A stretch of 38,927 nucleotides of DNA, from NCBI GenBank assembly GCA_002898715.1, contig BEIA01000009.1, positions 1-38,927 of the forward strand, read 5' to 3'. This document shows positions 1 to 38,927 of this stretch, in pieces (the first letter of the stretch is position 1; every line of letters begins with the position of its first letter). Source of the stretch: a bacterium HR24 (GTDB lineage Bacteria; Chloroflexota; Dehalococcoidia; SM23-28-2; HRBIN24). The position numbers and the translations under genes were made by a program. The notes beneath the pieces are model-generated. The model saw nothing but the letters and a program-made list of their open reading frames with translations, was not told where the DNA came from and ran no database searches.

Positions 1-1051
1 GGGCCAGCTCGGGCGGCACGCCCATGGCCTTCAGCACGTGCGAGGGCTCCAGCGAGCCGGAGGTGCAGGCGGAGCCGCTGGAGGCGGCAACCCCCTCCAG
101 GTCCAGGGCCATGAGCACCGCCTCCCCCTCCACGCCCTCGATGCAGAAGGAAGCGATGTGGGCCGCTCGCCGCTCGGGATCCCTCGGCCCGGTGATGTGC
201 ACCCCGGGGACGCGCTTGGGCAGCTCCGCCAGCAGACGGTCGCGCAAGGCCCGGTAGCGAGTGACCCGCTCCTCCTGCTCGGCCAGGGCCAGCTCCAGCG
301 CTTTGGCCATCCCCACTATGCCGGCCACGTTCTCGGTGCCAGCGCGGCGGTTGCGCTCCTGGGAGCCGCCCAGTTGCTGCGGCAGCAGGGGCGTTCGCGA
401 ACGGACGTAGAGCGCGCCCACGCCCTTGGGGCCGTAGAACTTGTGGGCGCCGATGGTCATCATATCTACGCCCAGGCGGTCCACGTTCAGGTCGAGGATG
501 CCCACCGCCTGCACGGCATCGGTGTGGAAGACGGCGCGGGGGTTGCGCGCCTTGACGATGCGTGCCGCTTCGGCCACGGGCTCGACGGTCCCTACCTCGT
601 TGTTGACGTACATGATGGACACCAGCACGGTATCCGGCCCCACCGCCCGCTCGAGGGCCTCCAGGTCGACGAATCCCTCTCCGTCGACCGGCAGATAGGT
701 GACGCGGAAGCCCTCCTTCTCCAGGCGCTCGGCGGGATGGAGCACAGCGTGATGCTCGATGGCCGACACGACGATATGGTCGCCCCGCTCCCGCATGGCC
801 TGGGCCACACCGCGCAGGGCCAGGTTGTTGGCCTCGGTAGCGCAAGAGGTGAAGATGACCTCCTGGGGCCGGCAGCCCAGGGCCTGGGCCACGGTGCGCC
901 GGGCCCACTCCAGCCCCTTGCGCGCCTCCTGCGCCTCCAGGTACACGCTGGAGGGGTTCCCCCAGTGCTGGGAGAGGTAAGGGAGCATGGCTTCCAGCAC
1001 GCGGGGGTCCAGGGGCGTGGTGGCGGCGTGGTCGAGATAGGTCCGCCGCAT
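1..1051 (-). CDS. iscS: Cysteine desulfurase, NifS/IscS family (3' end cut by window)
   Basis: PLP-dependent enzyme that takes sulfur from cysteine onto an active-site cysteine for Fe-S clusters and thio-modified RNA. The first 350 residues are in the window. The N-terminus reads as a typical NifS start (RRTYLDHAATTPLDPRV). The PLP-lysine region is GAHKFYGPKGVGALY, and the catalytic loop SSGSACTSGSLEPSHVL places the nucleophilic Cys near residue 329. The start at 1051 follows GGAG by a few bases, and a TTGACC-17-TAGGGT promoter lies just upstream. Its neighbour on the same strand is a thioesterase. It could feed sulfur to the TtuB/TtuA system about 13 kb away, which is inference. The family is certain; IscS, NifS or SufS-like subtype is not, although the loop length favours IscS/NifS. 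Confidence 0.93.
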   Translation of the reverse strand, partial: MRRTYLDHAATTPLDPRVLEAMLPYLSQHWGNPSSVYLEAQEARKGLEWARRTVAQALGCRPQEVIFTSCATEANNLALRGVAQAMRERGDHIVVSAIEHHAVLHPAERLEKEGFRVTYLPVDGEGFVDLEALERAVGPDTVLVSIMYVNNEVGTVEPVAEAARIVKARNPRAVFHTDAVQAVGILDLNVDRLGVDMMTIGAHKFYGPKGVGALYVRSRTPLLPQQLGGSQERNRRAGTENVAGIVGMAKALELALAEQEERVTRYRALRDRLLAELPKRVPGVHITGPRDPERRAAHIASFCIEGVEGEAVLMALDLEGVAASSGSACTSGSLEPSHVLKAMGVPPELA

Positions 1052-1068
1052 ATTCTCCACCACCTTGC

Positions 1069-1097
1069 ACCCTAACACGGCCCCCCAGGGCGGTCAA
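1069..1097 (-). promoter_or_regulatory. Putative promoter of the cysteine desulfurase gene
   Basis: On the minus strand a -35 TTGACC (1097 to 1092) is separated by 17 bases from a -10 TAGGGT (1074 to 1069). The predicted start point near 1062 leaves an 11-base leader before ATG at 1051. The -35 is strong; the -10 keeps only the most conserved T, A and final T. Confidence 0.45.
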
Positions 1098-1168
1098 GGA
1101 CACCCGCGCTTGCCTCGTAAAGGGGCCTGAACGCAGGCCTGCAGCGCCGCTCCCCCTCCTTCTTTCCT

Positions 1169-1624
1169 CTACGCAGGCACGAAGTGGGTGCTGGTCACGA
1201 GAGCCACCAGCCGCCCCGTCTCCACGCTGCTCACCCGCGTGTGCACCACTACCAGGGTGCGTCCGCGGTGAACGACCTCGCTCTCGGCGCGCAGGCGTCC
1301 ATCGTCCACGTTGCCGACCAGTTGCACGCTGAGGTCGATGGCCAAGGGGAAGCGTTCCGGCTGGCCGGGCCGGTTGATGGCCGCCAGGGCGGCGCCGGTG
1401 GCTATGGTATCGGCCAGGGCGACGATGGCACCGGCGTGGACGGCCCCGATGGGCGCGCGCACGCCGTCGCGCACCGGCAGCTCCCCTACTGCCCGTCCGG
1501 GCGCTATCTCCACCAGGCGTATGTCCAGCGAGTTCATGAGGGTGGTGCGCCAGTTGCGCTGCACCCAGGCCCTGATGGTCTCCTCGTCGTCCGTCTCCGG
1601 CCAGATGTCCCGACTGCGCTCCAT
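1169..1624 (-). CDS. PaaI-type hotdog-fold thioesterase
   Basis: A 151-residue single-domain protein of the size of PaaI/YdiI acyl-CoA thioesterases. The family signature is visible in the middle: GAVHAGAIVALADTIATGAAL, with the conserved His-Ala-Gly and the acidic LAD. It is followed by the beta-strand region SVQLVGNVDDGRLRAESEVVHRG typical of hotdog proteins. I chose the ATG at 1624 because GGGGAGGGG lies just upstream; the frame stays open further upstream but that part is low-complexity and does not fit the family. A -10-like TATCAT lies at 1660 to 1655 on this strand. The gene is divergent from purF. The substrate is unknown; hydrolysis of a small aromatic or aliphatic acyl-CoA is usual for the family. 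Confidence 0.85.
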   Translation of the reverse strand: MERSRDIWPETDDEETIRAWVQRNWRTTLMNSLDIRLVEIAPGRAVGELPVRDGVRAPIGAVHAGAIVALADTIATGAALAAINRPGQPERFPLAIDLSVQLVGNVDDGRLRAESEVVHRGRTLVVVHTRVSSVETGRLVALVTSTHFVPA

Positions 1625-1706
1625 GTCCCCTCCCCGTCGGTTGCGGGTAGCCCCATGATAGATAGGCCCGGCCGTCCTGGCCATCCCTCCGCCGGCAGCC
1701 GCCCTT

Positions 1707-1735
1707 TTGACCGGCGGCAACGGGCATGTTACAAT
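1707..1735 (+). promoter_or_regulatory. purF promoter (TTGACC-17-TACAAT)
   Basis: TTGACC at 1707-1712 and TACAAT at 1730-1735 are separated by exactly 17 bases, a near-consensus housekeeping promoter. The predicted start near 1742 gives a leader of about 100 bases before the purF ATG at 1843. I saw no purine-riboswitch core in that leader. Confidence 0.65.
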
Positions 1736-1842
1736 GCAGGCGCCGGTGGGGGCCGGGGCTTGCACGGCGAAAGCGCCTTTCCTTTCCTCCCTGTCCAGTG
1801 TGCCCGTGCCTCTTTGCCCCCGCGGCGGTGCCCAAGGGGCGG

Positions 1843-3306
1843 ATGAGCGACCATAGCGGCTTCCGCGAGAAGTGTGGCGTCTTCGGGGTCTATGCCCCAG
1901 GGGAAGACGTAGCCAGGCTCACCTTCTACGGCATCTATGCCCTCCAGCACCGCGGCCAGGAATCGGCCGGCATCGCCACCGCCGACGGACGCACCATCCA
2001 TCTGCGCCTGGGCATGGGCCTGGTGTCCCAGGTGTTCGACGAGGATGACCTGCGACACCTGCCCGGCTACATCGCCATCGGCCACACGCGCTATTCCACC
2101 ACCGGCTCCTCTTCCTTGCCCAACGCCCAGCCCATCCTGGTGGAGGGGGCCCACGGTAGCCTGGCGGTGGCCCACAACGGCAACCTTGTGAACGCCGAGG
2201 TGCTGCGCTACACCCTAGAGGAGATGGGCTTCCAGTTCCGCACCAGCACCGACACGGAGATCATCGCCCATCTGCTGGCGTCGGCTCCGGGGGCTGACTG
2301 GCGCGAGCGGGTGGGCAACGTCATGCGCGTCGCCAAAGGAGCGTACTCGCTGGTGGCCCTGACGCCCGAGGCCCTCATCGCCATGCGCGATCCTTGGGGC
2401 ATCCGCCCCCTGTGCCTGGGTAGGCTCAACGGCGGCTACGTGGTCGCCTCCGAGACCTGCGCCCTGGATCACCTGGGAGCCGAGCTCGTACGGGAGCTCG
2501 GCCCGGGCGAGGCGGCGGTAGTGGACGCCCGGGGCCTGCAGTTGTTCCAGGCCGCGCCCCCCGAGAAGCCCTCCCTGTGCGTGTTCGAGTTCATCTACTT
2601 CGCCCGCCCCGACTCCGTCCTGAGAGGCCAGCTCATCTACCCCGTGCGCATGGCTATGGGCCGCCAGTTGGCCAGGGAGCATCCGGTGGAGGCCGACCTG
2701 GTCATCGGCGTGCCCGACTCGGCTACTCCGGCCGCCATCGGTTTCTCCCACCAGTCGGGCATCCCCTACGCCGAGGGCCTGGTGAAGAACCGTTACGTGG
2801 GGCGGACGTTCATCCAGCCCGACCAGCGCCTGCGCGACATGGGGGTCTACCTCAAGTTCAATCCCCTGCGCGAGGTCATCGACGGCAAGCGGCTGGTGGT
2901 GGTGGACGACTCCATCGTCCGCGGGACCACCACCCCCAAGGTGGTGGAGATGCTCAGGCGTGCCGGCGCCAGAGAGGTGCACATGCGCATCTGCTCGCCG
3001 CCCATCCGCCACCCCTGCCCCTTCGGCATCGACATGGCCACCCGCTGGGAGCTCATCGCCAACGAGAAATCGGTGGAGGAGATCCGCCGCCACATCGGCG
3101 CTGACTCCCTGGGCTACCTGTCCATGGAGGGGCTGATGCAGGCGGTGGGCCAGGCACGGGAGAGCTTCTGCACCGCCTGCTTCAGCGGCGACTACCCCAT
3201 GCCCGTCCAGCTCCAGATGGACAAGCTGGCCTTTGAGCGCCCCGCCGAGCCCGCCCAGCGCGAGCCGGCCCTGGCCGGCTGGAGCTGGGAACGGGACCGT
3301 CGCTAG
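1843..3306 (+). CDS. purF: Amidophosphoribosyltransferase (Fe-S type)
   Basis: Catalyses the first committed step of purine synthesis, PRPP plus glutamine to phosphoribosylamine. It has 487 residues. Residues 1-10 look like the short propeptide that is cleaved to expose Cys11 (EKCGVFGVY), the N-terminal nucleophile of the glutaminase domain. The phosphoribosyltransferase domain carries the PRPP motif VVVDDSIVRGTT near residues 351-362. Four cysteines in the contexts CVFEFIYFARPDS (246), HPCPFG (392) and FCTACF (443, 446) match the [4Fe-4S] ligands of the Bacillus subtilis enzyme, so this is the Fe-S, propeptide-processed type. I chose the ATG at 1843 because it gives the expected 10-residue propeptide; the open frame upstream has no family similarity. 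purM starts 3 bases after the stop. Confidence 0.97.
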   Translation: MSDHSGFREKCGVFGVYAPGEDVARLTFYGIYALQHRGQESAGIATADGRTIHLRLGMGLVSQVFDEDDLRHLPGYIAIGHTRYSTTGSSSLPNAQPILVEGAHGSLAVAHNGNLVNAEVLRYTLEEMGFQFRTSTDTEIIAHLLASAPGADWRERVGNVMRVAKGAYSLVALTPEALIAMRDPWGIRPLCLGRLNGGYVVASETCALDHLGAELVRELGPGEAAVVDARGLQLFQAAPPEKPSLCVFEFIYFARPDSVLRGQLIYPVRMAMGRQLAREHPVEADLVIGVPDSATPAAIGFSHQSGIPYAEGLVKNRYVGRTFIQPDQRLRDMGVYLKFNPLREVIDGKRLVVVDDSIVRGTTTPKVVEMLRRAGAREVHMRICSPPIRHPCPFGIDMATRWELIANEKSVEEIRRHIGADSLGYLSMEGLMQAVGQARESFCTACFSGDYPMPVQLQMDKLAFERPAEPAQREPALAGWSWERDRR

Positions 3307-3309
3307 TCT

Positions 3310-4335
3310 ATGTCGGAGGAGATGACCTACGCCCGCGCTGGCGTGGACCTGGACGCGGCCGGGCGCCTCAAGTCCCGCCTCGCCGAGCTGGTGCGGTCGA
3401 CGCGCCGACCCGAGGTGCTGGCCGACGTGGGCCCCTTCGCCGGCCTCTTCCGCCTCACGGGCCAACGCGACCCGGTGCTGGTGGCCTCCTGCGACGGCGT
3501 CGGCACCAAGGCCCGTTTGGCCGCGCTAACGGGCGCCTACGAGTCCATCGGCCGCGACCTGGTTTCGCTGAACGTGAACGACATCCTCACGATGGGCGCC
3601 GAGCCTCTCTTCTTCCTGGACTACATGGCCTCTCACGGCCTGTCCGAGGAGGCGAAGGTGGCCCTGGTGCGGGGCATGGCCGAGGCCTGTCACGAGGCGG
3701 GCTGTGCCCTCCTGGGCGGCGAGACAGCCGACATGCCCGACATCTACCGTCCAGGCGACTTCGACCTGGCCGGCTTCGTGGTGGGCGTCGTGGAACGCGA
3801 CGAGCTGATAGACGGCTCCCGCATCGCGCCGGGCGATGTGCTCCTGGGCCTGCCTTCGAGCGGCCTCCACACCAACGGCTATTCGCTCGTGCGCCGCGTC
3901 TTCCGCGTGGGCATCGGCGAGGACGAGGCGGCGGAGCGACGCCGCCTGGAGGAATACGTACCAGAGTTGGGCTGCACACTGGGCGAGGAGCTGCTGCGGC
4001 CCCACCGCTGTTACCTGCGCGAGGTGATGGCGGTGCGAAAACTGGTGAAGGGCATCGCCCACGTGACGGGGGGCGGCATCGAGGCCAACCTGGCGCGGAT
4101 ACTGCCGCCCGGGTTGCGGGCGGTGATAGACCGTGGGGCCTGGGAGGTGCCGCCCATCTTCCGCCTGATACAGGAGCGGGGCCGCGTCCCCGACGACGAA
4201 ATGTGGCGCGTCTTCAACATGGGCATCGGCCTGGTGCTGGTGGCGGAAGAGGGGCAGGCAGCCCAGGTGCAGGCGGGCCTGCCGGGGTACGTGCTGATGG
4301 GCGCTGTTCGCCAGGGTTCGGGGTCGGGGGGTTGA
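3310..4335 (+). CDS. purM: Phosphoribosylformylglycinamidine cyclo-ligase (AIR synthetase)
   Basis: Catalyses ATP-dependent ring closure of FGAM to AIR in purine synthesis. The 341 residues match the usual PurM length. Visible family blocks are YARAGVDLDAAGR at the N-terminus, VASCDGVGTKARLAAL near residue 60, LNVNDILTMGAEPLFFLDYMA, the GGETADMP loop near residue 136, LPSSGLHTNGYSLVRRVF and HVTGGGIEANLARILP near the C-terminus. The ATG lies three bases after the purF stop with no clear Shine-Dalgarno, so translation is probably coupled to purF. The stop codon overlaps the -35 box of the next promoter. In many bacteria purN follows here; instead a restriction-modification pair is present. Confidence 0.97.
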   Translation: MSEEMTYARAGVDLDAAGRLKSRLAELVRSTRRPEVLADVGPFAGLFRLTGQRDPVLVASCDGVGTKARLAALTGAYESIGRDLVSLNVNDILTMGAEPLFFLDYMASHGLSEEAKVALVRGMAEACHEAGCALLGGETADMPDIYRPGDFDLAGFVVGVVERDELIDGSRIAPGDVLLGLPSSGLHTNGYSLVRRVFRVGIGEDEAAERRRLEEYVPELGCTLGEELLRPHRCYLREVMAVRKLVKGIAHVTGGGIEANLARILPPGLRAVIDRGAWEVPPIFRLIQERGRVPDDEMWRVFNMGIGLVLVAEEGQAAQVQAGLPGYVLMGAVRQGSGSGG

Positions 4336-4359
4336 CAGCTACACGGAACCGTGTAGAAT
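4332..4359 (+). promoter_or_regulatory. Restriction-modification promoter with palindromic operator in the spacer
   Basis: TTGACA at 4332-4337 (overlapping the purM stop) and TAGAAT at 4354-4359 are separated by 16 bases. Inside and touching both boxes is an inverted repeat, CTACACGG (4339-4346), AA, CCGTGTAG (4349-4356), with perfect 8-bp arms. This is where a dimeric repressor, or the methyltransferase itself, would block RNA polymerase. A strong ribosome site (AAGGGAGG, 4375-4382) precedes the GTG start at 4390. Confidence 0.65.
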
Positions 4360-4389
4360 GGGGACAAACGTTCTAAGGGAGGACGCCCT

Positions 4390-5592
4390 GTGACGACGCA
4401 GGTCATCTATACGCGCAGGCGCCTGGGCATCACGGGTAACCCCCCCTACGACGGCGAACCCTTCACGCAGTTCTCTGCCGTCACCCCGGAAACGAAGCTG
4501 GAAGACCTTAACCTGAACTGGCGCGAAATGGACCTGCCCGAAAGGGAACGCACGAAACACGTCCACCGTCTGCACCCCTATCTGGGCAAATTCATTCCCC
4601 AACTGGTCGAGATCTTTCTGCGCAAATATCGGCCGACGGTAGTGTGCGACCCCTTCTGCGGATCGGGAACAGCCTTGGTCGAGGCTAACGCCTTGGGTAT
4701 CGAGGCAGTAGGCTGCGATATTTCGCCCTTCAACTGTCTCCTGTCGAGGGTGAAGACAGCCTCGTACGATCTGCCGGTCCTGGAGGCAGAGCTCCACGAC
4801 ATACTCAAGAGGCTTCGGGAGCGGATCAAGGGCGGGCCCCAGCTTTATCTTGAGGAGATGGCTAGCGACTATCTGCGCACATGGTATACGCCTAGGGCGC
4901 GTCGCGAGCTGCTGGCCTACCGGGAGCTTATCGATCGGTATCGTTACCAGGACGTTATGAGAGTCATCCTCTCCAGAGCTGCTCGCTCGGCCCGTTTGGC
5001 TCCCCATTACGAGCTGGATTTCCCCAAGGTGCCAGTCATGGAGCCTTACTACTGCTACAAGCACCGCCGCATCTGCCAGCCTACCCAGCAGGCCCTCAAG
5101 TTCCTGCAACGCTACAGCCTCGATACGCTGCGTCGGATCCAGGAGTTTGCTGCCCTGAAGACCGAGGCGAAGGTCATGATCCTCCTGGGGGATGCACGGG
5201 AGGTCGAGTTCCCGCCCTGCGACATGGTGATAACTTCGCCGCCGTATGTTGGTCTCATCGATTACCACGAGCAGCACCGCTACGCCTTTGAACTGTTGGG
5301 TCTCGAGGAGCGGCGAGAGGCCGAGATCGGTGCTCCCTGGAAGGGGAACTCGGAGCGTGGAGTGCGAGAGTACATCGACGACATGGTGGCCGCCTTCCGC
5401 AATGTGATGCGCGCATTGCCCAAAGATGGCGTCATGGTCGTCATTATCCACGACCGCAGGAACATTTATGATGCCATCGCCGAGCAGCTGAAGGTGAGGA
5501 CGGAATACCGGCTCAAGCGACACGTCAACCGGCGCACGGGTCGCCGCGCCGATGACTTTTTCGAGGACGTGATAGTGTGGCGCAAGTCATAA
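4390..5592 (+). CDS. Type II DNA methyltransferase (SPPY type, probably N4-cytosine)
   Basis: A 400-residue AdoMet-dependent DNA modification enzyme. In order: LHPYLGKF (61-68, motif X-like region before the AdoMet pocket), motif I DPFCGSGT (87-94) followed by GCDISPFN (motif II region), a long central stretch of about 170 residues that probably holds the target recognition domain, then catalytic motif IV TSPPY (282-286). This motif order resembles the alpha class. SPPY favours N4-cytosine methylation over N6-adenine, but the motif alone is not decisive. The GTG start follows AAGGGAGG by 7 bases. The nuclease gene starts inside its last codons (16-base overlap). Base composition is less GC-rich than the flanking pur genes. 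Inferred role: protects the host from the partner nuclease. Confidence 0.88.
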   Translation: MTTQVIYTRRRLGITGNPPYDGEPFTQFSAVTPETKLEDLNLNWREMDLPERERTKHVHRLHPYLGKFIPQLVEIFLRKYRPTVVCDPFCGSGTALVEANALGIEAVGCDISPFNCLLSRVKTASYDLPVLEAELHDILKRLRERIKGGPQLYLEEMASDYLRTWYTPRARRELLAYRELIDRYRYQDVMRVILSRAARSARLAPHYELDFPKVPVMEPYYCYKHRRICQPTQQALKFLQRYSLDTLRRIQEFAALKTEAKVMILLGDAREVEFPPCDMVITSPPYVGLIDYHEQHRYAFELLGLEERREAEIGAPWKGNSERGVREYIDDMVAAFRNVMRALPKDGVMVVIIHDRRNIYDAIAEQLKVRTEYRLKRHVNRRTGRRADDFFEDVIVWRKS

Positions 5593-6391
5593 CCCCTTCA
5601 GTAAGAAGTCAAATACTCGATTACTTGAGGGGCTTTATGCAACAGGTTTTGGACAAAGTGAAGCCGGTCTCAAGAGCTGCTGACAGTTTTAGGCCCACGC
5701 GTAACTATGACCCTGACGGGGACATCAAGCCTTTCCATGAAGCCTTGGTGCCGGAGGGTGTGCTCAGAACGAGTGACTTTGAACGATCTTTCTCCACTGC
5801 CCTGGGAACCACCTTTGAGGAAGTCGCTAAATTGATTGCTCGCCAGCACTATGCGATAGCTGAGCGTGCATACAAATTTGACGTGGTAATCCCACGCGTT
5901 GCGCTTGATACGATTGACGGAATAATCTCGGATATCTCTAGCGACGGAATGCTGGGACGGTATCACGATTTTGTACGATCCGTATGCCAAGCTTATCGGG
6001 GGGATCTGGTTACGAGACGCCCTATCGTGATCGACCTGTACCTTAAGTCTTTTGAAGGGTACGAATTGTTCTTCGAGATGAAAAGTCCGAAGCCCAACAA
6101 GGACCAGGCAGTTGGGTCCGTAAGGAAACTACTGATGGTTCACGGCGTTCGAGGTGCTGGTCCGCCTCATGTGTGCACTTATTACGCAATGGCTTACAAC
6201 CCGTATGGGGACAACCGCAGTATTTACTCCGAAAATGTCGCAAGGAAATACCTTGACTATGACAACCTGGTACTGATCGGCAAAGAGTTCTGGGATCTCA
6301 TAGGCGGGCAAGGGGCATATGAGGAGGTGCTTGAGCTATATAGACAAGTGGGGCAGGAATTCAAGGATCACGTCTGGAAGACATTAGCCTC

Positions 6392-6395
<4 letters not shown>
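5577..6395 (+). CDS. Type II restriction endonuclease, TdeIII-like
   Basis: A 272-residue protein encoded directly after, and overlapping, the methyltransferase. Residues FHEALVPE, FERSFSTALGTTFEEVAKLIA and FFEMKSPKPNKDQA resemble the TdeIII family of type II nucleases as I recall it; that family has been linked to GGNCC sites, but the site here is not established. A PD-(D/E)XK core fits Asp153 (VIDLYL) followed by Glu167-Met-Lys169. The GTG start at 5577 is inferred from the overlap; ATG at 5637 is an alternative. Base composition is markedly lower in GC (one hand-counted line, 5881-5940, is 28 of 60) than the pur genes, a sign of acquisition. Its stop overlaps the purH start as ATGA. Confidence 0.8.
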
Positions 6396-7939
<1,544 letters not shown>

Positions 7940-7976
7940 ACTTTGGCGCCCATCTGGCCCATCCTGGAGTCTGGCC

Positions 7977-8711
7977 ATGACTACGGTGGACGTGGTCATC
8001 CCCGTCTACAACGAGGAACAGGACCTGCCGCGCAACATACCGGTGCTGTACCATTTCCTGCAGTCCGAGGCCTTCCCCTACCGCTGGCGCATCGTCATCG
8101 CCGACAATGCCTCCACCGACTCCACCCCGGCCGTCGCTCGGCGACTCTCGGACGAGTTGCCCGGGGTAGAGTACCTGCGCATCGACCGCAAGGGGCGGGG
8201 CATCGCCTTGAAGACGGCCTGGGGACAGTCGCAGGCCGACGTGGTCTCGTACATGGACGTGGATCTCTCCACCGACCTGGCCGCCTTCCCTGCCCTAGTG
8301 CGTGCCGTGGCCGAAGGCGGCTACCATCTGGCTACGGGCACTCGCCTGGCCCGGGGGGCACAGGTGCGCCGCTCCCTCAAGCGAGAGGTGCTCTCCCGCG
8401 GCTATGTGGCCCTGCTCAAGCTGGCGCTGCAGGTGCGCTTCAGCGACGCCCAGTGCGGCTTCAAGGCGGCACGGACCGCCGCCTTCAAGGCGCTGCTCCC
8501 CCTACTGCGCAACGATAACTGGTTCTTCGACACCGAACTGCTGGTCATCGCCGAGAGGGCAGGGTACCGCATCGCCGAGGTGCCCGTGCGCTGGGAGGAG
8601 GACCACGACAGCCGCGTGAAGGTGCTGCGCACGGTGGCCGAGGACGTGCGGGGCATCGTAAGGCTCATGCGGGAGCGGCCCTGGCTGTCGGCGCCGCCTC
8701 CCTCGCCCTAG
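7977..8711 (+). CDS. Family 2 glycosyltransferase (polyprenyl-phosphate sugar transferase-like)
   Basis: A 244-residue GT-A fold enzyme of the dolichol/undecaprenyl-phosphate mannosyl- or glucosyltransferase type. The N-terminus VDVVIPVYNEEQDLP and IVIADNASTDSTPAVA are the nucleotide-sugar binding strand signatures. The metal-binding DXD is YMDVDLSTDL (residues about 91-100). The stretch FSDAQCGFKAARTAAFKALLP and WFFDTELLVIAERAGYRIAEVPV is diagnostic of the DPM1-like subgroup. There is no membrane domain, so it acts at the inner face of the membrane. It starts 37 bases after purH and may share its transcript. Its stop codon shares a CTAG with the stop of plsX on the other strand. The donor and acceptor cannot be told from sequence. 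Confidence 0.9.
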   Translation: MTTVDVVIPVYNEEQDLPRNIPVLYHFLQSEAFPYRWRIVIADNASTDSTPAVARRLSDELPGVEYLRIDRKGRGIALKTAWGQSQADVVSYMDVDLSTDLAAFPALVRAVAEGGYHLATGTRLARGAQVRRSLKREVLSRGYVALLKLALQVRFSDAQCGFKAARTAAFKALLPLLRNDNWFFDTELLVIAERAGYRIAEVPVRWEEDHDSRVKVLRTVAEDVRGIVRLMRERPWLSAPPPSP

Positions 8712-9781
8712 CCCTCGGGAGGGGCGGGCACGCCCACCCTGGGAGCAGGGGCCAGCCTGCGCAGGGCGTCCAGCATCCCGGAGCGGGCCGCCTCCCTGGC
8801 CACCCTCAGGGAGCTGTATATGGCCCGAGCATCGCTGCGTCCGTGGGCAACGAATACCAGCCCGTCCACGCCCAGGAGCGGCCCGGCGCCGTACTCCCGC
8901 CAGCTGGTGCGGCGCAGCACGTCCCTCACTGCCGGCGCCAGCACTCCTCCCGCCAGGGCCAGGAAGGGTACGGCCGGCAGCAGCAGAGGCACGGCCAGGG
9001 CGTGATAGGAGCGGCCCAGCAGGGCCTCCCGGGCCATGCGCTTCACCAGGTCGATCATCCCCTCCATGGTCTTGATGACCACGTTGCCGGTGAAGCCGTC
9101 GGTAACGATGACGTCGGCCACGCCGCGAGTGATGTCCTTCCCCTCCACATTGCCCACGAAGTTGAGGCCAGAGGCCTTCAGCAGCCGATGGGCCTCCTGG
9201 GCCAGGGCGTTGCCCTTGGTCTCCTCCTCGCCGATGTTGAGTAGCCCCACCCGGGGCCTCTCCAGCTTCCAGACGCTCTCCAGATAAGCGGCGGCCATCT
9301 GGGCCCACTGCACCAGGTAGTGCGGCTTTACGTCGGCGTTGGCACCCACGTCCAGCAGCACCGTCAGCGGGCGGCCGATGGGCATGAGCGCCGCCAGCGT
9401 GGGGCGCTCCATTCCCCTGACGCGCCCCAGGTACATGATGGCGGCAGCCATGACCGCGCCGGTGTTGCCGGCGGAGACGAAGGCGTGGGCCCTGTTCTCT
9501 TTGAGAAGGCGGAGGCCGACGGCGATGGAGGAGTCACGCTTGCGCCAGGCCGCCCGAGCCGGCTCCTCGTCCATGCCGATGACCTCGGCAGCGGGCACGA
9601 CCTCCAGCCCGGGGGGGCGCTCGCCCCAGCGGGCCAGCTCCGGCTCGATGGCATCGGGGCGGCCTACCAGGGCCACGCGCACCCCCAGCCGACGGGCAGC
9701 CACAACAGCCCCGCGCACGGGCTCCCGGGGGGCGTGGTCGCCGCCCATGGCGTCCAGGGCAATGACGGGCTCGTCCCTCAC
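8708..9781 (-). CDS. plsX: Phosphate acyltransferase PlsX
   Basis: Makes acyl-phosphate from acyl-ACP for phospholipid synthesis. The family start is clear (VIALDAMGGDHAP), with FVSAGNTGAVMAAAIMYLGRVRGMERPTLAALMP, LDVGANADVKPHYLVQWAQMA, VGLLNIGEEETKGN, VIVTDGFTGNVVIKTMEG and the C-terminal YGAGPLLGVDGLVFVAHGRSDARAI. I prefer GTG at 9781 (357 residues): GAGGTG sits at good spacing and it overlaps the stop of a preceding 26-codon frame as GTGA. ATG at 9802 in the same frame is the alternative (364 residues) but has no obvious ribosome site. The gene stands alone on the minus strand, not next to rpmF or fabD as in many genomes. It converges on the glycosyltransferase. Confidence 0.95.
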   Translation of the reverse strand: MRDEPVIALDAMGGDHAPREPVRGAVVAARRLGVRVALVGRPDAIEPELARWGERPPGLEVVPAAEVIGMDEEPARAAWRKRDSSIAVGLRLLKENRAHAFVSAGNTGAVMAAAIMYLGRVRGMERPTLAALMPIGRPLTVLLDVGANADVKPHYLVQWAQMAAAYLESVWKLERPRVGLLNIGEEETKGNALAQEAHRLLKASGLNFVGNVEGKDITRGVADVIVTDGFTGNVVIKTMEGMIDLVKRMAREALLGRSYHALAVPLLLPAVPFLALAGGVLAPAVRDVLRRTSWREYGAGPLLGVDGLVFVAHGRSDARAIYSSLRVAREAARSGMLDALRRLAPAPRVGVPAPPEG

Positions 9782-9858
9782 CGGCCCCACCTCGGCAAGC
9801 ATATGCTAGTCGCCAGGACCAGGCCCGTCCAGCCGACGGCATACTTGACTTTGTTCAT
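9778..9858 (-). CDS. Small 26-residue hydrophobic peptide upstream of plsX
   Basis: The ATG at 9858 is preceded by TTGGAG with a 7-base gap, a good ribosome site. The 26 codons start Met-Asn-Lys-Val-Lys, run through the hydrophobic segment YAVGWTGLVLATSICL and end Pro-Arg-Trp-Gly-Arg. The stop TGA at 9780-9778 overlaps a GTG start of plsX as GTGA. It looks like a single-span membrane peptide or a coupling leader peptide that delivers ribosomes to plsX. I recognise no family. It overlaps the longer ATG-start version of plsX, so only one of the two arrangements is likely. Confidence 0.4.
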   Translation of the reverse strand: MNKVKYAVGWTGLVLATSICLPRWGR

Positions 9859-9880
9859 AGGATAACTCCAAAATAGGAGC

Positions 9881-9900
9881 ATCCCCGGCTGCCCGGGGAT
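9881..9900. promoter_or_regulatory. Palindrome between plsX and the SBP gene (operator or RNA hairpin)
   Basis: ATCCCCGG (9881-9888), CTGC, CCGGGGAT (9893-9900) forms a perfect 8-bp inverted repeat in the divergent intergenic region. There is no T-tract on either side, so it is not a terminator. It sits about 25 bases before the SBP start and upstream of the plsX leader, where a shared regulator or a 5'-UTR hairpin would act. TTGACT (9845-9850) and CAAAAT (9869-9874), 18 bases apart, are a weak candidate promoter for the plus strand. Confidence 0.4.
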
Positions 9901-9924
9901 ATGGTTGCAGGAGGTGATAGACCC

Positions 9925-11310
9925 ATGGCCTTGTTCCGTCCCGACCCCACTTTCTACCCGTCGCCGCGGCTGGCCATGCAGGCCCCGCCCGAGTCCCTGG
10001 CCTACGTGGCCTTGCTCAAGGTAGGCAACGGCCGTCCCGACGCCCTGGCCGTGGTGGACGTGGACCCCAGGTCGTCCACCTATGGCCAGGTCGTTGACCG
10101 GCTGGACCTGCCCAACGTGGGCGACGAGCTGCACCACTTCGGCTGGAACGCCTGCTCCTCTGCCCTTTGCCCGCACATGCCCCATCCCCACCTGGAGCGG
10201 CGCTACCTGCTGGTGCCGGGCCTGCGCTCCTCCCGCATCTATGTGGTGGACACGCGGCCCGACCCCGCTAGGCCGCGCATCGTCAAGGCCATCGAGCCCG
10301 AGGAAGTGAAAGGGCGCGCCGGTTACTCGCGCCTGCACACCGTCCACTGCGGCCTGGACGGCATCTACATCTCGGCCCTGGGGGGCGCCGATGGCGACGG
10401 GCCCGGCGGCATCATGGTGCTGGACCACGACACCTTCGAGGTGCTGGGCCGGTGGGAGATCGATCGCGGCGACCAGTACCTGGCCTACGATTTCTGGTGG
10501 CACCTGGCCCACGACGTGGTGGTCACCAGCGAGTGGGCCACCCCCGACCTGTTCGAGCATGGCCTGCGCCTGGAGGACCTGGTGGGACGTCGCTTCGGCC
10601 ACCGCCTCCACTTCTGGGACGCGCGCCGACGCAAGAAGGTAGCCACCGTCGACTTCGGCGACGAGCACCAGATGGTGCTGGAGCTCCGGCCGGCCCACGA
10701 CCCCACCAAGACCTACGGCTTCGTCAACGTGGTAGTCAACGTCAACGACCTGTCCAGCTCCATCTGGGTGTGGCACCGCAGCAACGGCTCCTGGGACGCC
10801 AGGAAGGTCATCGACATCCCGGCCCAGCCAGCCGACAAGGACAAGCTGCCGCCGGCCCTCCAGGACGTGGGCGCGGTGCCGCCCCTGGTCACCGACATCA
10901 ACCTGTCCCTGGACGACCGCTTCCTGTACGTCTCCTGCTGGGGCACCGGCGAGCTGCGCCAGTACGACGTCAGCGACCCCTTCAGCCCCAAGCTGGTCTC
11001 CACCGTGAAGCTGGGCGGCATCGCCGACCCCGGCGCCCACCCCGCCGGCCACGCCCTCACGGGCGGGCCGCAGATGGTGGAGGTCTCCCGCGACGGCCGC
11101 CGCGTCTACGTCACTAACTCCCTCTACAGCTCCTGGGACGGCCAGTTCTACCCGCAGGGCCTCAGAGGGTGGCTGGTGAAGGTAGACGTGGGCGCCGAGG
11201 GGGGCATGGAGGTGGACCGCGACTTCTTCGTTGACTTCGGCGAGGCGCGCGCCCACCAGGTGCGGCTGCTGGGCGGCGACGCGTCGTCCGACTCCTTCTG
11301 CTATCCGTAG
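9925..11310 (+). CDS. Selenium-binding protein 1 family (SBP56 / methanethiol oxidase homologue)
   Basis: A 461-residue beta-propeller protein of the SELENBP1/MtoX family; characterised members oxidise methanethiol to formaldehyde, H2S and H2O2 and bind copper. Family blocks visible: ESLAYVALL near the start, DELHHFGWNACSS with the conserved His-His and Cys, YSRLHTVHCGLDGIYISALGG, AYDFWWHLAHDVVVTSEWATP, GHRLHFWD, VTDINLSLDDRFLYVSCWGTGELRQYDVSDP, LTGGPQMVEVSRDGRRVYVTNSLYSSWD and a C-terminal SSDSFCYP. ATG at 9925 is chosen because AGGAGGTGAT (a full anti-16S match) precedes it by 6 bases. There is no signal peptide, although characterised bacterial MtoX proteins are exported, so a cytoplasmic role is likely here. 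A membrane protein follows after 6 bases. Methanethiol oxidation is plausible but unproven. Confidence 0.88.
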   Translation: MALFRPDPTFYPSPRLAMQAPPESLAYVALLKVGNGRPDALAVVDVDPRSSTYGQVVDRLDLPNVGDELHHFGWNACSSALCPHMPHPHLERRYLLVPGLRSSRIYVVDTRPDPARPRIVKAIEPEEVKGRAGYSRLHTVHCGLDGIYISALGGADGDGPGGIMVLDHDTFEVLGRWEIDRGDQYLAYDFWWHLAHDVVVTSEWATPDLFEHGLRLEDLVGRRFGHRLHFWDARRRKKVATVDFGDEHQMVLELRPAHDPTKTYGFVNVVVNVNDLSSSIWVWHRSNGSWDARKVIDIPAQPADKDKLPPALQDVGAVPPLVTDINLSLDDRFLYVSCWGTGELRQYDVSDPFSPKLVSTVKLGGIADPGAHPAGHALTGGPQMVEVSRDGRRVYVTNSLYSSWDGQFYPQGLRGWLVKVDVGAEGGMEVDRDFFVDFGEARAHQVRLLGGDASSDSFCYP

Positions 11311-11316
11311 CCGCGC

Positions 11317-11976
11317 ATGGGCGTCTGGGAGCTTTCCGCCCTGAGCGGGCTGGCCCTGGCCGGGGTGCTGCATGGCATTAACCCGGCCATGGGCTGGCTC
11401 TTTGCCCTGTTCTTCGGCCTGCACCGCGGCGGCCAGCGGGCCCTGTGGCTGGCCCTGGCCGCCGTGGGGCTGGGGCACCTGTTAGCGCTGGCCCTCTCGC
11501 TGGCGCTGTTGCTGGTGGCCAGCTCCACCGTACCCATCGGCCCCCTGCGCATCGCCGCCGGCGCCGGTGCCCTCGCCCTGGGCCTGGGCAGGCTGCTCTC
11601 GTGGTGGCGACACCCAGGGTGGCGGGGCCTGAACCTGGGCTATGGCGAGCTCGTCCTGTGGGCGGCGGCCATGGGCCTGCTCCACGGGGGCGGACTGGCC
11701 TTCGCACCGCTGGTGCTGGGGGAGGAGAGGGCCAGCCTGCTCGACTTCGGGCACTGGGTGGTGCCCACGGCCGTGCACGGGGCGGCGGCGATGGCCACCA
11801 TGGCCGCCTGCGCCGTGGCCGTGCAGCGCTGGCTGGGGCTGATGGCCCTGCGCCGCTACTGGTTCAACTTCGACCTGGCCTGGGGAGTGGCCCTCATCGT
11901 CATCGGGCTGGCGGTGCTGCTGATGCCCTGGCTCCTGCCGGTGGAAGAGGCAGCCCACCACGCGCCGGGGGTCTGA
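11317..11976 (+). CDS. Six-helix membrane protein with intramembrane histidines, paired with SBP
   Basis: A 219-residue integral membrane protein. Predicted helices lie at about 5-35, 42-68, 72-92, 106-132, 143-168 and 182-206. Histidines occur inside or at the ends of the helices in small-residue contexts: VLHGINPAMGW, LGHLLALAL, LLHGGGL, FGHWV and AVHGAAA. This layout is reminiscent of NicO/LysE-type metal or small-solute transporters, but I do not recognise the exact family. The start six bases after the SBP gene (GCGC then ATG) implies co-transcription. Given that SBP/MtoX proteins are reported metalloenzymes, supply of metal or export of a volatile sulfur product are two reasonable guesses; neither is shown by the sequence. 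Confidence 0.75.
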   Translation: MGVWELSALSGLALAGVLHGINPAMGWLFALFFGLHRGGQRALWLALAAVGLGHLLALALSLALLLVASSTVPIGPLRIAAGAGALALGLGRLLSWWRHPGWRGLNLGYGELVLWAAAMGLLHGGGLAFAPLVLGEERASLLDFGHWVVPTAVHGAAAMATMAACAVAVQRWLGLMALRRYWFNFDLAWGVALIVIGLAVLLMPWLLPVEEAAHHAPGV

Positions 11977-12007
11977 AGGCGGTCTCGGACGTTTGGTCGA
12001 AGGCCCT

Positions 12008-12082
12008 CTAAACAGAAAGGGCGGCCCACCGAGAGCGAACGGAGACTGATGCCACGCGCCGGATACTCCTGTCCTGGCTCAT
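12008..12082 (-). CDS. Tiny 24-residue frame with near-perfect ribosome site
   Basis: ATG at 12082 is preceded by GGGGGTGAT, an eight-of-nine match to the anti-Shine-Dalgarno complement, with a 4-base gap. The peptide begins MSQDRS, contains IRRVASVSVRSRW and ends AALSV before TAG. It is rich in Arg and Ser and has no Cys. The last codons lie inside the 3' arm of the long inverted repeat described at 12010-12276, so translating ribosomes would open that stem, as at an attenuator. No minus-strand gene follows downstream. It may be a real micro-protein, a leader peptide without its target, or chance. Confidence 0.3.
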   Translation of the reverse strand: MSQDRSIRRVASVSVRSRWAALSV

Positions 12083-12276
12083 GGCTATCACCCCCTTCGC
12101 TTCGGCGTTCCGCTGGCTAGGGAGGTCGCCCCGAAGAACCGGTGCCCGGTGGGGACACCGCCCGAGGCCACCGACGGGCCCACGCACAGCCGGAGCTGCG
12201 GGTGGGCCGCCCTCGGCCCCGGGCTCCCGGGCGGGCCCAGACCCACCGGGCCCGCGCCCCTCAGGGGCGGCCTCCA
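12010..12276 (-). ncRNA. Candidate structured RNA in the 411-base gene-poor gap
   Basis: The gap 11977-12387 has no credible long gene. A perfect 13-bp inverted repeat joins 12201-12213 (GGTGGGCCGCCCT) and 12018-12030, closing a 170-base interior. On the minus strand the distal arm is followed by TTTCTGTTT, terminator-like, and the transcript would begin after a TAAAAT box at 12288-12283. Smaller hairpins are visible: CGCCCC-TGA-GGGGCG near the 5' end, and GCAGC-TCCG-GCTGTGC and GGTG-TCCC-CACC inside the closing stem. I looked for signatures of RNase P RNA, tmRNA, SRP RNA and the cobalamin, TPP, SAM, fluoride and Moco riboswitches and found none. The opposite strand lacks the T-tract, so minus is favoured. 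Identity unknown. Confidence 0.35.
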
Positions 12277-12387
12277 CTTATTATTTTACAGCGGCCCTGC
12301 CGTCCTCGAGACGAGGGGGCCACGAGACGCTCGGCATCCGTTGACCGCGCAGGCCGGGCTCTCGCTGGCGGGTGGCAGGTGGCCGCT

Positions 12388-13413
12388 CTACAGTGCCAGC
12401 GGTCGTGGGCGTCGCAGGAGGCGCCAGCGGGTATCGAAGCGCCACAGCCCCGCCTCGCGGGCGCAGGCGAAGGCCTCCGCCATCTCCTCGCTCCGGACGT
12501 GGCGGTTGATCTCGGCGTATTTGGGCTCCGTCTTCGCCTTCCAGGCCGGGTAGTACTGGTCCATGATGTTCACGTAGGTATCGGGAGAAAGCTCGCGGGC
12601 CAGGAAGCGCATGATCTCTCGCGTGTCCTCCAGGAGGCCCGGCATCACCAGGTGGCGCACCAGCACCCCCCGCAGGGCCAGGCCGTTCTCGTCCACCACC
12701 AGCTCCCCCACCTGCTCGTGCATCGCCTTCACCACCTGCCGCGCCACCTCCGGATAGTCCGGGGCCAGCAGGTACTTGCGGGCGTGCTCCCGCTGCCACA
12801 GCTTGAAGTCGGGCATGTAGATGTCCACCACGCCCTCCATCAGGCGGATGGAGTGCAGGGAGTCGTAGGAGCTGGTGTTGTAGACGATGGGAAGGCGCAG
12901 GCCCATCTCGATGGCGTAGGGCAGCGCTTCCAGCACCTGGGGCACCACATGCTCGGGAGTAACGAAGTTGATGTTGTGGCACCCCATCTCCTGCAGGCGG
13001 AGCATGATGCGGGCCAGGTCCCGCGGCGATACCTCCTCCCCCTCGCCGATCTGGCTCACTTCGAAGTTCTGGCAGAATACGCAGCGCAGGTTGCACCAGG
13101 AGAAGAAGATGGTGCCCGAGCCGCGCCAGCCCCGCAGCACGTCCTCCTCGCCGAAGTGGGGAAAGAAGGAGGCGACGCGGGCGTAGCGCCCCACCCTACA
13201 CACCCCGAAGCGGTCGTGGAGTCTATCCACGTGGCAGTCGCGGGGGCAGACGGTGCAGTCGGCCAGGGCAGCCAAGGCCTCCTCCACCTTCTCCTTCAGG
13301 CGCCCCTCCTCGTAAGTCCTCAGGTAGGCAGGGACGAAGTTGCGACGGGGCAACACGAAGCGGCCGTCGCCGTGCACCTCCCTGGGCACATCTGGGGCGA
13401 TTGTCTGGAGCAT
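12388..13413 (-). CDS. Radical SAM protein, PflX type (COG1313-like)
   Basis: A 341-residue radical SAM enzyme. The cluster motif CX3CX2C is SWCNLRCVFC (Cys107, 111, 114). An N-terminal cysteine block, CTVCPRDCHVDRLHDRFGVC, precedes it, as in the PflX group of pyruvate formate-lyase activase-like proteins. Other landmarks are INFVTPEHVVPQVLEAL, YNTSSYDS, VDIYMPDFKLW and LVRHLVMPG. No pyruvate formate-lyase or other glycyl-radical enzyme is visible in the window, so the activase label should not be taken literally; the substrate is unknown. ATG at 13413 lies two bases after the ttuA stop, so it is the last gene of a ttuB-ttuA-rSAM run. Family firm, role open. Confidence 0.88.
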   Translation of the reverse strand: MLQTIAPDVPREVHGDGRFVLPRRNFVPAYLRTYEEGRLKEKVEEALAALADCTVCPRDCHVDRLHDRFGVCRVGRYARVASFFPHFGEEDVLRGWRGSGTIFFSWCNLRCVFCQNFEVSQIGEGEEVSPRDLARIMLRLQEMGCHNINFVTPEHVVPQVLEALPYAIEMGLRLPIVYNTSSYDSLHSIRLMEGVVDIYMPDFKLWQREHARKYLLAPDYPEVARQVVKAMHEQVGELVVDENGLALRGVLVRHLVMPGLLEDTREIMRFLARELSPDTYVNIMDQYYPAWKAKTEPKYAEINRHVRSEEMAEAFACAREAGLWRFDTRWRLLRRPRPLAL

Positions 13414-13415
13414 GG

Positions 13416-14369
13416 CTATCGCTCCTCCTCCCCGTCAGCCGGCGCGTCGCGCCGGAGAGGCTTCAGGGCGGCCACCGCCTCGCGAGCGCGACGCACCAGG
13501 CGGCACTGGGCACACACCTGGGCAGTGGTGGGCTCGCCGCACTCGGCGCAGGGCCGCAGGGGCGGCGGCTCGTAGATGCCGAAGAACTGGCGCCCCTTCT
13601 CCAGGAAGCCGAACAGAAGCGACTGCTTGCTGCCCGGCGACTGCCTCTCGATGAGGTTCAGGGCCTCCTTGTACAGAAGCTCCTTGGCCCCCACGGCGTG
13701 GGGGCATTCGTCTACGACGTAGTCGATGCGGCGCAGGACGGCATAGGCGGCAGTCTCCCGCTCGCCCAGACGGTAAAGGGGCTTGATGCGCTTCACCAGG
13801 CCGTCGCGGGCGGGGAGGACCGGCGCCTGCCGAGCCAGGTAGTCCACGTTCCAGTGCAGCAGATTGCCGAGGAGGGCTGCCGCTTCGTCGTCCAGATTGT
13901 GGCCAGTGGCCAGCACGTCGTAGCCGAGCTGGCGGGCGGTGCGGTTGAAGGTGTAGCGCTTGGTGGTGCCGCAGACGGCACAGGTGGCGCGGCGGTTGGC
14001 CCGGGCCAGTTGCGGCACGGGCAGGCCGTACCGCTCCTCGACGGCGACCACGTGGAGGGTAGCGCCGTGCTCCTGGGCGAAGCGCTGGCAGGCCTCCAGC
14101 GACCGGCACGAATAGTCGCCGATGCCCAGGTCGAGGTAGAGGCCGTCGGCCTGGTAGCCCAGGTCGAGCAGCACGTCCCACAGGGCCAGGGAGTCCTTCC
14201 CGCCCGAGACGGCGACCAGCACCCGCTGGCCCGGTGCGAGCATGTCCCACTCGCGGATGGCCCGCCGCACCTGGCTCCGGAAGTGCTCGAAGAAGTGGTC
14301 GCGGCAGAAGGCGGAGTGGTGACGGGGGATGTCTATGACCGCCTGGCCACGGCAGACGGTGCAGCGCAC
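13416..14369 (-). CDS. ttuA: tRNA-5-methyluridine(54) 2-sulfurtransferase TtuA
   Basis: Activates C2 of m5U54 in tRNA with ATP and replaces the oxygen with sulfur, making s2T54. It has 317 residues. An N-terminal zinc finger uses Cys3, Cys6, Cys22 and His25. The PP-loop is SGGKDS (55-60). Cys130 and Cys133 (TCAVC) plus Cys222 (DECPH) coincide in position and number with the three [4Fe-4S] ligands reported for Thermus TtuA. A C-terminal zinc ribbon (CAECGEPTTAQVCAQC) completes the family layout. GTG start at 14369, 12 bases after the ttuB stop. The archaeal/eukaryotic Ncs6 cytosolic thiolases are relatives, but the adjacent TtuB-like carrier supports TtuA. This points to a thermophilic host. 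Confidence 0.92.
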   Translation of the reverse strand: MRCTVCRGQAVIDIPRHHSAFCRDHFFEHFRSQVRRAIREWDMLAPGQRVLVAVSGGKDSLALWDVLLDLGYQADGLYLDLGIGDYSCRSLEACQRFAQEHGATLHVVAVEERYGLPVPQLARANRRATCAVCGTTKRYTFNRTARQLGYDVLATGHNLDDEAAALLGNLLHWNVDYLARQAPVLPARDGLVKRIKPLYRLGERETAAYAVLRRIDYVVDECPHAVGAKELLYKEALNLIERQSPGSKQSLLFGFLEKGRQFFGIYEPPPLRPCAECGEPTTAQVCAQCRLVRRAREAVAALKPLRRDAPADGEEER

Positions 14370-14381
14370 GTTCGCTCCTCC

Positions 14382-14579
14382 CTAGCCGCCCGAGACCACG
14401 GGGCGCACCTCCACCTCGTCCTCGGCCCCGAGAACCACGTCCGGCGTAAGCAGTTCGTCGCCGCGGATGACCAGGACCGTGCCCGGGTCTATGCCCAGCT
14501 CCGCCAGCACCTGGGCGACGGTGCGCCGTCCTGCCAACTCCAGCGTCTCTCGCCTGGGGCCACGGAGATGGACGCGCAC
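14382..14579 (-). CDS. ttuB: Ubiquitin-like sulfur carrier TtuB (ThiS/MoaD family)
   Basis: A 65-residue beta-grasp protein ending in the Gly-Gly (VVSGG) that is adenylated and thiocarboxylated in ThiS, MoaD and TtuB proteins. The core reads RETLELAGRRTVAQVLAELG, then TVLVIRGDELLTPDVVL and EDEVEVRPVVSGG. The length equals that of Thermus TtuB as I recall it. GTG at 14579 is chosen because it begins at the first beta strand and follows GTGAGGG; two further GTG codons in frame upstream cannot be excluded. Sited between the acetolactate synthase-like gene and ttuA. ThiS or MoaD are alternatives by sequence alone; adjacency to ttuA decides. Its activating E1-like enzyme is not in the window. Confidence 0.88.
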   Translation of the reverse strand: MRVHLRGPRRETLELAGRRTVAQVLAELGIDPGTVLVIRGDELLTPDVVLGAEDEVEVRPVVSGG

Positions 14580-14620
14580 TGCCCTCACCCGCTTAAAGGA
14601 TAACACGCTGCCCGCCGGGC

Positions 14621-16306
14621 TCAGCCGCCCCTGGGCCGGAGGCACGTCTCGGGAAAGGGGCAGGGGAGGGAGCGCAGGCGCTCGTTCAGGCGTGGGTTCT
14701 CGTCCGCATCCACCGGCACCGCTACCACCGCCGGCCGGCCCTGGTGGAAGGCCTCCTCCAGAACGGCGGCCAGGTCGTCGTCGGGGCCTATCTGGTAGCC
14801 GGCGGCCCCGAAGGACCGGGCCAGGGCAGCGAAGTCCGGGTTGCCGAAGTCCACACCGAAGGGCACCTTGCCCTCCAGTTGCTGCTTCCAGCGGATCATG
14901 CCATAGGAGTTGTCCTGCCAGACCAGCACCACCACCCCCAGGCCCAGGCGTATGGCCGTCTCCAGCTCGGCGCAGGACATCAGGAAGCCGCCGTCGCCTG
15001 CGCAGACCAGCACGCGGCGGTTGGGGTAGACCAGCTTGGCGGCCATGCCCGCCGGCAGTCCGAAGCCCATGGCCGAGTAGCCATTGGAGATGAGTACCGT
15101 GTTGGGCAGGAAGGCGGGATAGTAGCGGCCGAGCCAGAGCTTGTGGGCGCCCACATCGCTGACTAAGATGTCTTCCTCGCCCAGCACCTGCCGGGCCACC
15201 TGCACCAGGCGCATAGGGTGGACGGGCGTCCCGTCTTCCACGGGCGCCGCCCGGCGCTCCTGGGACACCAACGAGGCCAGCTCCGCCAGCTTGGCCTTGG
15301 CCCTTTCCGAGGGCTGGTAGCGGAGCACCGAGCCCAGCATCTCCAGGCTCTCCCGGATGTCGGCCACCACCTCCACCTCGGGCCGGTAGAAGCGGTCCAC
15401 CTCCGAGGGCGTGTAGTCGATGTGGACGATGCGCTTGTCGCAGCGTGGGTTCCAGCGCTCCGGGTGGTACTCCACCTGGTCGTAGCCCACGCAGATGACA
15501 GTGTCGGCCCCGCACAGGCCGCTGGCGCACAGGTCGGCGTTGCCGGGCAGGCCTACCGGCATCAGCGACAGGGGCTCGTAATCGGACACGGCCCCCTTGC
15601 CCATGAAAGTGTGGGTGACGGGGATGCCGAAGCGGGCGGCGAAGCGTCGCAGCTCCATGGCCGCCTCCGGACGCCGCACGGCGCTCGAGCCGGCCAGGAT
15701 GACCGGGAAGCGGGCGCGAGCGATGACATCGGCGGCGTGCTGCAGGGCCGTGCGGTCGGGCGAGGGCCGCCGCGCCCGGCGGGGCGAGAGGGGATGCAGG
15801 CCGTCGTCCACCTCCGCCTCCTGTACGTCGGTGGTCAGCTCAATGTGGGTGGCTCCCGGCTTCTCCTGCTCCGCCACCCGGAAGGCCTTGCGAACCACCT
15901 CGGGTATGGTCTCGGGCCGGTGGACGCGGATGTTCCACTGCGTCACCGCCTCGAAGATCTTCACCACGTCCACGAACTGGTGGCTCTCCTTGTGCAGCCG
16001 CTCCAGCCCCGTCTGGCCGGTGATGGCCACCAGTGGGGCGAAATCGAGCTGGGCATCGGCGATGCCCGTGGTCAGGTTGGTGGCCCCGGGGCCCAAGGTG
16101 GCCAGGCACACCCCCGCTCGTCCCGTCAGGCGGCCGTAGGCGTCGGCCATAAAGGCCGCCCCCTGCTCGTGCCGGGTGACGATGAAGCGGATGGACGAGC
16201 GGGAGAGGGCATCCATGATGTCCAGCACCTCTTCCCCCGGCACGCCGAACACGTACTGGACGCCCTCGTTCTCCAGGCAGCGCACCAGCAGTTCGGCCGC
16301 TTTCAT
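14621..16306 (-). CDS. Thiamine-diphosphate enzyme, acetolactate synthase-like large subunit
   Basis: A 561-residue ThDP-dependent enzyme of the acetolactate synthase/pyruvate oxidase superfamily. The N-terminal domain has YVFGVPGEEVLDIMDAL, the catalytic Glu region TRHEQGAAFMADAYGRLTG and LGPGATNLTTGIADA. HKESHQFVDVVKIFEAVTQWN resembles catabolic AlsS-type enzymes. The C-terminal ThDP motif is CAGDGGFLMSCAELETA ... WQDNSYGMIRW. ATG at 16306 is chosen for the GGGGAGGTGA just upstream; GTG at 16345, adjacent to the aldehyde dehydrogenase stop, is an alternative. No IlvN regulatory subunit lies next to it, which together with the AlsS-like block favours a catabolic or solo enzyme over branched-chain synthesis. 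It follows the aldehyde dehydrogenase in one operon. Confidence 0.87.
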   Translation of the reverse strand: MKAAELLVRCLENEGVQYVFGVPGEEVLDIMDALSRSSIRFIVTRHEQGAAFMADAYGRLTGRAGVCLATLGPGATNLTTGIADAQLDFAPLVAITGQTGLERLHKESHQFVDVVKIFEAVTQWNIRVHRPETIPEVVRKAFRVAEQEKPGATHIELTTDVQEAEVDDGLHPLSPRRARRPSPDRTALQHAADVIARARFPVILAGSSAVRRPEAAMELRRFAARFGIPVTHTFMGKGAVSDYEPLSLMPVGLPGNADLCASGLCGADTVICVGYDQVEYHPERWNPRCDKRIVHIDYTPSEVDRFYRPEVEVVADIRESLEMLGSVLRYQPSERAKAKLAELASLVSQERRAAPVEDGTPVHPMRLVQVARQVLGEEDILVSDVGAHKLWLGRYYPAFLPNTVLISNGYSAMGFGLPAGMAAKLVYPNRRVLVCAGDGGFLMSCAELETAIRLGLGVVVLVWQDNSYGMIRWKQQLEGKVPFGVDFGNPDFAALARSFGAAGYQIGPDDDLAAVLEEAFHQGRPAVVAVPVDADENPRLNERLRSLPCPFPETCLRPRGG

Positions 16307-16345
16307 CTTCACCTCCCCTGGGGTGGCGGGCCGATCCCCGATCAC

Positions 16346-17743
16346 CTACTCGGCTGGGGGCAGTTGCGGCCCGCGCGCCGGGCCCACCCATACCGTTTGG
16401 ATGTTGACGAACTCGCGGATGCCGAACACGGCCAGCTCCCGGCCGTAGCCGCTGCGCTTGACGCCGCCGAAGGGGAGTCTGGGGTCGGAGGCCACCATAC
16501 CGTTGACGAAGACGTTGCCGGCCTCTATCTCGCCCGCCAGGGCCTGGCCCCGCTCCGGGTCGCCCGTCCAGATGGCGGCGCCCAGCCCGAAGGGCGACAT
16601 GTTGGCAAGGCGCACGGCCTCGTCGGCGTCCCGCGCCCGCACGATGGCAGCCACCGGCCCGAAGGTCTCCTCCCGGAAGGCCGGCATCTCCGGCGTCACC
16701 TCGGCCAGGACGGTGGGGGCGTAGAAATAGCCGCGGCCGTCCAGCTTGTGCCCGCCCAGGAGCAGGCGGGCGCCCATGTCCAGGGAACGGCGCACCTGCC
16801 GGTCCAGGTCGTCGCGCAGGTCGCCCCGGGCCAGAGGGCCGATGTTGGTCCTCGGGTCCAGGGGGTCGCCCACCTTCAGGGCCTTCACCGCCTCCACGAA
16901 CAGCTCGCTGAAGCGCTCCGCCACCGGCTCCTCCACGATGAAGCGCTTAGCAGCGATGCAACTCTGGCCCGTGTTCTGGTTGCGGGCACGGGCACCCACC
17001 TTGGCCGCCTCCTCCAGGTCGGCATCGGCCAGGACGATGAAGGGGTCGGAGCCACCCAGCTCCAGCACCGTCTTCTTCAGGTGCTGGCCAGCGGCCGCGG
17101 CCACCTTGGCCCCAGTGACGTCGGAGCCGGTGAGGGTCACCGCCCGCACGCGGTCATCGGCGATGATGCCCTCCACCGTAGCTGCCGGCACGAGGAGCGC
17201 CTGGAACACGCCTTCGGGGAGGCCCGCCTCGCGGAACACCTCCTCGATGGCTAGGGCGCACTGGGGCACGTTGGAGGCGTGCTTCAGCAGCATGGTGTTG
17301 CCGGCCATGAGGGCCGGGGCCGCCGCCCGGAACACCTGCCAGAAGGGGAAGTTCCAGGGCATAATGGCCAGCACCGGCCCCAGGGGCACGAACTGGACGT
17401 AGCTGTGGCTAGCGTTGGTCTCCACCTCCTCAGGGGCCAGGAAGCGGTCAGCGTTGTCGGCGAAATACTCGCAGTTCCAGGCGCACTTCAGTACCTCAGC
17501 CTCCGCCTCGACGATGGGCTTGCCCATTTCCAGGGTGATGAGCCGGGCGTAGCGGTCCTTCTCCTGGCGCAGGCGCCGGGCAGCGGCCCGCATCAACTCC
17601 CCTCGCCTCTCTATAGGCAGACGCCGCCAGTCCCGATAGGCCTCCCAGGCCCGCTCCAGGGCCGCCTCCACCTGCTGGGGGCTGTGCTCGTCGAAGGTGG
17701 CCAGCACTTCCTCGGTGGCGGGGTTGACGGACGCGATGGCCAT
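16346..17743 (-). CDS. NAD(P)-dependent aldehyde dehydrogenase, succinate-semialdehyde type
   Basis: A 465-residue ALDH-superfamily enzyme. It shows [33 protein letters not shown] (cofactor loop), the conserved Glu in [13 protein letters not shown] and the catalytic Cys262 in [33 protein letters not shown] and [28 protein letters not shown] complete the domain. Length and motif spelling fit the Sad/YneI and GabD-like succinate-semialdehyde dehydrogenases, but other small aldehydes are possible. ATG at 17743 has AGGAGAGGTGG at ideal spacing; the frame is open further upstream but only over the antisense of the regulator gene. It is the first gene of a minus-strand run with the acetolactate synthase-like enzyme, then ttuB and ttuA. 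Confidence 0.93.
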
Positions 17744-17786
17744 AACGGCCCACCTCTCCTTTCCTCTTTCCCAGGGTTCACCCCCC

Positions 17787-17824
17787 ATTATACCCCCAGC
17801 CCCGGGCCGACCTTCGCCTATAAT
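17787..17824. promoter_or_regulatory. Back-to-back TATAAT boxes of the aldehyde dehydrogenase and PhoB-type regulator
   Basis: A perfect TATAAT reads leftward at 17792-17787 (toward the aldehyde dehydrogenase) and another reads rightward at 17819-17824 (toward the regulator). They are 26 bases apart, so each promoter's -35 zone lies within the other's footprint; neither has a good -35 hexamer. The rightward box ends 9 bases before the regulator ATG, implying a leaderless or nearly leaderless transcript. Confidence 0.55.
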
Positions 17825-17833
17825 GACCTTAGA

Positions 17834-18514
17834 ATGGCGCGCAAAGTGCTGGTTGTGGACGACGAGCCTACCCTGGTGGCCGCCCTGCGCTACAACCTGG
17901 AACGAGAGGGCTTCCAGGTGCTGGAAGCCGGCGACGGCGAGACCGCCCTGCAGGTAGCACGCACCCAGTCGCCCGACCTGGTGATTCTGGACGTGCTCCT
18001 GCCCGGCCTGGACGGCTTCGAGGTCTGCCGCCGCCTGCGCCGCGAGTCGGCCGTGCCCATCATCATGCTCACTGCCAAGGGCGAGGAGACCGACCGCGTG
18101 GTGGGCCTGGAGCTGGGCGCCGACGACTACGTGCCCAAGCCCTTCTCCATGCGCGAGCTGCTGGCGCGAGTGCGGGCCCTCCTGCGCAGGGCCGAGGGCG
18201 GCACCGCCCAGGGCGAGACAATCGTCTCTGGCGACCTGCGCCTCGACCTGCGCCGCCGCCAGGTGTTCCGCAACGATATCCCCCTGCCCCTGAAGCCTAA
18301 GGAATTCGACCTGCTGGCGTTCTTTATGCGCCACCGCGGCCGTGCCTTCACCCGCGAGGAGCTGCTGGACAGGGTCTGGGGATACGAGTACGCCGGCGAC
18401 ACCCGCACCGTGGACGTGCACGTCCGCTGGCTACGCGAGAAGATCGAGGAGACGCCCGGCAAACCTACCCGCATCATCACCATCCGCGGCACCGGGTACC
18501 GCTTCGAGGGCTGA
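17834..18514 (+). CDS. phoB: OmpR/PhoB-family response regulator
   Basis: A 226-residue two-domain regulator. The receiver domain has the acidic pair Asp9-Asp10, phospho-acceptor Asp53 ([14 protein letters not shown]), a conserved Thr in MLTAKGEE and the Lys in [11 protein letters not shown]. The C-terminal winged helix (about 130-225) shows [34 protein letters not shown] and [28 protein letters not shown]. The ATG at 17834 directly follows TATAAT by nine bases and has no ribosome site, fitting a leaderless mRNA. A PAS-containing kinase and the pst operon follow, so it is very likely the PhoB/PhoP regulator of phosphate starvation, binding the 11-bp repeats at 19905-19937. Confidence 0.92.
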
Positions 18515-18584
18515 GAGGAGGCGGCGGGGGGACCACGGGGCCAGCACCGGCCGCCCCGGCGCCGGCCAGGAGTGAGGGAGGGAG

Positions 18585-19892
18585 ATGGCCGCAGCCGACC
18601 TGCGCCTGCTCGCGGGGCTGGCCCTGCTCCTGTTCGGAGGGCTGGCCGCCTACCTGGCCGTGGGCGAAGGCGAGGGGGCCGTGGCCCTGGTCCTGGCCGG
18701 CGCCTGCCTGGCCCTGCTGGTGCTGGCAGCGGCCTTCCTGGGGAGGAAGCGGCTCGGTGCTCTCGGTCAGGCCCTGTACTCTCTGGCTCGCACCGGTAGC
18801 CCGGGGCCCCGCAGCCCCGACGTTCTGGCCGAGCCCCTTTCGGCGCTGGCCGAGGCCCTGCGCAGCGCCTGGGACGAGCGTGACCTGCTGCTGGCCGCCC
18901 TCGATGCCAGCCCCGATGGCCTGCTGGTGCTCGATGCCGAGGGCCGGGTCCGCTTCACCAACGCCGCTGCCGCCTCCTTCCTGGGGCGGGACAGGGCATC
19001 CCTCGCCGCCCAGCCGCTGGCCTGGTTCCTGCCCCACGAGGCCGCGGTGGAGGCCCTGCGCCGCGTGCGCCGGGAGGGTGGCACCGTCACCCTGGCCGTC
19101 GAGGGGCCGGGCGGCCGGGCCCTGGAGCTGACCGCCGCCGCCGTCGGCATCGGCGGCAGGGTACTAGTGGCCCTGCGCGACCTGACCGAGACCCGGCGGG
19201 TGGACCAGGTCCGGCGGGACTTCGTGGCCAATGTCTCCCACGAGCTGCGCACACCACTGGCCGCCCTGCGCTCAGCCCTGGAGACCCTCCGTGCCGGGGC
19301 CATGGACGACCCCCAGGCACGCGAACTCTTCCTCACCCGGGCGGAGGCCGAGGCCGAGCGCCTCACTCGTCTGGTGGAAGAGTTGCTGGAGCTCTCGCGA
19401 CTGGAAGCGGGGGTGGGGCTGACCGCCTCGGCGCCGGTGGACGTGGGCCAGGTGCTGCTGAGGGCGGTCGAGCGCATGGAGCCTCAGGCCCGGCGGGCAG
19501 GCCTCGACCTCGAGTTGAAGCTACCCCCGTCCCTCCCCTCCGTCCTCGGCGACGCCGAGCGGCTGGAACGGGCGGTGGTGAACCTCCTGGACAACGCCAT
19601 CAAGTTCACCCCTCCCGGTGGTTCCGTCACGGTGATGGCCAACGCCGCCGAGGAAGGCGTGCTGGTGATGGTCCAGGACACGGGCATCGGCATCGACGAG
19701 CGGGACCTGCCGCGCATCTTCGAGCGCTTTTACAAGGCCGACCGCTCCCGTCACCAGCCCGGTGCCGGCCTGGGCCTGGCCATCGTCAGGCACATCGTCG
19801 AGGCCCACGGGGGCCGCGTGTGGGCGCAGAGCACGCCCGGCGAGGGCTCCACGTTCGCCATACTCCTGCCCTCGCCCGCCAGCGACGGCTGA
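18585..19892 (+). CDS. phoR: PhoR-type sensor histidine kinase
   Basis: A 435-residue membrane histidine kinase. Two hydrophobic helices (about 6-27 and 31-52) with a very short GEGEG link anchor it, as in PhoR proteins lacking a large outside domain. A PAS domain follows (about 95-190; SPDGLLVLDAEGRVRFTNAAA). The phospho-acceptor is His219 in VANVSHELRTPLAAL, then the ATPase domain with NLLDNAIKFTPPGG (N box), DTGIGIDERDLPRIFERFYK (G1/F box) and GAGLGLAIVRHIVEAHGG (G2). ATG at 18585 follows GGAGGGAG. It lies 70 bases after the regulator gene. PhoR normally reads the state of the Pst transporter through PhoU, and both are encoded just downstream. Confidence 0.92.
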   Translation: MAAADLRLLAGLALLLFGGLAAYLAVGEGEGAVALVLAGACLALLVLAAAFLGRKRLGALGQALYSLARTGSPGPRSPDVLAEPLSALAEALRSAWDERDLLLAALDASPDGLLVLDAEGRVRFTNAAAASFLGRDRASLAAQPLAWFLPHEAAVEALRRVRREGGTVTLAVEGPGGRALELTAAAVGIGGRVLVALRDLTETRRVDQVRRDFVANVSHELRTPLAALRSALETLRAGAMDDPQARELFLTRAEAEAERLTRLVEELLELSRLEAGVGLTASAPVDVGQVLLRAVERMEPQARRAGLDLELKLPPSLPSVLGDAERLERAVVNLLDNAIKFTPPGGSVTVMANAAEEGVLVMVQDTGIGIDERDLPRIFERFYKADRSRHQPGAGLGLAIVRHIVEAHGGRVWAQSTPGEGSTFAILLPSPASDG

Positions 19893-19904
19893 ACTTTTAC
19901 CTGG

Positions 19905-19948
19905 GCTAAATCGGCGTTAACATGGCGTTCAACGAGGGGGCCTAGCAT
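19905..19948 (+). promoter_or_regulatory. Pho-box-like triple repeat and -10 box before the pst operon
   Basis: Three adjacent 11-bp units share GTTAA-like starts and GG(C) ends: GCTAAATCGGC (19905-19915), GTTAACATGGC (19916-19926) and GTTCAACGAGG (19927-19937). Eleven-base direct repeats beginning TTAAC/TTCA are the known layout of PhoB/PhoP operators. A TAGCAT -10 candidate follows at 19943-19948, then GGAGGG and the histidine phosphatase ATG at 19971. Confidence 0.6.
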
Positions 19949-19970
19949 GGTGGGTGAAAGGAGGGAGAGA

Positions 19971-20693
19971 ATGCAGAAGGCACCCGACAAGCCCCAGGAG
20001 ACCCTGGTCACCGGCCAGGGCGACCTCTTCACCCGCCTGTACCGCCACGTGGCCCCCCACGCCACCGAGCTGGTGCTGGTGCGCCACGGCGAGGCGGCCC
20101 CCAACCCCCCGGACGCCCCCGCCTACGACCCGCCCCTCTCCGAGCGCGGGCGCTGGCAGGCCGAGCGGCTGGCCCAGCGGCTGGCCGGCGCCCGCATCGA
20201 CGCCCTCTATGCCTCGCCCCTGCGCCGGGCGCAGGAGACGGCCCAGGCGGTGGCCCGCGCCACCGGCCTGCCCATCGAGACCGTCCCCGACCTGGAAGAG
20301 GTACGGATCGACATGGCCCGCCTGCGGGCCGCCTTCCGCGACCGCGACCGAGAGGCGCTGGTGCAGGACCTGGCCAGGCGACTGCTGGCCGCCCCCAGAT
20401 GGGACACCCTGCCCGGCTTTGAGCCTTCCCACCGCTTCCGCCTGCGGGTGCGGCGGGCCCTCGCCGAGATCGTGGAGCGGCACCCGGGCGAGCGCGTGGT
20501 GGTGGTCTGCCACGGTGGGGTCATCAACCTCTACCTCAGCTTCGTGCTGGACATCCCCAGGGACGTCTTCTTCCTGCCCGAGCACACCTCCCTGACGGTG
20601 GTGAGGGTGGCGGGCGAGCGGGCGGCCATCCAGACGGTGGCCGACAGCGCCCACCTTTGGGACGGGGGCACCCCCGATTTTACCAACCCTTAA
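19971..20693 (+). CDS. Histidine phosphatase family protein (phosphoglycerate mutase-like)
   Basis: A 240-residue branch-1 histidine phosphatase. The phospho-histidine motif is VLVRHGEA (residues about 38-45), with [33 protein letters not shown] and the second catalytic His in [14 protein letters not shown] 30-residue lead precedes the domain. ATG at 19971 is chosen for GGAGGG six bases upstream; ATG at 19947 is an alternative. It is the first gene behind the Pho-box-like repeats and lies about 20 bases before pstS, so it is probably induced by phosphate starvation. Releasing phosphate from a small phosphoester inside the cell would fit. There is no signal peptide, so it is not a secreted phosphatase. 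The substrate is unknown. Confidence 0.88.
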
Positions 20694-20712
20694 GCGAGGA
20701 GGAGCACTGGAT

Positions 20713-21747
20713 ATGCGCGCCCTACACTTGGCCGGCAGGACTCTCGTGCCGCTGGCCCTGCTCGCGGTGCTGGCAGCCGTGGGCTGCGGCGGCACCAGCG
20801 GCGGGGCCGGTGACCTGTCAGGCGGGGCCGGTGACCTGTCAGGACGCATCGTCATCGATGGTTCCAGCACCGTCTTCCCCATCAGCGAGGCAGTGGCGGA
20901 GGAGTTCCGCATCGAACAGCCGGGGGTGGAGGTAGTGGTGGGTATCTCCGGCACCGGCGGCGGCTTCCAGAAGTTCTGCAACGGCGAGACCGACATCTCC
21001 GACGCCTCCCGCCCCATCCGCCAGCAGGAGATAGACGCCTGTCGCAACAAAGGGATTGACTTCATCGAGCTGCCGGTGGCCTTCGATGCCCTGACGGTGG
21101 TGGTGCACCCCAGCAACGACTGGGTAGACTGCATAACGGTGGCCGAGCTGAAGAAGATGTGGGAGCCGGCGGCCCAGGGCACCATCACTCGTTGGAACCA
21201 GGTGAACCCTGGCTGGCCCGACCGGCCCCTGCGCCTCTACGGTCCTGGCACCGACTCGGGCACCTTCGACTACTTCACTGAGGCCATCGTGGGCAAGGAG
21301 GACGCCAGCCGCGGCGATTACACGGCCAGCGAGGACGACAACGTCCTGGTGCAGGGGGTGGCCGGGGACGCCAACGCTCTGGGCTACTTCGGCCTGGCCT
21401 ACTATCTGGAGAATCGCTCCCGCCTCAAGGCCCTAAAGGTGGATGGAGGCCAGGGGTGCGTGGAGCCCTCGGTGCAGAACGTCATCAACGGCACTTACCG
21501 GCCGCTGTCGCGGCCCCTGTTCATCTACGTCAGCACCAGGGCCATGGAGCGCCCGGAGGTGCGGGCCTTCGTGGACTTCTATGTGGACGTGGCCGGCGAC
21601 CTGGCCAGCGAGGTGGGCTACGTGCGCCTCCCCGACGCCGCCTACGACCTGGTGCGGCAGCGGTGGCAGACGCGCCGGACCGGCACCCTGTTCCAGGGAG
21701 TGGAGCCGGGCCTGCGGATCGAGGACATCCTGGCGAGGGAGCGGTAG
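20713..21747 (+). CDS. pstS: Phosphate-binding lipoprotein PstS
   Basis: The extracellular phosphate receptor of the Pst ABC transporter, 344 residues. A lipoprotein signal ends in the lipobox LAAVGC, with Cys25 as the lipid anchor. A Gly-rich linker contains a duplicated GGAGDLS heptapeptide, followed by the mature start [21 protein letters not shown]. Phosphate-site segments are [33 protein letters not shown] and [19 protein letters not shown] at 20713 follows AGGAGGAG. pstC begins one base after the stop. Typical for Gram-positive-like or monoderm envelopes where the binding protein is lipid-anchored. Confidence 0.95.
20800..20841 (+). repeat. Perfect 21-bp tandem duplication inside pstS
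   Basis: A 21-base unit beginning GGCGGGGCC and ending CCTGTCA occurs at 20800-20820 and again, identically, at 20821-20841. It is in frame and doubles the heptapeptide GGAGDLS in the linker between the lipid anchor and the binding domain. Perfect identity suggests a recent slippage event. Confidence 0.95.
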
Positions 21748-21748
21748 G

Positions 21749-22684
21749 ATGGCGATGACGGAGACGCGGCCGGCGGTGCGGCGCTCGCCGCGCCGCCGCC
21801 GTCTCCTGCGCCTGCAGGAGGCGCCCGTCCTGGGCCTCCTCTTCCTTTGCGCCGCCATCTCCATTCTCACCACCGTCGGCATCGTGATCGTGCTGGTAGA
21901 GGAGGCGGTAGGCTTCTTCCGCGAGGTCTCCGTCCTCGAGTTCCTGACCGAGACGCGCTGGACGCCGCTGTTCGTGGAGAAGCACTTCGGCGTTCTGCCG
22001 CTCCTCTCGGCCACCTTCCTCATTTCCGCCCTCGCCCTGGCAGTGGCGGTGCCGGTGGGGCTGGGCGCGGCCATCTACCTGAGCGAGTACGCCTCGCCAC
22101 GGGTGCGGGCCGTCCTGAAGCCATCTCTGGAGGTGCTGGCCGGCATCCCCACCGTGGTCTACGGCTACTTCGCCATCACCTTCATCGCCCCGGAGTTGCT
22201 GCAGCGCTTCCTCGGCCAGCAGACGGCCTTCAGCGCGCTTTCGGCCGCCCTGGCCATGTCGGTCTTGCTTCTGCCCATGGTCTCCTCTCTGTCGGAGGAT
22301 GCCATGCGCTCGGTGCCCGCCTCTCTGCGAGAGGCGGGCTATGCCCTGGGCAGCAACCGCTTCGAGGTGGCAGTGCGGGTGGTGCTGCCGGCCGCTCTCT
22401 CCGGCATCGTGGCGGCGGTGGTGCTGGCCATGGCCCGGGCAGTGGGCGAGACGATGATCGTCACCATCGCCGCGGGCAACGTCCCCAACCTGTCATGGAA
22501 CCCGCTGGAGGCCATGCAGGCCCTGCCGGCCTACATCGTGCAGGTGAGCCTGGGCGACACGCCCGCCGGCAGCCTGGAGTACAAGACCATCTTCGCCGTG
22601 GGGCTGGCGCTGTTCATCTGCACCCTGCTGCTGAACGTGGCCGCCCAGTGGCTCCTGTCGCGCTTCCGGGAGGCCTACGAGTGA
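21749..22684 (+). CDS. pstC: Phosphate ABC transporter permease PstC
   Basis: A 311-residue permease with a basic N-terminus ([13 protein letters not shown]) and about six membrane helices. The EAA loop region that contacts PstB is [25 protein letters not shown], with conserved [11 protein letters not shown] and [15 protein letters not shown]. It starts at ATG 21749, one base past the pstS stop; ATG at 21755 is possible. The last codon overlaps the pstA start as GTGA. Works with PstA as the membrane channel of high-affinity phosphate uptake. Confidence 0.94.
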
Positions 22685-23574
22685 CGGCCCCTGCCCTGAG
22701 CAAGACGGCCGAATGGCGACATCGGTTGCTGCGTCGCCACATTGTGGGGGCGGTGGCGGCGGTGCTGCTGCGCGTGGCCGCCGTGGCCGGCATCGCTGCC
22801 CTGGTGCTGTTGCTGGTAGTGGTGGCCAGGGACGGGCTCGACCGCCTGTCCTGGGACTTCATCACCAGCTACCCCTCGCGCTTCGCCTCGCAAGCAGGCA
22901 TACGCTCGGCCCTGCTGGGCTCCCTGTGGGTGCTGGGGCTGACAGCGGCCTTCGCTGTGCCGGTGGGCATCGGGGCCGCCATCTACCTGGAAGAGTTCGC
23001 GCCGCCCAACTGGCTGACGCGCATCATCGAGACCAACATCAACAACCTGGCCGGAGTGCCGTCCATTGTCTACGGCCTGTTGGGGCTGGCCCTGTTCGTG
23101 CGGGCCATGGAGCTGGGGCGGAGCGTGCTGGCCGGCGCCCTCACCCTGTCGCTGGTGGTGCTGCCCATCGTCATCGTCTCGGCGCGGGAGGGGCTGCGGA
23201 CGGTGCCTCCCAGTATCCGCGAGGCCTCTCTGGCCCTGGGGGCCACCCGCTGGCAGACGGTCTGGCACCAGGTGCTGCCGGCCGCCCTGGCGCCCATGAT
23301 GACCGGCGTCATCCTGGCGCTGTCGCGGGCCATCGGCGAGACGGCGCCCCTCATCACCATCGGCGCGCTGTTGTTCGTGCCCTTCGACCCTCACGGGCCG
23401 CTGGACTCTTTCACCGTGCTGCCGATCCAGATCTTCAACTGGGTGTCGCGGCCCCAGCCCGCCTTCCACCAGGCAGCGGCGGCTGGCATCATCGTATTGC
23501 TGGCCGTGCTGCTGGGCATGAACGCCATCGCCATCGCTATTCGCTACTGGTCGGAAAGGAGGCGGCAGTGGTGA
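22681..23574 (+). CDS. pstA: Phosphate ABC transporter permease PstA
   Basis: A 297-residue permease. An N-terminal helix (about 22-50) is followed by the family pattern [51 protein letters not shown] and the PstB-contacting EAA loop [27 protein letters not shown], then [21 protein letters not shown] start at 22681 shares GTGA with the pstC stop. The stop shares GTGA with the pstB start, so the three genes are translationally chained. The PstA-specific wording [14 protein letters not shown] separates it from PstC. Confidence 0.94.
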
Positions 23575-24416
23575 GCCAGGAACGGCCGTCCACCCCCGTG
23601 CAGGTGCCTGTGCCCCGGGTCGAGGCCGGCCCGGTGTGCACCCCGGGCGAGGAGGAGCCCGTCATCGAGGTGCGGGGCCTCAATGCCTGGTACGGTGGCT
23701 TCCGGGCGGTGAAGGACATAACGCTCACGGTGCCCCGCCGCCGCATCACCGCCATCATCGGCCCCTCGGGCTCGGGCAAGAGCACCCTCATCCGCTGCCT
23801 GAACCGTATGCACGAGCTGGTGCCTGGGACCAGGGTGGAGGGCGAGGTGCTGTTCGAGGGGCAGGACATCTACGCGCCGGGCGTGGACCCGGTGGAGGTG
23901 CGCAGCCGCATCGGCATGGTCTTCCAGAAGCCGAACCCCTTCCCCAAGTCCATATTCGAGAACGTGGCCTTCGGCCTGCGCATCAACGGCTACCGCGGCG
24001 ACCTGCGGGAGGCGGTGGAGCGTAGCCTGAGGGCGGCCGCCCTGTGGGACGAGGTGAAGGACAAACTGGGGCAGAATGCCCTGCGCCTGTCCGGGGGCCA
24101 GCAGCAGCGACTGTGCATCGCCCGCGCCATCGCCGTTGAGCCGGAGGTGGTGCTGATGGACGAGCCCTGCTCCGCCCTGGACCCCATCGCTACCCTCAAG
24201 ATCGAGGACCTGATGCGAGAGCTCTCCCAGCGCTACACCATCGTCATCGTTACCCATAACATGCAGCAGGCGGCCCGCGTCTCCGACTACACGGCGGTGC
24301 TGATGATGGACGACGACCGGGCCGGGTACCTGGTGGAGTTCGGGCCCACCCGTGAGGTGTTCACCAATCCCCGGGACCACCGCACCGAGGCCTACATCAC
24401 CGGTCGCATAGGATAG
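23571..24416 (+). CDS. pstB: Phosphate ABC transporter ATPase PstB
   Basis: A 281-residue ABC ATPase. Walker A is GPSGSGKST (64-72), the Q-loop is [17 protein letters not shown] (the PNPFP wording is diagnostic of PstB), the signature is [18 protein letters not shown] and Walker B is [13 protein letters not shown], with the switch His in [20 protein letters not shown]. The N-terminus carries an extra stretch of about 30 residues (VSQERPS...EEEP) before the first strand; a later start is conceivable, but the GTGA overlap and AGGAGG upstream support GTG at 23571. Phosphate import driven by ATP. Confidence 0.96.
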
Positions 24417-24507
24417 GCATATGGAAGGCGGACTTGACAGGCAGGCGGACCGCGAACATCATGTTGTCACCCGCGGTGGGGTGGGACAGGAGGAGGCAGG
24501 GAGGGCC

Positions 24508-25173
24508 ATGACCAGGACGCTACTGCAACAAGAGCTGACGGAAGTCCAGGAAGAGATGATGGTGATGGCCGAAATGGTGGCCAGCGCCATCGAGCGCTCC
24601 ATCCGCGCCCTCAAGGAGCGGGACGTGGAGCTGGCCCGCCAGATCATCGCCGACGACCTGAAGGTCAACGACAAGCGCTACGCCATCGAGGAGCGCTGCC
24701 TGGAAATCATCGCCACCCAGCAACCGATGGCCAGCGACCTGCGCACCATCATTTCCGTGCTGTACATCATCGTCGACCTGGAGCGCATGGGCGACCACGC
24801 CGAAGGCATAGCCAAGCTGGCCATCTTGCTCGCCGACGAGCCGCCCCTCAAGCCCTACATCGACATACCCCGCATGGCCCAGGTCTCCATCGGCATGCTG
24901 CGGGACGCAGTGGAGGCCTTCCGCCGCCGCGACCCCCAGATGGCGCGGGCGGTCTCGGACAGGGACGACGAGGTGGACGCCCTGTACGACCAGGTGTATC
25001 GCGAGCTCCTGACCTTCATGCTCCAGGACCCGCGCACCATTCAGCGGGCCACCTGGCTCACCTGGGTCGCCCATAACCTGGAGCGCATCGCCGACCGCGC
25101 CACCAACATCTGCGAACGGGTGGTCTACCTGGTGGAAGGGCGTATCCAGGAGATGAACGTCTCCAAGTACTAG
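24508..25173 (+). CDS. phoU: Phosphate-transport accessory and signalling protein PhoU
   Basis: A 221-residue all-helical protein with two three-helix repeats. Each repeat carries the metal-binding motif: DLERMGDHAEGIAKLA (about 91-106) and NLERIADRATNICERVVYL (about 190-208). PhoU links the Pst transporter to PhoR and represses the regulon in high phosphate. ATG at 24508 is chosen for the AGGAGGCAGGGAGGG upstream and for the family's normal length; the frame is open to 24421 but that part does not fit PhoU. It is the last gene of the pst operon. Its stop TAG shares CTAG (25170-25173) with the stop of the YceI-like gene on the other strand. Confidence 0.95.
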   Translation: MTRTLLQQELTEVQEEMMVMAEMVASAIERSIRALKERDVELARQIIADDLKVNDKRYAIEERCLEIIATQQPMASDLRTIISVLYIIVDLERMGDHAEGIAKLAILLADEPPLKPYIDIPRMAQVSIGMLRDAVEAFRRRDPQMARAVSDRDDEVDALYDQVYRELLTFMLQDPRTIQRATWLTWVAHNLERIADRATNICERVVYLVEGRIQEMNVSKY

Positions 25174-25874
25174 GGCTGCTCCAGCCTGGCCACCAGCACG
25201 ACCTGCAGCCGCATTTCGTCCTCCACCGTCACGAAGCCGGCGATGTTGGGCGGCGACAGGCCGAAGTCCGAAAGCCGAAAGCTGGTGTGGGCCACCCCCG
25301 TCAGGGTGCCGCCGCCGTAGCGCGCCTGCACATCGAAGGTCATGGGTCGAGCCGTACCCCGGATGGTCATGATGCCCGACACCTGCAGCGAGACCTCTTG
25401 CCCGTCCTGGTAGCTGGTGGGGAAGCCGTCCACCCGCTCTATGACGAACTCGGCATAGGGGAAGCGGTCAGCCTGCAGGGTGTTGTTGCGCACGTAGTTG
25501 TCGCGCCGCGTCTCGTCGCTGCGCAGGGTGCGCAGGTCCACCCGTAGCACCGAGGGCGGGGAAGCGGCCAGCCCCTGGCGCGTGAGATAGATATCGCCGC
25601 TGACGGCGTTGGTCCTGCCCACCGCCTCGGAGGTAGCGGGCAGGGCGGCCAGCTTCTCGCGAGCGATGTAGCTCGCCTCCGACTGCTCGGGCAGCACCAC
25701 GAAGTGGAGCACGTCGCCGGTCGGGGTAACGGCGGCGGTGCCCGTGGGCAGCGCCGGCGCCTCGGTGACCAGGTCCACCGTGTCGCTGCGGGACACGAAG
25801 AAGGCTACGCCGCCCGCCACTGCGGCCACTGCAAGCAGGGCCGCCGCCGCTCCGAGCAGAACCAGCAGCCTCAT
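25170..25874 (-). CDS. YceI-like domain protein with N-terminal membrane anchor
   Basis: A 234-residue envelope protein. Residues 1-27 form a signal anchor (RLLVLLGAAAALLAVAAVAGGVAFFV) without a lipobox. The rest is a YceI-type lipocalin-like barrel: SEASYIAREKLA, GDIYLTRQG, VDLRTLRSDETRRDNYVRNNTLQADRFPYAEFVIERV, VSGIMTIRGTARPMTFDVQARYGGGTLTGVAHTSFRLSDFGLSPPNIAGFVTVEDEMRLQVVLVARL. YceI proteins bind isoprenoids or other hydrophobic ligands outside the cytoplasm; the ligand here is unknown. GGAGG lies 10 bases before the ATG. It is followed (upstream on the strand) by the helical-repeat secreted protein and may share its transcript. Confidence 0.87.
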   Translation of the reverse strand: MRLLVLLGAAAALLAVAAVAGGVAFFVSRSDTVDLVTEAPALPTGTAAVTPTGDVLHFVVLPEQSEASYIAREKLAALPATSEAVGRTNAVSGDIYLTRQGLAASPPSVLRVDLRTLRSDETRRDNYVRNNTLQADRFPYAEFVIERVDGFPTSYQDGQEVSLQVSGIMTIRGTARPMTFDVQARYGGGTLTGVAHTSFRLSDFGLSPPNIAGFVTVEDEMRLQVVLVARLEQP

Positions 25875-25967
25875 CTCGAGCTTTCCTCCCGCTCAGTAGG
25901 CAATATGGGGCCGGGGCAGGCCCCAGGCAAGGCTCGCCCCGGCCGCCGGAAGGGGGACCTACCGGCC

Positions 25968-26630
25968 TCAGGCACTGGTGCCGGTGCCCTCGGCCTGTTG
26001 CTGGCTGCCGGAAGGCGCAGGACACGGCTTGCCCTGCGCGTTCACGATGGCATCGATGTTGTTATGGATGGACTGCTTGAGCTGGTCGGCCTGCTGCTGC
26101 GTCAGCCGTCCCTGCTGCACGAGCTGGCCCAGTCGCTGGTCCACCTGGGACAGCAGGCGCGACTTGAAGTCGTCGACGCCGATACCCTTCTCCTGGGCCA
26201 CCTGGGCCAGGCTCTTGCCCTGGCGGAGCTCCGCTCTCAGGTCATCGCTGCTGAGGCCCAGCACCTGAGCAGCCGACTGGAGCACCACGCCGTGGGCTAC
26301 CTTCAGCCCCCATCTCCCCCTGTGGCCGCCCCAGGGGAACCCGGGCTCCTTCTGAGCTATGCGGTCGCGCAGCCGCTGGGCCTGGTCCTGAGTGATCCTC
26401 CCCTGCTGCACCGCTTCGTCCACCGTTTGATTGGCCGCGTCGCGCATGGCCTGGACCAGGTCGTCGCGGCTGATGCCCAGCCTCCGGGCCAGCTTGTCCA
26501 GGAAAGTGCCGGCAAAGCTGAAGCCGGCGTCGCCGCCAGAGCCGTCCTGGGCCGACGCCACCGCCAGCGCCCCTAAAGAGCCCACCACCACCGCCACCGC
26601 CAGGGCCACTGCCAGGAACCACCGTTTCAT
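25968..26630 (-). CDS. Secreted helical-repeat protein (two YckD-like repeats), unknown function
   Basis: A 220-residue exported protein. It has a classical signal peptide (KRWFLAVALAVAVVVGSLGALAVASA, cleavage near residue 28), then two helical repeats. The first is LARRLGISRDDLVQAMRDAA ending GRITQDQAQRLRDRIAQ; the second is AAQVLGLSSDDLRAELRQGK, KGIGVDDFKSRLL and GRLTQQQADQLKQSIHNNID. The GRITxxQAxxLxxxI pattern is common in exported proteins of Chloroflexota and Firmicutes annotated as YckD or hypothetical. The tail is Pro/Gln/Ser-rich with one Cys. The start is firm: AAAGGAGGTGA precedes the ATG by 4 bases. I do not know its function; LGIS..DL modules often mediate self-assembly or cation binding, but that is speculation here. 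Confidence 0.8.
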   Translation of the reverse strand: MKRWFLAVALAVAVVVGSLGALAVASAQDGSGGDAGFSFAGTFLDKLARRLGISRDDLVQAMRDAANQTVDEAVQQGRITQDQAQRLRDRIAQKEPGFPWGGHRGRWGLKVAHGVVLQSAAQVLGLSSDDLRAELRQGKSLAQVAQEKGIGVDDFKSRLLSQVDQRLGQLVQQGRLTQQQADQLKQSIHNNIDAIVNAQGKPCPAPSGSQQQAEGTGTSA

Positions 26631-26688
26631 GGCCTCACCTCCTTTCGCTGCTGTCTTCGACGTCCAGCGTAGGGGCTGACCATTGGAC

Positions 26689-26722
26689 GGCCATTAAGGC
26701 AGCCCTAGAGTCCTTTAATGCC
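26689..26722. promoter_or_regulatory. Imperfect inverted repeat between two minus-strand envelope genes
   Basis: GGCCATTAAGG (26689-26699) and CCTTTAATGCC (26712-26722) are near mirror-complements, with a 12-base middle. They lie 60-90 bases upstream of the helical-repeat protein ATG, a plausible regulator site; no clear -10/-35 pair was found with it. Confidence 0.25.
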
Positions 26723-26747
26723 GGGACTAGTGTCGATAGGGCAGCTC

Positions 26748-27740
26748 TCAGCGAAAGCGGTAGCCGAGGCGCAGCAGGTAGGGAATGACCTGCTCCGCGT
26801 CGGCGAAGACGCCGGCAGGGGTGTCCACCAGCCAGACGTGCAGCATCTGCCCGGTGACCACATGCACCGTCCCCCGCGGGCAACCGCTGGGGCTGTCGCT
26901 CAGCGCCTCCACCATCCAGGTGCTGGGGTTGATGCAGAGGTTGTCGTGCAGGTGCCAGCCGATGAGGGGGCCACCGAAGTCGGGCGGCTCCAGCCCCGGC
27001 CGCACCATGAACATCACCCCCACCAGCTTGAGGGACCCGTCGGGCCCGCGAGCGTAGACCAGGGACTCGATCCGGTCCACGTCCAGGGTGCGGTTGTCCA
27101 GGTAGTAGGTGGGATTAACGTAGTGGTAGAGGAAGGTTCGGGTGGTCATGCGGTAGCCTTCGGCCTCAGCCACGCGCACGTCCTCATAGCGGCGGGCGGC
27201 CTCCCGCACCCTCTGCACCAGTTCGGCGGTCGCCAGCAACTGCTGAGCGGTGATGGGGACGCCGGTGCCGTGGGGGTGCTCGACGCCCGGCAGGGAGGGG
27301 ACGGGTGACGCGGCGTCCGCTTGCTGCTGGTGCTCGTGTCCGGTCCCGAGGGAGGCAGCGTGAGCGTGCTCTTCAACCTCGACCGCGCCCGCGACCTCGC
27401 CTGTCCCTTCGGGGTGGGTGGCGGTCGCCCCCAGGGCCAGGGCGGCGCACGCCAGCCCTACCACCACCGGCAGGGCCCCGGCCAGGGCGAGGCCGGACAG
27501 GGACGCCGGCGGTCGCTGCAGCAATCGCGCCACCGCCAACAGGCAGAAGCCCGCCACCAGGACAGCCAGACCGGCGGCGAACAGGTGGTGGCCCGGGTTC
27601 CCTGGCGCGAGCACCTCCTCGTGCGCTGTCGCCTCCGGGGCGAGCCTGTGCACGGCCAGGTCCCAGACCAGCCCTGCCAGCAGGGCGCCCAGTCCCGCCA
27701 CGACCAACCAGATGGCCCAGCGTTCCAGCCTCGACAACAT
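26748..27740 (-). CDS. Membrane-anchored protein with His-rich linker and conserved His-His-Cys domain, unknown function
   Basis: A 330-residue protein. Three hydrophobic helices (about 8-28, 52-74 and 84-106) are followed by a His/Glu-rich linker (VEEHAHAASLGTGHEH, GVEHPHGTG), a likely metal-binding stretch. The C-terminal domain (about 165-330) contains YEDVRVAEAEGYR, HYVNPTYYLDNRTLDVDRIESLVYARGPDG, LVGVMFMV, GGPLIGWHLHDNLCINP and LHVWLVDTPAGVFAD. I recall this domain in actinobacterial and chloroflexal hypothetical proteins but no function. The WHxHxNLC cluster suggests metal or heme ligands. ATG at 27740 follows GGTGGAG; an extended -10 (TGCTATAAT) lies at 27808-27800. It is divergent from a two-component pair that may control it. 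Confidence 0.7.
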   Translation of the reverse strand: MLSRLERWAIWLVVAGLGALLAGLVWDLAVHRLAPEATAHEEVLAPGNPGHHLFAAGLAVLVAGFCLLAVARLLQRPPASLSGLALAGALPVVVGLACAALALGATATHPEGTGEVAGAVEVEEHAHAASLGTGHEHQQQADAASPVPSLPGVEHPHGTGVPITAQQLLATAELVQRVREAARRYEDVRVAEAEGYRMTTRTFLYHYVNPTYYLDNRTLDVDRIESLVYARGPDGSLKLVGVMFMVRPGLEPPDFGGPLIGWHLHDNLCINPSTWMVEALSDSPSGCPRGTVHVVTGQMLHVWLVDTPAGVFADAEQVIPYLLRLGYRFR

Positions 27741-27799
27741 GGCGCTCCACCACCTTCGCAGCCGCTTCCCGGGCTGCCCATTCCTGATGCAGCGGCGCA

Positions 27800-27808
27800 A
27801 TTATAGCA
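27800..27808 (-). promoter_or_regulatory. Extended -10 promoter of the His-rich membrane protein
   Basis: On the minus strand TGC TATAAT reads from 27808 to 27800, a perfect extended -10 element. The predicted start near 27793 leaves a leader of about 50 bases before ATG at 27740. No -35 match is visible, as is usual for extended -10 promoters. Confidence 0.6.
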
Positions 27809-27859
27809 ACGCGGCCAGGATTTGCCCCTGGATTAATCGGATTCTAATGTTAACCTACC

Positions 27860-27865
27860 TAAAAT
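27860..27865 (+). promoter_or_regulatory. -10 box of the second response regulator, leaderless arrangement
   Basis: TAAAAT at 27860-27865 ends nine bases before the ATG at 27875, the same distance as at the phoB-like gene (17819-17824 to 17834). The region just upstream is unusually AT-rich for this window, with ATTAATCGG and ATTCTAATG in tandem (27832-27849), which could be an operator. Confidence 0.45.
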
Positions 27866-27874
27866 GAGAGGGCC

Positions 27875-28546
27875 ATGAGGGTGCTGGTAGTAGAGGACGA
27901 GCGCCGCCTGGCCCAGGTGGTGCGCCGGGTGCTGGAGGAGGAGGGTCACAACGTCGACCTGGCCTACGATGGGGAGGAGGCCATCTCCCTGGCCATGGAC
28001 GGGAGCTACGACGTGATTGTCCTGGACGTGCTCCTGCCCAAGGTGGACGGGGTCGAGGTGTGCCGCTCCCTGCGCCGGGCACGGGTCGACATCCCCGTGC
28101 TGATGCTCACGGCCCTGGACTCCATCGAGGACCGGGTGCGGGGCCTGGACGCCGGCGCCGATGATTACCTGCCCAAGCCCTTCGCCTTCCAGGAGTTGCT
28201 GGCGCGGATCCGCGCCCTGGGCCGGCGCCGTGTGGACCCCCGCGAGCCGGACCGGCTGCAAGTGGGCGACCTGGTCCTGGACCTGCGCCGTCGGCGGGCG
28301 GAGCGCGGCGGCAGGGCCATCGAACTTTCGCCCCGGGAGTTCGCTCTGCTGGAGTTCCTGATGCGGAACGCCGGCCGAGTGCTCTCCCGCAGTCAGATCC
28401 TGGACCACGTCTGGGGCTACGACTTCGCGCCCGACTCCAACCTGGTGGACGTGTACATTGCCTACCTGCGGCGCAAGGTAGACAAGGGGCACCCCCGGCC
28501 CCTCATCCGCACCGTCCGCGGCTACGGCTACATGGTCTCGGAGTAA
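27875..28546 (+). CDS. OmpR-family response regulator (second two-component system)
   Basis: A 223-residue regulator. The receiver has acidic residues Glu7-Asp8, phospho-acceptor Asp51 (VIVLDVLLPKVDGVEVC), MLTALDSIEDRV and YLPKPFAFQELLARIRAL. The winged-helix domain shows ELSPREFALLEFLMRNAGRVLSRSQILDHVWGYDFAPDSNLVDVYIAYLRRKVD and RTVRGYGYMV. The wording (SNLVDVYIAYLRRKVD) is that of the MprA/CutR/QseB-like group rather than PhoB. GAGAGGG is only two bases from ATG, so a leaderless start is as likely. The kinase gene follows after 27 bases. Probable targets are the divergent envelope genes, by position only. Confidence 0.92.
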   Translation: MRVLVVEDERRLAQVVRRVLEEEGHNVDLAYDGEEAISLAMDGSYDVIVLDVLLPKVDGVEVCRSLRRARVDIPVLMLTALDSIEDRVRGLDAGADDYLPKPFAFQELLARIRALGRRRVDPREPDRLQVGDLVLDLRRRRAERGGRAIELSPREFALLEFLMRNAGRVLSRSQILDHVWGYDFAPDSNLVDVYIAYLRRKVDKGHPRPLIRTVRGYGYMVSE

Positions 28547-28573
28547 TATTAGGGGCGGGAGGGGCACGGGCCG

Positions 28574-29872
28574 GTGTTCTCCTCTGCCCGCTGGCGGCTT
28601 ACCCTCTGGTTCGCAGGCGTGCTGGCCCTGGTGCTGGTGGCCATGGGCACAGCCGTCTATCTTTCCACCCGCCACGCCCTCCTCAGTAGCCTCGACGCCG
28701 ACCTTCGCTCGCGAGCCAGCAAGGAAGTGGTGTCGCTGGTCGCCCGCCTCTCCGAACTCTCGCGCAGGCAGTTGCCCCTGGAACAGGTGAGGGTGGGACC
28801 GGAGCACCCATCGCCGCCCTACTTCTACGCCCTGCTGCGCCCCGACGGCCAGGTCCTGGCCGCGAGCGCCAACACCGACCCCGCTGCCCTGCCGCCGCCC
28901 GACGCCTCCTACGCCGTCATGAACGGGGAGGCCATGTTCGTCAACACGCGCGACCAGCAGGGAGAGGACATGCGGGTGTACCTGCTCCCCCTGGGCGGGC
29001 CGCGCGGCACCTACGTGCTGGCCGTGGGCCGCAGCCGCGAGCCCGAGTTGGACGCCCTGAGGCGCCTCCTGCTCATCCTCATCGGCGGCGGCGCCGCTGG
29101 GCTGGTAATGGCCTCCATGGGCGGCTATTTCCTGGCCGGGCTGGCCCTCCGCCCCATCCGCGAAGCCATGGACAGGCAGCGGGCCTTCGTGGCCGACGCT
29201 TCCCACGAGCTGCGGACGCCGCTGGCCCTCATCCGCGCCAGCGCCGAACTGGTCCGCCGCCACCCCGAGGAGCCAGTGGCCACCCATGCCCAGGCAGTGG
29301 ACGACATCGTGGCTGAGAGCGAGCGGCTGACGCGCATGGTCTCCCAGCTCCTGGCCCTGGCCCGGGCCGATGCCGGCCGGCTGTCGCTGAACCTGGAGCG
29401 CCTTGACCTGGCTGCCTTGGCCCAGGACGTAGTCCGCCAGCTCCGGCCCCAGGCCGACGAGCGGGGCCTGGAGCTGGTCTGCGAGAGCGGCGGCCCCGCG
29501 TACCTGCGAGGCGACGAGGCCCGCCTGCGGGAGGTGCTCCTGGTGCTGCTGGACAATGCCCTCAAGTTCACCGGCGCTGGCGGTCGGGTGACGGTGCGCG
29601 TCGCCGATGGGGGCAACCGCGTGCATCTGTCGGTGTCCGATACGGGTATAGGCATCCCGCCCGAACACCTGCCCCGCATCTTCGACCGCTTCTACCGCGT
29701 GGACCGGTCGCGCACCCATGACGGCGGTGCCGGCCTGGGGCTGTCCATCGCCAAGAGCATCGTGGAGGCCCACGAGGGGCGTATCTGGGCGGAAAGCCAG
29801 CCGGGCCAGGGCAGCACCTTCCATGTCGAACTCCCCCGTTCCGGCCCGAGACGACAGGCCCCCGCTACGTGA
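28574..29872 (+). CDS. Sensor histidine kinase of the second two-component system
   Basis: A 432-residue kinase. Helix 1 (about 8-30) and helix 2 (about 166-190) enclose a 135-residue outside sensor domain that I do not recognise (contains PPYFYALLRPDGQVLAAS and MRVYLLPLGGPRGTYVLAVGRS). The phospho-acceptor is His211 in VADASHELRTPLALIRAS; the linker after helix 2 is short for a HAMP domain. The ATPase domain has LLDNALKFTGAGG, SDTGIGIPPEHLPRIFDRFYRVDRSRTHDGGAGLGLSIAKSIVEAHEG. The start is GTG at 28574 (MFSSARWRLTLWFAGV is the typical N-terminus of this kinase group). The sensed signal is unknown. Confidence 0.9.
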   Translation: MFSSARWRLTLWFAGVLALVLVAMGTAVYLSTRHALLSSLDADLRSRASKEVVSLVARLSELSRRQLPLEQVRVGPEHPSPPYFYALLRPDGQVLAASANTDPAALPPPDASYAVMNGEAMFVNTRDQQGEDMRVYLLPLGGPRGTYVLAVGRSREPELDALRRLLLILIGGGAAGLVMASMGGYFLAGLALRPIREAMDRQRAFVADASHELRTPLALIRASAELVRRHPEEPVATHAQAVDDIVAESERLTRMVSQLLALARADAGRLSLNLERLDLAALAQDVVRQLRPQADERGLELVCESGGPAYLRGDEARLREVLLVLLDNALKFTGAGGRVTVRVADGGNRVHLSVSDTGIGIPPEHLPRIFDRFYRVDRSRTHDGGAGLGLSIAKSIVEAHEGRIWAESQPGQGSTFHVELPRSGPRRQAPAT

Positions 29873-29911
29873 GCGCCGCGAGCGGGGCTGCTCCCTAAGC
29901 TCGGGCTGTGC

Positions 29912-29917
29912 TAGAAT
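29912..29917 (+). promoter_or_regulatory. -10 box close to the DRTGG-protein start
   Basis: TAGAAT at 29912-29917 ends 12 bases before ATG 29930, predicting a leader of only about 6 bases. No ribosome site is visible, in keeping with leaderless translation. Confidence 0.4.
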
Positions 29918-29929
29918 TCACAGAGCACC

Positions 29930-30856
29930 ATGGCCGTCGTCCTCGTGCTGTCGTCGCGCCCGCTGGCCGGCAAGAGCACGGTCACCGTGGGGCTGGCCCA
30001 GGCCCTGCGTCGGTCGGGGGTGGCCGCGGCCGCCGCCCGCCTGGGCGACGACGACGCAGCCGCCCGCGACGCTGCCCTTTATCGCTCTCTCGGCCTGGCC
30101 CCCGACCAGCGCGGCGCGCCCCTCTCCGCCCAGGACGTCCCCGCCCTGGCCCAGGGCCGCACGCTGGTGCTGGAGTGCCCGCCGGGCCCCGCGCCGGCCG
30201 AGTGGCGGCAGTGGGGAGCGCGGGCCTTGGCCGTCGTCCGCTATCCGGAGGCGGAAGTGGGCACGGGCGGGGCCCTGTCCGAGATGGGCGAGGCGTTGCT
30301 GGGCGTCCTGGTGACCTGCGTCCCCCGGCGTCGGGCGGACAGGGTGCGCCACGAAATGGCGAGCGCCGGCCTACGCCTTCTGGGCCTGGTGGAGGAGGAC
30401 AGGAAGCTGGCCTCTCCCACCCTGGGCCAACTGGCTGCCGCAGTGGAGGGGGAGGTCCACTTCGGCCCCGGGCGCGAGGAGATGGTGCTGGACCGCGTGT
30501 TCATCTCCCCCATCTCGGCCGACCCGGGGCAGGGATACTTCGTCCGTCACCGGCCCACGGCCGTCATCGTCCGCAGCGACAAGCCCGACCTGCAGTTGGG
30601 CGCCTTCAACGCCGGCGTCCCTTGCCTCATCGTCACCGGCACCGTTCCCGTCCTGCCCTACGTGTTGCAGAGGGCTGAAGAGGACATGACCCCCCTTCTG
30701 CTCACCCCCCTGGGCACCCTGGATGTGGCCCAGCGGCTCGACGACCTCATCGGCCAGGTGCCGTTGCAAGGCAGGGAAAAGGCAGAGCGGGCGGCGGAAC
30801 TGGTGGAAGGGGCCCTCTCGGGCGCAGGCCTGGAAGCGCTGCTGGCTGCTAGCTGA
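29930..30856 (+). CDS. BioD-like P-loop plus DRTGG domain protein (phosphotransacetylase N-terminal-like)
   Basis: A 308-residue cytoplasmic protein. The N-terminus has a BioD/dethiobiotin-synthetase-like P-loop, SSRPLAGKSTVTVGLAQALR (Lys14, Ser15, Thr16). A DRTGG-type domain occupies the C-terminal half: VEEDRKLASPTLGQLAAAVEG, FISPISADPGQGYFVRHRPTAVIVRSDKPDLQLGAF, CLIVTGTVPVLPYVLQRAEEDMTPLLL. This two-domain layout is the regulatory N-terminal part of long phosphotransacetylases, found here without the acetyltransferase domain. Similar stand-alone proteins are widespread but uncharacterised; nucleotide sensing, perhaps controlling acetyl-phosphate metabolism, is a guess. The usual Asp-rich magnesium sites are reduced, so it may not be catalytic. 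It overlaps the convergent zinc-ribbon gene by 8 bases. Confidence 0.8.
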   Translation: MAVVLVLSSRPLAGKSTVTVGLAQALRRSGVAAAAARLGDDDAAARDAALYRSLGLAPDQRGAPLSAQDVPALAQGRTLVLECPPGPAPAEWRQWGARALAVVRYPEAEVGTGGALSEMGEALLGVLVTCVPRRRADRVRHEMASAGLRLLGLVEEDRKLASPTLGQLAAAVEGEVHFGPGREEMVLDRVFISPISADPGQGYFVRHRPTAVIVRSDKPDLQLGAFNAGVPCLIVTGTVPVLPYVLQRAEEDMTPLLLTPLGTLDVAQRLDDLIGQVPLQGREKAERAAELVEGALSGAGLEALLAAS

Positions 30857-31373
30857 TCTCGGTGCCGGGGGCCGGCTCCCGCAGCGGGGCCACCGGCTCT
30901 TCGGCAGGGGCACGGTAGGTAGCCGGCTGTCCCACGGGAGCGCCCCGCGGCGCGCCGCAGTAAGGACAGACGACCCAGAACAGGCTCACCGGCCGGCGAC
31001 AGCGGCCACAGGCCTCCCGCAGGCGGGCCTGGCAGTACGGACAGAAGAGGAAGTCCTTCTCCACCGGCTGCTGGCACTTGTGGCACATAGCCCCCTCGCC
31101 CACCTCGCGCAGCAGCACCTCCTGCTCCAGCGAGCGAGCGTAGGCCTCGTCCACGGTCTCGCGGGGACGCAGGAGCAGGTACAGCAACAGCCCCGGCAGG
31201 TTCAGTCCCGGGAAGAACATCATCACCAGAAAGACGGAGAGAGCCTGAGTGAACAGGTCGCGGCTGCGCTCGCGGATGTCCTTGTAGGTCCAGATGACGA
31301 TGCCGAGCCAGAGGAGGAAGAGCCACACCCCACCGACCAGGGCGCCGAGCACTATTCCCGTCGTGGCATTCAT
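30849..31373 (-). CDS. Membrane protein with two C-terminal zinc ribbons
   Basis: A 174-residue protein. Two hydrophobic helices (about 7-29 and 42-68) are joined by a short charged turn (TYKDIRERSRDL). The cytoplasmic tail has a tandem zinc ribbon: CHKCQQPVEKDFLFCPYC (about 97-114) and CGRCRRPVSLFWVVCPYC (about 122-139), the double zinc-ribbon (DZANK-like) arrangement. It ends in a Pro-rich tail. The ATG at 31373 has AGGAG seven bases upstream; a GTG one codon earlier is possible. An extended -10 lies upstream. Likely a membrane-associated scaffold or regulator; function unknown. Divergent from the RNA methyltransferase gene. Confidence 0.8.
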   Translation of the reverse strand: MNATTGIVLGALVGGVWLFLLWLGIVIWTYKDIRERSRDLFTQALSVFLVMMFFPGLNLPGLLLYLLLRPRETVDEAYARSLEQEVLLREVGEGAMCHKCQQPVEKDFLFCPYCQARLREACGRCRRPVSLFWVVCPYCGAPRGAPVGQPATYRAPAEEPVAPLREPAPGTEIS

Positions 31374-31398
31374 CACCTTTCTCCTCGGGACTATGCGA

Positions 31399-31407
31399 AT
31401 TATAACA
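31399..31407 (-). promoter_or_regulatory. Extended -10 promoter of the zinc-ribbon membrane protein
   Basis: TGT TATAAT reads on the minus strand from 31407 to 31399. The start point near 31392 gives a leader of about 19 bases containing AGGAG before ATG at 31373. Confidence 0.6.
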
Positions 31408-31455
31408 TGCGGGGTCCCGTGCGGGCACGCCGTGGCAGGACGCCGCTGCCGGCCC

Positions 31456-31461
31456 TAAACT
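31456..31461 (+). promoter_or_regulatory. -10 box close to the RNA methyltransferase start
   Basis: TAAACT at 31456-31461 lies 10 bases before ATG 31472 and there is no ribosome site between them, again suggesting a leaderless mRNA. No -35 match seen. Confidence 0.35.
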
Positions 31462-31471
31462 GGTATCCGGC

Positions 31472-32662
31472 ATGGAGGAGGAGCAGGAGCGCCCCAGGGT
31501 GAGGATGACCCTCACCGACATCGCCTTCCAGGGCGCGGCCATCGGCCGGCTGGACGGCAGGGTAGTCTTCGCCGACTACGGCATCCCGGGCGAGGAGGCC
31601 ATCGTCGAGCTAGAAAAAGAGAAGCGGGACTACGCCCTGGGGCGAGTGGTGGAGGTGCTCTCCCCCTCGCCCTGGCGGGTCGAGCCGCCTTGCCCCTACT
31701 TCGGAGTCTGCGGTGGTTGCCAGTGGCAGCACATCGCCTACGAAAAGCAGGTGGAGCTGAAGCAGCGAGTGGTGGCGGAGCAGCTACGGCGCATCGGCAA
31801 GTTCGATGACCCTCCCGTCTCCCCTACCGTGCCCGCCCCCGAGCCTTACGGTTACCGCAATCACGCCCGTTTCTCGGTGGACGAGGAGGGGAATCTGGGC
31901 TTCGTCTCCCGGCCCGGCCACGGCTACCGGTTCCTGCGCATCGAGCGCTGCCTGCTGATGCATCCCTTCATCAACGAGGCGCTGGCCACGTTCCAGGGCA
32001 AAGCGAGAGGCTGCCACCAGGTGGCGGTGCGGTACGGCGTGAACACCGGCCAGTTCCTGGTGCATCCCGACCTGCGGCATGTAGAGCCGTCCATACCTTC
32101 CGGCCAGAAGGCGTACGAGGAGGAGCTGCTGGGGTACCGCTTCCGCATCTCGGGGGCCTCCTTCTTCCAGACCAACACCAGGCAGGCGGAGCGGTTGGTG
32201 GAGCTGGTGCGGGACAGGCTGGAACTGAAGGGCAGCGAACTGCTGGTGGACGCCTACGCCGGCGTGGGCACCTTCGCCGTGCTGCTGGCGCCCCACGTGC
32301 GGCGGGTCATCGCCATCGAGGAGTCGGCGGCGGCGGTGGAGGATGCCCTGCACAACCTGATGGGCACCACCAACGTGCTGTACCGGCGCGGCAAGGTTGA
32401 GGAGGTGCTGGCCGAGCTGGGTCTGACGCCCGACGCGCTCATCCTCGACCCGCCCCGCGTGGGCTGCCACCCCCGGGCCATCGAGGGCGTACTGCGGCTG
32501 AGGCCTCGCCGCGTGGTCTACGTGTCTTGCGACCCGGCCACCCTGGCCCGCGACCTGCGCCGCCTCTGCGACGGCGGCTACCGGCTGCTGGACGTGACGC
32601 CCCTGGACATGTTCCCCCAGACCTACCACATCGAGTGCGTGGCCACGCTGGCACCGGAATGA
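31472..32662 (+). CDS. TRAM-domain 23S rRNA/tRNA (uracil-5-)-methyltransferase, TrmA/RlmD family
   Basis: A 396-residue AdoMet-dependent m5U methyltransferase. An N-terminal TRAM domain (about 10-65; [20 protein letters not shown]) is followed by iron-sulfur ligands Cys74, Cys80, Cys83 ([10 protein letters not shown]) and a fourth Cys in RIERCLLM. The methylase domain has [26 protein letters not shown] (AdoMet site), [15 protein letters not shown] and the catalytic Cys in [15 protein letters not shown]. By family it methylates U1939/U747 of 23S rRNA or U54 of tRNA; which one cannot be read from sequence. A U54 enzyme would provide the m5U54 that TtuA thiolates. The maf gene overlaps its stop as ATGA. 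Confidence 0.92.
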
Positions 32663-33324
32663 CCGAGCCCCGTCTCGTCCTCGCCTCGGCCTCGCCCAGG
32701 CGGCAGGAGCTTCTCTCCCTGCTGGGGATCCCGTTCCTCGTCGACCCGCCCGATATCGACGAGTCCCTGCCCGAGCGCTCGCCCAACGTCCCGGCCGTGG
32801 CCCGCAGCCTGGCGCGGCGCAAGGCCCTCACGGTGGCCGAAAGGCATCCGGGCGCCGTCGTACTGGCCGGGGACACGGTCGTCGCCCTGAAGGGGCGGCT
32901 GCTGGGCAAGCCCGCCAGCCCGGCCGAGGCAGAGGCCATGCTGCGGGCACTGATGGGCAGGGAACACCGGGTGGTCACCGCCGTGGCCGTAGCGCAAGGG
33001 CGAAGAGCATGGGCCGGCCACGCCTCCACCCGTGTGCGTCTGCGCCCCTTCGACGACTCGGAGCTGCGCGCCTACGCCGAAAGCGGCGCCGCCTTCGATA
33101 AGGCTGGCGCCTACGCCATCCAGGACGAGGAGTTCCGGCCGGTGCTCGCTTACTCCGGCTGCTACTGCAACGTGGTCGGGCTGCCCGTGGCCTTAGCCGC
33201 GGCCCTGCTGGTCGAGGCAGGTGTGCCGGTAGAGGTGCAAACGGAGCAACTGCCGGCGGACTGCCCCTCTTGCCCGCTGTGGCGAAAGGCCCCTGGCCTG
33301 TTGTGCCCGGCAGCGAGGCGCTAG
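32659..33324 (+). CDS. maf: Maf-family nucleotide pyrophosphatase with Cys-rich tail
   Basis: A 221-residue Maf/YhdE house-cleaning pyrophosphatase that hydrolyses non-canonical or excess nucleoside triphosphates. It shows [21 protein letters not shown] at the N-terminus, [61 protein letters not shown] and [19 protein letters not shown]. The C-terminus extends about 25 residues past the usual end and carries [15 protein letters not shown]. It starts at ATG 32659, overlapping the methyltransferase stop as ATGA. In many genomes Maf proteins sit with cell-division or RNA genes. Confidence 0.93.
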
Positions 33325-33327
33325 AAT
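33322..33327 (+). promoter_or_regulatory. Possible -10 box before the helicase gene
   Basis: TAGAAT overlaps the maf stop codon and ends 12 bases before the helicase ATG at 33340, the same geometry as at 29912-29930. Because three of the six bases are the stop codon, this may be coincidence. Confidence 0.25.
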
Positions 33328-33339
33328 GGCGGTCGAGGC

Positions 33340-35535
33340 ATGAGCGACCCCATCCTGGACCCCCTGAACCCGCGCCAGCGCGAGGCCGTCACCCACACCG
33401 AGGGCCCGCTGCTCATCATCGCCGGGCCGGGCTCGGGCAAGACGCGGGTCATCGCCCACCGCATCGCCTACCTCTTGGCGCACCGGCGCGTGCGCCCCTA
33501 CCGGATCCTGGCCGTCACCTTCACCAACAAGGCGGCACGGGAGATGCACGAGCGGGTGGTCTCCCTGGTGGGAGAATCGGTGGGGCAGGAGATGACCATC
33601 TGCACCTTTCACTCCCTGTGCGCCCGCATTCTGCGGGCCGACGGCCACCATATCGGCGTTCCCCGCACCTTCGCCATCTACGACGAGGACGACCAGCAGG
33701 CGGCGGTGCGCCAGGCCCTGGCCGAGCTGGACCTGGACGCGAAGCGGACACCGCCCGGGGCAGTGCTGTCGCTCATCTCCCGCGCCAAGGCCGAGATGCG
33801 CTCGCCCCAGGCCATGGCTGCCCTGGCCCAGAGCTACTTCCAGGAGGTGGCCGCCCGCGTCTACCAGGTCTATCAACGCATCCTGGAGGACAACTCGGCC
33901 CTGGACTTCGACGACCTGCTCAACAAGACCGTACAGCTCTTCCAGGAGCACGAGGAGGTACGGGCCCGATACGCCGAGCGATTCCTCTACCAGCACGTGG
34001 ACGAGTTCCAGGACACCAACGTGGCCCAGTACGCCCTGGCCAAGCTGCTGGCCGAGCCCCACCGCAACCTGTGCGTGGTGGGCGACCCTGACCAGTCCAT
34101 ATACACCTGGCGGGCAGCCGACATCCGCAACATCCTCAGCTTCGAGCACGACTTTCCGGAGGCGAAGGTAGTCTTCCTGGAGCAGAACTATCGCTCCACT
34201 CAGTCCATCCTGGACTGCGCCCGGCACGTCATCGCCAAGAACCGCCAGCGCAAGGAAAAGGGCCTCTGGACGGAGAACGGCCCCGGCCTGCCCGCTCTGG
34301 TCTACGAGGCCTTCGACGAGGTGGAGGAGGCGTCCTTCGTGGCCGCCGAGGTGGAACGACTGGCGCGGGAGGAGAGGCGGCCCTACCGCCACTTCGCCGT
34401 CATGTACCGCACCAATGCCCAGTCGAGGCCGCTGGAGGAGGCGTTCCTGCGCCGCGGCATCCCCTACCGCCTGGTGGGGGGCGTCCGCTTCTACGAGCGC
34501 CGCGAGGTCAAGGACCTGCTGGCCTACCTGCGCCTGATCCAGAACCCCTTCGATTCGGTGGCCCTGCTAAGGGTGCTGAACGTGCCCCCCCGGGGCATCG
34601 GCGAGCGTACGGCCCTGGAGCTGCAGCGCTGGGCGCGGGAGCTGGGGGTGCCCCTGTACGCCGCCCTGCAGCTCCTGGCCGAGCAGGAAAAGGACTCGCC
34701 CTCGCCCGAGGCCGTCGCGGCGCCGCGGCCTGGCTTCCAGCGGCGGGCGGTGGGCGCCCTGCTGCGCTTCCTGGGCACCGTCAACCAGCTCATCGCCCTG
34801 GCACCCGACCTGGGCCTCTCGCAACTGGTGGACGCCGTCATCGAGACCACCGACTACCGCTCGTACATCCTCTCGGAGCCCCGGGGCGAGGAGCGCTGGG
34901 AGAACGTGGAGGAGCTGCGGTCGGTGGCCGCCACCTACGACGAGCTGAAGCCTCAGGACGCCCTCTCGGCCCTGCTGGAGGACGTGGCCCTGGTGACGGA
35001 CGTGGACCGCTACGACGAGCGGGCCAACGCCGTCACCCTCATCACCCTGCACGCCGCCAAGGGGCTGGAGTTCCCGGTGGTGTTCATCGTGGGCCTAGAG
35101 GAAGGCCTACTGCCCCACATCCGCTCCTTCGATGACCCCGACCAGATGGAGGAGGAGCGCCGCCTCTGTTACGTGGGTATGACCCGGGCCAAGGAGCTGC
35201 TCTATCTGGTGCGAGCCTTCCGGCGCACCCGCGGCGGGCCCCATCCGCCCTCGCGGTTCCTGGCCGACATCCCGTCCCACCTGCTAGCCGCAGCCGGGCC
35301 GCGCCGGCCTGCCCAGCTCTACGCCGCCGCCGCTGCCCCTCCTGCCAATAACGGCTCCCCGCCTCCGGCCTTCAAGGCCGGCGACAGGGTGCGTCATCCT
35401 CGCTTCGGTGAAGGGGTAGTGGTCTCCTGCACTCCCACCGGCGACGACCTGCTGGTGACCGTCGCCTTCAAGGGCGAGGCGGGCGTCAAGAAGCTCATGG
35501 CCTCGCTGGCGCGGCTGGAGCCCCTGGGGCCCTAG
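33340..35535 (+). CDS. pcrA: ATP-dependent DNA helicase PcrA/UvrD
   Basis: A 731-residue superfamily 1A helicase acting in nucleotide-excision repair, replication restart and removal of RecA filaments. It has LNPRQREAV (Q motif), Walker A AGPGSGKT (28-35), motif Ia LAVTFTNKAAREMHERV, CTFHSLCARILR, Walker B VDEFQDTN (Asp221-Glu222), motif III VVGDPDQSIYTWRAAD, motif IV FLEQNYRST, motif V VTLITLHAAKGLEFPVVFIVGLEEG and motif VI RLCYVGMTRAKELLYL. The C-terminal about 60 residues (FKAGDRVRHPRFGEGVVV) match the small tail module of PcrA-type helicases that binds RNA polymerase. Full length, no disruption. It lies 15 bases after maf. Confidence 0.95.
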   Translation: MSDPILDPLNPRQREAVTHTEGPLLIIAGPGSGKTRVIAHRIAYLLAHRRVRPYRILAVTFTNKAAREMHERVVSLVGESVGQEMTICTFHSLCARILRADGHHIGVPRTFAIYDEDDQQAAVRQALAELDLDAKRTPPGAVLSLISRAKAEMRSPQAMAALAQSYFQEVAARVYQVYQRILEDNSALDFDDLLNKTVQLFQEHEEVRARYAERFLYQHVDEFQDTNVAQYALAKLLAEPHRNLCVVGDPDQSIYTWRAADIRNILSFEHDFPEAKVVFLEQNYRSTQSILDCARHVIAKNRQRKEKGLWTENGPGLPALVYEAFDEVEEASFVAAEVERLAREERRPYRHFAVMYRTNAQSRPLEEAFLRRGIPYRLVGGVRFYERREVKDLLAYLRLIQNPFDSVALLRVLNVPPRGIGERTALELQRWARELGVPLYAALQLLAEQEKDSPSPEAVAAPRPGFQRRAVGALLRFLGTVNQLIALAPDLGLSQLVDAVIETTDYRSYILSEPRGEERWENVEELRSVAATYDELKPQDALSALLEDVALVTDVDRYDERANAVTLITLHAAKGLEFPVVFIVGLEEGLLPHIRSFDDPDQMEEERRLCYVGMTRAKELLYLVRAFRRTRGGPHPPSRFLADIPSHLLAAAGPRRPAQLYAAAAAPPANNGSPPPAFKAGDRVRHPRFGEGVVVSCTPTGDDLLVTVAFKGEAGVKKLMASLARLEPLGP

Positions 35536-35575
35536 GAGGGGCCAGGGCGGTGCCCGGTTGACCTCCCAGGACGCT

Positions 35576-36400
35576 ATGGACTGGTTCTTCGATCACGGTG
35601 TCAGGATCCTGGGCATAATAGTCGCCCTGGTGCCGGTGTACCTCGTCTTCCGGGTACTCTTCCCCCGCCTGCTGGGCCGTGTCCTCTCTCATCCGGCGGT
35701 GGACATGGACTTCCGTCGGCGGGTGGAGACCCTGGCCTCGGCTGCCAACTGGCTGGTGCTGGCGGTGCTCATCGTCATTGGCCTGCTGACGGTGCTGCCG
35801 GAGCTGGGCATCAACATCGCCGCCGTGCTCACGGGCCTGGGCATCACCGGGGTGGCCCTGGCCCTGGGCGCCCAGCTACTGGTGCGGGACCTCATAAATG
35901 GCATTTTCATCCTGCTGGAGGACCAGTTCCGCAAGGGCGACTACATCGCGGTGGGCAACCTTCAGGGCATCGTGGAGGACCTCAGCCTGCGCCGCACCGT
36001 GCTGCGGGACTGGAGTGGCGTGCTGCATTCCATACCCAACAGCCTCATCGGCACCGTCTCCAACTACACCCGCGGCGCCGGGGGCATCTACCTGACGGTG
36101 CGGGTGGCCTACGGGGAGGACCTGGAGCGGGTGCGGCGCATCGTCGATGGGGTGGGCGACTCGCTGGCCCGCGACCCCGTGTGGGCGCAGCACGTGGTGG
36201 AGCCGCCCCGCCTCGCCTGGGTGGAGGCGGTGGACGACCAGGGCGTGGTCTTGCGGGTGCGGGGCATGGCCAGGCCGGGCTGCCAGTGGGAGCTATCGGG
36301 GGTGCTGCGCCAGCGGCTGATGGAGGCGTTCGTCCGGGAAGGGGTGCGCGTCCCCTTCCCCTCCCACGTGCTGGCCCAGGACGAGGACCGCAAGGGCTAG
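35576..36400 (+). CDS. Small-conductance mechanosensitive channel, MscS family
   Basis: A 274-residue channel. Helix 1 (about 9-30) and helix 2 (about 53-75) precede the pore helix NIAAVLTGLGITGVALALGAQLLVRDLINGIFILLEDQF, which has the Gly/Ala packing of the MscS TM3. The soluble vestibule begins with FRKGDYIAVGNLQGIVEDLSLRRTVLRDWSGVLHSIPNSLI, the family hallmark. ATG at 35576 (AGGA five bases upstream) is preferred; TTG at 35558 would add six residues. Releases solutes on hypo-osmotic shock. The stop shares CTAG with that of rtcB. Confidence 0.92.
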   Translation: MDWFFDHGVRILGIIVALVPVYLVFRVLFPRLLGRVLSHPAVDMDFRRRVETLASAANWLVLAVLIVIGLLTVLPELGINIAAVLTGLGITGVALALGAQLLVRDLINGIFILLEDQFRKGDYIAVGNLQGIVEDLSLRRTVLRDWSGVLHSIPNSLIGTVSNYTRGAGGIYLTVRVAYGEDLERVRRIVDGVGDSLARDPVWAQHVVEPPRLAWVEAVDDQGVVLRVRGMARPGCQWELSGVLRQRLMEAFVREGVRVPFPSHVLAQDEDRKG

Positions 36401-37857
36401 CCCTTCACCACGCCGATGGGGCGCATGCGGGCCACCTTGAGGGATATCCCCGCCTCGTGCAATACCTCCACCACATCGGCCACGTCCTTGTAGGCCTCGC
36501 TGGCCTCCTCGGCCAAGAGCGCCCGGTTCTGCGCCCGCACGATGATGCCCTGGGCAGCCAGCTTCTCGGCAATGTCGACGCCGCGGAGCATGCGCTTGGC
36601 CGCGGCCCGGCTCTGGACGCGCCCGGCCCCGTGGCAGGTCGAGCCCCAGGTCTCCTCCATCGCCTTCTGGGTGCCCACCAGCAGGAACGAGTACCGCCCC
36701 ATGTCCCCCGGCACCAGCACCGGCTGCCCGATCCGGCGGTAGCGAGCGGGTACGTCGGGATGGCCGGGCGGGAAGGCGCGGGTCGCCCCCTTGCGATGCA
36801 CGCAGACCGTCAGCTCGCGGCCGTCCATGCGGTGGCGTTCGATCTTGGCGATGTTGTGGGCCACGTCGTACACCAGATGCATGCCCATGTCGCGCGGGTC
36901 GCGGCCCAGAACGCGGGCGAAGGCCTGCCGTACCCAGTGAGTGATGATCTGGCGGTTGCAGAAGGCGAAGTTGGCCGCCGCCGTCATGGCCGCCAGGTAC
37001 TCCTGTCCCTCCTTGGAGCGGATCGGCGCACAGGCCAGCTGGCGGTCGGGCAGGTGGATGTTGTAGCGCTTGGCGGAGGCCTCCATCACGTCCAGATAGT
37101 CCTCGCAGGTCTGGTGACCCAAACCACGGGAGCCGCAGTGGACGAAGACCACCACCTGACCAGGCTCGTGGATGCCCATGGCCGCCGCCTTCTCGGCGTC
37201 GTAGATATGGTCGATGACCTGTACCTCCAGGAAGTGGTTGCCGGAACCCAGAGTGCCAAGCTGGGGGGCTCCCCGCTCCTTGGCCCGCTTGCTCACCTTC
37301 TCGGGGTTGGCGCCTGGCAGGGCACCGCCGCCCTCTATGGCCTCCAGGTCCTCGGGCCAGCCGTAGCCCTGCTCCACCGCCCAGCGGGCGCCCTTGACCA
37401 GAACCTGGTCGATCTCCTTCATGGAGACCTTCACCAGGCCCTCGCTGCCCACCCCCGAGGGGATGTCGCGGAAGAGCTGGTTCACCAGCTCCCGCAGCTT
37501 GGGGCGCACGTCCTCCTCCCGCAGGTCGGTGCGGACGACACGGGTGCCGCAGTTGATGTCGAAGCCCACCCCTCCAGGCGAGATGACGCCGTCTTCCACC
37601 CGCATGGCAGCCACGCCGCCGATGGGGAAGCCGTATCCCCAGTGGATGTCGGGCATGGCCAGGGAATACTTGACGATGCCGGGCAGGAAGGCGACGTTGG
37701 CCACCTGCTCGATGGCCATGTCCTCGCCGATGTGCCCCAGCATCTCCTCCGAGGCGTAAATGAGTCCGGGCACCCTCATGCCCGGCTTGTACTCCTGAGG
37801 CAGGAGCCAGCGCCAGTCGTCGATCTTCTGCAGGACCTTCTTCCAGTCCTTGGCCAT
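36397..37857 (-). CDS. rtcB: RNA 3'-phosphate/5'-OH ligase RtcB
   Basis: A 486-residue GTP- and Mn-dependent ligase that joins 2',3'-cyclic phosphate/3'-phosphate ends to 5'-OH ends in tRNA splicing or RNA repair. Metal-site motifs: GGVGFDINCGTRVVRT, LGTLGSGNHFLEVQ and VVFVHCGSRGLGHQ, and AHNIAKIERH. The nucleophile that is guanylylated is His409 in TCHGAGRVQSR. The C-terminus ends with the conserved RMRPIGVVKG. ATG at 37857 follows GAGGGGTGG. It is the last gene of archease-hydrolase-rtcB, 13 bases after the hydrolase. Complete and not degenerate. Confidence 0.97.
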   Translation of the reverse strand: MAKDWKKVLQKIDDWRWLLPQEYKPGMRVPGLIYASEEMLGHIGEDMAIEQVANVAFLPGIVKYSLAMPDIHWGYGFPIGGVAAMRVEDGVISPGGVGFDINCGTRVVRTDLREEDVRPKLRELVNQLFRDIPSGVGSEGLVKVSMKEIDQVLVKGARWAVEQGYGWPEDLEAIEGGGALPGANPEKVSKRAKERGAPQLGTLGSGNHFLEVQVIDHIYDAEKAAAMGIHEPGQVVVFVHCGSRGLGHQTCEDYLDVMEASAKRYNIHLPDRQLACAPIRSKEGQEYLAAMTAAANFAFCNRQIITHWVRQAFARVLGRDPRDMGMHLVYDVAHNIAKIERHRMDGRELTVCVHRKGATRAFPPGHPDVPARYRRIGQPVLVPGDMGRYSFLLVGTQKAMEETWGSTCHGAGRVQSRAAAKRMLRGVDIAEKLAAQGIIVRAQNRALLAEEASEAYKDVADVVEVLHEAGISLKVARMRPIGVVKG

Positions 37858-37870
37858 CGCCTACCACCCC

Positions 37871-38761
37871 TCAGTCCATGCGGCCGTCGACCCGCAGGAA
37901 GAATTCCAGGACGAGACGGCGGGCCTCGGCGCTCTCGCCCATGATGCCGTGGGGCGCTCCGGGCACCACCGCGAGCTGCGCGCCGGGGATGCCGTCCGCC
38001 AGCTCTCGGCCCCAGTCGAGGGGCACTACCCGGTCGGCGTCGCCGTGCACGACGATGGTGGGGGCGCGCACCTCGGCCAGCCGCGGCCGCAGGTCCACGT
38101 CCAGGTATGCCTCGATGTTCTCCACCTCGGCGGCACAGAGCCGCGCCCACTGCTCCTCGCTCAGGGAGGCGGCGGCGTGCTCGGCCAGCCGCCGGTACTC
38201 GGCCTGCCACTCCTCCAAGCGTCCGTCGGCCTCCGCTGCCGGCCGCTCCCACAGGGCGGCCAGAGAAACGCGGGCCTCCAGGGGGCGCCGGCGCAAGATG
38301 GCCAGAGCCCCCTCGCGACGCAGGGCCTCCGCCTCTTCCCTGACCACCCTCGTCAGGCCACGGTCGGACTCGGGGTGGAAGAGCCTGGCGGCGGTGTTGG
38401 CCAGGGCCAGGGAGCGCACCCGCTGCGGGCTGCCCAGGGCCAGCAGCAGGGCGATGGGCCCGCCGGCGGAACTGCCGATGATGTGGGCCTGCTCCAGTCC
38501 CAGGTGGTCCATGAGGGCGAGCAGGTCTCCCACTTGGGCGTCCAGGGACCAGCCGTCGTGGGGCAGAGATGACCATCCACAGCCGCGCCGGTGGTAGACC
38601 ACGGCCCGGTAATGAGGGACGAACTCCTCCAGCCACTCGTAAGTACGGGGCTGGAGGCGATAGGCCGGGCCGGCGAAGCCCCCGTGGATGAAGAGCACGG
38701 GAAGGCCTGAGCCCCGCACATCGTACCAGAGGCGCACGCTATCGGTCTCCAGGTAAGGCAT
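37871..38761 (-). CDS. Alpha/beta-fold hydrolase, proline iminopeptidase-like
   Basis: A 296-residue serine hydrolase. The oxyanion region is VLFIHGGFAGPAYRL (22-36), the nucleophile elbow is GSSAG (Ser98), the acid is in VVHGDADRVVPL and the His in VPGAPHGIMG. A cap domain lies between about residues 125 and 220. GGF and YHRRGCGWSS near residue 60 resemble the proline iminopeptidase/2-hydroxymuconic-semialdehyde hydrolase group, but the substrate cannot be named. ATG at 38761 is chosen (GTGGGGGTG upstream); GTG at 38776 is an alternative. It sits between archease (30 bases upstream) and rtcB (13 bases downstream); whether it acts in RNA repair or is just a passenger is unknown. Confidence 0.87.
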   Translation of the reverse strand: MPYLETDSVRLWYDVRGSGLPVLFIHGGFAGPAYRLQPRTYEWLEEFVPHYRAVVYHRRGCGWSSLPHDGWSLDAQVGDLLALMDHLGLEQAHIIGSSAGGPIALLLALGSPQRVRSLALANTAARLFHPESDRGLTRVVREEAEALRREGALAILRRRPLEARVSLAALWERPAAEADGRLEEWQAEYRRLAEHAAASLSEEQWARLCAAEVENIEAYLDVDLRPRLAEVRAPTIVVHGDADRVVPLDWGRELADGIPGAQLAVVPGAPHGIMGESAEARRLVLEFFLRVDGRMD

Positions 38762-38791
38762 GGACAGCACCCCCACGTCGAAAGAGGGACG

Positions 38792-38927
38792 CTAGATGTC
38801 GAACACCACGCGGGCCCGCCACCAGCCGTCTTCTCGGCTGACCTGCAGGAGGTGGCGGGTGACGCCCTTGATGCCCACGCGCAGCTCGTGGCGCTGGGGG
38901 TCCATGCGCTCGCCCCAGGCGCGGGCG
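38792..38927 (-). CDS. Archease, C-terminal part (5' end cut by window)
   Basis: Forty-five codons enter from the window edge and end at TAG. The sequence RAWGERMDPQRHELRVGIKGVTRH followed by LLQVSREDGWWARVVFDI matches the end of archease proteins, where (K)AVTYH and a terminal (V/I)xFDI are conserved; here the motif reads KGVTRH. Archease accelerates RtcB guanylylation and broadens its nucleotide use. Finding it upstream of rtcB in the same direction strongly supports this assignment despite the short length. The slight departure in the AVTYH motif (GVTRH) is notable. The start and the N-terminal acidic metal ligands are outside the window. Confidence 0.85.
   Translation of the reverse strand, partial: ARAWGERMDPQRHELRVGIKGVTRHLLQVSREDGWWRARVVFDI

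Follow-up and report, generated by a model that had tools for sequence, protein, structure and literature searches.

A conserved and strongly folded intergenic block proposed as a noncoding RNA gene in the bacterium HR24

The gap and its neighbouring genes

The stretch of DNA analysed here, called the window throughout, is 38,927 nt long. Its sole long intergenic gap covers 411 nt (11977-12387), the next longest being 203 nt. The original prediction for this locus had described the gap as the only long one, and this is borne out: an apparent larger gap at 5593-6427 is occupied by a TdeIII-type restriction-enzyme gene. The latter belongs to a type II restriction-modification pair (4390-6395, plus strand), in which an N6/N4 DNA methylase gene is followed by the gene for the TdeIII-family restriction endonuclease. 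The pair sits between an AIR synthase-related gene and an AICARFT/IMPCHase (purH-like) gene, the codon usage of the endonuclease gene is unlike the rest of the window, and the pair looks recently acquired.

The gap is bordered by two convergent genes:

11317-11976, plus strand: membrane-protein gene, downstream of the SBP56 gene; left border of the gap
12388-13413, minus strand: radical SAM gene; right border of the gap

The SBP56 and membrane-protein genes form a two-gene unit (9901-11976, plus strand) which is common to other families of the phylum. The start of SBP56 is probably at 9925, behind CAGGAGGTGAT. The membrane-protein gene has no Pfam or NCBIfam match. In the phylum sample, about 40 other genomes carry the operon, and both genes are present at 27 of the 28 loci that were fetched. 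Among the remaining close relatives searched, the membrane-protein gene was not found, which suggests horizontal acquisition of the two-gene unit. Since the pair is present elsewhere in the phylum and the membrane-protein gene is absent from close relatives, the genus may have acquired the operon, with the candidate RNA described below lying at the junction.

Fold, border signals and conservation of the minus-strand block

The window was scanned for stable folds in segments of 270 nt on both strands (290 segments and strands in total). The minus strand of 12008-12277 has the lowest z-score (-7.5) as well as the lowest energy of all 290. This fold is exceptional, given a mean z-score of -0.4 with a standard deviation of 1.2 and a value of -4.0 for the next unrelated stretch. 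The plus strand of the same stretch comes second (z -4.8). The features of the block are as follows, ordered along the minus strand:

12293-12321, minus strand: small hairpin immediately preceding the -10 box; the sister species also has a hairpin here, of different sequence; weak (z -1.6 and -1.9)
12283-12288, minus strand: -10 promoter box TAAAAT, within GCTGTAAAATAATAA, recognised from sequence by its match to the usual -10 box of the genome
12010-12278, minus strand: whole candidate RNA, about 265-270 nt, with predicted ends; strongest fold in the window and a conserved block in the sister species
12119-12278, minus strand: domain 1, a long rod with inner hairpins, 160 nt; from the minimum-energy and two-sequence consensus folds
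12201-12213, minus strand: 5' arm of a 13-bp stem, an alternative pairing outside the minimum-energy fold
12114-12118, minus strand: linker AGCCA, 5 nt, single-stranded and identical in both species; unpaired probability above 0.6 in both
12021-12113, minus strand: domain 2, a second hairpin running into the U tract; from the minimum-energy and consensus folds
12087-12097, minus strand: AAGGGGGTGAT, resembling a ribosome-binding site and paired within domain 2; 10 of 11 positions match AAGGAGGTGAT
12008-12082, minus strand: 24-codon open reading frame, MSQDRSIRRVASVSVRSRWAALSV, whose stop codon falls where the U tract ends
12064-12071, minus strand: apical octaloop of domain 2, (C/G)AGGAGUA, unpaired in both species
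12018-12030, minus strand: 3' arm of the 13-bp stem, an alternative pairing outside the minimum-energy fold
12010-12018, minus strand: terminator-like U tract, TTTCTGTTT in DNA and UUUCUGUUU in RNA (UUUUUGUUU in the sister species), recognised from sequence

In the predicted fold, about 74% of the candidate RNA is paired. The unpaired inner pieces of at least four bases are limited to one tetraloop, the AGCCA linker, the (C/G)AGGAGUA octaloop and the U tail. The consensus fold of the two known sequences comprises 101 pairs. On the minus strand, the structured block extends from 12278 to 12021 and is followed by the U tract as far as 12010; the span first proposed was 12003-12288.

A TAAAAT box and a T-rich tract had been noted as the minus-strand borders, and both are present where they were claimed, the tract right behind the distal arm of the 13-bp repeat. 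The box is of the type used by the genome. TANAAT occurs at 13 sites in the window, and 11 of the other 12 sit 4 to 106 nt upstream of a gene start on the same strand; the box of the candidate is the only intergenic site not followed by an annotated gene. In a species of the same family (G002), the RNase P RNA gene is preceded by GCTGTAAAATGATGA, which shares GCTGTAAAATNATNA with the GCTGTAAAATAATAA of the candidate. No -35 box was seen upstream of the candidate RNA. At the other end, the U tract follows the base of domain 2 and resembles the T tracts which end the tmRNA genes of the genomes compared; a simple terminator scan of the gap reports no site. On the plus strand, a T-rich tract also follows the rod.

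The block is found at the same place in a sister species of the same genus (G001). Its conservation exceeds the background. The two copies are 95-96% identical, a level similar to that of the neighbouring coding regions (93-95%) and higher than at the third codon positions of these genes (84-89%). The two ends of the same gap reach 71% and 79%, and a further two gaps in the shared stretch show 64% and 76% identity. Conservation extends to the loops and linker in addition to the stems. The copies differ by 12 substitutions and two one-base insertions. When these changes were scattered randomly over the window copy, 0 of 1000 mutants reached the stability of the actual sister copy. The reverse direction is the weaker test, with 27 of 1000 as stable, and the plus strand shows some effect too (24/1000).

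Pairing is largely preserved on the minus strand. In the own fold of the window copy, one pair is broken where 4.2 would be expected (P 0.014), and in that of the sister copy two are broken against 5.0 expected (P 0.027). Four changes fall within helices of the consensus fold (U-A to U-G, U-G to C-G, G-C to G-U and G-U to G-C); all are one-sided and all retain pairing. This holds only if the RNA is the minus strand, since G-U on one strand becomes C-A on the opposite one. In the plus-strand fold, all three changes falling in pairs break them. With two closely related sequences only, none of the 101 pairs is changed on both sides. Judged from this sequence comparison, the changes in the sister species largely preserve pairing on the minus strand. 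Fold and conservation together support the proposal of an unassigned structured RNA candidate on this strand, bordered by promoter-like and terminator-like sequences.

A perfect 13-bp inverted repeat had also been reported, and it is present where it was described. Its arms, AGGGCGGCCCACC (12018-12030) and GGTGGGCCGCCCT (12201-12213), are 100% complementary and enclose 170 nt. A repeat of this kind arose in 4 of 3000 dinucleotide shuffles of 12003-12288 and in 26 of 3000 of the whole 411-nt gap; taken alone, it exceeds chance. The further proposal that it closes the domain is not supported, as the stem is missing from the minimum-energy fold in both species. Forcing it raises the energy from -185.2 to -166.9 kcal/mol in the window copy (a penalty of about 18) and from -195.2 to -173.3 kcal/mol in the sister copy (about 22). 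Neither arm differs between the two species in which the block is known. Because of this conservation, and because the distal arm abuts the U tract, we keep the stem as a possible alternative or transient pairing.

Distribution and comparison with known RNA classes

Searches with a covariance model that covers domain 2 only took in 393 genomes from the class and 400 from the phylum. Just the two species were found among them; all other matches in the class, phylum and lenient searches are at chance level. The best of these, in G660, has an E-value of 0.0016 per genome, about 0.6 such matches being expected in 400 genomes; it falls within an open reading frame and has no U tract. The second-best is a simple repeat. 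Three exact 18-base matches in named genomes do not extend beyond the pattern. In G002 and G003, which belong to the same family, no copy of the block was found; there the radical SAM gene has a different gene behind it, which reads like an alcohol dehydrogenase, and no RNA. Nor do the SBP56-operon loci fetched from elsewhere in the phylum match the RNA model, and the candidate was rejected as a part of that operon. The best reading of these searches is that the candidate RNA would be restricted to one genus.

The absence of a common RNA class, presumed from the start, was upheld by a search of the window with the 4227 models of Rfam 15. No family reached its gathering threshold, and at E up to 10 only chance-level scores appeared, the best being aspS (17.9 bits against a threshold of 42.5), which lies beside the block. 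The sister copy gave no Rfam match at all, and ARAGORN found no tRNA or tmRNA. RNase P, SRP and tmRNA are rejected as identities because each of these housekeeping RNAs is present elsewhere in the genome, above the cut-off.

6S RNA is a regulatory RNA a few hundred bases long that stands alone and is largely double-stranded. Its rod is defined by a large central single-stranded bubble, and it binds RNA polymerase and templates a product RNA. The candidate also appears to stand alone and is predicted to be mostly double-stranded. In contrast to 6S RNA, its rod is devoid of a large central bubble in the fold of either species, it is longer, it carries a second hairpin and it was not found in other genera. 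Both the RF00013 model and this anatomy lead us to reject 6S RNA as the identity. As a separate observation, the same model detects no 6S RNA in 31 genomes of the group (G000-G030), and it is positive in 5 of 14 control genomes.

Other identities were also rejected. The next gene downstream is oppositely oriented on either strand, which speaks against a riboswitch or attenuator leader. The block is single-copy in the genome and hence not a repeat. It is not a mobile element either: there is no phage match, plasmids give short chance matches only and viral contigs hold no exact match to the core. A long protein is rejected as well, since two single-base differences in length disrupt an 89-codon minus-strand open reading frame in the sister species.

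In the scheme of a published survey of structured RNAs in intergenic regions, fewer than five representatives make a motif a low-ranking candidate (PMC8632094). The low-ranking candidates of that survey resemble the present one in having complex stems and no downstream gene to control; they end in a terminator, the present one in a terminator-like U tract. Also described there is HRC-28-1, with 33 examples mainly in Polynucleobacter, which was interpreted as a 3'-UTR element (PMC8632094). Like HRC-28-1, our candidate is oriented away from its neighbour; unlike it, it has two examples and a -10 box of its own. Low-ranking candidate is the right rank until more copies or a transcript appear.

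Interpretation and rival explanations

We consider it reasonably probable that the block is a stand-alone minus-strand gene for a structured noncoding RNA of about 265-270 nt which belongs to no known family. Its transcription, both of its ends and its whole mode of action are what we infer. Transcription would start about 5-7 nt past TAAAAT, and the start so predicted coincides with the first bases of the rod (12276-12278). The transcript would fold into the long rod of domain 1 and the second hairpin of domain 2, whose base would lead into the U tract and end the transcript. No minus-strand gene lies directly downstream, so the RNA should not be an ordinary riboswitch or attenuator leader and would be expected to act in trans as a folded molecule. 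Since about 74% of it is predicted to be paired and few pieces are exposed, the likeliest action would be to present the octaloop and so bind a protein or the ribosome, rather than to pair through a long seed. The full proposal, that a new class of trans-acting structured RNA, limited to one genus of uncultured bacteria, offers its AGGAG octaloop to the ribosome or a protein, is a doubtful one at present.

The main competitor, unlikely in our estimate, is that no independent RNA exists and that the block consists of back-to-back terminators of the convergent operons, or of the 3' UTR of the radical SAM mRNA. The rod with ACTTATTATTTTA behind it would terminate the SBP56 operon on the plus strand, and domain 2 with TTTCTGTTT behind it would terminate the radical SAM operon on the minus strand. 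T-rich tracts indeed follow folded DNA on both strands between convergent genes, as in bidirectional intrinsic terminators, the plus-strand T tract and the TAAAAT box are complements of each other, and no other terminator is evident in the gap. The block is, however, far bigger than a terminator requires, and its loops and linker are conserved along with its stems. Its changes suit the minus strand and break all three of the plus-strand pairs that they touch, and the box agrees with -10 boxes elsewhere in the genome and with that of an RNase P gene.

Less probable still is an mRNA for the 24-residue peptide MSQDRSIRRVASVSVRSRWAALSV, with the ribosome-binding site folded into domain 2, which would make the locus a regulated small protein or a dual-function RNA. 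AAGGGGGTGAT stands at normal spacing before the ATG. Near-perfect sites of the AAGGAGGTGAT type number three in the window against 0.33 expected, and the only two others resemble the ribosome-binding sites of genes. Start, frame and length are retained in the sister species, but both changes in the reading frame alter residues (D to E and S to F) and none is silent. Moreover, the frame spans only the last quarter of the conserved block, it has no match in plasmids, and with its stop codon at the very end of the U tract, termination there would leave it stopless.

The reading ranked least likely, and a highly improbable one, is an antisense RNA acting on the 3' end of the SBP56/membrane-protein operon. 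That possibility had been raised together with the convergent arrangement of the genes. The arrangement stands: the candidate is opposite in orientation and near the operon end, and no operon terminator is evident before the block, so that the 3' end of the operon could overlap the RNA. Antisense action itself fares poorly. The U tract stops near 12010, leaving 34 nt to the coding end at 11976; the operon is found elsewhere in the phylum without the RNA, and plain antisense pairing needs no conserved internal fold.

If the stand-alone RNA gene is transcribed, it would add a new, unclassified structured RNA to an uncultured group in which the standard model detects no 6S RNA. The candidate is compact and well bounded, which makes its transcription, fold and partners testable in vitro or in a laboratory host. 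More generally, a strand-specific pairing bias together with the -10 boxes of the genome itself can support an orphan RNA from only two sequences.

Elsewhere in the window, a 23-nt inverted repeat (18549-18571 and 18691-18713) was observed, 83% matched with a perfect core of 15 bp and arms 119 nt apart. The histidine kinase gene whose start it spans (18585) follows its response regulator gene.
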